Of a DNA stretch of 37,247 nucleotides, positions 1 to 37,247 are shown one piece after another. The stretch is from positions 1 to 37,247 of the forward strand of contig SOIH01000218.1 in assembly GCA_004376895.1 (NCBI GenBank). The letters run 5' to 3'. A model generated the notes under the pieces. The model saw nothing but the letters and a program-made list of their open reading frames with translations, made no database searches and was not told where the DNA came from. Each line of letters opens with the position of its first letter. Positions within the stretch are counted from its first letter, which is position 1. Origin of the DNA: Anaerolineales bacterium (lineage in GTDB: Bacteria > Chloroflexota > Anaerolineae > Anaerolineales > E44-bin32). Made by a program: the position numbers and the translations under genes.

Positions 1-92
1 ATGCCCGCATAGCCGTTGCGAATTATAGAAGCGCTAATATTGTCTGTCAAGGAACATGCTTTCCAAATACCGCTAAGCAGCAACAGGGGTTC

Positions 93-1247
93 CTATGATT
101 CAAATAGAAGTAGCCGGCGGAGCCAGAGGAGTGCGTAACTTACGGCGCGAGTTTTCATATTCACGAAGTGGGCTTCGTAGGATTTGTGATCCGTATGTTC
201 GTTATCTGGGAGTAAGACCTGGATCATCACTGTACTGCCCTCCCGCGAAGGTTGCATCGCGAGCAACAAACCTGCTTGGGCGGGAGCGTTTCGCATATCT
301 TCTTTCAAAGCCGCAGAAAGAGCTTCTTCCGATCCGGCTTCTGAGAGGATCTGTTCGCTGGCGATTATCTCCGGGAATTCTGCTAATGAAGCCGCGAGGG
401 CTCCATCTGTTCCCGCTTCAAGGAGCGCGAGATGCATGCCCTTATCCTTCAGTAAACCGATGACGACGGATTCGAGTGTCTGATCGTCCTTGCCGTAGAT
501 TGCCCTCCCTATGCGTTGTTCAAGCGTCGCCTCGACACTTGCAATCATCTTGTCGGCTTCTTGATCTGTCTTTGCCTTTGCTGTGATACGGATGTCCACA
601 CGGCCAGGATGAGCAGAGAGGCCGACTGTCGGATTATGGAGCTTCTCCAGGTCTTCGATTTTATGGTCTAACATCGACTCGCCGATACCTGCAGTGCGGA
701 CGATGCGGCTCTTGATGATGCTTTGCAATCCAAGGCGCTGTTTAAGATATGGGATAACGTCGGTGACAAGCAGATGCTGCATCTCAGCGGGGACACCAGG
801 CAATGAAATGGCCACGGATCGATCTGTCTCCACGATGAAGCCCGGAGCGGTACCCACGGGGTTTTCTATGGGGATGGCACCCGCCGGGATATACGCTTGA
901 CGACGGTTATTCTCGGTAGGAACACTCCCGAAACCCGCGAAACGCTCCTCGATCTGCTGCCATAATTCGGGCACGAAGATCGTCTCAACGCCACAAGCCT
1001 TCGCTATTCCTTCACGCGTGGGATCGTCAATTGTAGGACCTAAACCGCCGGTGGTGATTACAGCGTCTGCGCGCTGCATACTCGCTTGTACTTCTTCGGC
1101 GATCCTCTCGATGTTATCGCCGACGGTGCTGGTTCGATATAGGTCGAGGCCGATTTCGCGCAGGGCGCGCGCGATATAGCGCGTATTCGTATCAACGAGT
1201 TCGCCCAGCAGCAATTCCGTTCCAATAGTAATAATCTCAGCTTCCAT
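93..1247 (-). CDS. cinA: CinA family protein (COG1058 domain plus degenerate CinA/PncC-like domain)
   Basis: CinA proteins combine an N-terminal MoCF-like (COG1058) domain, associated with NMN/ADP-ribose pyrophosphatase activity, with a C-terminal nicotinamide-nucleotide amidase domain. The N-terminal part is clear: the start MEAEIITIGTELLLGELVDT and the motif TTGGLGPTIDDPTREG near residue 66 are canonical. The C-terminal domain (about residues 270-384) is unusual: the family's ESCTGG signature reads EAGTDG, so the catalytic Ser is missing, and the domain appears slightly shortened (384 aa against the usual 410-430). I infer that the pyrophosphatase half is intact and the deamidase half is probably inactive. 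The start codon is 4 nt behind the stop of the upstream oxidase gene and has only a weak ribosome-binding site, suggesting translational coupling. The family assignment is secure; the loss of amidase activity is inferred. Confidence 0.93.
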   Translation of the reverse strand: MEAEIITIGTELLLGELVDTNTRYIARALREIGLDLYRTSTVGDNIERIAEEVQASMQRADAVITTGGLGPTIDDPTREGIAKACGVETIFVPELWQQIEERFAGFGSVPTENNRRQAYIPAGAIPIENPVGTAPGFIVETDRSVAISLPGVPAEMQHLLVTDVIPYLKQRLGLQSIIKSRIVRTAGIGESMLDHKIEDLEKLHNPTVGLSAHPGRVDIRITAKAKTDQEADKMIASVEATLEQRIGRAIYGKDDQTLESVVIGLLKDKGMHLALLEAGTDGALAASLAEFPEIIASEQILSEAGSEEALSAALKEDMRNAPAQAGLLLAMQPSREGSTVMIQVLLPDNEHTDHKSYEAHFVNMKTRAVSYALLWLRRLLLFES

Positions 1248-1251
1248 ATCT

Positions 1252-2412
1252 CTACACCACGTTGTATTCGAATATCAGACGGTTCTCATCAAAGCGTGCT
1301 AGATCCAGGGATGAGACATCCACCGTCTGCGATTTACCCTCAAGGATTATTTCAGTCATTAACTTCCCAGCGATAGGTCCGTGCATAAACCCATGTCCTG
1401 AAAACCCGCCGACCAGATAAAAACCATCGATAGGCGTCGCTCCGAAAATGGGATGTGCGTCGGGAGTTACTTCGTAGAGCCCTGCCCAGCCCATTTGGCG
1501 ACCTGCATTTTCCAACATTGGCATCCGATCAGCTGCGGCCTGCATGGCCACTAATTCCCATTCTCTATCAATCGATTGATCGAAGCCAGGTTTCTCGTTT
1601 GGGTTTGACATTCCGGTAAGAATACCGGTCCCTTCTCGATGGAAATAGAGGGATTGTGCGAAGTCAATCACAAATGGGAAATCGGAAGAAAGCTCGGGGA
1701 GGGGCGTTGTGGTCAGCATCTGCCGGCGGATCGGGGTGATGGGGAGTTCGAGGTCCACCATGCGCCCGATGAGCCCCGCCCAAGGCCCGGCGGCGTTAAC
1801 GACGACCTGGGTGTCGATCGAGCCCGAGCTGGTCACGACGCGCTTGACTTGATTGTCCGCGGTGTCAATGTCTTGGACGCTGACCTCTGTGAAAGCGGTT
1901 ACGCCAAGCTGACGAGCGCTCTGTATATAGCCCATAACCACGCTGTTGGGGTCGGCTAAACCATCATCGGGATGAAAGGTGCCGGCGAGTGCATCTTCGA
2001 AGCGCATCATTGGAAGTCGCGCTTGGACCTCTTCGGCGTTTAACCATTGGGTATGTACGCCAAGCTGGTTTTGCATAGCGACATTGCTTTTGAATTTAGC
2101 AACTCCTGCTTCCTGGGTCAGCACGAACAGATAGCCGCATTTGCGGTAGAGAGGATCCTGACCGGTATCCTGCTCAAAGTTTTCAAGCATCGCCAGGCTG
2201 GCGATGGATAATTGCACGTTGATTTCAGTGGCAAATTGATAGCGTACTCCCCCGGCACAGCGGCCGGTGGCACCTTGTCCGAAATAGGTTTCTTTCTCAA
2301 GCAGAATGACTTTGCCAGCCCCGGCAGCTGCCAGGTGGTACGCGGTGCTGGCACCCATAACACCGCCGCCGATGACGACGATATCTGCTGTACTTGGAAG
2401 ATCGTTGTCCAC
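1252..2412 (-). CDS. FAD-dependent oxidoreductase (DAO family, sarcosine/glycine oxidase-like)
   Basis: This is a DAO-family flavoenzyme, expected to oxidise a secondary amine or amino acid. It shows an N-terminal Rossmann dinucleotide-binding motif (DIVVIGGGVMGASTAYHL, about residues 10-27), the GATGRCAGGVRYQF flavin-contact region, and a C-terminal GLYEVTPDAHPIFG...GFSGHGFMHGP block typical of sarcosine oxidase beta/glycine oxidase relatives. I chose the GTG at 2412 (386 aa) over the GTG at 2562. The 50 extra residues carry no recognisable domain and the earlier start falls inside an inverted repeat (2554-2595), while the later one has an AAGGG sequence about 6 nt upstream and leaves the usual short lead before the GGGxMG loop. 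It sits downstream of the liv ABC genes on the same strand, so a substrate imported by that transporter is possible but unproven. The exact substrate cannot be read from the sequence. Confidence 0.88.
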   Translation of the reverse strand: MDNDLPSTADIVVIGGGVMGASTAYHLAAAGAGKVILLEKETYFGQGATGRCAGGVRYQFATEINVQLSIASLAMLENFEQDTGQDPLYRKCGYLFVLTQEAGVAKFKSNVAMQNQLGVHTQWLNAEEVQARLPMMRFEDALAGTFHPDDGLADPNSVVMGYIQSARQLGVTAFTEVSVQDIDTADNQVKRVVTSSGSIDTQVVVNAAGPWAGLIGRMVDLELPITPIRRQMLTTTPLPELSSDFPFVIDFAQSLYFHREGTGILTGMSNPNEKPGFDQSIDREWELVAMQAAADRMPMLENAGRQMGWAGLYEVTPDAHPIFGATPIDGFYLVGGFSGHGFMHGPIAGKLMTEIILEGKSQTVDVSSLDLARFDENRLIFEYNVV

Positions 2413-2553
2413 AGTTAAACCCTTTTTGTATTTGAGGGAAGAACCCCCTGCACAACGACAAGAGCTCCCCAGAGGCACAAGCCAACTCTTGTCGATATAT
2501 TCTAATCCAAGCTGTCTGAGAAATAGAAGCCACGTGTGATTTTGCTTATTAAT

Positions 2554-2595
2554 CAAGGACACGATGATTCTGTTGAACGAACCATCGTGTTCTTG
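2554..2595. other. Inverted repeat between livF and the FAD oxidoreductase gene
   Basis: ACACGATG (2559-2566) pairs with CATCGTGT (2583-2590). The stem is extended by CAAG/CTTG (2554-2557 / 2592-2595) after a single mismatch, with a 16-nt loop. It lies just past the livF stop in the transcription direction. No U-run follows on the minus strand, so it is more likely a 3'-end stabiliser or partial terminator than a clean intrinsic terminator. Confidence 0.5.
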
Positions 2596-2621
2596 AGATA
2601 GACACGGGCAAATTGGGTTCT

Positions 2622-3335
2622 TTACTCCATTCCGAGATAAGCTTTTTGCACCATTGGGTTTTTACGGAGACCCTCGACTGTATCACTTAATACAATTTCA
2701 CCGGTCTGAAGAACATATCCACGGTTTGCAATCTGCAACGCCATATGTGCGTTTTGTTCAACGAGCAAGATTGTAGTTCCTTCCCCGTTAATCTCGATGA
2801 TTGTATCGAAAACACTCTCAACCAGCACGGGAGCCAACCCCATGGAAGGCTCATCGAGTAAAAGGAGGCGTGGTTTTGCCATGAGCGCTCTACCAGTCGC
2901 CAACATCTGTTGTTCGCCACCGCTCAAGGTCCCCGCCACTTGGTTTCGTCTTTCTTCAAGTCGAGGGAAGAGCGTGAAAACACGTTTGAGATCTTGCTTG
3001 ATACCTTCTTTATCCGATCGGCTATATGCCCCCATATCAAGATTTTCCGAGACGCTCAGTTTAGCGAATATCCCTCGACCTTCAGGGACCATTGCAATGC
3101 CTTTGTACACGATTTCATGTGCCGAATAAGACAATAGATCATCGCCTTCAAAAACGATCGATCCTTCCCTGGGTTGCAGCAAGCCGCTGATCGTTCGCAG
3201 TGTGGTGGTCTTTCCAGCGCCATTTGCGCCTATGAGGGTGACTATTTCACCTTCATCTACTGAAATAGTGAGCCCTTTGAGGGCATGGATGTTGCCATAG
3301 TAGGTATGAAGGTTATGTACTTCCAACATTGCCAT
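2622..3335 (-). CDS. livF: Branched-chain amino acid ABC transporter ATP-binding protein LivF
   Basis: One of the two ATPases that power a HAAT-family importer for branched-chain or other hydrophobic amino acids or amides, acting at the cytoplasmic face of the membrane. At 237 aa it has the usual LivF length. Walker A is GANGAGKTTTLRT (about residues 36-48), the ABC signature is LSGGEQQMLATGRAL, and Walker B is LLLLDEPSMGLAP, followed by the switch histidine region LLVEQNAH. It is the last gene of the five-gene liv operon, 14 nt after livG. The true substrate may be another amino acid or urea-like compound, since HAAT systems are diverse. Confidence 0.95.
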   Translation of the reverse strand: MAMLEVHNLHTYYGNIHALKGLTISVDEGEIVTLIGANGAGKTTTLRTISGLLQPREGSIVFEGDDLLSYSAHEIVYKGIAMVPEGRGIFAKLSVSENLDMGAYSRSDKEGIKQDLKRVFTLFPRLEERRNQVAGTLSGGEQQMLATGRALMAKPRLLLLDEPSMGLAPVLVESVFDTIIEINGEGTTILLVEQNAHMALQIANRGYVLQTGEIVLSDTVEGLRKNPMVQKAYLGME

Positions 3336-3349
3336 CGGGTGATTACCTT

Positions 3350-4159
3350 TTATGGTCTACTTGAAGCTTCGCTCTGCAGCTCAAGACCGGCTGCTGCGCC
3401 ACGTCCTAAGTAGGCTTCAATTACATGCGGGTTATTCTGAATCTCTTTTGGTGTACCTTCCGCGATTTTCGTGCCGAAGTCCATTACGGATATTTTCTCG
3501 CTTATCCCCATAACAACACGCATATCATGCTCGATCAACAGGATTGTGAGTCCGAGCTCATCTCGAAGACGCTGAATGAAATGCATCATTTCAGCAGATT
3601 CTTTCGGGTTCATCCCCGCTGTAGGCTCATCGAGCAAAAGCAGCTTGGGATCGCTTGCGAGCGCACGGGCGACTTCGAGCCGTCTTTGCGCACCATAGGG
3701 CAAGTTATGTGCGATCTGATCGCCTAAACCTTTTAGTCCGACGTATTCTAGCAACTCTTGGGCTCGATCCAATGCCTGTTTTTCCTCATTTTTAAAGCGA
3801 GCGTTACCAATGAGGGCTTCGAGCCATACCGTCTTGAGTCGAGGGTGCTGGCCAACCAGGATATTTTCAAGAGAGGTCATATTGGAGAATAGTCGAATGT
3901 TCTGATAGGTTCGTGCGATCCCGAATTTCGTAATGCGATCAGGCTTCAGCCCCTGGATGATATGACCATTGAACCGAATTTCTCCATCATCCGGATTGTA
4001 AAAGCCTGTGACGCAATTGAAGAAAGTTGTCTTACCAGCGCCATTAGGCCCAATGATACTGTCAATGGCACCCACGGTAATATCTACATCGAACTCGTTG
4101 ACTGCTACCAGTCCACCGAAGGTCTTGGTTACCTTGGATGCAGAGAGGATAATGCTCAT
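3350..4159 (-). CDS. livG: Branched-chain amino acid ABC transporter ATP-binding protein LivG
   Basis: Second ATPase of the HAAT importer, 269 aa. Walker A is GPNGAGKTTFFNC (about residues 38-50). The signature has the LivG-specific form LPYGAQRRLEVARAL, and Walker B is LLLLDEPTAGMNP. The C-terminal extension after HVIEAYLG, typical of LivG, is present (about 20 residues, low complexity). It starts 10 nt after the livM stop and ends 14 nt before livF, so it is clearly co-transcribed with them. Family assignment is firm; substrate is inferred only at the class level. Confidence 0.95.
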   Translation of the reverse strand: MSIILSASKVTKTFGGLVAVNEFDVDITVGAIDSIIGPNGAGKTTFFNCVTGFYNPDDGEIRFNGHIIQGLKPDRITKFGIARTYQNIRLFSNMTSLENILVGQHPRLKTVWLEALIGNARFKNEEKQALDRAQELLEYVGLKGLGDQIAHNLPYGAQRRLEVARALASDPKLLLLDEPTAGMNPKESAEMMHFIQRLRDELGLTILLIEHDMRVVMGISEKISVMDFGTKIAEGTPKEIQNNPHVIEAYLGRGAAAGLELQSEASSRP

Positions 4160-4169
4160 GTTTTACCTC

Positions 4170-5921
4170 TTAATCTTCTGAGCTTCCCGACGCACTGAGG
4201 GCGGGTTCGAGCTGCATATCTTCATCACCAACATGCAGCTCCCTTTTCCGGGTAGCTTCTGGGATAAATCCTTCTGGACGCACTAGCATCATGACGATGA
4301 GAAGAATGCCATACATGAGAAGGCGATATTCAGCGAATTCCCGTAGGATTTCAGGGAGACCTACGAGGATTAACGCGCCGACGACAACTCCTGGAATACT
4401 CCCAAGCCCGCCAACAATAATCAGTGCCAAGGCGTTGATTGACCACAATAGGTTGAAGCTGTGGGGGAAGATACTGCCTAAGCGCGCGGCTAGGATCGCT
4501 CCAGCCATAGCCGAAAAGGCCGCTCCGATCGCGAAGGCAAGTAATTTTGTGGACACCAGGTTTATCCCCATGGCTTCCGCTACATCTTCGTCTTCGCGCA
4601 TCGCCATCCATTGCCTGCCTAAGCGCGAATCTCTCAATCGAATCGTGACCCAGCCCGCGAGCAAGGAGCCGATGATGACCAGGTAGTACATCGTTTGTGG
4701 TGTCTTCATCTCAATTCCAAAGAAGATCGGGAATGGAATCTTAAGGATACCTTGAGGCCCGCCCTCGATGGGAGCTAACCAGTCTGATGTAGCCATAATG
4801 CGGATGATTTCACCGAAACCTAGAGTCACGATGGCAAGATAGTCGCCACGCATGCGTAATACTGGGAAGCCGAGGAGTAAACCCCAGAGCACCCCAGCTA
4901 GGATGCAGATCGGAAGAGCGGACCAAAAGGTAAGATTAGTTAGACCGAGATCAGATGTGGATGTGAGCACACCCATGGCATATGCGCCGAAGGCGAAGAA
5001 CGCAACATACCCGAGGTCAAGCAAGCCCGCATAACCAACAACGATATTGAGACCCAGCCCCATCATGACATACAAACCGATCATGAAAAGCGCCTGGCTG
5101 AGGAATTGTCCCACGATCCATGGAAGGAGTAACAAGAAGGCGATCCCAATGATAATCCCGATAGTCCGCCCTCGTTGTTGTTGAGGCGCGTCCATCTTCT
5201 CCCAGCGATTGGTTGCTTGCTTATGAACTCTAAAGTACGCAACGACGAAGGCGAGGATGAAGATAATAATCGCTGCGAGAGGGTTTAGCGATTTTTTCTG
5301 GAAAATGATCTTTACCAAGCTGCGTGCAAATGCCGACAATCCGAGATTTTTGAACAATTCTTGTATGATCTGACTGACGTTTTCAGAGAATAAGCCAAAC
5401 GCTAGCGTCAACAGTACCCCACTGAGAAGTGCGGTCCGAAGACGAGGCTTGAGCATGTATAAAAATGCCGCAATAACACTCATGGCGGTACTAAAGATTA
5501 TCAGTATGATGCTGCCTGTCACAGTTCCCAGGTTGAAGGTGAGAATCTCATGTAGAGGGGGGGAGAAGTTAATAAACATCGAACGCAGCCGGAATAGTGG
5601 TTCTGTGTCGGCAGTTTGGATCACAAAGAAATCAATGATGAGAACCAGGATTACAAGTGGAATGGCAGCGATTAAACCCGCCAACGCACTGTTAAATAGA
5701 GTCTTTCCATAACTGCTTTCCTTGAGCGAGCGTGCCACAAGTAAACCTGGCAGTAGGAGGCCGGCGACAAGTAGAACTTGTCCCAGAGAAAGGAACGTTC
5801 CAACAAGAAATCTCCAAGAGAAGGTTTCCACCATTCCAATTGAGGTAAGGTAGAGGGCAAGCACGCCACCGAGCATCCCAGAGCTAATGATCAGGCGGCG
5901 GAGTGTTCGTTTTTCTTCCAT
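4170..5921 (-). CDS. livM: Branched-chain amino acid ABC transporter permease LivM, enlarged N-terminus
   Basis: Inner-membrane permease subunit that pairs with LivH. The core LivM domain occupies about residues 255-565 and contains the hallmark stretches GLGLNIVVGYAGLLDLGYVA, LRMRGDYLAIVTLGFGEIIR and GGLGSIPGVVVGALI. In front of it lies an extra region of about 230 residues with several hydrophobic, probably membrane-spanning segments (around 10-30, 36-62, 78-100, 130-155, 162-180 and 212-232). This makes the protein 583 aa, against roughly 300-425 aa for most LivM proteins. The extension shows no domain I can name. The gene is 11 nt downstream of livH and 10 nt upstream of livG. The permease call is secure; the function of the added segment is unknown. 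Confidence 0.93.
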   Translation of the reverse strand: MEEKRTLRRLIISSGMLGGVLALYLTSIGMVETFSWRFLVGTFLSLGQVLLVAGLLLPGLLVARSLKESSYGKTLFNSALAGLIAAIPLVILVLIIDFFVIQTADTEPLFRLRSMFINFSPPLHEILTFNLGTVTGSIILIIFSTAMSVIAAFLYMLKPRLRTALLSGVLLTLAFGLFSENVSQIIQELFKNLGLSAFARSLVKIIFQKKSLNPLAAIIIFILAFVVAYFRVHKQATNRWEKMDAPQQQRGRTIGIIIGIAFLLLLPWIVGQFLSQALFMIGLYVMMGLGLNIVVGYAGLLDLGYVAFFAFGAYAMGVLTSTSDLGLTNLTFWSALPICILAGVLWGLLLGFPVLRMRGDYLAIVTLGFGEIIRIMATSDWLAPIEGGPQGILKIPFPIFFGIEMKTPQTMYYLVIIGSLLAGWVTIRLRDSRLGRQWMAMREDEDVAEAMGINLVSTKLLAFAIGAAFSAMAGAILAARLGSIFPHSFNLLWSINALALIIVGGLGSIPGVVVGALILVGLPEILREFAEYRLLMYGILLIVMMLVRPEGFIPEATRKRELHVGDEDMQLEPALSASGSSED

Positions 5922-5932
5922 GTTGGGCTACC

Positions 5933-7003
5933 TCACGCTTTCTTCTCGGCTAGCCGTTCGCCAAAGATACCTTGCGGTCTGAATATCAGGATCAACACGA
6001 GCATTGTGAAGGCGAAGGCATCACGAAGCTGGTTCGCTGAAGGAATTCCCAGTCCTTCGAGGATCAAAATTGGGAATACAGATTCGATAAGACCCAATAG
6101 CAATCCACCGACAAAGGCACCACGTACGTTGCCAATGCCCCCGAGCACAGCTGCAGTGAAAGCTTTCAGCCCAGGGAAGAAGCCCATAAAGAAGAAAACG
6201 CCGACTGGGCGGAATAGCCCATTGAATATCCCCGCCGCTCCAGCTAACGCGCCTCCGATTGCAAACGTCGTCACGATTACCTTATCGGTGTCGATGCCCA
6301 TCAGGCGTGAGACATCTTTATCCTCTGATACCGCTCGCATCGCCTTACCCTGTTTTGTACGTTCGATAAAAATATCGAGGATGATCATCAAGAGAACGGC
6401 AGCAAAGAAGACGACCGGTTGGACAAGCGGTACATTGAAGCCCAGAATACTTACCTTAGCTTTAAGGAATGCAACCTCAGGGTATGCGCGAAACTCGGCT
6501 CCGTACAGCCCACGAAACGTGTATTGCAAGGCAAACGATGCACCAATTGCCGTAATAAGCGGGACGAGACGCGGAGCGTCGCGAAGGGGTCTATAAGCGA
6601 CGCGCTCCAACAGGACGGCAATGGCGATCGAAACAACAGCCGCAATAACGATCCAAATGAGAATTGAAAGCACTGGATTTGCAGCTAGGAAACCAGAATC
6701 TGCGAAGTAATTAGCCACAAAAACTACGGTAAAAGCACCCGCCATGTAAATCTCGCCATGGGCGAAGTTGATCATAAGCAAGATGCCGTAAACCAGGGTA
6801 TAACCCAATGCGATGAGTGCGTAGATACTTCCTTGGGCAAGACCCGCGAACACCAGGGTCGCCCATGCGGCGCTTGGATATCTCCCCGCTTGAACGGTGT
6901 TAAAAATACCGATGATGATGGCAACGAGGATCGCAATTTGGAAGAGCCGCAGAAACATATCGACCCAAGATATTCGTTCCAGGTAACGTCTGATCATGGG
7001 CAA
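5933..7003 (-). CDS. livH: Branched-chain amino acid ABC transporter permease LivH
   Basis: Inner-membrane permease partner of LivM, 356 aa. The diagnostic LivH stretch GYTLVYGILLMINFAHGEIY is present around residues 67-86. Further motifs are ERVAYRPLRDAPRLVPLITA and the ATPase-coupling region MRAVSEDKDVSRLMGI, followed by a C-terminal GGIGNVRGAFVGGLLLG helix. It is longer than the roughly 300-aa E. coli protein mainly because of an extra hydrophobic segment at the N-terminus (about residues 17-37). It follows the binding-protein gene after a 112-nt gap containing a strong stem-loop and precedes livM by 11 nt. Confidence 0.95.
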   Translation of the reverse strand: MPMIRRYLERISWVDMFLRLFQIAILVAIIIGIFNTVQAGRYPSAAWATLVFAGLAQGSIYALIALGYTLVYGILLMINFAHGEIYMAGAFTVVFVANYFADSGFLAANPVLSILIWIVIAAVVSIAIAVLLERVAYRPLRDAPRLVPLITAIGASFALQYTFRGLYGAEFRAYPEVAFLKAKVSILGFNVPLVQPVVFFAAVLLMIILDIFIERTKQGKAMRAVSEDKDVSRLMGIDTDKVIVTTFAIGGALAGAAGIFNGLFRPVGVFFFMGFFPGLKAFTAAVLGGIGNVRGAFVGGLLLGLIESVFPILILEGLGIPSANQLRDAFAFTMLVLILIFRPQGIFGERLAEKKA

Positions 7004-7037
7004 CCTCGGAGAGCTATTAGTTTATGAGATATGAGAA

Positions 7038-7071
7038 GGTGAGCCAGGATGAATCCTCAACCTGGCTCACC
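7038..7071 (-). other. Strong intra-operon stem-loop between livJ and livH
   Basis: GGTGAGCCAGG (7038-7048) is perfectly complementary to CCTGGCTCACC (7061-7071) around a 12-nt loop, in the gap between the binding-protein gene and livH. No U-run follows on the minus strand, so it is unlikely to be a full terminator. Such hairpins behind binding-protein genes commonly stabilise the upstream mRNA or cause partial read-through, giving excess binding protein over permease. That role here is inferred. Confidence 0.65.
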
Positions 7072-7115
7072 CAATCGATGAATCTAACCGATTCGGTCCT
7101 TAAAGTCTTGGACCA

Positions 7116-8366
7116 CTACGGTGTGTAGATGACCTCAGGCGGCCAATTGCCAGCATCGATCTCGGCCGAGGTGATCTGGAATACGCCAAGTGCCTCACCC
7201 GTGGCGCAGTCACCATGCGAGAGACCTACAGCGAATTCTTTGTCCGCGCAATCGACTTTCCCACTCAGACCGGTCATGGACGTACCGGTGATGGCATCTC
7301 GCAAGGCCTGGCGGCCAACGTGGATAGTGCCATCATCATCGACGACAGCCACTGCTTCGATAGCATCCAAGAGGATGTTTGTCGCGTCATAAGCAAAAGC
7401 GTGGAAACCGCTGGGTGGGACGCCACCGAACTTCGTTTCCCACTTGGCTAAGAACTCATCATAGGCAGCGCCGGTGACATATGGACCGGACAGGTACATA
7501 CCTTCGGCGTTAGCACCAGAGTTCTCGGGGAAGGAGTCCACCAGCAACCCGTCAGCGCCGATCAGAGTCATGTTCTCGAGACCAGCGATCTCAGAGACCT
7601 GCTGAATGATGAAGGGTCCCTCAGGTTCGAAGATCGGGAAGTAAAGAACATCAGGTGGATCAGCTGCCACACTCGTCAGGATGGTGCGCATGTCGGTATC
7701 ACCAATATTCACCGCTCCCTTGAATGTAACCGTGCCACCCAATCGCTCGAACTCACCGGCCATAACGGCCTGCAGCTGATCGGCGTAGGGGCTACCGTCA
7801 TGAATGGTGGCCAGTGTGCGTGCGCCCAGTTCGTTGTAGGCGAATTGTGCTGCGACAGCGCCCTGGAAAAGGTCGGTGTGGCAGACTCGGAAGTAGCCCG
7901 GCTGCCAGGTTTCACCGTCAAGAGTCAGTGCGGGTGCGGTATTTGATGGTGAGAGAATGGAAAGCCCGGCACCGCTGATCGTGCTCATCGCAGCCGTCAT
8001 AGCGCTGGAGCAGTTGGTGCCGATCACACCGAGGACGGTGGGATCCGCGGAGACCTTTGTCGCTGCCGTCTGAGCACCCTCAGGGCTACAGCCGGAGTCC
8101 TCACCCGTGAGCAGAATCTCGTGTCCGAGAAGCTCACCACCACGATCGTCAACCGCGATCTCGACCCCACCCACGGAGTCTTCACCCAGGAAGGCAGTTG
8201 CACCTGTGACTGTTAGCATCCATGCGATATGCACAGGTTCATCGGGTGCGACATCGACACATCCGATTGCATCATCACATACATACTCAGCAGCCCCACC
8301 CCCGCATGCCGAGAGAGCTAAGCTCAGTAGTATGACGAGAGCAAGTAGAGTAGATGTACGTTTCAT
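7116..8366 (-). CDS. livJ: Branched-chain amino acid ABC transporter substrate-binding lipoprotein
   Basis: Extracytoplasmic ligand-binding component of the liv importer, 416 aa. The N-terminus MKRTSTLLALVILLSLALSA is a lipoprotein signal peptide ending in the lipobox LSAC, with the lipidated cysteine at residue 21. The mature part matches the periplasmic-binding-protein type 1 (Peripla_BP_6) fold, with VHIAWMLTVTGATAFLGEDS, a GVEIAVDDRGG segment and VLGVIGTNCSSAMTAA, the loop that contacts the amino-acid ligand. The start has a GAGGAGG ribosome-binding site 8 nt upstream. It is the first gene of the operon, expressed from a promoter about 165 nt upstream. Ligand identity within amino acids/amides is not readable. 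Confidence 0.93.
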   Translation of the reverse strand: MKRTSTLLALVILLSLALSACGGGAAEYVCDDAIGCVDVAPDEPVHIAWMLTVTGATAFLGEDSVGGVEIAVDDRGGELLGHEILLTGEDSGCSPEGAQTAATKVSADPTVLGVIGTNCSSAMTAAMSTISGAGLSILSPSNTAPALTLDGETWQPGYFRVCHTDLFQGAVAAQFAYNELGARTLATIHDGSPYADQLQAVMAGEFERLGGTVTFKGAVNIGDTDMRTILTSVAADPPDVLYFPIFEPEGPFIIQQVSEIAGLENMTLIGADGLLVDSFPENSGANAEGMYLSGPYVTGAAYDEFLAKWETKFGGVPPSGFHAFAYDATNILLDAIEAVAVVDDDGTIHVGRQALRDAITGTSMTGLSGKVDCADKEFAVGLSHGDCATGEALGVFQITSAEIDAGNWPPEVIYTP

Positions 8367-8529
8367 TGCTTCATCCTCCTCAAGATTTATTCAGAACTTA
8401 GGCGAAATAGTTTCAGTGCCAATGGCGTGTTAAATTCGGAGAATTTACTTCCAGGCTTCTCTCCCTTCACTATGGTGAACCGAGGAAATTCCTTTATGAG
8501 TGCCTGTCCCCCAACAGAGCTATCTTGAC

Positions 8530-8559
8530 ATTCTATAACTATCATTGTGCAAATGTCAA
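8530..8559 (-). promoter_or_regulatory. Predicted sigma70-type promoter of the liv operon
   Basis: On the minus strand a perfect TTGACA -35 (8559-8554) is followed after 18 nt by TAGAAT (8535-8530, 5 of 6 consensus). The predicted start near 8523 gives a leader of about 157 nt before livJ. On the plus strand another TTGACA lies at 8525-8530, so TTGACAT and ATGTCAA form an inverted repeat across the site that could also serve as an operator. The interval 8367-8728 holds this site and the yraN promoter; I see no other gene in it. Confidence 0.6.
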
Positions 8560-8655
8560 CTCGTACCTGTAAATTATTCTTATCGTGGCATAGACAAATG
8601 CCCGACTAACACAATACCAAAAAGACTGAGATGCGAGGATTATTCCATGGCTCGC

Positions 8656-8684
8656 TTGACGGATATAAAAGGTCAGACTAGGAT
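8656..8684 (+). promoter_or_regulatory. Predicted sigma70-type promoter of yraN-miaA
   Basis: TTGACG (8656-8661), a 17-nt spacer and TAGGAT (8679-8684, 4 of 6). The transcription start predicted near 8691 leaves a 38-nt leader before the TTG start at 8729 and includes its GAGGAG ribosome-binding site. This supports the shorter yraN start over the GTG at 8696. Confidence 0.5.
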
Positions 8685-8728
8685 GTCCGCGCCGGGTGAA
8701 GACAAGGAAATCGAGGAGATTGATTGCG

Positions 8729-9109
8729 TTGACACATCAAAAGCGGCTCGGTGAATGGGGGGAGGCTGAGGCACGGCGCTACCTTGAAACACAAGCGTAC
8801 GTCTTCATCGAAAGGAACTTTCGGGTTCCCGAAGGCGAAATAGATTTGGTGATGCAAGATGGCGACATCGTCGTATTCGTCGAGGTGAAGGCGCGGACAT
8901 CTAATAAATTTGGTGCACCGGAGGAAAGTGTATCTAAAGTGAAGCGTCAGCGACTTCAACGTGCGGCGTGGGCTTTCTTGCAAGAACATGAAATGCTCGA
9001 TTCTTCATGGAGAATTGATGTCGTCGCAATCGAAGCAAGTCCAAACCGGACTATCAGGCGCCTCGATCATTATCCTGGCGCATTCGATATCGATCTGAAT
9101 AGCTTATGA
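8729..9109 (+). CDS. yraN: YraN/UPF0102 family endonuclease-fold protein
   Basis: Small UPF0102 protein with a RecB/Holliday-junction-resolvase-like fold; its cellular role is not settled. Family hallmarks are RLGEWGEAEARRYLETQAY at the N-terminus, then NFRVPEGEIDLVMQDGDIVV and FVEVKAR, which supply the E-x-D...E-x-K nuclease-like residues. The C-terminus has RIDVVAIE as in other members. I chose the TTG at 8729 (126 aa) because a GAGGAG ribosome-binding site lies 10 nt upstream and it matches the usual family start. A GTG at 8696 would add 11 basic residues without a good ribosome-binding site. The stop overlaps the miaA start by four bases (ATGA), so the two genes are translationally coupled. 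Confidence 0.9.
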   Translation: MTHQKRLGEWGEAEARRYLETQAYVFIERNFRVPEGEIDLVMQDGDIVVFVEVKARTSNKFGAPEESVSKVKRQRLQRAAWAFLQEHEMLDSSWRIDVVAIEASPNRTIRRLDHYPGAFDIDLNSL

Positions 9110-10038
9110 GAAAAAGCCAGCCCGTCATCGCCATTCTCGGTCCAACAGCCGTTGGAAAGACTCGTATCTCGATTCCTCTCGCTAAGCAATTCGAAGGTGA
9201 GATCGTATCGGTAGATTCGCGACTCATATATCGGGGCATGGATGTTGGCACGGCGAAACCGACGTTTAAAGAGAGAGAGCAGGTCCCCCATCACCTTATT
9301 GATGTAGCTAACCCGGATGACACATGGAATCTCGCGAAGTTTTGCGAAGCGGCTTTAAATGTTATCCATGATATTCATAGCAAGGGGAAGGTTGCCTTCC
9401 TCGTAGGCGGTACGGGGCAGTACCTCAGGGCGATTCTTGAGGGTTGGACCCCGCCACCGAGTGCCGAATCAACGGATTTCCGCGAGACATTGGAGGCGAC
9501 TGCAGCAAGAAGAGGGTATGAAGTGGTGCATCGTCAGCTGCAAGATGTGGATCCGGCTTCTGCCTCACGAATTGACCCGCGTAATGTTCGACGGGTTATC
9601 CGGGCGCTTGAGATCTTCCATCTGACCGGTATGCCCGCCAGTTCGCAGAGGGTGAAGAAGCCGCCGTCGTTTGAGATACTGCGCATTGGTCTTACATTGC
9701 CGCGCGCGGAACTTTATCAACGAATCGACCAAAGAATCGATCTGATGATTGAAGAGGGTTGGATTGAGGAAGTTCAGGAGTTGATCGACAGCGGAATCTC
9801 GCCTGATCTACCATCGCTTTCGGCAATTGGATATGCTCAGCTGGCTGCACATCTTTCTGGTGAGATGGATTTAGACAGTGCTATTGTGGAAATTCGCAGA
9901 CTTAGCCGGCAGTTCGTACGCAGACAGGCGAACTGGTTTAAGGCGGATGATCCAGAGATTCAGTGGTTTGATGCCGTATCTGGTGTGGAGGAGCGAATAA
10001 CGGCAGTTATTGAACATTGGCTATACAATGAAGATTAA
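9106..10038 (+). CDS. miaA: tRNA dimethylallyltransferase MiaA
   Basis: Transfers a dimethylallyl group to N6 of A37 in tRNAs that read UNN codons, the first step of ms2i6A formation. The 310-aa length is typical. The P-loop GPTAVGKTRIS is at residues 12-22, the substrate-binding stretch SVDSRLIYRGMDVGTAKPT follows, then VPHHLIDVANPD, the VGGTGQYLRAILEGW motif, and DPRNVRRVIRALEI. Near the C-terminus ARQ-like RLSRQFVRRQANWFK is the conserved tRNA-contact motif. It overlaps yraN by four bases. There is no hfq or other familiar miaA neighbour here. Confidence 0.97.
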   Translation: MRKSQPVIAILGPTAVGKTRISIPLAKQFEGEIVSVDSRLIYRGMDVGTAKPTFKEREQVPHHLIDVANPDDTWNLAKFCEAALNVIHDIHSKGKVAFLVGGTGQYLRAILEGWTPPPSAESTDFRETLEATAARRGYEVVHRQLQDVDPASASRIDPRNVRRVIRALEIFHLTGMPASSQRVKKPPSFEILRIGLTLPRAELYQRIDQRIDLMIEEGWIEEVQELIDSGISPDLPSLSAIGYAQLAAHLSGEMDLDSAIVEIRRLSRQFVRRQANWFKADDPEIQWFDAVSGVEERITAVIEHWLYNED

Positions 10039-10148
10039 GCGCTCCATACTTACCTAGACATTTTCTTCCTCAGGAAATTATTTACCCATCGTCCAGCTTG
10101 TATAAAAAAACGTGCTTTCTGTCATCCGATATTCAGGGCAAAAAAAAG

Positions 10149-10182
10149 TTGATCTTGACCCTCAATGGTCATACAATGACCA
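10149..10182 (+). promoter_or_regulatory. Predicted promoter with overlapping palindromic operator, thiolase/DUF35 operon
   Basis: TTGATC (10149-10154), a 17-nt spacer and TACAAT (10172-10177, 5 of 6) form a plausible promoter in the gap after miaA. A perfect inverted repeat, TGGTCAT-aca-ATGACCA (10166-10182), covers the -10 element, the position expected of a repressor operator. The leader would be about 245 nt. Apart from this and a possible leader ORF near its end, I see no gene in the 390-nt interval 10039-10428. Confidence 0.5.
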
Positions 10183-10369
10183 CTCAAATTGACAAGGATC
10201 GTTTCTTCGGAAAGCATATAACTTTCAATACATCATATCTATCTTCATCTCAAGAGGTGGAAAACCAGCGATTCGCTAAAATCCAATGCTATCAATCGCC
10301 TATCCACAGTTCAGGAAGGTTTCTTTTAAGACCATAAGCCACGAAACACGATCAGGAGGTGAATATCGT

Positions 10370-10432
10370 TTGCCACTCAAGGAGTCGCGCAACTATAGAT
10401 CCGACGCTCTAGATCAAGGAGATCATCCATGA
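10370..10432 (+). CDS. Possible 20-codon leader ORF upstream of the thiolase-like genes
   Basis: A perfect AGGAGGTG (10354-10361) stands 8 nt before a TTG codon at 10370. The frame encodes about 20 residues, reading roughly (M)PLKESRNYRSDALDQGDHP, and ends in a TGA (10430-10432) that overlaps the ATG of the next gene (ATGA). A ribosome-binding site this strong so far from the annotated start needs an explanation, and the overlap suggests translational coupling. The downstream gene has its own AAGGAG site at 10416-10421. The peptide resembles nothing I know, and chance occurrence is possible. Confidence 0.3.
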   Translation: MPLKESRNYRSDALDQGDHP

Positions 10433-11580
10433 GCGAACGTGTAGCCATAATCGGCGTGGGATGGTCCGGATACCACCCAGTCACGCCGGAAGCGTCTTAT
10501 AAAGAACTTATGTACGAGGCGGCGGTAAAAGCTTACGCAGATGCTGGCGTCGATCCGCGTGCAGACGTGGATAGCTTTATCACCGTTGCTGAAGATTTCA
10601 TCGAAGGTACGAGTATCTTCGACGAATACGTACCTGACCAAATCGGTGCAGTACTTAAGCCCGTGCACACAATCGGGGGTGACGGCCTTCACGGTCTTGC
10701 TACGGGAAATATGCTCATCCGCACAGGGATCGCCGAGATTGTTGTGGTAGAGGGACATAGCAAAGCATCCAATGTGTTGACTTTGCCTGAAGTTACAGCT
10801 TATGCACAGGATCCCGTGCTCAACCGTCCACTTGGCTTGAACACAGAGTTTGTCGCCGGAATGGAGATGCACCGATACCTATACGATACTGGGACAACAT
10901 CTGAGCAATGTGCGTCTGTTGTTGTTAAGAACCGTGGCAACGCACTCCGTAACCCATTAGCTCCATACGGAGCGGATTTAACGATAAACGAAGTGCTTGC
11001 CGGCCCTCCACTGGCTTGGCCCCTAGGAGAGCGTGAGACAGCCAAACATGCTGATGGGGCCATTGTCATGGTACTGGCCTCCGAAGATCGGGCGAGAGCG
11101 CTAAGTGAACATCCGATCTGGATACTCGGCTCAGGATGGTGCAATGGAGCCGCATCACTTGAAAGTCGTGCCTGGGGCAGAGTGCCCTATGTACGCAACG
11201 CTGCCGATATGGCTTACCGCCAAGCCGGTATTACTCAGCCGGAATTATCGATCGATTTCGCAGAGGTGGACGACACCTACGCGTATAAAGAATTACAGCA
11301 CATTGAAGCATTGGGATTCTGCCGTGTTGGTGAAGCGGGTCTACTCACAGCAGAAGGAGCTACCGAGCTCGACGGCGATCTACCTGTCAATGTGTCTGGA
11401 GGGAGTCTTGGTATGGGCGACTTGCTCGATGCGAGTGGTTTGGCGCGGGCTTTGGAAGTCGTGCTGCAATTACGCGGCGAAGCCGGTCCGCGACAAATAC
11501 ATGAAGTTGACGTTGGATTGGCTCAATCGTGGCGCGGTGTACCGACCACAAGCGGCGCCGTGGTTATTATGGGTAGCTGA
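10429..11580 (+). CDS. Thiolase-fold protein lacking the catalytic cysteine (SCP-2/Ltp-like), subunit 1
   Basis: 383 aa with the SCP-2-type thiolase (lipid-transfer protein) architecture: start RVAIIGVGWSGY, an A-x-x-A-Y-A-D-A-G helix, the SFI segment, TSEQCASVVVKNRGNAL in the middle, and a C-terminal GGSLGMG...LQLRGEAGPRQ block. At the position of the nucleophilic Cys (CASG in true thiolases) it reads GLHG (Gly86), and the C-terminal GHP histidine motif is replaced by GMGDLLDASG. Classical Claisen condensation or thiolysis is therefore unlikely. Cys-less thiolase-fold proteins paired with DUF35 partners include the steroid side-chain retro-aldolases (Ltp2/ChsH2), which makes an aldolase-type acyl-CoA reaction a reasonable hypothesis. 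It is first in a four-gene operon with a second such protein and two DUF35 proteins. Confidence 0.85.
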   Translation: MSERVAIIGVGWSGYHPVTPEASYKELMYEAAVKAYADAGVDPRADVDSFITVAEDFIEGTSIFDEYVPDQIGAVLKPVHTIGGDGLHGLATGNMLIRTGIAEIVVVEGHSKASNVLTLPEVTAYAQDPVLNRPLGLNTEFVAGMEMHRYLYDTGTTSEQCASVVVKNRGNALRNPLAPYGADLTINEVLAGPPLAWPLGERETAKHADGAIVMVLASEDRARALSEHPIWILGSGWCNGAASLESRAWGRVPYVRNAADMAYRQAGITQPELSIDFAEVDDTYAYKELQHIEALGFCRVGEAGLLTAEGATELDGDLPVNVSGGSLGMGDLLDASGLARALEVVLQLRGEAGPRQIHEVDVGLAQSWRGVPTTSGAVVIMGS

Positions 11581-11593
11581 GGAGGGAACCACT

Positions 11594-12766
11594 ATGGGTA
11601 TGAGAAAAGTCGCCGTAGTTGGGGCTGGCATGACGAAGTTCGTTCGCCGCGCACAAGAAACGCCTAAGGAACTCGCTTGGATGGCTTCACGTATGGCGTT
11701 GAGATCATGTGAACTGACGCTCCAAGATGTTGAGGCGGTTTGCATGGGTACGGCACCTGACTCCTTTGATGGTGTACATATGAAGGCTGAGTATTTGAGC
11801 GACGGCGCAGGCGCGTTTGGGAAGCCCTATATGCGGTCATATGTTGGCGGCGGTACGGGTGTATTCGCCCCAATTCAAGGTTGGTATCACGTTGCTTCGG
11901 GTCTATTCGACATTGTCCTCGTCGTATGCGAGGAAAAGATGTCAAGTTTTTATCCACATGCTCAAGCTGCCTTTTTAACGATCTTCGATCACACAACGGA
12001 GCGCCCCCTGTTGCCGAATCTGTTGTGGATATTCGCTCTTGAAATGAACCGCTATATGCAGACGTATGGTCTTACTAAAGAAGACATCGCTCATGTGGCT
12101 GTGAAAAACAAGCGCAACGCAGCGGACCACCCTTGTGCACTCTTGGGGGATCCAGATATCACTGTTGAAGATGTGCTTAATTCCGAAATGCTGGCTTGGC
12201 CGGTGAACCGGCTTGATGTCAGTCCGGTTAGCGATGGGGCGGTCGCTATTGTCCTCGCAGCCGAGCACGTGGCTAAACGACTCACTGATAAACCAGTTTG
12301 GATCCAAGGGGTTGGTTGGAACCTGGACACCGCTTACTGGGCTAATCGCGATCTTGCCTACCCGCGCTACGTGGAGTATGCCGCACGGTCGGCTTACGAG
12401 ATGGCCGGAATCAAAGAACCACGCAAAGAGATCCATATCGTCGAACCCTACGATCCCTTTGACTACAAAGAATGCCACCATCTCGAGGGCTTGCTGCTAG
12501 CCGATCGGGGTCAAGCGCCTCAATTAGCGATCGATGGGGTTTCCCAGCGGGATGGAAATATGCCCGTATGTCCTTCAGGCGGACTGTTGGGCGTGGGTAA
12601 TCCCATCGCTGCTGCGGGATTAATGAAAATCGCTGAGTTATTCTGGCAACTACGAGGAGAGGCGGGAGATCGCCAGGTCCCGGGCCAGCCCAAACGCGGA
12701 CTCGCACAAGCTTGGGGGGATTTAATGCAGGTCGGGACTGTGGTAATCATGGGGACCAACCCTTAA
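11594..12766 (+). CDS. Thiolase-fold protein lacking the catalytic cysteine (SCP-2/Ltp-like), subunit 2
   Basis: 390 aa and a distant paralogue of the preceding gene. It begins MGMRKVAVVGAGMTKFVRR, the usual SCP-2 thiolase start, and shares the KNKRNAADHPCALLGDPDIT segment and the C-terminal LFWQLRGEAGDRQV motif. The nucleophile region reads GGGTG (Gly86 in place of Cys), and the C-terminal histidine motif is changed to GVGNPIAAAG. The ATG at 11594 is chosen because GGAGGG lies 7 nt upstream. A much longer open frame runs back to 11105 but overlaps the previous gene and is not credible. The gap to that gene is 13 nt. Two divergent Cys-less copies suggest a heteromeric complex rather than redundancy. 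The specific acyl-CoA substrate is unknown. Confidence 0.85.
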   Translation: MGMRKVAVVGAGMTKFVRRAQETPKELAWMASRMALRSCELTLQDVEAVCMGTAPDSFDGVHMKAEYLSDGAGAFGKPYMRSYVGGGTGVFAPIQGWYHVASGLFDIVLVVCEEKMSSFYPHAQAAFLTIFDHTTERPLLPNLLWIFALEMNRYMQTYGLTKEDIAHVAVKNKRNAADHPCALLGDPDITVEDVLNSEMLAWPVNRLDVSPVSDGAVAIVLAAEHVAKRLTDKPVWIQGVGWNLDTAYWANRDLAYPRYVEYAARSAYEMAGIKEPRKEIHIVEPYDPFDYKECHHLEGLLLADRGQAPQLAIDGVSQRDGNMPVCPSGGLLGVGNPIAAAGLMKIAELFWQLRGEAGDRQVPGQPKRGLAQAWGDLMQVGTVVIMGTNP

Positions 12767-12781
12767 AAGGAGCTGCCGACG

Positions 12782-13303
12782 ATGACATCTAAAATCGAAT
12801 CTTTTCCCGGTACGCCGTTACGTGAAAAAGACTTTGAAGAAGGTAAGATCCTATTCAATCACGACGAAATGAACGCGCAATTTGCCTGGGACACTGGTAT
12901 TGCGATAGGCAGTTACCTGGCGGCGTTGAAGAAAGGCGTTCTCCTTGGAGGTTACTGCGAGACCTGCCGGCGTACGGTCATTCCTCCTCGCACAGTATGC
13001 GAGTGGTGTTTCCGTCCGATGGATCGCTACGTTCATCTTAAAGACACAGGCGTCGTGAACACCTTCTCACTTTGCTACGTAACCTGGGATGTAAAACGTA
13101 TTAAAGAGCCGGAGATCCCCGCGGTGATTGAGATCGATGGCGCTTCCCCCTTGCACGGTATTATGCACAAGCTGGGGGAGGTCAAGCCAGATGCAATTCA
13201 CATCGGCATGCGCGTGCAGGCTGTATGGAAACCCGAAGAGGAGCGAGAGGGTTCCGTTACGGATATCCTCTATTTCAAGCCGATCGAGGAGAGTGGATCA
13301 TGA
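12782..13303 (+). CDS. DUF35 zinc-ribbon/OB-fold acyl-CoA-associated protein, copy 1
   Basis: 173 aa with a rubredoxin-like zinc ribbon followed by an OB fold. The zinc ligands are Cys59, Cys62, Cys73 and Cys76 (CETC...CEWC), and the OB part has DTGVVNTFSLCYV and the EIPAVIEIDGA strand. DUF35 proteins act as partners of thiolase-fold enzymes: in archaeal acetoacetyl-CoA thiolase/HMG-CoA synthase they bridge the active sites, and in steroid aldolases and BbsAB they bind the CoA ester. The N-terminal 50 residues form an extra helical segment before the ribbon. The start follows an AAGGAG site, 15 nt after the previous gene, and the stop overlaps the next start (ATGA). Confidence 0.9.
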   Translation: MTSKIESFPGTPLREKDFEEGKILFNHDEMNAQFAWDTGIAIGSYLAALKKGVLLGGYCETCRRTVIPPRTVCEWCFRPMDRYVHLKDTGVVNTFSLCYVTWDVKRIKEPEIPAVIEIDGASPLHGIMHKLGEVKPDAIHIGMRVQAVWKPEEEREGSVTDILYFKPIEESGS

Positions 13304-13767
13304 CTCTGCTAAAACGCAGTCCGGGTGCACCTCGCGCTTGGATTGGAAATCTACCCGTCACCAGTCGCTATACTTTTGGAATTGCTGGGGAACGCTTTTT
13401 CAGGGCGATAAAAGACGAAGGAAAGATCTACGGCTCACGTTGCGAGGCCTGCGATCTCACCTACGTTCCCGCACGTCAATTCTGCGAGCGTTGCTTGGCT
13501 GATTTGGAAGAATGGATCAACGTGGGCACGCAAGGCGAAGTGCATACCTTCACTTTACTTTACGAGAATCTTGATGGCAGCGTAAGAGAGGAGCCTGAAA
13601 TCGTTGCCTTTGTCCGGATGGGGGACGGTGGTATCGTCCACCGTCTGGGTGATATCGCCATTGAAGATGTTGCTATCGGGATGGTTGTCGAAGCGGTATT
13701 CAAACCGAAAAATAAGCGTAAAGGATCCATTCTCGACATCCAATACTTTCGACCGGCCAAATCCTGA
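13300..13767 (+). CDS. DUF35 zinc-ribbon/OB-fold acyl-CoA-associated protein, copy 2
   Basis: 155 aa, a paralogue of the preceding protein. Zinc ligands are Cys48, Cys51, Cys62 and Cys65 (CEAC...CERC). The OB fold follows with TQGEVHTFTLLYENL, EEPEIVAFVRMGDGGIVHRL and a terminal KGSILDIQYFRP strand. The ATG at 13300 overlaps the previous stop and is preceded by GAGGAG, so it is preferred over an upstream in-frame start at 13225 that would lie within the preceding gene. With two Cys-less thiolase-like genes and two DUF35 genes the operon has one DUF35 partner per thiolase subunit. This stoichiometry argues for a multi-subunit acyl-CoA enzyme; its reaction is not known. Confidence 0.9.
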   Translation: MTLLKRSPGAPRAWIGNLPVTSRYTFGIAGERFFRAIKDEGKIYGSRCEACDLTYVPARQFCERCLADLEEWINVGTQGEVHTFTLLYENLDGSVREEPEIVAFVRMGDGGIVHRLGDIAIEDVAIGMVVEAVFKPKNKRKGSILDIQYFRPAKS

Positions 13768-13803
13768 AGTCGCTAGCTATACTCATAATTTGCATTAATC
13801 AAA

Positions 13804-13857
13804 ATCGCAGAGGTAAGTATTGACACGTTGTCAATACCGGCCTCTGCGATCGTTTTT
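13804..13857 (+). terminator. Strong intrinsic terminator of the thiolase/DUF35 operon
   Basis: ATCGCAGAGG (13804-13813) pairs with CCTCTGCGAT (13841-13850). Inside it GTATTGACA and TGTCAATAC form a second perfect stem around a 3-nt loop, and CGTTTTT follows at 13851-13857. Reading the other way the stem is followed by ATTTTGATTA, so it may also stop minus-strand transcripts from the phosphate transporter gene. Confidence 0.85.
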
Positions 13858-13990
13858 AATACACGAGAATAATCTAGGTCTAATACATTAAATCGTCCGG
13901 TTTCGGAGGAGTGTAATCTTAATCATAGATTATGGAACCCCATTTATTGCGAGCAGCAAATCAGGAATCCCACACTCCGATTGTAGAGAA

Positions 13991-14998
13991 TCAAGTTGTG
14001 ATGGTGACGGATAAAATGAAATAAACGAGAGCGGCGAGCGCGGCATTTGCCGGGATCGTAAACAACCAGGTCAGTGCCATATCACCGAGAACACTCCAGC
14101 GAACCTTGTTTATTCGTTCGGCCGCTCCCACACCGAGAATAGATGAACTCATAACCTGTGTTGTGCTGACGGGTCCACCGAGAAGCGCGGCACTGAGAAT
14201 CACGATTGCCCCACCAATCTGCGATGTAAACCCGTGGATAGGGCGAATGCGAAAGATTTTCCCACCAAGTGTGCGAATCAGGCGCCATCCGCCGAATGAT
14301 GTCCCCAAGCCGATCGCGGCCGCACTTACCGTTATAACCCACATTGGTATTTCGAAGGAAGAGGTTTGGCCGCTGAGCAGTAATCCCATCGCAATAAGCC
14401 CCATGGTCTTTTGAGCGTCGTTTGTGCCGTGGCTCAACGAGAGGCCGATGAGAGTAGCGACTTGGAAACGGCGAAATAAAGTGCTTACCTTTGGCGTTGC
14501 ACTTCGAACTAGCAATAATGTGAATTTCATGACGATGAAACCGATGATTAAACCCGCAATGGGGGAAAGGAATAACGCTATCGCAATTTTCGTTAATCCC
14601 GAAACCTTAACGATCTCAAGGGAACGACTGTGAAGTAGAGCAGCGCCAAGAAGCCCGCCAAGAAGAGCGTGTGAAGAGGAGGAGGGTATACCGAAATACC
14701 ACGTTATCAGGTTCCAGACGATTGCGGCAATCACACCGGCCATGATCGCGTTCATATTAACCGCGCTCATATTAAGGAGTTCGTCTCCGATGGTTGTGGC
14801 CACAGCGACTCCGAAAAGGAATGGTGCTATGAAATGAGAGATCGCGGCTAGGATCAGCGCCACGCGTGGATTTAGAGCGCGCGAGAATATGACGGTTGCG
14901 ACGATGTTCGAGCTATCGTGAACACCGTTTAGAAAGTCAAAGATGACTGCGAGAACAATTAGTGCGATTAACATCGATGACGCGCTGTTTTCTATCAT
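13991..14998 (-). CDS. pit: Inorganic phosphate transporter, PiT family
   Basis: Low-affinity, ion-coupled phosphate permease of the cytoplasmic membrane, 335 aa. The two internally repeated family signatures are visible: FDFLNGVHDSSNIVATVIFS near the N-terminus (about residues 21-40) and LSLSHGTNDAQKTMGLIAMG in the second half. About ten hydrophobic segments surround them, and the C-terminal half has GGPVSTTQVMSSSILGVG, another PiT hallmark. No phoU-like DUF47 gene, a frequent partner of pit, lies beside it. The gap to the upstream permease gene is only 44 nt, so it may be the last gene of that operon, although a poor promoter-like TTGACG in the gap allows separate expression. Confidence 0.93.
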   Translation of the reverse strand: MIENSASSMLIALIVLAVIFDFLNGVHDSSNIVATVIFSRALNPRVALILAAISHFIAPFLFGVAVATTIGDELLNMSAVNMNAIMAGVIAAIVWNLITWYFGIPSSSSHALLGGLLGAALLHSRSLEIVKVSGLTKIAIALFLSPIAGLIIGFIVMKFTLLLVRSATPKVSTLFRRFQVATLIGLSLSHGTNDAQKTMGLIAMGLLLSGQTSSFEIPMWVITVSAAAIGLGTSFGGWRLIRTLGGKIFRIRPIHGFTSQIGGAIVILSAALLGGPVSTTQVMSSSILGVGAAERINKVRWSVLGDMALTWLFTIPANAALAALVYFILSVTITT

Positions 14999-15042
14999 GT
15001 GAAAAGCTTATCAGGGGTTAATGGTTTTCGTCAACGTGCAGG

Positions 15043-15828
15043 TTATTTAGTGGCGTAATTTTCGCCGAGGTAATGGACAGTAAGAATCGTCAGGCTGATC
15101 AGAATTCCCGGGATGATTGTTAACCAAGGCGCCTGTATAAGATGCATTCGACCGCTGTTCAGCATCGCTCCCCATTCTGGAAAGGATGGGTCACCGGACA
15201 ACCCTAAGAACGTCAGCGTTGTCGCCCCCATGAAGGCCCAGGCGAAGTGAGTCGTCGCAAGAGAGAACAACTGCGGAGCTGCGTTAGGGAGCAGATGAGC
15301 TAGCGCAACGCGTGTTCGGCTTGCGCCGAGTGCATAGGCGGCATCGATGTATCCCATCTCCTTTATTCCTAGAAAGATACTCCTGCTAAGACGTATGAAG
15401 CCTGGAATTCCCCCCAGGCCAACGGCGAGCACAACTGTAGGGAGTCTCGGACCGAAACCGGCGACTAATAGCATAGCTAGGAGAAGCCCTGGGATTGCCA
15501 GTGCGGCATTTGTGAGCGCAAGGATGATGCGATCTGACAACCCGCCAACCGTAATCGCGGTGAGGCTGAGGAATGTTCCGGCAAGTACAGTGAGCACAGT
15601 TGCGAGCAAGGGAATGGAAAGACTCAGTCGAGCTCCATACGTGATACGAGCGAAGAAATCCCGACCCAAGGCATCCGTTCCTAAAGGGGGATAGTCCGCA
15701 GGAGATTGTAACAAGCTGCTGATCGGCTTATAGGGATCAGCGGAAGCGATAATGGGCGCAGCGAGCGCCAGTAGAACTATCGCCGCGAGCCAGAGTAGGC
15801 AGAGAGTATTTAACCAACGGAATCTCAT
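15043..15828 (-). CDS. ABC transporter permease, DppC/OppC family
   Basis: Second permease of a peptide/nickel/oligosaccharide-type ABC importer, 261 aa. It has the single N-terminal membrane helix, the PPLGTDALGRDFFARITYGARLS motif characteristic of DppC proteins, and the EAA-like loop AAYALGASRTRVALAHLLPN that contacts the ATPase. The protein is slightly shorter than most DppC (about 290 aa), mainly at the N-terminus. It overlaps the upstream DppB-like gene by four bases. No DppD/DppF ATPase gene is present in this operon, so the ATPase must be encoded elsewhere. Confidence 0.92.
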   Translation of the reverse strand: MRFRWLNTLCLLWLAAIVLLALAAPIIASADPYKPISSLLQSPADYPPLGTDALGRDFFARITYGARLSLSIPLLATVLTVLAGTFLSLTAITVGGLSDRIILALTNAALAIPGLLLAMLLVAGFGPRLPTVVLAVGLGGIPGFIRLSRSIFLGIKEMGYIDAAYALGASRTRVALAHLLPNAAPQLFSLATTHFAWAFMGATTLTFLGLSGDPSFPEWGAMLNSGRMHLIQAPWLTIIPGILISLTILTVHYLGENYATK

Positions 15829-16775
15829 TCGGCTCTCCGCAATCGGGGATCAATCATGAGTGTGAAAAGGTCAGCGAATACATGACTGATGGTGTAGAAA
15901 ATCGCCGCGAGAGCGACGAGCCCCAGCGCGATGGGGAAATCTCCATCCAGGATCGATTTCACAAGCAGCCTTCCCAGGCCGGGGCGGGAGAAGACCGTCT
16001 CGGTTACAACTGTTCCGGTAAATAGGAAAGCAGCTTCGAGAGCTATGAGGGAGATGACGGGCGGAAGGGTTGGTCTTAATGCATGCCATAGTAATCGAAA
16101 CCCGCGGCGAATTCCGCGTGCACGCGCCGCAAGAATGAAAGGCGATCGAAGACTCTCTGACAAGCCGCTATGTATCACGCGGGCGATTGGCCCGGAAGAA
16201 GCGAAACCCAACACCAGAGCTGGTAGGATTAGTCTGATAAGCAGTTCGTTGGAAGAGCTAAGCCCTTGTAGGAGGTGTCCAACGATGAGCAGGGAAAGGA
16301 TGCCCGCAAAGGCGACAGGGATTGATGTAGCTAAAGCCGCAATTGCCGCGGCGACTATTCCGGATGTGCGTTTCCCAAACCATGCCGCAGTGATTCCGAG
16401 AATAAAACCGAAGAATACCGCAGCGATGAGCCCGCTAATGGCTAGAACGGCAGTTGAAGGAAATTGTTCGAGGATGATTTGTGAAACGGAACGATGGGTG
16501 TATAGCGATGAGCCCAAGTCGCCTTGGAGGAGGTTTGCTAGGAATTTCAGGTACTGAATCCAGAGCGGTGCGTTTAATCCCAGCGAAATACGAATCTCTT
16601 CCGCTTGCTCAGACGAGGCCAGCCCCTGTGATAACAGGCTCGCGACTGGATCGCCGGAAGCAAACCGGAGAGCGAAAAAGGCAAGGGTTACAGCAGCCCA
16701 GGCCGTCCCGACACCTTCAACAAGGCGTCGGATTACGGCGAGGAGAGCTGTACGTCGATGAGATTTGGAAACCAT
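15825..16775 (-). CDS. ABC transporter permease, DppB/OppB family
   Basis: First permease of the same importer, 316 aa. It contains the N-terminal helix, the conserved FASGDPVASLLSQG stretch (normally GDP near residue 40), GLNAPLWIQYLKFLANLLQGDLGSSLYTHRSVSQIILEQ in the periplasmic part, and the ATPase-coupling EAA loop AARARGIRRGFRLLWHALRP followed by TGTVVTETVFSRPGLGRLLV. The start codon lies inside the 3' end of the binding-protein gene (43-nt overlap); no better downstream start is visible. It ends in a four-base overlap with the DppC-like gene, which indicates tight translational coupling. Confidence 0.92.
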   Translation of the reverse strand: MVSKSHRRTALLAVIRRLVEGVGTAWAAVTLAFFALRFASGDPVASLLSQGLASSEQAEEIRISLGLNAPLWIQYLKFLANLLQGDLGSSLYTHRSVSQIILEQFPSTAVLAISGLIAAVFFGFILGITAAWFGKRTSGIVAAAIAALATSIPVAFAGILSLLIVGHLLQGLSSSNELLIRLILPALVLGFASSGPIARVIHSGLSESLRSPFILAARARGIRRGFRLLWHALRPTLPPVISLIALEAAFLFTGTVVTETVFSRPGLGRLLVKSILDGDFPIALGLVALAAIFYTISHVFADLFTLMIDPRLRRAE

Positions 16776-18328
16776 CCCTGCGCGGAGAATTTCAACCCCT
16801 CAACTCGCTGGTGAGCGATGATGAGGTTGACATAGTCCCTTATCGGGAGGACGAGTACGTTGTCGGTAATTGCTTGGACGATCTGGTTATACAGCTCCCC
16901 TCGGTGATCGGAGGCCAGTGTGGTGCGCGCGGCTTCGTTCAGCAATCGGTCGATTTCAGCATCCGAGAAGCCGGTCCAGTTATAAAACCCATCGCTTGAA
17001 TAGAAGGATCGCAATAAGTCCGGATCTGTCCCGAAGAAGTTAATTCCGATGGCATGGTAATCACCGCTGGACTGGATCTCTTTAAGCACTCCAAAGCCAG
17101 GTGCGATGGTCAATTCAACATCAACGCCAATATTCTCCCAGCCGGCTTTCACTAACTGAGCGACCTCAGAATTCGATCCCCAGGGTGGGGCGATAAGTTT
17201 GATGACAAGTGGTTCGCCATTACGCTTCCGGTACGTATCTTGACCCTCTAAAATCCACCCTGTCTCATCAAGAAGTTTACGAGCTTCCTCGGGATTGTGA
17301 GAGGACGGTGGAAGCTCCGATATCATTCCGAATCCAGCCTGAGAGAGAGGGCTGTTGCCAATAGGCGAGTGACTACCAAAAACGGTGAGGACTATTGATT
17401 CCTTGTCGACAGCTAGAAGCAATGCTTGCCGAACACGGAGATCATCCGTTGGCGCCACGGAAGTGTTGAAGAAATACTGCAGGGGTTGGCCGGGGATGGC
17501 AACGGGTACTAGTGAAAAATCTGTACTGGAAGCGAGGCGGTCGGCTTCATGCGGCGGAATCTCACCCATGATGTCCACTTCGGATCTTTCCAGAGCGAGG
17601 GCGCGTGAGGCAGCATCTTCATAGAAATAGAAGACGATTCGTTCCACCGATGCCTTTGCGCTGTCATAGATTGCTGGGCCCCAGTCGTAATCCGGATTAC
17701 GTTCTAGAGTGATGTGATCGTTAGGGATGTATTCGACAAATCGATACGGTCCTGTACCGACCTGGTGGAATTGATATTCAGAGGTCCCCCATTGATTCAA
17801 AGCTTTCGGTGAGGCCATGCCAAGATAGACCTGGGAGAGGGAATCCAATAGTGGTGCAAACGGTTCTTCGAGCACAAACGCAATTGAGTGCTCGTTCAGA
17901 ATTTCCGTCTGGTTGAGCGGACCGAGCATCGTTGCGGCTTTCTGGGAATGGTTGTCTGGGTCGAGGATGTAGTTGAGGTTGTCTTGGACAGCCTGGGCGT
18001 TGAAGGGTGTGCCATCGTGGAAGCGGACATCTTTACGCAGGTAAAAGGTATACACAAGGCCATCGCTGGAGATCTCCCAACGCTCCGCTAGCCCGGGGAC
18101 GAACTCGCCACTAGCCGGGTCGAGAAAAACAAGCGTGTCATACACTGAACTAAGAGGAATGCCGAGCTCCGCGGATGCGTTTAAGTGAGGGTCTATTCCC
18201 GATGGCGCTAATGTAAGACCATACTTAAGTGTTGATCTCGGGTCGGATGGCGGTTGACACGCGCTCGCCAAGCTGGACATAGAGAGTACAAGAATGAGAA
18301 GTATAGTTCTGTTTATGTTTGTTTTCAT
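16733..18328 (-). CDS. ABC transporter substrate-binding lipoprotein, family 5
   Basis: Extracytoplasmic binding protein of the SBP_bac_5 family (peptides, nickel, oligosaccharides), 531 aa. A lipoprotein signal ends in the lipobox ASAC with Cys24. The family pattern is clear: LKYGLTLAPSGIDPHLN, YDTLVFLDPASGEFVPGLAE, YTFYLRKDVRFHDGTPFNAQ, GTGPYRFVEYIPNDHITLERNPDYDW and DLRVRQALLLAVDKE (quoted in short blocks along the protein). Its start overlaps the ROK kinase stop by four bases (ATGA) and its end overlaps the DppB start. Association with a sugar kinase hints at an oligosaccharide or amino-sugar ligand; that is inference. Confidence 0.92.
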   Translation of the reverse strand: MKTNINRTILLILVLSMSSLASACQPPSDPRSTLKYGLTLAPSGIDPHLNASAELGIPLSSVYDTLVFLDPASGEFVPGLAERWEISSDGLVYTFYLRKDVRFHDGTPFNAQAVQDNLNYILDPDNHSQKAATMLGPLNQTEILNEHSIAFVLEEPFAPLLDSLSQVYLGMASPKALNQWGTSEYQFHQVGTGPYRFVEYIPNDHITLERNPDYDWGPAIYDSAKASVERIVFYFYEDAASRALALERSEVDIMGEIPPHEADRLASSTDFSLVPVAIPGQPLQYFFNTSVAPTDDLRVRQALLLAVDKESIVLTVFGSHSPIGNSPLSQAGFGMISELPPSSHNPEEARKLLDETGWILEGQDTYRKRNGEPLVIKLIAPPWGSNSEVAQLVKAGWENIGVDVELTIAPGFGVLKEIQSSGDYHAIGINFFGTDPDLLRSFYSSDGFYNWTGFSDAEIDRLLNEAARTTLASDHRGELYNQIVQAITDNVLVLPIRDYVNLIIAHQRVEGLKFSAQGWFPNLIDVQLSSP

Positions 18329-19272
18329 GATTGACTTGCAAGAACCATAGCGCCGACTAACCCGGCGTCTTCACCAAGCGCGGCTGGTAGAACACCTACC
18401 CCGTCGAGGTATGCTGGATCCATAATGTGCTCGCGTAGAGAGTGCCTAATCGGTTCGAATAAAAAGTCACCCAGGAGAGAAACGCCACCGCCAAGAATGA
18501 AAACCTCGGGGTTGAATGCGTGGGCGAGGTCAGCCAAGTGGTGCCCGATACGGAATCCTGCTTCTTCAATAACCGCGATGGCGAGCTCGTCGCCTGCTTG
18601 TGCTGCTTTGCCAATATCGACGCTGGTAATCTTTCCTTGCGCGCTGAGCGTTTCCTTCAGTGAAGAAAAATGGCCGGCTTCTAGTTGATCTGTGGCGTTG
18701 CGGGCGATGGCTGGCCCAGCAGCGACGGCTTCGATATGGCCCTTTATCCCGCAGCCGCATGTAGGACCGTTTGACTCTATAGTTAGATGGCCGAGTTCGC
18801 CTGCCAAGCCCCGCGCGCCGAGCAGCAACCGGCCGTCGGCGATCACGCCTCCTCCGATACCCGTGCTAATGGTTAGATAAATCATATTGTCTGTGCCTTG
18901 ACCGGCACCAAAGCGCCACTCACCCAGGGCGGCTACGTTTGCATCGTTGCCTAAGAAGACCGGCACGCCAAAGTGCTCGCTTAGCTGATCACGTAGGGGT
19001 ATGTTGGTCCAGCCAGCGAGGTTTGGGGAGCTGATAATAACTCCGCTACGAGGGTCGAGCGGGCCCGGTGCGCCTATGCCAATCCTGAGATCAACGGCGT
19101 CCTTTGGGATCTGTGATTCAATCGCCTGGATTAATCGAGTAATAACCGAATCAGGTCCCTCGGATGCGAGAGTAGCTGTCTTATTCTGTGAAGTTGGGGG
19201 AGGTTGTGGGGAGGGGAAATATGCCGCGCGGATATTCGTCCCACCGAAGTCAACGGCGATGATTCCAAGCAT
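18325..19272 (-). CDS. ROK family sugar kinase
   Basis: Cytoplasmic kinase of the ROK family, probably acting on glucose, N-acetylglucosamine or a related sugar; 315 aa, the usual kinase length and with no N-terminal DNA-binding helix-turn-helix. ATP-binding motif IAVDFGGTNIRAAYF is at residues 4-18, the substrate/catalytic GNDANVAALGEW follows, then ISTGIGGGVI and ELGHLTIE. The ROK zinc motif reads CGCGIKGHIEAVAAG, with His where the family usually has the third Cys. It is the first gene of an operon with a family-5 binding protein and two permeases, so imported sugar may be phosphorylated by this enzyme. The promoter -10 lies only 6 nt before the ATG. Confidence 0.92.
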   Translation of the reverse strand: MLGIIAVDFGGTNIRAAYFPSPQPPPTSQNKTATLASEGPDSVITRLIQAIESQIPKDAVDLRIGIGAPGPLDPRSGVIISSPNLAGWTNIPLRDQLSEHFGVPVFLGNDANVAALGEWRFGAGQGTDNMIYLTISTGIGGGVIADGRLLLGARGLAGELGHLTIESNGPTCGCGIKGHIEAVAAGPAIARNATDQLEAGHFSSLKETLSAQGKITSVDIGKAAQAGDELAIAVIEEAGFRIGHHLADLAHAFNPEVFILGGGVSLLGDFLFEPIRHSLREHIMDPAYLDGVGVLPAALGEDAGLVGAMVLASQS

Positions 19273-19278
19273 GGTGCG

Positions 19279-19307
19279 AGTATAACATAATGTGTCATCT
19301 GGTTGAA
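19279..19307 (-). promoter_or_regulatory. Predicted promoter of the ROK/ABC operon, leaderless start likely
   Basis: TATACT (minus strand, 19284-19279) lies 6 nt before the ATG at 19272. A weak TTCAAC -35 is 17 nt upstream (19307-19302). Transcription would start at or within a base of the A of the ATG, and there is no ribosome-binding site, so a leaderless mRNA is predicted. The 363-nt interval 19273-19635 holds only this and the mutS promoter. Confidence 0.5.
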
Positions 19308-19598
19308 AATATTGAGCGGAATCATAGTTGCATCCAGGATTTCCTCCTCACTCCAAGAAGAAAGGAAGGTGTCGCCTTTCAGGAACTAGACGGGACACTT
19401 TATAAATGGCGGTTCCAAAACCCTGAGGTGAGTCGATCCCAACATGTGCATCATATCTAGGTGCCGGATTCAGACTGACTTTTCCCGGGTACTTTTTATG
19501 GGGACAAAGAATAACCTCCCGCAGGTTGTGGCGCGCCCCTACGGAGGGTTCCACAATGATGATTCTCGTGTTTGTGCGGGATATTTCGTACAACTTGC

Positions 19599-19627
19599 TT
19601 GATGTTTCTGTGCCGTAGCTTTAGAAT
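19599..19627 (+). promoter_or_regulatory. Predicted mutS promoter, leaderless start likely
   Basis: TTGATG (19599-19604), a 17-nt spacer and TAGAAT (19622-19627, 5 of 6). Only 8 nt separate the -10 from the mutS ATG at 19636, so the transcript would start 0-3 nt before the codon. No Shine-Dalgarno sequence at usual spacing is present, consistent with leaderless translation. Confidence 0.55.
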
Positions 19628-19635
19628 GCAGGCAT

Positions 19636-22215
19636 ATGACTCCTAAAGTTACACCAATTCGAAAGCAGTACCTAGAGATCAAGCATAATTATCCTGACGC
19701 GCTGCTCTTCTTCCGACTGGGTGATTTCTACGAGACCTTCGATGAGGATGCTGAGATAACGGCGCGTGAACTGGATATCGTTCTTACCTCGAGGAACATC
19801 GCCAAAGGCGCACGCATCCCAATGGCGGGAATTCCGCACCATGCAGCCGAGGGATACATCGCCCGCTTAATTGAGCGGGGCTATCATGTAGCGATTTGCG
19901 ACCAGATTGGTGACGGTCCAGTGAAGGGTTTGTTCCCGCGCGAGGTTGTGCGGGTGATAACACCAGGAACGGTTGTCGAGGCTGAATTACTCCCGGGCGA
20001 TAGGAATAACTATCTTGTTTCCGTCCTTCTCGATGGCAACAATCTGGGCATAGCCATTGCTGATATCAGCACAGGCGACTTCTCCGTCGGTCAGTTCGAA
20101 TCAGATGACAGGCTTGCTGCATTGCAGCAGGAGCTCTACCGCTTATCTCCAGCGGAAGTGCTGATCCCCGAGACGCTGTCACTTGAAGGCATTTGGGATG
20201 GAAATACGACTAAACTCCCGGATTGGCGGTTTGAACTTGACCGCACGGTGGAGGCATTGCAGGAACACTTCGGAACGATAACGCTCGCTGGTTTTGGTCT
20301 GGATGAAAAGCCGGCTGCTGCTCGTGCGGCAGGAGCAATCGTTGAATATCTACGCAGCTCACAAGAAGCTGCTCTTTCTCTTCTGACAGGTCTATCGATT
20401 TATTCCCTCGATGATTTCATGACCCTCGATGCCGCGACGCGCCGCAACCTCGAGTTAATGGAAACGATTCGAACAGGTGATGTGCGCGGTTCGCTGCTCG
20501 GGATTCTCGATCAAACACAAACACCGATGGGACGACGGCTCCTTCGCCAATGGCTGGGAAATCCTTTATTGGATTTGGAGAGGATCGAAGGTAGATTGAA
20601 TCAGGTCGAAGCCTTCCATGGTGACGGCGTCTGGCGAGCCGAGATCCGATCAGCTTTGAAGGCTTACGGAGATCTTGAACGACTTACAAATCGGATTATT
20701 GCTGCTGTCGCCAAACCAGGCGACCTTGTGGCCATGAAATCGCTCCTTGAAAAAATCCCTCAGATAAAAAGTTTGTTACAGCATTCAGGGCAAACAGCCA
20801 TCACGGGGATCGCAGCGGGCATCGACGCCTGCGAAGATGTCTTTGATCTTCTGCAACGTAGCATAAGCGATGACCCTCCTGCAACCCTGGGAAAGACTGG
20901 TGTGATACGGTCCGGGTTCTCGGAAAAGCTAGATGAATTGATCGATTCCTCGCGCGGTGCACGCGACTGGATCGCAAATCTTGAAAAGGTCGAGCGGGAA
21001 CGATCGGGGATCAAGAGTCTTAAGGTTGGATACAACAAGATCTTCGGTTACTACATAGAAGTTACAAAAGCGAATAGCGAGCGAGTTCCTGAGGATTACA
21101 TTCGCAAACAGACACTTGTCAACGCCGAACGCTACATAACACCCGAGATGAAGGAATACGAATCTCAAGTATTGACGGCAGAGGAGCAGATAAGGGAAGT
21201 TGAAAGGGATATATTCCATGAGATCTGCGCACAAATTGCTGACCAAGCGGCACGATTATTAGGAACTTCCCGCGCAATAGGCCGGTTGGATGTAGTGAGC
21301 GCTCTCGCAGAAGTGGCGGCTCACCGCGGTTTTATCCGCCCGGAGTTTGCCGTTAGCGATGCTCTCGATATACAGGATGGACGGCATCCGGTTGTTGAGG
21401 AACTCATCCCGGGGAAGCGTTTCATTCCCAACGATATCCAATTCGAAGATGGTGAGCGCATCCGTGTAATAACCGGGCCGAATATGAGTGGTAAATCGAC
21501 GTATTTAAGGCAGGTTGCGTTGATCGTGTTAATGGCCCAGATGGGGAGTTTCGTACCTGCCCAATATGCTCGTCTGGGTATCGTCGATCGGATTTTCACC
21601 AGGATTGGAGCACAGGACGAAATTCATGCCGGCCAATCTACTTTCATGGTAGAGATGGTTGAGATGGCGAACATCCTGCACAACGCATCCAATCGCAGCT
21701 TGGTGATTCTGGACGAGGTAGGACGAGGTACGAGCACTTATGATGGGGTTGCAATTGCCTGGGCTGTCGTGGAGTATCTTCACAACCATCCGAAGCTGCG
21801 AGCTCGAACGCTCTTCGCAACCCATTATCATGAACTTACGCGCCTATCGGAGTTCCTCCCCGGCGTCCGGAATTACAATGTCGCAGTTTCAGAGGAAGGC
21901 GGAAAGGTTGTCTTCCTGCACAAAATCACGCCCGGCGGCGCGGATAAATCCTATGGGATTCATGTCGCCGAACTGGCGGGTATGCCGCGGCCGGTCATCA
22001 ACCGGGCGCAGGAGATCCTGGCTCAATTCGAAGCCACGTCAGATCAATCTTCAGATGACCCGCAGGTAGCGTCGAAGCAGCTCCATCTCTTCTCCGAAGC
22101 GGATCCTCTCTTGGAAGAAATTCGTGCGCTGGATTTAAACAGCCTCTCACCTCTTGAAGCACTCAACCGTTTATACGAATGGCAGCAGCGCTTCGGTAGA
22201 GATGAAGGCGAATAA
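19636..22215 (+). CDS. mutS: DNA mismatch repair protein MutS
   Basis: Recognises base mismatches and small loops and starts mismatch repair. At 859 aa it has normal length with all domains. The mismatch-reading Phe-x-Glu is present as Phe31-Tyr32-Glu33 in FFRLGDFYETF. The core and clamp domains follow (LMETIRTGDVRGSLLGILDQ; SLKVGYNKIFGYYIEVTKAN). The C-terminal ATPase has Walker A GPNMSGKSTYLRQ near residue 613, the GRSTFMVEM-like stretch AGQSTFMVEMVEMANIL, Walker B LVILDEVGRGTSTYDG, and the ATHYHELTRL motif. The last 60 residues match the family C-terminal region. No mutL lies in the window. It is divergently transcribed from the ROK operon. Confidence 0.98.
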   Translation: MTPKVTPIRKQYLEIKHNYPDALLFFRLGDFYETFDEDAEITARELDIVLTSRNIAKGARIPMAGIPHHAAEGYIARLIERGYHVAICDQIGDGPVKGLFPREVVRVITPGTVVEAELLPGDRNNYLVSVLLDGNNLGIAIADISTGDFSVGQFESDDRLAALQQELYRLSPAEVLIPETLSLEGIWDGNTTKLPDWRFELDRTVEALQEHFGTITLAGFGLDEKPAAARAAGAIVEYLRSSQEAALSLLTGLSIYSLDDFMTLDAATRRNLELMETIRTGDVRGSLLGILDQTQTPMGRRLLRQWLGNPLLDLERIEGRLNQVEAFHGDGVWRAEIRSALKAYGDLERLTNRIIAAVAKPGDLVAMKSLLEKIPQIKSLLQHSGQTAITGIAAGIDACEDVFDLLQRSISDDPPATLGKTGVIRSGFSEKLDELIDSSRGARDWIANLEKVERERSGIKSLKVGYNKIFGYYIEVTKANSERVPEDYIRKQTLVNAERYITPEMKEYESQVLTAEEQIREVERDIFHEICAQIADQAARLLGTSRAIGRLDVVSALAEVAAHRGFIRPEFAVSDALDIQDGRHPVVEELIPGKRFIPNDIQFEDGERIRVITGPNMSGKSTYLRQVALIVLMAQMGSFVPAQYARLGIVDRIFTRIGAQDEIHAGQSTFMVEMVEMANILHNASNRSLVILDEVGRGTSTYDGVAIAWAVVEYLHNHPKLRARTLFATHYHELTRLSEFLPGVRNYNVAVSEEGGKVVFLHKITPGGADKSYGIHVAELAGMPRPVINRAQEILAQFEATSDQSSDDPQVASKQLHLFSEADPLLEEIRALDLNSLSPLEALNRLYEWQQRFGRDEGE

Positions 22216-22277
22216 GTACACATACTTTCTCTTCAAATCAAAGGAAAATAATCGGAGCTATTGCGGGCAGCCGCTCG

Positions 22278-24260
22278 CTAATTGCCCTCACCGATCAAGT
22301 CCGGGTACTCCTGAAGTACAGGTTCCGCATCGTGTATCTCAAGATGTTTCAGAATCGAAGTAATTAATTCTGCCTTCATCTCAGCGTCCCGGCGGGACCA
22401 AGTGCGGCTTTTTATCTCCAGGAAACACCCATCTACTTTCGGCTCAAGAAGTTGATCGATATTGATGAAGAACTCGAGGTCCTCGTAGCAAATAAGCCAG
22501 CGAAGGCGATCCTTGTGAATGCTAATCTCGCTGGAAGGCTTAAAGTATTCACGGTAGAAGCGGGGTGAATACTTGGCCGGAGCGTAAAAACGGGAGCGCG
22601 AGAGCAGAACCGAGTTGTGATACTCACGTTCTGCGGCTGGACCTGTAAGCGTGAGGCGAGATCGAACGTTAAAGACCTCTCCCTCATCATTCACAAACTC
22701 ATCTTCCCGGTGGCGTAGGCGTGCGTCCTCAGGCATGGTGAACCGGAAATATTTATCATATTCAAGATAGTGTGCCCGTCTCCGGATTTCGAAGACATCT
22801 TTTTCTAATCTCGCAATTACCGCTTGCGGGTCGTCCAGTTTGACCTTGATCTGGACCTCGTAACTCTCCTCTTGTTCCGCGCCGCCGATAGCGATAAGTT
22901 TCGAGAGCACGGATCCTTCGCGTTCGGTGAGGAAGGCGTCGATCTTGGCAGCATATTGAGCGGCTTGGGGAAATAAACCATCTTCTTGGATGGTCAATAG
23001 TTCGCAATCGCGCATGAGCCATCGCCCGTTCACCATGACATCCTGGACATCCGAAGCCTTGGTTGAGTAGATCAAGCGTGAGTAAATCGCCTGGGGTTCG
23101 CGCTCGAAGTGGGGGACGTTATGCGTTCGGTCTTGATCAATGGAGATCAGGTCGGCTCGTTTTCCTGGCTCCAGAGAGCCGGTAAGGTGATCGATGTGCA
23201 GCGCCTTTGCGCCCATGCGTGTAGCCATAGCTAAAGTCTTTCTAGCTGGCAGGGCGGTGGGGTCGCTCGTAACAGTCTTGGCGATAAAGGATGCCAGGCG
23301 CATCTCTTCAAACATATCTAGGTCATTGTTCGATGCGGTGCCGTCAGTGCCAATACCGATCTGCAGTCCAGTGTCGAGCATCTCGATAATGGGGGCGAAC
23401 CCGGAGGCTAGCTTGAGATTGCTCGAGGGGTTATGTGCCACGCCTACACCTGCATGTTCCAATGTATGGATCTCACCATCGTCGATATGAACGCAGTGTG
23501 CGGCGATGACTTTCGCATCAAATAAATCTAACTTCTTCACCCAGGGGACCACCGGCATGTCGTAGGTCTCGCGCCAATCATCGACCTCTCCCTTGGTTTC
23601 GGAGATATGTATATGCAGGGGTACATCAAATTCCATTGCAAGATCTCTGCACGACTCGAGTATCTCCTCCGTGCAGGTGTACGGCGCATGAGGTGCAACT
23701 GCCGGAATGATTAGCAGGTCATCTTTCCACTTTTCGATGAAACTGCGTGAAGCCGCGAGTGAATCTTCAAAGGATTCAGCATCCGGGGTGGGGAATTTAA
23801 GTATCGATTGACCGCAGATGGCGCGCATGCCCGCATCTTTCGTCGCCTGGGCAACGGCGTCTTCAAAATAGTACATATCGGCGAAGCAAGTGACGCCTCC
23901 CCGGATCATCTCTGCACAGGCGATTTGCGTGCCGAGACGACAGAACTCGGGGGACACGAATTCACGCTCAACGGGCATCATGTACCCCATCAGCCAGACA
24001 TCAAGTCGTAAGTCATCTGCTAATCCGCGCAGCAATGTCATGGGTACGTGCGTATGCGCGTTGATAAGCCCGGGAATGACCACGCGCGAACCGAGATCGA
24101 TCACCTCACCCGTGGAGTGATTCTGCTGAACTTCATCTTGTGGACCGACATCGATGATGGTGTCGTCCTTAATGGCAATGGCTCCGTGCTTGAAGATTCT
24201 GTATTCAGAATCCATCGTCACGATCGTGTCAGCGGTTAAGATGAGATTAACTTTACCCAT
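22278..24260 (-). CDS. MTA/SAH-type adenosine deaminase (amidohydrolase) fused to a CYTH domain
   Basis: A 660-aa two-domain protein. Residues 1 to about 455 are an amidohydrolase of the methylthioadenosine/S-adenosylhomocysteine deaminase group: metal ligands His69 and His71 (NAHTH), HIHISET, AAHCVH and GTDGTASNND are in the expected order, with GKRADLISID near its end. Residues about 464-650 look like a CYTH triphosphate-tunnel domain: YEVQIKVKL (variant of the ExExK strand), RLRHRED, NVRSRLTLTG, RLRWLICYEDLEFFINIDQL and FLEIKSRTWSRRDAE. Deaminases of this family usually end near residue 440, so the C-terminal 200 residues are an addition. The ATG has an AAGGTGA site. The neighbour across the divergent promoter is a pyrimidine-nucleoside phosphorylase, which suggests nucleoside salvage. 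The role of the CYTH part is unknown. Confidence 0.88.
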   Translation of the reverse strand: MGKVNLILTADTIVTMDSEYRIFKHGAIAIKDDTIIDVGPQDEVQQNHSTGEVIDLGSRVVIPGLINAHTHVPMTLLRGLADDLRLDVWLMGYMMPVEREFVSPEFCRLGTQIACAEMIRGGVTCFADMYYFEDAVAQATKDAGMRAICGQSILKFPTPDAESFEDSLAASRSFIEKWKDDLLIIPAVAPHAPYTCTEEILESCRDLAMEFDVPLHIHISETKGEVDDWRETYDMPVVPWVKKLDLFDAKVIAAHCVHIDDGEIHTLEHAGVGVAHNPSSNLKLASGFAPIIEMLDTGLQIGIGTDGTASNNDLDMFEEMRLASFIAKTVTSDPTALPARKTLAMATRMGAKALHIDHLTGSLEPGKRADLISIDQDRTHNVPHFEREPQAIYSRLIYSTKASDVQDVMVNGRWLMRDCELLTIQEDGLFPQAAQYAAKIDAFLTEREGSVLSKLIAIGGAEQEESYEVQIKVKLDDPQAVIARLEKDVFEIRRRAHYLEYDKYFRFTMPEDARLRHREDEFVNDEGEVFNVRSRLTLTGPAAEREYHNSVLLSRSRFYAPAKYSPRFYREYFKPSSEISIHKDRLRWLICYEDLEFFINIDQLLEPKVDGCFLEIKSRTWSRRDAEMKAELITSILKHLEIHDAEPVLQEYPDLIGEGN

Positions 24261-24289
24261 TATTCACCTTTATGCGGAAGAATTGGGGG

Positions 24290-24295
24290 ATTATA
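24290..24295 (-). promoter_or_regulatory. Candidate -10 element for the deaminase-CYTH gene
   Basis: A perfect TATAAT reads on the minus strand at 24295-24290, which would give a leader of about 23 nt carrying the AAGGTGA ribosome-binding site. I find no convincing -35 at 16-18 nt. Confidence 0.45.
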
Positions 24296-24335
24296 GCAGG
24301 CAACGGTATGAACTGCTTGTGTGGTGATCAGGATG

Positions 24336-24341
24336 TATAAT
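24336..24341 (+). promoter_or_regulatory. Candidate -10 element for the nucleoside phosphorylase gene
   Basis: A perfect TATAAT at 24336-24341 with only a poor -35 (CTGCTT, 24313-24318). The predicted start near 24348 falls at the edge of the AGGAGG ribosome-binding site (24347-24352), so the true start may differ slightly. Confidence 0.4.
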
Positions 24342-24359
24342 GCCGTAGGAGGAATATTC

Positions 24360-25667
24360 ATGCGAGCGGTTGACATCATCACTAAGAAACGCGATGGCGC
24401 AGAACTGACGGCCGAAGAGATCGGTTTCTTCATCGAAGGTTTTACCTGTGGCGAGATTCCAGATTACCAGGCTTCATCCTGGGCAATGGCTGTCCTATTG
24501 AAAGGGATGACGCCAAGAGAGACCGCAGACTTGACACTTTCACTAGCGCGCTCGGGAGATCAACTCGATTTCTCGGATATTGTGCCGATTGTCTTGGACA
24601 AACACTCGACAGGAGGAGTTGGTGACAAGACAACTCTCGTGGTTACTCCCATCGTCTCGGCTAGTGGGATCGCCGTGGGGAAAATGTCGGGACGAGGACT
24701 GGGTTTTACGGGGGGAACACTGGATAAGATGGAGTCGATACCCGGTTTTCGGGTTGACTTATCGACGGATGAATTTCGTAAGCAGCTCCTTAAACAGGGG
24801 CTTGTCCTCACTGGACAAACAGCAGATCTCGCGCCTGCGGATGGCAAGTTGTATTCACTCCGTGACGTCACCGGGACGGTACCATCCGTGCCCCTCATTG
24901 CATCATCGGTCATGAGTAAGAAGATAGCGGGAGGTGCTACCGCTATAGTGCTTGATGTAAAGGTTGGGCTGGGGGCTTTCATGGGAACCCTTGAACAAGC
25001 TGTAGAGTTAGCAGAACTTATGGTGCAGATCGGCTCTCTCTCTGATCGAAAAGTCGTCGCTCTGATCTCGGATATGAACCAGCCGCTCGGCGATGCAGTT
25101 GGCAACGCAATCGAGGTTCGGGAAGCGATCGAGACTCTACAAGGTGGCGGCCCTCAAGATTTCCAAGAACATTGTCTGGTCTTAGCCAGCCACATGCTTC
25201 TCTTGGCCGAGAAAGCGGATAGCTTCGAGGGAGCGTATGCTCTTTGTCAGAAGGTTATCGAGAATGGTTCTGCATTAACGAAGTTCAAAGATCTTGTGCT
25301 CGCGCAGGGCGGCGATATCTCCTATGTTGAAGACCCGAGCAAATTGCATCTTGCTCCGGAACGACTCGATGTTGGTGCGCCAAAGGCGGGTTATATCTCA
25401 CAAATTCATGCCGGCGAAGTTGGCCTGACAGCCATGGAGTTGGGCGCTGGCCGGACGCAAAAAGGTGATCCGGTTGATCATTCGGTCGGCATTGAAATCC
25501 TGCATAATGTGGGCGATCGTGTTGATGAGGGAGATAGGCTTTTTACGGTCTACGCCAAGACTGCGAATCAAGCGCAGGCAGCTTCAGAGCGATTGCTTTC
25601 CGCGCACGAGATCACCGAGAAGCCGGTCGATGCGCTTCCCCTTTTCTACGAGACGATCGGTTCGTAG
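24360..25667 (+). CDS. pdp: Pyrimidine-nucleoside (thymidine) phosphorylase
   Basis: Splits thymidine, deoxyuridine or uridine with phosphate into base and (deoxy)ribose-1-phosphate in the cytoplasm. The 435-aa length and sequence match the family: MRAVDIITKKRDGAELTAEE at the N-terminus, the phosphate-binding signature DKHSTGGVGDKTTLVVTP (about residues 80-97), GRGLGFTGGTLDKMESIPGF, and DVKVGLGAFM; the C-terminal PYNP domain has AGRTQKGDPVDHSVGIEIL. The ATG at 24360 follows AGGAGG at a 7-nt spacing, so the 13 codons upstream in the same frame are not used. Whether it prefers uridine (Pdp) or thymidine (DeoA) is not decided by eye. Confidence 0.96.
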   Translation: MRAVDIITKKRDGAELTAEEIGFFIEGFTCGEIPDYQASSWAMAVLLKGMTPRETADLTLSLARSGDQLDFSDIVPIVLDKHSTGGVGDKTTLVVTPIVSASGIAVGKMSGRGLGFTGGTLDKMESIPGFRVDLSTDEFRKQLLKQGLVLTGQTADLAPADGKLYSLRDVTGTVPSVPLIASSVMSKKIAGGATAIVLDVKVGLGAFMGTLEQAVELAELMVQIGSLSDRKVVALISDMNQPLGDAVGNAIEVREAIETLQGGGPQDFQEHCLVLASHMLLLAEKADSFEGAYALCQKVIENGSALTKFKDLVLAQGGDISYVEDPSKLHLAPERLDVGAPKAGYISQIHAGEVGLTAMELGAGRTQKGDPVDHSVGIEILHNVGDRVDEGDRLFTVYAKTANQAQAASERLLSAHEITEKPVDALPLFYETIGS

Positions 25668-25688
25668 GATTCAATTTCATAGTTAATC

Positions 25689-25694
25689 TATAAT
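25689..25694 (+). promoter_or_regulatory. Candidate -10 element upstream of the cupin gene
   Basis: TATAAT at 25689-25694 lies in the 107-nt gap after the phosphorylase gene. No good -35 is visible at the usual distance, so this is a weak call; the cupin may also be read through from the phosphorylase gene. Confidence 0.3.
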
Positions 25695-25774
25695 CAAGCA
25701 GATCGCGTTGCATGGATCGTCAAACATTCTGAGTGAAGGATGTCGGCAGCGAGACTGAAAGCGGAGATATTACT

Positions 25775-26128
25775 ATGGCAATGAAATCAGCAAATACGAA
25801 TGGAGACTCATCTGCCGAACGATTGAGTGAGATGGTTGAGTATCAGAGCGGCGCGATTGTGAGCCGTACGCTATTGAAGGCAGTTAATGGATCGACCACG
25901 TTGTTCGCGTTCGATGCAGGCCAAGAACTCAGTGAGCATACTACGCCGTATGAGGCGCTGCTGTTCGTGATCGAGGGGGAGGCTGTGGTCTCGATCCGAG
26001 GTGTTGTGCACCATCTACATACAGGGGATGTGATCACGCTCCCGGCCAATCAGCCTCACGCCGTAAACGCGGACAAGCAGTTCAAAATGCTGTTGGTCAT
26101 GATGGATAGTGAGGGAGACGAATCGTGA
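25775..26128 (+). CDS. Cupin-domain protein
   Basis: A small single-domain cupin of 117 aa. The two cupin motifs are visible: HTTPYEALLFVIEGEAVVSI (motif 1, with His and Glu metal ligands) and LHTGDVITLPANQPHAVNA (motif 2, with its His). The ending VMMDSEGDES is acidic. The ATG at 25775 has GGAGAT 6 nt upstream; a GTG at 25733 in the same frame would add 14 residues and has no clear ribosome-binding site. Proteins of this size are often metal-binding sensors or small-molecule enzymes, and the substrate cannot be read here. It is downstream of the nucleoside phosphorylase gene and convergent with the S9 peptidase gene. Confidence 0.85.
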   Translation: MAMKSANTNGDSSAERLSEMVEYQSGAIVSRTLLKAVNGSTTLFAFDAGQELSEHTTPYEALLFVIEGEAVVSIRGVVHHLHTGDVITLPANQPHAVNADKQFKMLLVMMDSEGDES

Positions 26129-26194
26129 TCAGGGTTGATGGCTATTGGGAGCGGGTAGTTCATACCCTCTCCCTTGTGGACTAGGCTACGCCAG

Positions 26195-26222
26195 GAGCCT
26201 CCTGCATCGATGCACGAGGCTC
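26195..26222. terminator. Palindrome between convergent genes, possible bidirectional terminator
   Basis: GAGCCTC (26195-26201) pairs perfectly with GAGGCTC (26216-26222), and GCAT/ATGC extends it inside the loop. It lies between the convergent cupin and peptidase genes. No U-run follows on either strand, so its efficiency as an intrinsic terminator is doubtful. Confidence 0.45.
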
Positions 26223-26236
26223 ATCACATATGACCC

Positions 26237-28201
26237 TCAATCCAGGTTGTGGATCTCTATGGGCGAGATCCCTGCGGGCAATTCGAACCCAAGAATTCTT
26301 GAATAGAAATATAGCTCCGCTTCGAGGCTTTTCTGAATCGTCTCTGCGCGACGGAAGCCATGCTGTTCGCCCTCGAAGGTGAGATAAGCATAGGGAAGAC
26401 CTTTCTCGTGGAGCGCTTTTGCGAGGATCTCAGATTGCTCAGGATGGACAACTTCGTCCTCCAGCCCTTGCAAAAGGATCACGGGAGATGAAAGCCGATC
26501 GGTGTGATAAATTGGCGATCTTTCCCGATAGAGATCTTCCTTCTCAGGGTAGGGTCCGATGAGCGAGTCAAGGTAACGTTCTTCGAATTTATGTGTGTGT
26601 TGGGCGAGGATGGCGGCATCTGCTACGCCGTAGTAACTCGCTCCTGCTGCGAAAACCTCATGGAAAGTTAGGGCACACAAGGTCACGTACCCGCCGGCGC
26701 TGCCACCGCGGATCAGCAAGCGTTCACCATCAACTTTTCCACCCTTGGCTAAGATAAGAGCCGCGTTCACACAATCTTCGACGTCAACGATCCCCCATTC
26801 ACCTTTTAGAAGATCACGATAAGGCCTTCCGTATCCTGTGCTTCCCCCATAATTTACATCTGCAACGGCGAAACCCCGGCTTGTCCAAAATTGAATCTCC
26901 GACTGGAAATGAGAACGAGCTGCCGAGGTCGGTCCGCCATGGCTGAGTACGATCAGCGGCGGTTTTTCATCTGCTGGCGCCTCGAAAGAGGCATTGGTGG
27001 GCGGGTAGAAGTAGGTGTAGGACGTCCGCCCGCCTTCAGAAGGAAAGGTAACGTGCTCAGGAATGGAAATGAAACCCGAATCAATCCCATGTTCTGTTGA
27101 AGTATGAACGGCGTGGCACTCACCCGTATCTGGGTTGAGCACCGCCAGACCTGGTTCAGTCCTATGCGTGCCGGCGAGGAACCAGACCTGCCCAAGAGTA
27201 TCAGCTTGAATTGTAGGCAAGTTGAAAGCGGAGAAGGGCGTTGAGAACTCTCTAAACTCCCCGTTCTGGGGGGCGAGAATACCGATACAGGATTTCCCCA
27301 TATCGAGGAAGAAACAAACAATCCGGCCATCGGGGAGGAAAGTATAGGTAGAGTACTCCAGCAGCCATTGGGGAACTCCGAAGTCAGCATCACGTTTGTG
27401 AAGGGATACAATTTCCCCTTCATCGAATGCGTACAAATTCCACCAACCGGTTCGGTCGGAAATAAAATGTAGAACTCCTTGGTGATTCCACTCGGGCTGA
27501 AATATGGATTCGTTTATCCCGCCTGCTACTTTGCGGATGCCCTCCAGCTTTCCATCTCTAAAATCCCCAACCCATAATTCGGTCCCATCCCAGGGCATAT
27601 TCGGATGATCCCACGTCAGGAATGCGAGTTTTTTTCCATCAGGGCTGAAACGAGGGTAACCGTAGAAGTCGTGACCGGAAGCAAGGATTGTAGGTTCGGC
27701 CGATCCACCTGTTGGAAGAATCACCAACTCATTATCTACTTGTCCATCTGCTTCATGTCGTTCACGGACGCATACAAGTGACCTCTTATCATGAGAAAGG
27801 CGAATCGCTGCATACCTGAGGCCGGCGGGGATTTCAGGCTCCGGCGTGATCGGTTGTGGAGTAATTCCCTCCTGATGTCGGTAAAGACGTTGGTCGGCGT
27901 AATTGCAGAAGTAAATTACTCCTTTAGCAACGAAGTATGAGCCCCCGCCGTATTCGTGAACGCGTGTTCGAACATTGAAATCCGGAGGTGTGATGCACTC
28001 GCTGTTTATTTCGTCAGTATGGCGAAGAATGACATAACGGCCACCTTCCTGGGGTCTACCGACGATCCAGTAGATGTCATTTCCATCTACTAGAACCTCG
28101 CGAGGCAATGCGCCGTGCCCCATGCCTGACCGGGCAGCGAGTGCAGATGAAATGGGTGACTCCCAGGTTCCATAAAGGGCAATTGTTTTCGATGATCCCA
28201 T
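26237..28201 (-). CDS. S9 family peptidase (prolyl oligopeptidase / acylaminoacyl peptidase type)
   Basis: Serine peptidase with an N-terminal seven-bladed beta-propeller (about residues 1-390, with PRFSPDGKKLAFLTWD as a typical blade) and a C-terminal alpha/beta-hydrolase domain. The catalytic triad can be read as Ser501 in GGSAGG, Asp582 in LEDEVVHPEQ and His614 in GEQHGFRR. The motif YGGSTGYGRPYRDLLKGEWG preceding the serine is diagnostic of this S9 group. The 654-aa length is normal, and there is no signal peptide, so it is cytoplasmic. The ATG is preceded by TTGGAG. It follows mltG by 74 nt on the same strand and may be read from the alaS operon or its own promoter. It should cleave short peptides. 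Confidence 0.95.
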   Translation of the reverse strand: MGSSKTIALYGTWESPISSALAARSGMGHGALPREVLVDGNDIYWIVGRPQEGGRYVILRHTDEINSECITPPDFNVRTRVHEYGGGSYFVAKGVIYFCNYADQRLYRHQEGITPQPITPEPEIPAGLRYAAIRLSHDKRSLVCVRERHEADGQVDNELVILPTGGSAEPTILASGHDFYGYPRFSPDGKKLAFLTWDHPNMPWDGTELWVGDFRDGKLEGIRKVAGGINESIFQPEWNHQGVLHFISDRTGWWNLYAFDEGEIVSLHKRDADFGVPQWLLEYSTYTFLPDGRIVCFFLDMGKSCIGILAPQNGEFREFSTPFSAFNLPTIQADTLGQVWFLAGTHRTEPGLAVLNPDTGECHAVHTSTEHGIDSGFISIPEHVTFPSEGGRTSYTYFYPPTNASFEAPADEKPPLIVLSHGGPTSAARSHFQSEIQFWTSRGFAVADVNYGGSTGYGRPYRDLLKGEWGIVDVEDCVNAALILAKGGKVDGERLLIRGGSAGGYVTLCALTFHEVFAAGASYYGVADAAILAQHTHKFEERYLDSLIGPYPEKEDLYRERSPIYHTDRLSSPVILLQGLEDEVVHPEQSEILAKALHEKGLPYAYLTFEGEQHGFRRAETIQKSLEAELYFYSRILGFELPAGISPIEIHNLD

Positions 28202-28275
28202 GATTTCTCCAAATTGGGTGTGTTATTGAAAGAGCCAACGGAATTAATTAATGATATTAGCTTACCGGTCAAGGT

Positions 28276-29415
28276 CTATGGGCAAGCGTTGTTTAAATGC
28301 TCTTCAAACGTCACGGCGAAGGCGTGCCCGGTGGATCCATCGCATAGAGTGCGGAAGTACAACTCATTCGTTTGGTCAGGGAAGGCCACAGCCCTGAGAG
28401 AATCGAGACCGGGGTTCGCAATTGGACCGACTGGAAGGCCCGCATAGCGGTATGTGTTGTAAGGCGAATCAATCTCCAGGTCATCGTATGTCAGCGCCAA
28501 TTTCCACCAGTTGCCATCCGCTTGAACGCCGAGCGCGAATTGGACAGTTGGATCGGCTTCTAGTGGCATACCAAGTTTGAGGCGATTGTGAAACACTGCG
28601 GCAATACGAGTCCGTTCCTCAGGTAAAACGGCCTCGCGTTCAACAATTGAAGCAAGCATCACACCTTCAAATATTGTCAGACCCTGATTGGTAAATCCCT
28701 GATGGATTTTCGGGTCAAGGCGTTTTTCGAAATTTGCTAGCATCGTGAAAACGAAATCTTGAGCATTTGAATCAGGATCGATTAAGTATGTGTCTGGGAA
28801 GAGGAAGCCCTCCAGAGTGGATGAAGCAGGTATCTCGTAAGTGTGGATAAAATTCTGAGGAGGGGTCATTGTCTCTTCTAGGAATTCAATCTTTCCAAAC
28901 TCCAAATTGAGATCCGATAATAGCTGCGCGATTTGCTCGCGTCGCCATCCTTCAGGGATCGTAATTGTATTCTGGACGGGCTGTGATGATTGAAGCGCCT
29001 CTGCGATCTCCCGAATTGTCATCTCGCCCCGCAGGTTGTAACGACCAGCATCTATTCCCCGGTCTAAACCGCGATAACGAAGATAAAATCGCAGTATGTT
29101 GGGCTGTTCCAGGATACCAGCTTGGCTCAGACGTTGAATCACTGCACTCGCTGTGTCACCTTCTACCACCGTGAGGTCGATTGCAGTGCCGGGCCGCCCG
29201 GCTGGCGTGTCGAGCGCATGCTGATTCAAAAGAAGATATATCCCCAGGGCTGTCTCCTGGAGCTGGGTGAGTGAGGGGTCGGGCTCTCCAACGCTCACCG
29301 GGACGGTAGGGAGTCCGACGACCGTTGCTCCCACGACCCAAACGCCCACGCAGATGACAACACCAAAAACGGCGAGAAGGAATACCAGCAGGCAGGATTT
29401 AATCAGTTTGGGCAT
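28276..29415 (-). CDS. mltG: Endolytic peptidoglycan transglycosylase MltG (YceG family)
   Basis: Membrane-anchored enzyme that cuts nascent glycan strands and so sets their length. There is one N-terminal membrane helix (about residues 8-32), a LysM-like region (VVEGDTASAVIQRLSQAGIL, about 83-102), the IPEGWRREQIAQLL motif and the catalytic block ASIVEREAVLPEERTRIAAV, whose Glu corresponds to the catalytic residue known in E. coli MltG. It then has FHNRLKLGMPLEADPTVQFA and YNTYRYAGLPVGPIANPGLD, both family-defining. The 379-aa length is usual. The start overlaps the end of ruvX by 17 nt, and an AGGAAT ribosome-binding site lies upstream. The extended linker of about 40 residues between the helix and LysM-like region is poorly conserved. 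Confidence 0.95.
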   Translation of the reverse strand: MPKLIKSCLLVFLLAVFGVVICVGVWVVGATVVGLPTVPVSVGEPDPSLTQLQETALGIYLLLNQHALDTPAGRPGTAIDLTVVEGDTASAVIQRLSQAGILEQPNILRFYLRYRGLDRGIDAGRYNLRGEMTIREIAEALQSSQPVQNTITIPEGWRREQIAQLLSDLNLEFGKIEFLEETMTPPQNFIHTYEIPASSTLEGFLFPDTYLIDPDSNAQDFVFTMLANFEKRLDPKIHQGFTNQGLTIFEGVMLASIVEREAVLPEERTRIAAVFHNRLKLGMPLEADPTVQFALGVQADGNWWKLALTYDDLEIDSPYNTYRYAGLPVGPIANPGLDSLRAVAFPDQTNELYFRTLCDGSTGHAFAVTFEEHLNNACP

Positions 29416-29791
29416 TGAGATATTCCTGAAGAATCACAGCCGCGGCGCGTGCATCTAGAAGTTGATCCGACTTACGAATTTGAAGGGCAGCCTGGGTTGA
29501 ACCGCTCTCATCCCAAGTTAAGACAGGGATGGATGTTATCTCGCAAAGGGCTTCAACGAGGCGCAGCGCTTTCCTTGCCTGAGGCCCTGGGTTTCCTTCT
29601 ATATCATACGGAATGCCTACCACTATCGTGCCTGCCTCATGCTTTTCTGCCGCAAGGACGATCTCGCGCACGTCGGCAGCGCGTGAAGTGTGCTCAAGCA
29701 CCAACAGAGGACGAGCGATCAGCCCAGTTGGGTCGCTAATGGCAAGACCGTGGCGTTTGTCTCCTGGGTCAACAGCGAGGATCCTGCTCAC
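29399..29791 (-). CDS. ruvX: Putative Holliday junction resolvase RuvX/YqgF
   Basis: RNase H-fold nuclease of 130 aa, linked to pre-16S rRNA processing or Holliday junction resolution. It has the family order: ILAVDPGDKRHGLAISDPTG at the N-terminus with the first catalytic Asp, VVGIPYDIEGNPGPQARKAL, TWDESGSTQAA, and LDARAAAVILQEYL with the last Asp. The usual DER-L-T segment reads DESGST, so the Arg is replaced by Ser. The start is a GTG preceded by GGGAGG at 7 nt, overlapping the stop of the upstream baseplate-J-like gene. The mltG gene follows with a 17-nt overlap; the ruvX-mltG pair is common in bacteria. Confidence 0.92.
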   Translation of the reverse strand: MSRILAVDPGDKRHGLAISDPTGLIARPLLVLEHTSRAADVREIVLAAEKHEAGTIVVGIPYDIEGNPGPQARKALRLVEALCEITSIPVLTWDESGSTQAALQIRKSDQLLDARAAAVILQEYLNAQTD

Positions 29792-31302
29792 GTGTCTGCC
29801 TCCCAGGGATAGCGAATGTGAATTTGCAGGTCGAGAAACGGAAAACGGTGTAGCCAGGCTGGGCTGATGTCCACACTTAATATCTCCTCGATTGGAATTT
29901 CCCCATTCAAGTCTTCAAGTGCTTCAGATGCTTTCTTTCCCCTGACGATTTTTCGGATCACTGAGAAGTCGACGCTTATAAACGCCTGGGCTGATATCGT
30001 CACATTGATGCTGGGTTCCTCATCATCATTGTCGTACACAATATCAGCGACTTTGAGGATCTTCAGTGTGTCCGGCTGGATGTTCTCATCCTTGGAGAGA
30101 TCCTCGACAAGAACTTGATTCATCGCGGAGTGGAGCTGATCTGGAGAATATACCCGCCCCTCGAATTCTAATATCAAGCTTAATTCAAGCGAATCGGCGG
30201 CATCCCCGATTTCATTGCTGAAGCGCACTTCGACGGTTTCGAGTAGGCGAATACTCCCTGGGATGAGGTCCTCACCCTCCTGTGCCAAGCCTAGCAAGGC
30301 TTGATGTGCCTTATCGAACAGGTTGTTCTCCAGTTCCAGGCGCACGCGCACTAAATCTGCTTTCGATACGGCACTACGAATCTCGAGCGATCCACCAGAG
30401 AATTGGTCTAGATTAGAAACGGTAGCTGATAATCCGAGGAGCCCATCGATCGCATGGATCGCTTCCGCTTTGACGTTACCCTCAGGTCCTGGCGAAGAGG
30501 CGACCACTTCAACAGTGATCTGTGCTCCTTCCTCCGGATCAAGATTTACACGCGATTGCGTTACGAAGTGCGGTGCTGATAGATCGAGCGTTCGAACTGT
30601 CGTACCTACCGGGATTGCGAGACTATGGTCCGTTAGGTTGGTGAATGTGACCTCACCACGAGCTGATTGATCCGGCCGAGCGGCGCGACCAGTCGTCGGT
30701 AGTCGGAGACGGCCTTCTATTACCGATTGAACTTGTCGAGTTGGAAGGCGAGGAGCGTTTGTGATAATTCTCGATTGGTCCAACTCTAAATCAATGGAGT
30801 ACGTCTTAACAATATCCATTGTTTCGGGCTCGATTGTGATCACCGCCTGCGGGATGAGCAGGACGACTAAAAACACAAAAGCCAAGAAGCCAACAGAGAA
30901 CGTAGTAATTCGGGAGACGCGATTCATTTGAGGAGGCTTTTTGGTGGTTCGACTTAATGACGGTTGGAGAGAAGATAACTCTCCCGAAGATATGGGTTTA
31001 GATGTTTTTCGTTCGCCTCGAACTCGCCAGGCTTTTTCGGGCTGATACTCAAGGGATTCGAACGTCGGGATATGAAGGGCTTCGGCGTGATGTAGCACAT
31101 CAGGATCGAGCGTGACAAGTCCGATCTGGGTTCCATTCTTGCGCGCGTAGCGTTGGAGCATTACCAGGTCGAAGCGTCGAGAGAGCACTCTCCCGCGTCC
31201 TGGCCAAACGAGGACGACGCGCGGCGCCTGTGTCCAGTTTAATTTATCGCGGACGGAGTTGTAATCATCGTGAGGCTCTAGATAGACAATTTGTGTCTTC
31301 AC
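29788..31302 (-). CDS. Membrane-anchored baseplate J/gp47-like protein
   Basis: 504-aa protein with three parts. Residues 1 to about 95 form a cytoplasmic domain (VVLVWPGRGRVLSRRFDLVM, GLVTLDPDVLHHAEALHIPT) of no family I can name. A single membrane helix lies at about 132-154. The outer part, from about 220 to 310, has the baseplate-J pattern: VTFTNLTDHSLAIPVGTTVR, ITVEVVASSPGPEGNVKAEA, VSNLDQFSGGS. The remaining C-terminal part is of alternating beta/alpha type. Such J-like proteins occur in Chloroflexota and other bacteria away from phage genes, and their function is not known. It lies 25 nt after alaS and overlaps ruvX by four bases, so it is part of a housekeeping operon. The start is GTG without a clear ribosome-binding site; a later start is possible. 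Confidence 0.78.
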   Translation of the reverse strand: MKTQIVYLEPHDDYNSVRDKLNWTQAPRVVLVWPGRGRVLSRRFDLVMLQRYARKNGTQIGLVTLDPDVLHHAEALHIPTFESLEYQPEKAWRVRGERKTSKPISSGELSSLQPSLSRTTKKPPQMNRVSRITTFSVGFLAFVFLVVLLIPQAVITIEPETMDIVKTYSIDLELDQSRIITNAPRLPTRQVQSVIEGRLRLPTTGRAARPDQSARGEVTFTNLTDHSLAIPVGTTVRTLDLSAPHFVTQSRVNLDPEEGAQITVEVVASSPGPEGNVKAEAIHAIDGLLGLSATVSNLDQFSGGSLEIRSAVSKADLVRVRLELENNLFDKAHQALLGLAQEGEDLIPGSIRLLETVEVRFSNEIGDAADSLELSLILEFEGRVYSPDQLHSAMNQVLVEDLSKDENIQPDTLKILKVADIVYDNDDEEPSINVTISAQAFISVDFSVIRKIVRGKKASEALEDLNGEIPIEEILSVDISPAWLHRFPFLDLQIHIRYPWEADT

Positions 31303-31327
31303 AATTTTTGAGAGGGGAGATAGATTA

Positions 31328-34090
31328 TCAGCGAGAGCTTAGGCGTTCCTGAAGCCAAAGTTTTACTGCTCCTAATGCCTCTTCCACTCGAGCAGGATCC
31401 TTACCCCCAGCTTGCGCAAGCGAAGGCTTGCCGCCTCCTCCTCCACCGATAATTTTGGCGATGGTTTTCACTAACTCCCCTGCATGGAAATTGCGTTTTA
31501 CAAGATCTGGGCTGATTGCAGCGACGATTAAGGGTTTTTCATCGCTGACCGACGCGAGAACCACCACACTGTTGGGTTGATTCGCACGGAAACGGTCCGC
31601 AAGATCGCGCAAGATCTCTGGATCTGCTTCGGGTATTTGACCTGTCAGAAGTGAGATTCCGCTCACATCTTCCGGGGTGAGTTGATCTAAAGCGGCGAGC
31701 GCAGACTGCTTACGAACGGCGAGAATTTTACTGAATAAGAGATCTCGTTCTTCAATCAAATGCTCGACATGCTGTTCGACCGCGTCTGGCGTTCCACCGA
31801 GTTCTCCAGCAAGGCGTTGCAGACTGGCACGCTGTGAGCGAATCATTCGCAGCGCTTCCCGACCCGTGAAAGCCTCTATTCGACGAATCCCGGCAGCAAC
31901 GCTTCCCTCGCTGACGATCAGGAATGGTCCGATAATTCCTGTCTCGGTTACATGAGTGCCAGCGCATAGTTCAAACGAGATACGATTGTCCATGCCGATG
32001 CTCACCGAGCGTACAGTATCTCCGTAGGTCTCGCCGAAAAGCGCCATCGCACCCTCCTCGATGGCCTCCTCCTGGGGTTGATGGCGGATTGTTAGTGAGT
32101 GATTTTCGAGGATTGCCTCGTTAACCCAATCATCGACCCGTTCGATGTCCTCAGCTGTCATCGCTTTCGGGTGGGTGAAATCAAAACGAAGTCGGTCGGA
32201 AGCGACAAGTGAACCTGCTTGCCGCACGTGTGCACCGAGGACATGTCGAAGAGCGGCATGCAGCAGGTGCGTTGCCGTATGGTTGCGCATGATATCCAGG
32301 CGCTGCTGTTCGTCGAGATGAGCTTTGGCGGAAGCGCCAACTTTAATTTTACCTGTAACGACTTCACCGAAGTGGATGATCAATCCATCAACGGGCTGCC
32401 GAGTGTCCGTAACTCGCATCTCCCAGTCATCGCCATTTGTAGATTTAAGAACACCGGTGTCGGAGACCTGACCTCCTGCTTCTATATAGAAAGGAGTGTT
32501 GGGCAGGATCACGCCAACGGCTTCACCCGGGGATGCTGATCTGACCGTTTGACCGCTTTTGATAATCGCAAGAACATCGCCCTGCGCTGAAAAGCTGGAA
32601 TAAGGGTCATACTTTACGCCAATCTTGGTAAGTCGTCCCTCTTCCTTAAGGTCTGCGAGAAGTTGCTGATAGAATTCGACGCCATCATCAGCCAATTCAC
32701 CGAGTGTGTCTCCTGCGCTTGAAGCGATGCGGTGTGTCTCCATCGCCTTCCTGAAACCTTCCTCCTCGACGTCTAGGTTGCTCTCGCGTGCGATATCACG
32801 AGTGATTTCGAAGGGCAGGCCATAGGTCGCGTACAGGTTGAAGGCTTGATCGCCAGAGATGACCTTTTTCTTTGAGTCAAGTGTTGCTTGCACAATATCT
32901 GAAAGGTAATTAATTCCGATATCTATCGTGTGGTGGAACCGGCGTTCTTCATCAGTCACGGTTTGAAGTATCGCCTGGCGGTTACGGACTAATTCCGGAT
33001 ATGCATCACCATAATGCTCGATGACTGTTTCGGCTACCTTTGAGAGGAAGGGCTCGACCAAACCGATCATAGAACCGAAGCGGCTTGCCCGACGGATTAT
33101 CATCCGGCAGACGTAATTACGTCCGATGTTTCCGGGAACCACACCATCAGCGATAAGAAATGTTGCCGCGCGTGAATGGTCTGCGATGACACGGTAAGGT
33201 GTGAAGTGAGTCTCGCGATCAGCTTTGGTATGATCAGCGAGTTTCTGGACAGTGTCCATCAACGGTGTGAACAAGTCGGTTCGGTAATTGGAGTCCACAT
33301 CCTGGATTACGGCGACGACCCGGTCTAAACCCAAGCCGGTATCCACATGTTTAGCCGGCAGTGGTTTTATTTCGGTCGGGCTTGATCGGTTGTACTGGAT
33401 GAAGACCAGATTCCAGAGTTCAATGAAGCGTTGACAGTCACCGTTCACCTGGCAAACATGGTTTGGCTTGTCTGCCATCTCGCAGTATTTCTGCCCTCGG
33501 TCCATAAAGATCTCACTATCCGGACCGACTGGACCTGTATCTGCCATCTCCCAAAAATTCTCTTCACGACCGAAGAAGAGTAAATGCTCGGGGTTAAAGC
33601 CGGGCTGCTGGAGCCAAAAATCGGCAGCTTCATCATCGCGCGGAATCTCGCTCAGTTCGTCTTCGAAGCAAGTTGCCCAGAGCTTGTCGCCCGGGAGCCC
33701 CCATTCAACCGTCAAGAGTTCCCATGCCCATTCGATCGCTTCTTTCTTGTAATAATCTCCGAAAGACCAATTCCCAAGCATCTCAAAGAATGTGTGGTGG
33801 GTGTCATCCCGACCAACGTCGTCCAGATCATTGTGTTTTCCGGCAACACGCATACATTTCTGGGAGTCGGCGACGCGGCTGTATGAACGCTTCCCAGTTC
33901 CCAGAAAGACATCTTTAAACTGAACCATTCCCGAATTAGTAAAGAGGAGCGTTTGATCGCCGCCAGGAACGAGTGACATCGAGGGCACAATTGTATGGCC
34001 ACGCGCCTCGAAGAAATCGAGGAACGATTGCCGGATCTCTGCGCTGGTCCAGCTGCTTGTTTTCCCCTTGGTCACCTTCTTGCTTGCCAT
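31328..34090 (-). CDS. alaS: Alanine-tRNA ligase
   Basis: Class II aminoacyl-tRNA synthetase that charges tRNA-Ala and edits Ser/Gly-tRNA-Ala. At 920 aa it has all parts: catalytic domain (VPSMSLVPGGDQTLLFTNSG, HTFFEMLGNWSFGDYYKKEA, GLGLDRVVAVIQ), editing domain with zinc motifs HTATHLLHAAL and CAGTHVTETG, and the C-terminal DHHA1 domain with GGGGGGKPSLAQAGGKDP. The ATG follows GGAGG. It has its own strong promoter and is the first gene of alaS - baseplate-J-like - ruvX - mltG. It is divergent from tRNA-Asp. Confidence 0.98.
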   Translation of the reverse strand: MASKKVTKGKTSSWTSAEIRQSFLDFFEARGHTIVPSMSLVPGGDQTLLFTNSGMVQFKDVFLGTGKRSYSRVADSQKCMRVAGKHNDLDDVGRDDTHHTFFEMLGNWSFGDYYKKEAIEWAWELLTVEWGLPGDKLWATCFEDELSEIPRDDEAADFWLQQPGFNPEHLLFFGREENFWEMADTGPVGPDSEIFMDRGQKYCEMADKPNHVCQVNGDCQRFIELWNLVFIQYNRSSPTEIKPLPAKHVDTGLGLDRVVAVIQDVDSNYRTDLFTPLMDTVQKLADHTKADRETHFTPYRVIADHSRAATFLIADGVVPGNIGRNYVCRMIIRRASRFGSMIGLVEPFLSKVAETVIEHYGDAYPELVRNRQAILQTVTDEERRFHHTIDIGINYLSDIVQATLDSKKKVISGDQAFNLYATYGLPFEITRDIARESNLDVEEEGFRKAMETHRIASSAGDTLGELADDGVEFYQQLLADLKEEGRLTKIGVKYDPYSSFSAQGDVLAIIKSGQTVRSASPGEAVGVILPNTPFYIEAGGQVSDTGVLKSTNGDDWEMRVTDTRQPVDGLIIHFGEVVTGKIKVGASAKAHLDEQQRLDIMRNHTATHLLHAALRHVLGAHVRQAGSLVASDRLRFDFTHPKAMTAEDIERVDDWVNEAILENHSLTIRHQPQEEAIEEGAMALFGETYGDTVRSVSIGMDNRISFELCAGTHVTETGIIGPFLIVSEGSVAAGIRRIEAFTGREALRMIRSQRASLQRLAGELGGTPDAVEQHVEHLIEERDLLFSKILAVRKQSALAALDQLTPEDVSGISLLTGQIPEADPEILRDLADRFRANQPNSVVVLASVSDEKPLIVAAISPDLVKRNFHAGELVKTIAKIIGGGGGGKPSLAQAGGKDPARVEEALGAVKLWLQERLSSR

Positions 34091-34112
34091 TAAACCTCCG
34101 CTTCAAAGAGGG

Positions 34113-34141
34113 ATTATACGCTACCTGATAATGCCCTTCAA
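34113..34141 (-). promoter_or_regulatory. Predicted sigma70 promoter of the alaS operon
   Basis: On the minus strand TTGAAG (34141-34136), a 17-nt spacer and a perfect TATAAT (34118-34113). The transcript would start near 34106 and carry a leader of about 16 nt containing the GGAGG ribosome-binding site of alaS. Confidence 0.75.
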
Positions 34142-34212
34142 CCAAGTAGTGTATAGATCATCTAAGAATCTTGCACAAACCATACCTCGATTCTTGAGAT
34201 GATGGATATATC

Positions 34213-34242
34213 TTGACCGAAGTCCGCGGCTTGCGTTATACT
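34213..34242 (+). promoter_or_regulatory. Predicted sigma70 promoter of tRNA-Asp
   Basis: TTGACC (34213-34218, 5 of 6), an 18-nt spacer and TATACT (34237-34242, 5 of 6). The start expected near 34249 lies 6 nt before the mature tRNA 5' end. Confidence 0.75.
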
Positions 34243-34254
34243 TTTCCTCACTAC

Positions 34255-34328
34255 GGGGGTGTAGTGTAGCGGCTTAACACGCTGCCCTGTCAAGGCAGAG
34301 ATCGCGGGTTCGAATCCCGTCATCCCCG
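34255..34328 (+). tRNA. tRNA-Asp (anticodon GTC)
   Basis: A complete cloverleaf of 74 nt. Acceptor GGGGGTG (34255-34261) pairs with CATCCCC (34321-34327) with one G-U. The D stem is GTGT/ACAC, the anticodon stem CTGCC/GGCAG carries loop CTGTCAA with anticodon GTC, and the T arm is GCGGG-TTCGAAT-CCCGT. The discriminator base is G, as expected for tRNA-Asp. CCA is not encoded. It stands alone, with its own promoter and terminator. Confidence 0.97.
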
Positions 34329-34330
34329 CT

Positions 34331-34362
34331 AGCCGCCTGGTTTATACCAGGCGGCTTTTTTT
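34331..34362 (+). terminator. Intrinsic terminator of tRNA-Asp
   Basis: AGCCGCCTGG (34331-34340) pairs perfectly with CCAGGCGGCT (34347-34356) around TTTATA, followed by a run of T to 34362. It lies directly behind the tRNA and immediately precedes the group II intron. Confidence 0.93.
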
Positions 34363-35036
34363 GTGTACGCCCGGCATGGGCGATAGCTAGGAGGTGGAAA
34401 TCCTCTGCGGACGTTGATCCGACGAACCGCTAGCCGAAGGCAACTGCGCTCGTGCGAACGGGTGTGGGAAGGAAGCCGGAGAGCAAAACCTGGACTTGAT
34501 GGACAAAAACTGCGTAAGGAGGCGTGAAGCGCCGGGTGAGCTGGCACGAGACAGTGAAGCCCCAAAAGGATCAAAGCGGCTTTACGTAAACGCAGCGAGG
34601 ATCAGGGGAAAGTTATCGTACCTTATCCGGGGAGATCTGCGGCGTGTCTCGGAATGAGACTGAGGAGATCGAGAGGTCTTCTGACCGCGTCGCAGAAGTC
34701 AGCAGAGGCCGAAGTAGTCGATGGCGTAACGACCATCCTGGGCGAGCAGGGAAACCTGCTTACAGGGCGAAGGGCCGAACGGTCAAGAATTGGGTAGAAG
34801 GCTAGACGGGCAACAGCGAAGACAGTCGAAAACTGGCAAAGACCAGACCAGATACAGAAGTAAACACTGAAGGTGCTAGGTAAGTATCAGGGACGAGAGG
34901 TTGTTACCAGGTCTACCGGAATGAGAAATCACCCAATGCGAAGTTCTGCTTTGCTAACTTGACCGAACCGCCGGATGCGGACCCGCATGTCCGGTGGTGT
35001 GGGAGGGGGGGCCGTGAGGTTTCCCCCTATCCCGAT
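34363..35036 (+). mobile_element. ORF-less group II intron, group IIC-like, inserted behind a terminator
   Basis: The 5' end GTGTACGCCCGGCATGGGCG closely resembles the start of group IIC ribozymes such as the Oceanobacillus intron. Domain III-type CGCAGAAGTCAGCAGAGGCC is at 34691-34710. A domain IV base stem ATTGGGT/ACCCAAT (34789-34795 / 34931-34937) encloses about 135 nt with no reverse transcriptase ORF. Domain V (34965-35000) folds as ACCGCCGG/CCGGTGGT, then ATGCG-GACC-CGCAT, with a CGC catalytic triad. Domain VI follows with GGGAGGGGG paired to CCCCCTATCCC, leaving a candidate bulged A, and the 3' end is CCCGAT. Insertion right after a terminator U-run is the known target preference of group IIC introns. 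Boundaries are accurate to a few bases. Movement or splicing would need a protein encoded elsewhere. Confidence 0.85.
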
Positions 35037-35077
35037 TAATACGACAATCGGAGCTTGTACGAAACTCCAAACCGCTT

Positions 35078-35293
35078 TTATTTTTTAGGCTCGCGAAGTT
35101 TCTCGAGTTCTGTTTCCAATTGGGTTAAACGAGCCGTGTAAGCACTCTGGACCTCGTCGCGGAAGGCTCCGGTTCGTTCGCGGATCTGCTGTCGAAGTTT
35201 TTCTCCCGATTCGGGGGCAAGCAGTATGGCGATGACGGATCCAACAAGCGCACCGCACACGGCTCCGATGATAAAGTTGGAAAAACGGCGCAT
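35078..35293 (-). CDS. YtxH-domain small membrane protein
   Basis: 71-aa protein with one N-terminal membrane helix (FIIGAVCGALVGSVIAILLA) directly followed by PESGEKLRQQIRERTG, the YtxH family signature, and then a charged coiled-coil-like tail (LTQLETELEKLREPKK). YtxH proteins are small, often stress-associated membrane proteins of unknown biochemical function. The ATG has an AGGAGG ribosome-binding site at 6-7 nt. The gene faces the group II intron, and its transcript would run into the antisense strand of that intron; no clear terminator is seen in between. Confidence 0.85.
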   Translation of the reverse strand: MRRFSNFIIGAVCGALVGSVIAILLAPESGEKLRQQIRERTGAFRDEVQSAYTARLTQLETELEKLREPKK

Positions 35294-35360
35294 AAGGAAC
35301 CTCCTGATCTCAGAGAGATTATCGCGCAGTTTTTGCCGATGACCAAGGCCTGCCCCATAA

Positions 35361-35440
35361 TGTCATTGCGGGCGGAGCGAAGCAATCTCCTCCTTATCTT
35401 GCACGGAGATTGCCACGTCACTTTGTTCCTCGCAATGACA
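35361..35440. repeat. Palindromic repeat element A
   Basis: An 80-nt element with perfect 10-nt terminal inverted repeats, TGTCATTGCG (35361-35370) and CGCAATGACA (35431-35440). Internal arms are partly complementary (GCAATCTCC / GGAGATTGCC). Repeats of the form TGTCATTGCGAGCGAAGCGAAGCAATCTC are, from memory, frequent in Chloroflexota and other environmental bacteria. No ORF is seen; the 598-nt interval 35294-35891 holds four such elements plus a possible promoter. Confidence 0.7.
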
Positions 35441-35468
35441 AGTGTGGGAAGGGTTCTCCAGGATTAAA

Positions 35469-35529
35469 TGTCATTTCGAGTGAGCCGCGCAGCGGCGACC
35501 GAGAAATCCCTGGGATGATACCCATGACA
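35469..35529. repeat. Palindromic repeat element B
   Basis: A 61-nt element starting TGTCAT (35469) and ending ATGACA (35529). Its inner part ATTTCGAGTGAGCCGC pairs imperfectly with GCGGCGACCGAGAAAT around GCA. The stretch ATCCCTGGGATGA recurs in element D. Confidence 0.6.
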
Positions 35530-35564
35530 GCGCCATTCCAATGCACTGGATAGCTGCCCCTTAA

Positions 35565-35661
35565 TGTCATGCTGAACGAAGTGAAGCATCTCGTTCTTCG
35601 TTCATAAGGGTTCTTCCTGCAATGAACGAGATTCTTCGTCGCTCCACTCCTCAGAATGACA
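35565..35661. repeat. Palindromic repeat element C
   Basis: A 97-nt element with near-perfect ends, TGTCATGCTGA and TCAGAATGACA. Inside, CATCTCGTTCTTCGTTCAT and ATGAACGAGATTCTTCGTC are largely complementary, so the RNA or single strand could form a long hairpin. Confidence 0.65.
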
Positions 35662-35674
35662 TCGGCTAGGAACC

Positions 35675-35742
35675 TGTCATCTCGAGTGAGTCCTTCGACT
35701 TCGATCAGGACAAGCCCGGCGACCGAGCAATCCCTGGGATGA
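35675..35742. repeat. Palindromic repeat element D (partial relative of B)
   Basis: Begins TGTCATCTCGAGTGAG and ends GACCGAGCAATCCCTGGGATGA (described here in two short blocks, 35675-35690 and 35721-35742), resembling B at both edges but with a different centre (CCTTCGACTTCGATCAGGACAAG). No terminal ATGACA follows, so it may be truncated or diverged. Confidence 0.5.
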
Positions 35743-35788
35743 ATCTCAAATGGGTCCCTTCTCCGAAAGATATTCTCTCTATTAAGTA

Positions 35789-35817
35789 GATACAGCATCT
35801 CCGATATGCGATATACT
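35789..35817 (+). promoter_or_regulatory. Possible promoter of the selenoprotein-dtd cluster
   Basis: TATACT (35812-35817, 5 of 6) with a weak GATACA at a 17-nt spacing (35789-35794). It would give a leader of about 70 nt before the ATG at 35892. It is the best candidate in the short unique stretch after the repeats. Confidence 0.3.
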
Positions 35818-35891
35818 CCTCAGCACTTAAGTAGAAAAACCCATGACAAAGCAGAGAGTTTCAGTAAAACACCTAATGATGTGGAGGAATA

Positions 35892-36128
35892 ATGGTCACT
35901 ATCTCGATTGAATATTGCGCAGCTTGACACTATACAGACCGAGCCATCGGTGCGATGGCAGAACTTTTAAACACCTATGAGTTTAAAATCGGCTCTATAA
36001 AACTCATCCCTGCGGATGGGGGAAAATTTGAGGTCATCGTCGACGACAAGCTGGTGTATTCCAAGCTCGCCACAGGCAGGCATGTGGAGCAGGGGGAGCT
36101 TGCAAAACTTATTGGAGAGGTGCTCTAA
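35892..36128 (+). CDS. SelW/Rdx-family selenoprotein with in-frame TGA (Sec) codon
   Basis: Reading 35892-36128 with the TGA at 35925-35927 as selenocysteine gives 78 residues: MVTISIEYCAAU, then HYTDRAIGAMAELLNTYEF, and later GGKFEVIVDDKLVYSK. This is the Rdx (SelW/SelT-like) thioredoxin fold with its redox motif as C-x-x-U at residues 9-12; mammalian SelW has YCGAU at the same place. The frame is otherwise open and ends in TAA. The ATG has GGAGG 4 nt upstream. A SECIS-like hairpin begins 15 nt after the TGA. Standard ORF calling breaks this gene because of the TGA. TGA is a normal stop in other genes here, so reassignment of TGA is unlikely. Rdx proteins are thought to act in thiol/redox reactions; the partner is unknown. 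It would need SelA, SelB, SelC and SelD, none of which is in the window. Confidence 0.85.
35943..35959 (+). promoter_or_regulatory. Bacterial SECIS-like hairpin
   Basis: GCCATCG (35943-35949) and CGATGGC (35953-35959) form a perfect 7-bp stem with a GTG loop. The loop starts 22 nt after the TGA, within the 16-37 nt known for bacterial SECIS elements, and its first base is the required G. It lies inside the coding region, as bacterial SECIS elements do. Confidence 0.75.
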
Positions 36129-36130
36129 GC

Positions 36131-36205
36131 ATGAGTCGGTATCACTTCAAAAGGATGAATCTTGCCCATGCCTTCGAGCCTGCATTGGGGGAAATAGATA
36201 AATGA
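36131..36205 (+). CDS. 24-codon ORF between the selenoprotein gene and dtd
   Basis: ATG at 36131, two bases after the selenoprotein stop, opens a 24-residue frame reading [20 protein letters not shown] then EIDK. Its TGA (36203-36205) overlaps the dtd start (ATGA). A GGAGAGGTG sequence lies about 9 nt upstream. I know no family for it. It may be a translational-coupling ORF, a small protein or a remnant. Confidence 0.35.
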
Positions 36206-36651
36206 GGGCTGTCCTTCAGCGCGTTCGACGCGGTCGAGTTTCGATTGCCGGCGATACGATCGCCGCGATCGAGCACGGCCTGGTTATCCTGATCGGCGTC
36301 GGGAAAGCCGATACCGCGAGTGAAGCGGAGTGGTTGGCAGAGAAGTGCGCCGTCCTGCGCGTATTTGAAGACGAAAAGGGTAAAACGAATCTATCCGTGC
36401 AGGATGTGGGCGGCGAAGTGCTCGTGGTATCACAGTTCACCCTGTACGCCGACATGCTCAAAGGGCGCCGCCCCAGCTTCATCAACGCCGCCCCTCCGCA
36501 GATCGCCCAACCGCTTGTCGATCATTTCATCGACCATTTGGGAGGATTGGGCGTTTCGGTACAGAAAGGGGTCTTCGGCGCCCATATGCTCGTTGAGATC
36601 GAGAATGATGGTCCGGTAACGATCATTCTTGAGCGTGACCCCCAGTCATAA
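36202..36651 (+). CDS. dtd: D-aminoacyl-tRNA deacylase
   Basis: Removes D-amino acids (and glycine from tRNA-Ala) from mis-charged tRNAs. The 149-aa length is usual. The start [28 protein letters not shown], the [17 protein letters not shown] catalytic motif and, near the end, [10 protein letters not shown], which carries the Gly-cisPro chiral proofreading motif, are all present. The ATG overlaps the preceding 24-codon ORF by four bases. A GGGGGA sequence lies about 9 nt upstream. The gene fits thematically with alaS nearby, as both counter mischarged tRNA, but they are on separate transcripts. Confidence 0.96.
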
Positions 36652-36832
36652 AAGAGAATCTACAACGTTTGGTGTGTTGGGCGTGATTTCAAAACGCTCA
36701 GCTTTGGTTAATTCGCATCCTGGGTAGTGTGTGTATCGATACCGCCGCCCGGTAATCGCATGATATATAGGAAACCGCAGTCGATGTTGGCAGGTCTGTG
36801 TCAGCTTACCGTCCGGAGGTAAAAACCCGGCA

Positions 36833-36841
36833 TGGTACAAT
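36833..36841 (+). promoter_or_regulatory. Possible extended -10 promoter of the SPFH gene
   Basis: TGGTACAAT (36833-36841) fits an extended -10 (TGnTACAAT, 5 of 6 in the hexamer) and would give a leader of about 72 nt with the AGGAGG site at 36909-36914. No -35 is apparent. Confidence 0.4.
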
Positions 36842-36919
36842 CTGCTTGGACCGAATACACAGTGGTCTTGGGCACCAGGAGTAACAATAAATTGTAGATA
36901 TTTGCAAAAGGAGGAGTAA

Positions 36920-37247
36920 ATGAACGTCGCAGTATTGCTTTCGGCGCTATCCACAATGGCTTGGGTCGCAGCGTTAGCCGTAATTGGGCTTGCAGTCGCC
37001 CGCGCTGCACGTGGGCAGCGTTTCCGAGCGGCGGGCGGCATCGTCATCGGCATAATCGTGCTCGCTCTGGTTCTTACAACCGTCAGTGCGGGCCTGGTCT
37101 TCATCCAGCCCACAGACCGGGGAGTCGTGATCACCGTCGCTGAAGGGGGTGTGCGACAGGAAGCGCTTCAACCTGGCTTAAATTGGGTCATGCCTTTCCT
37201 TGAGAATGTCATCACCTACCCCATCTCTCGCCAGACTTACACGATGT
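36920..37247 (+). CDS. SPFH/band-7 (prohibitin-like) membrane protein, 3' end outside the window
   Basis: Partial gene, 109 residues visible, open to the window edge. Two N-terminal membrane helices (about residues 5-27 and 39-62) are followed by the SPFH start: FIQPTDRGVVITVAEGGVRQ, then EALQPGLNWVMPFLENVITY, ending in SRQTYTM, the usual prohibitin/stomatin/HflC order. Such proteins form oligomeric membrane assemblies that regulate proteases or organise membrane domains. The ATG has AGGAGG 5 nt upstream. Two helices before the domain are more than the single one of typical HflC/stomatin. The rest lies beyond the window. Confidence 0.88.
   Translation, partial: MNVAVLLSALSTMAWVAALAVIGLAVARAARGQRFRAAGGIVIGIIVLALVLTTVSAGLVFIQPTDRGVVITVAEGGVRQEALQPGLNWVMPFLENVITYPISRQTYTM

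Follow-up and report, generated by a model that had tools for sequence, protein, structure and literature searches.

A single open reading frame in the window, the whole 37,247-nucleotide stretch of Anaerolineales DNA analysed here, encodes an intact protein in which an adenosine-type deaminase is followed by what sequence and structure-model comparisons identify as a divergent CYTH/TTM domain, and the tunnel motifs of this domain were altered in the same way in every one of the 129 distinct copies compared (Table 1). We favor the explanation, at a probability of roughly 0.4, that a metal-dependent deaminase of the MTA/SAH/5'-deoxyadenosine branch, whichever adenine nucleoside it may act on, has been combined with a non-hydrolysing TTM domain. 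Together with one divalent metal, this domain would bind a ligand rich in phosphate, for which a nucleoside triphosphate or a short chain of inorganic polyphosphate is the likeliest candidate; the ligand would not be hydrolysed by the usual route, and its binding would then tune or position the deaminase.

Table 1. Features of the fused gene, with positions in the window and residues of the encoded protein
Feature	Residues	Position	Strand	Evidence or status
Amidohydrolase-CYTH fusion ORF, 660 aa	1-660	22278-24260	-	Single open frame, ATG start, intact
Adenosine-type deaminase/amidohydrolase domain	1-445	22926-24260	-	PF01979 (7.4e-75); invariant columns; PDB alignment
Conserved inter-domain helix SVLSKLIAIGG	450-460	22881-22913	-	A1 alignment; helix 2-10 in AF2 model
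Divergent CYTH/TTM-fold domain, eight long strands	450-660	22281-22913	-	PF01928 in relatives; AF2; Foldseek; VIA-align
E-x-Q-x-K replacing the CYTH hallmark E-x-E-x-K	468-472	22845-22859	-	129/129; aligns with EIEVK of own genome's ordinary CYTH
R-x-R phosphate-binding arginine pair	516-518	22707-22715	-	129/129
K-x-R-x-R basic strand	583-587	22500-22514	-	129/129
E-x-K replacing strand-8 E-x-E	615-617	22410-22418	-	129/129; aligns with FVEIE of ordinary CYTH

The fused gene was free of internal stops across all 660 codons, and the fusion genes of relatives were likewise single open frames. An earlier note, made from the sequence alone, had proposed such a fusion and had allowed that a frameshift in related genomes might separate the two domains as independent genes. 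The fusion stood: no frameshift or split gene separating the domains was found in relatives, among 159 ORFs with a CYTH-domain match (some genomes being counted twice). More than 400 residues preceded the domain in 153 of these ORFs, the other six were cut by a sequence end, and none of the 159 was a stand-alone C-terminal domain. The short frames of G004, G007, G234, and G471 were truncated by the sequence end; G003, with pieces on two contigs, and G066, with 58 residues matched, were left out of this check.

The architecture proved to be widespread when surveyed across Chloroflexota, as the earlier note had suggested doing. The C-terminal domain was present in 94 of the 101 nearest genomes and in 89 of 400 genomes drawn from the phylum, with protein and profile searches concurring. 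By rank, the domain occurred in 35 of 36 genomes of the window's order (its own genome included), in 15 of 19 others of the class, and in 39 of 345 genomes from the rest of the phylum, where the carriers belonged to five families. Because the domain recurs in this many relatives and phylum genomes and was always fused where sequence length sufficed, a chance or artefactual origin of the fusion is rejected. Furthermore, when the deaminase half was searched against 201 phylum genomes, 40 gave a hit of at least 377 bits, and all 40 contained the CYTH half; a frame of at least 657 residues was present in 39 of them, and in G234 the two halves were on pieces truncated where contigs end. The next-best hits dropped to 291 bits with at most 41% identity, so the fused deaminases form a separate group within Chloroflexota (at least 377 bits versus at most 291 bits for unfused copies). 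In a deaminase-domain tree with 37 fused and 23 unfused members, obtained by a quick search and containing some long unfused branches, all 37 fused domains fell into one group with an SH-aLRT of 100 and one change of state. Most simply, these sequences suggest that the fusion arose once, and it was not seen to come apart. Its retention across a large divergence (37 to 72% identity in the C-terminal domain), together with one origin, speaks for a joint function of the two domains.

Carriers of the fusion included the cultured species Longilinea arvoryzae KOME-1 (L062), which makes the idea testable, and Anaerolinea thermophila bins (L059 and L093). For carriers outside Chloroflexota, a search of plasmids found none, and the scan of genome contigs retained 80 of 318 loci. 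A contig labelled Calditrichia bacterium (L080) encoded a fused protein 65 to 66% identical to Anaerolineales-type copies, and it is therefore probably misbinned.

The deaminase half was examined by profile and structure-based comparison. Residues 60 to 414 matched Amidohydro_1 (PF01979) in Pfam with 252.8 bits versus a cut-off of 25. A profile of alignment A2, which comprised 50 fused proteins, had as its best PDB match 4f0r (7e-134), spanning residues 5 to 440; this entry is deposited as a 5-methylthioadenosine/S-adenosylhomocysteine deaminase. A2 was aligned with 4f0r and four other PDB chains; within A2, H69, H71, H218, D306, E221, and H255 were invariant across the 50 sequences, as were W89, E98, H191, and S310. 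From MTA/SAH deaminase structures, we take H69, H71, H218, and D306 to be the metal ligands, E221 and H255 the acid/base residues, and E98, W89, H191, and S310 the nucleoside pocket. The deaminase half is thus, as judged by its sequence, complete and under constraint, which bears out the complete amidohydrolase described previously.

The proposed MTA/SAH type was upheld, with a reservation about the exact substrate. The closest solved relative is indeed 4f0r, but the MTA/SAH deaminase model NF012037 scored 319.7 bits versus a curated cut-off of 779, short of the equivalog score, and the nucleoside is not fixed by these matches. Because of this score, the protein was filed only as an adenosine-type deaminase. 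In NCBIfam, 66 families matched at E ≤ 1, the best being NF006549 (2e-143, 478 bits versus a cut-off of 540), and the deaminase was below the curated cut-off of every family among the matches listed (25 of the 66). Compared with MTA/SAH deaminases (4f0r, 4dzh, 3lnp, and 4dyk; NF006549 and NF012037), the fused protein has the same complete fold and the same catalytic and pocket residues, whereas it falls under those cut-offs and adds the CYTH domain.

Assignment of the C-terminal half depended on relatives rather than on the window copy. Residues 450 to 660 of that copy alone matched no Pfam family at E ≤ 1 and found nothing convincing among PDB sequences (best E 0.083), and the profile of A1, an alignment of 53 relatives with 37 to 72% identity in the C-terminal domain, matched no PDB sequence at E ≤ 10. 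However, 31 of the 53 A1 members matched PF01928 at E ≤ 1, with a best value of 1.8e-8, and the next family was matched by only four. A PF01928 search of 41 genomes recovered the fused ORF in 12, above the curated cut-off in eight. The AF2 model of the C-terminal domain built from A1 had a pLDDT of 91.9 and eight long strands; Foldseek placed SaTTM 7ns9 first (E 4e-8), closely followed by PH1819 and class IV adenylyl cyclase, and VIA-align matched 2een with a Z of 17.5 over 170 residues (rmsd 2.4), followed by 1yem (Z 16.8), 2aca (Z 16.7), and 7ns9 (Z 16.7). Alignment of A1 with 17 ordinary CYTH sequences of relatives by hhalign was weak (probability 4.4%, pair E 0.0093), and the first and last motifs lined up. 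The family was taken as CYTH because the PF01928 matches of relatives, the genome search with PF01928, and the fold matches of the AF2 model agree; on these profile and model comparisons, the C-terminal half is a divergent CYTH/TTM domain. The CYTH fold proposed in the earlier note is therefore upheld for the family, although the window copy alone lacked the profile match by which it was to be recognised. Since its CYTH half is invisible to Pfam, such a copy risks annotation as a plain amidohydrolase.

The motifs of this domain were then counted over 129 distinct copies, two partial ones having been dropped. In strand 8, the metal-1 glutamate (E615) was retained and the metal-2 glutamate was replaced by lysine (K617) in all 129. 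Also invariant were E468, Q470, K472, D502, R516, R518, D520, S554, R557, R567, F568, Y569, E571, Y572, K583, R585, R587, N600, D602, T620, W621, S622, D625, and A626. All but one of the 129 copies had L, I, T, V, or M at position 539, which is the strand-4 lysine in ordinary CYTH proteins. The DxY motif was kept (D502 in all copies, Y504 in 128), and the helix RFYREYF (567 to 573) was near-invariant. No conserved acid was left on strand 5; the register of this strand, and with it what has become of the position of Glu-90 in AtTTM3, is unsure because the hhalign alignment to ordinary CYTH is weak. By comparison, ordinary CYTH proteins of the same genome group had ExExK, the strand-4 lysine, and ExE in 17 of 17 cases; these were picked by ExE then K/R, so that the first motif was present by selection. 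The window's own genome also encodes a separate CYTH protein of the ordinary kind, in which both ExExK and ExE are intact (L165, G000:C49:3380-3769), and ordinary ExExK CYTH genes occurred in other relatives too.

The meaning of these replacements can be read against published TTM work, of which PMC4641920 and PMC8233210 are cited here from extracts. In AtTTM3, metal 1 sits on Glu-169, and the remaining metal sites are formed by Glu-2, Glu-4, Glu-90, and Glu-171 (PMC4641920); metal 2 is tied to the second glutamate of ExE, and the DxY motif is linked to the alpha/beta water (PMC8233210). Mapped on AtTTM3, the fused domain would retain metal 1 and Glu-2 and lack the equivalents of Glu-4 and Glu-171. 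By the published TTM mechanism, the hydrolytic metal site should thereby be removed. Nevertheless, a change in these motifs is no proof that activity is lost, because AtTTM1/2, which are without ExExK and ExE, still act on pyrophosphate and prefer it (PMC8233210). Of the triphosphate-binding or cyclase fold suggested earlier, the CYTH assignment has held, but activity as a cyclase or triphosphatase is doubtful, given Gln and Lys at two acidic metal positions in 129 of 129 copies.

The fused domain was compared with known CYTH/TTM systems. Two-metal TTM enzymes (SaTTM 7ns9, YgiF 5a60, and AtTTM3 5a5y; PF01928) share its fold, RxR, basic strand 6, and metal-1 glutamate, whereas the fused domain has ExQxK for ExExK and ExK for ExE and is without the strand-4 lysine or a conserved strand-5 acid. 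The AtTTM1/2 type (kinase-TTM, 7z67; cluster 7 of PMC8233210) is also bi-domain, and its TTM domain has kept DxY with ExExK and ExE gone. Its partner domain, however, is a phosphoribulokinase instead of a deaminase, the fused domain is without its W/Y before RxR (Arg in the A1 consensus), and the extract of PMC8233210 gives the type as restricted to plants and Amoebozoa. The YgiF type likewise couples CYTH to a second domain, but with CYTH N-terminal and CHAD as the partner (extracts of PMC4641920 and PMC8233210); CYTH-CHAD and CYTH-phosphoribulokinase are the multi-domain types that the latter extract names among its ten largest clusters. The CyaB signature given there consists of HF before ExExK, a small residue for the first RxR arginine, and Ala for the second ExE glutamate. 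That signature of class IV adenylyl cyclase was absent from the fused domain, which has no HF before E468 in A1, keeps the arginine, and reads ExK. The thiamine triphosphatase motif W/YxRxR was absent as well, the A1 consensus being RLRYR with no W/Y majority at that place. No published account of a deaminase-CYTH architecture was found in open-licence literature, in agreement with the earlier note, which had not recognised the combination as described. Both halves are of known kinds; the pairing and the ExQxK/ExK tunnel are undescribed in that literature.

Three other explanations were weighed against a ligand-binding, non-hydrolysing domain. The protein might be bifunctional, with a CYTH domain that is still a phosphohydrolase using changed metals, for example, an AtTTM1/2-like pyrophosphatase, or that acts on a phosphorylated nucleoside which is then deaminated. 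The pyrophosphate preference of AtTTM1/2 supplies a precedent for this, D502-x-Y504 and R516/R518 are retained, and the VIA match to AtTTM1 (7z67, Z 14.2) spans the whole model; yet two of the metal-2 ligands have given way to Gln470 and Lys617 in 129 of 129 copies, and ordinary ExExK CYTH genes are carried by the own genome (L165) and by other relatives, so that we regard bifunctionality as unlikely. Slightly less probable is a purely structural role, in which a worn-out CYTH domain would be kept for oligomerisation or stability as in the Mediator subunits Med18 and Med20, which appear to have lost catalysis (PMC4641920, extract). Mediator chains were among the VIA matches with a Z of up to 13.6, and the near-invariant helix at 567 to 573 could be a contact surface, but a scaffold would not need the tunnel-strand charges E468, K472, R516, R518, K583, R585, R587, D602, and E615, which were invariant in all 129 copies.

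A basic tunnel that guides or makes polyphosphate, as in Vtc4, with the deaminase coupled to polyphosphate, was also considered. In Vtc4p, the acidic-patch positions that correspond to Glu-2, Glu-4, Glu-90, and Glu-171 of AtTTM3 are occupied by basic residues (PMC4641920, extract), and one such position is a lysine here. The VTC complex 8i6v appeared among the VIA matches, but its Z of 9.4 was far under that of the CYTH matches (17.5); moreover, Glu468 is retained, and no VTC model was among the 17 Pfam families matched by A1 members. PPK1 is a usual source of polyphosphate. A search for PPK1 (PF02503) found it in none of the 25 genomes of the window's family, many of them incomplete, and 24 of these show the fusion; among other relatives, PPK1 was present in 10 of 16. 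Its absence argues against polyphosphate as the ligand or sensor target and leaves a polymerase reading unaffected. Overall, a Vtc4-like role appears very improbable.

The pathway context leaves the deaminase substrate unfixed. SAHH was found in 35 of 41 relatives, and among nine ORFs whose motif was read, eight had HxTxE, one had HxTxQ, and none had HxExK, the motif of SIH-preferring enzymes (PMC10978960, extract). By that source, these motifs point to cleavage of SAH rather than SIH. A role in an SIH (inosyl-homocysteine) pathway is thus weakened. Adenosine deaminase (PF00962) was above the cut-off in 37 of the 41 relatives, MTAP in 35, and MTA/SAH nucleosidase in only two; there was no obvious single gap for which the fused deaminase could be a stand-in.

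Genomic neighbors, taken as same-strand genes at most four genes away, were counted at 100 loci, with counts lowered by short contigs, and no neighbor was constant across them. A pyrimidine-nucleoside phosphorylase gene (24321-25667, plus strand) adjoins the fusion gene divergently, so the nucleoside phosphorylase that the earlier note had placed beside it is there in the window. A phosphorylase gene, however, was such a neighbor at only 15 of the 100 loci; it is a local feature outside the system and was rejected as a functional clue, a CinA-like gene being commoner. The latter, the commonest neighbor, was counted at 46 loci and mutS at 13. The phosphorylase ORF is listed from a GTG at 24321, and an ATG at 24360 has AGGAGG just upstream; from the sequence, this ATG is the likelier start, which would leave a divergent intergenic region of about 100 bases.

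Several other genes of the window were also noted. Its CinA-like gene (93-1247, minus strand), 21 kb from the fusion, encodes MoCF_biosynth and CinA KH domains, and no NMN-deamidase domain was matched in it at E ≤ 1e-5. Positions 10429-13767 hold two thiolase-like ORFs and then two ChsH2-type zinc-ribbon/OB-fold proteins, of which the first thiolase-like ORF and the pair of OB proteins were identified by Pfam matches. Between alaS and mltG (YceG), positions 29788-31302 encode a 504-residue protein with a Baseplate_J-like stretch (6.9e-8), which also adjoined mltG at 10 of 72 relatives' loci.

Returning to the non-hydrolysing, ligand-binding domain, a bolder and rather doubtful form would make the protein a triphosphate-gated nucleoside deaminase, in which the TTM domain acts as an allosteric sensor with one metal and no hydrolysis, and clearance of SAM-derived or related adenine nucleosides is tied to the NTP or pyrophosphate state in at least two Chloroflexota classes. 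The swap of two metal ligands in all copies is a natural experiment on a TTM tunnel without its hydrolytic site. If the bolder form is true, ExQxK/ExK would add another chemical type of TTM tunnel to the acidic hydrolase and basic polymerase types, and a tunnel acting as a sensor would provide a new route linking phosphate state with purine-nucleoside salvage.

Follow-up and report, generated by a model that had tools for sequence, protein, structure and literature searches.

Analysis of a 37,247-nucleotide contig from an uncultured Anaerolineales bacterium (SOIH01000218.1 of assembly GCA_004376895.1; hereafter, the window) indicates, with a probability of about 0.97, that positions 35892-36128 constitute a SelW-like selenoprotein gene of the Rdx family, in which an in-frame UGA would be decoded as selenocysteine (Sec) by means of SelB and a hairpin located shortly downstream. 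The features of the locus are collected in Table 1.

Table 1. Annotated features of the selW locus, in window coordinates
Feature	Position	Strand	Basis
GGAGG, probable Shine-Dalgarno sequence of selW	35883..35887	+	Sequence; GGAG(G)-like motifs before many homologues
selW-like selenoprotein gene (predicted)	35892..36128	+	78 aa with TGA as Sec, TAA end; Pfam Rdx, TIGR02174, order-wide homologues
UGA predicted to be read as Sec, last residue of C-x-x-U	35925..35927	+	TGA in 35/35 homologues; Cys in distant Chloroflexota
Putative SECIS-type hairpin, 7-bp stem, invariant loop-first G at 35950	35943..35959	+	Fold, covariation, Sec versus Cys contrast
dtd, D-aminoacyl-tRNA deacylase, next gene 3' of selW	36202..36651	+	Pfam Tyr_Deacylase, E 2.6e-55

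Reading frame and family assignment

The selW frame opens at ATG 35892, four bases downstream of the GGAGG motif, contains a single TGA and closes at TAA 36126-36128. Translation of this frame with the TGA as U yields 78 residues (MVTISIEYCAAUHYTDRAIGAMAELLNTYEFKIGSIKLIPADGGKFEVIVDDKLVYSKLATGRHVEQGELAKLIGEVL), in which a redox motif near the N-terminus (YCAAU, residues 8-12) is followed by GGKFEV, both being conserved among homologues. This is the full-length Rdx protein with a normal stop put forward in the original prediction, and its likeness to SelW is borne out by matches to Pfam Rdx (PF10262; 72.9 bits, E 2.6e-20, cut-off 22.6, profile positions 1-72 of 74) and to NCBIfam TIGR02174 CXXU_selWTH (53.3 bits, cut-off 34.2). 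Among known structures, the translation matches over about 60-70 residues the Cys-type Rdx proteins Atu0228 (2fa8) and SAV_2001 (3dex), which are homologous but present CxxC in place of CxxU and involve no recoding. The sequence matches in Pfam, NCBIfam and PDB are enough to settle the family, making structure prediction unnecessary. The gene had also been expected to escape conventional ORF calling, and a standard listing of open reading frames of at least 90 residues indeed contains no entry at this locus.

Conservation of the in-frame TGA

Homologues of selW were detected in 36 of 61 genomes, ranging from genus to order level. Exactly one TGA is present in all 36 order matches that cover the corresponding codon; one further order match, which starts past the codon at the start of its contig, has none. 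In every one of 35 translated sequences (29 from the order, counting the window's own copy, and six others from public genome contigs) the TGA provides the U of C-x-x-U, and among the order homologues it is conserved down to about 43% identity. Several of these homologues use TGA as their own terminal stop.

At the level of the phylum, an Rdx match was obtained in 186 of 400 Chloroflexota genomes, some matches containing one TGA and others no stop. Among the best 30 phylum loci, 23 Sec copies and five Cys copies could be aligned at the motif. In distant Chloroflexota homologues the TGA position is occupied by a Cys codon (TGC/TGT), and the position thus appears as Sec within the order and as Cys farther out.

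A complete selenocysteine pathway in the same genome

The assembly harboring selW spans 2.96 Mb in 299 contigs, the window being contig 9, with an estimated 87.5% completeness and 6.1% contamination; the closest relatives that carry a name are metagenome assemblies of Anaerolineales. A search of its contigs identified selA, selB, selC and selD, all on contigs other than the one carrying selW in this fragmented assembly. The selB gene lies on contig C90 (370 bits, cut-off 242) and selA on C65 (463 bits, cut-off 268), where the gene runs into the contig end, while selC was identified on C88 as a tRNA-Sec (72.9 bits, cut-off 47) for which ARAGORN reports the anticodon tca (UCA in RNA). Two selD genes are present, on C147 and C130 (392 and 358 bits, cut-off 125), one of which has its own in-frame TGA yielding the usual CAGU motif, a second sign of Sec use by this organism. 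The Sec-containing selD is the separate gene on C130; alongside it, the C147 copy (L059:64-2097, genome G000) carries Cys instead and follows a class-V aminotransferase (NifS/cysteine desulfurase-like) domain in a fusion.

Within the order, SelW was found in none of the ten genomes that gave no selA, selB or strong tRNA-Sec match, versus 36 of the 51 others (Fisher P = 3.6e-5), a comparison in which the selB test covered just three of the ten negative genomes and the sets were compiled manually from tables. Four SelW-bearing relatives are without one sel match, namely selA in G001 and G018 and a strong tRNA-Sec in G003 and G039, which is most simply explained by incompleteness or strict search filters. 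The presence of all four sel genes, the occurrence of Sec or Cys at the TGA position in homologues and the recurrence of the TGA in tens of independent assemblies each bear on a point at which the original prediction was vulnerable, and none of them refutes it.

A SECIS-type hairpin downstream of the TGA

The hairpin consists of the arms GCCATCG (35943-49) and CGATGGC (35953-59) closing a GTG loop. The perfect 7-bp stem and G-first loop of the original prediction were both recovered; the distance of 22 nt from the TGA given there holds for the start of the loop, the stem itself starting 15 nt after the TGA. In the 66 nt from the TGA onwards, the hairpin is the minimum-energy fold (z = -2.5), and five of 200 shuffled sequences fold as well, making fold energy, taken alone, only moderate evidence.

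Sec homologues keep the hairpin at the same spacing from the TGA. When the sequences are aligned without gaps on the TGA, the stem positions pair in 91% of cells, compared to at most 55% when the stem is slid by up to 8 positions. Across 31 distinct hairpins, changes on both sides were observed in five of the seven stem pairs, and the covariation score (0.441, versus a shuffle mean of 0.249) was not reached in any of 500 shuffles; this score is inflated by sequence relatedness, and the contrast between Sec and Cys copies is the better control. In that contrast, Sec copies retain on average 4.7 of five core pairs, whereas the five Cys copies compared retain 1.6. The first loop base is G in all 31 hairpins, and all 14 sequences with serine at residue 20 use an AGY codon for it and never TCN, and the loop G is therefore preserved. 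Conservation and covariation over the homologues put the hairpin far beyond chance, and its retention in Sec copies and loss in Cys copies are what one would expect if it is a bacterial SECIS element that SelB recognises. Two Sec-type Rdx loci from outside the order (L064 and L065) keep three of five core pairs at the usual place, and their SECIS may lie elsewhere or be of a different shape.

Alternative readings of the locus

The source is a single draft metagenome assembly, in which a Cys codon (TGC/TGT) could have turned into TGA through mutation or misreading, leaving a dead or misread gene. The same TGA, however, occurs in every order homologue covering the codon, from about 43% identity upward, the remaining frame is undisturbed and still Rdx-like, and the hairpin shows covariation; recurrence of the TGA across tens of independent assemblies rules out a sequencing error, and the conservation of the codon refutes the pseudogene reading as well, to which we assign a negligible probability. 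Reassignment of UGA to another amino acid, such as Trp, which would make the TGA an ordinary sense codon, is equally close to nil: no support for it was found, and it is at odds with the window genes, for which table 11 gives long open frames, with the homologues that terminate at TGA, with the replacement of TGA by Cys rather than Trp in distant homologues and with the presence of SelB and a UCA-anticodon tRNA-Sec in the genome.

That the hairpin might be a by-product of coding constraint on the RAIGAMAE segment, carrying no recoding signal, draws some weight from the location of the stem wholly within conserved codons and from the modest fold z-score, but is nonetheless extremely improbable. 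The encoded residues vary while the pairing stays, with both-side changes at most stem pairs and a covariation score beyond all shuffles, and the pairing present in Sec homologues is lost in the Cys homologues, of which only five were compared. On this evidence we rejected the coding-constraint explanation, and Sec decoding of the UGA via SelB and the hairpin remains the preferred reading.

Genomic neighbourhood

In most relatives' loci that reach far enough, dtd is located roughly 15-1300 nt downstream of selW. It is a neighbour, outside the Sec mechanism. Its frequent position 3' of selW in Anaerolineales and relatives could conceivably reflect a functional link, for instance redox control of translation quality, but we consider this very unlikely; if true, such a link would provide the first concrete role for bacterial SelW-like proteins. 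A 24-codon ORF between the two genes (36131-36205) was discarded after tblastn returned no match in the relatives' loci.

Upstream of selW, the window contains a group II intron-like RNA of about 590 nt (34448-35036), matching Rfam D1D4-3 (123 bits) and D1D4-1, with Intron_gpII at its 3' end and no reverse transcriptase ORF inside it. A 98% identical 3' fragment is found at the start of contig C63 of the same genome, and its first 71 bases have an 87% match on C12. By eye, intergenic near-repeats can also be discerned at 35480-35760 ('gcgaccgagaaatccctgggatga' near 35497 and 'gcgaccgagcaatccctgggatga' near 35720), with other similar stretches around 35360-35660.

Discussion

The gene reported here is a new but ordinary representative of the SelW-like selenoproteins of bacteria (Rdx, PF10262; TIGR02174), a family described about twenty years ago. 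It shares with them the Rdx fold family, the C-x-x-U motif and an in-frame UGA followed by a SECIS hairpin, and shows no difference in kind, the present copy coming from an uncultured Anaerolineales bacterium. By E-value, its best NCBIfam match is the Campylobacter SelTWH family (NF041051; 70.6 bits, full length), whose equivalog cut-off of 88 bits it does not reach, which places it outside that subfamily. SelW-like proteins were the most abundant selenoprotein family of the Sargasso Sea survey (PMC1088965), and their Cys homologues have been described as rare or absent in Sec-using bacteria (PMC1794560); Cys homologues do occur in other Chloroflexota. No paper devoted to selenoproteins of Anaerolineae emerged from a search of a partial literature collection.

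In the established bacterial Sec pathway, comprising SelA, SelB, SelC and SelD, SelB acting on a stem-loop brings Sec-tRNA to the UGA (PMC9312934, PMC1794560). By analogy, SelB with GTP and Sec-tRNA(UCA) would bind the selW hairpin just 3' of the UGA, and Sec would be inserted at residue 12, so that the thioredoxin-like product would carry CAAU at its redox site. What SelW-like proteins do is described as unclear in PMC1088965, where CxxU is taken to suggest redox activity and an interaction with glutathione is mentioned as reported. Judging from its family, the product is expected to be a small thiol/selenol oxidoreductase of thioredoxin-like type, perhaps with glutathione-type partners.

Standard annotation would split or miss selW, which makes its correction relevant to this genome and to related ones. 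The gene adds one more uncultured lineage to a known selenoprotein family, and the set of Sec and Cys copies, some having the hairpin and others not, illustrates cleanly how a SECIS within a coding region constrains the protein, down to serine at the loop being encoded by AGY codons alone.
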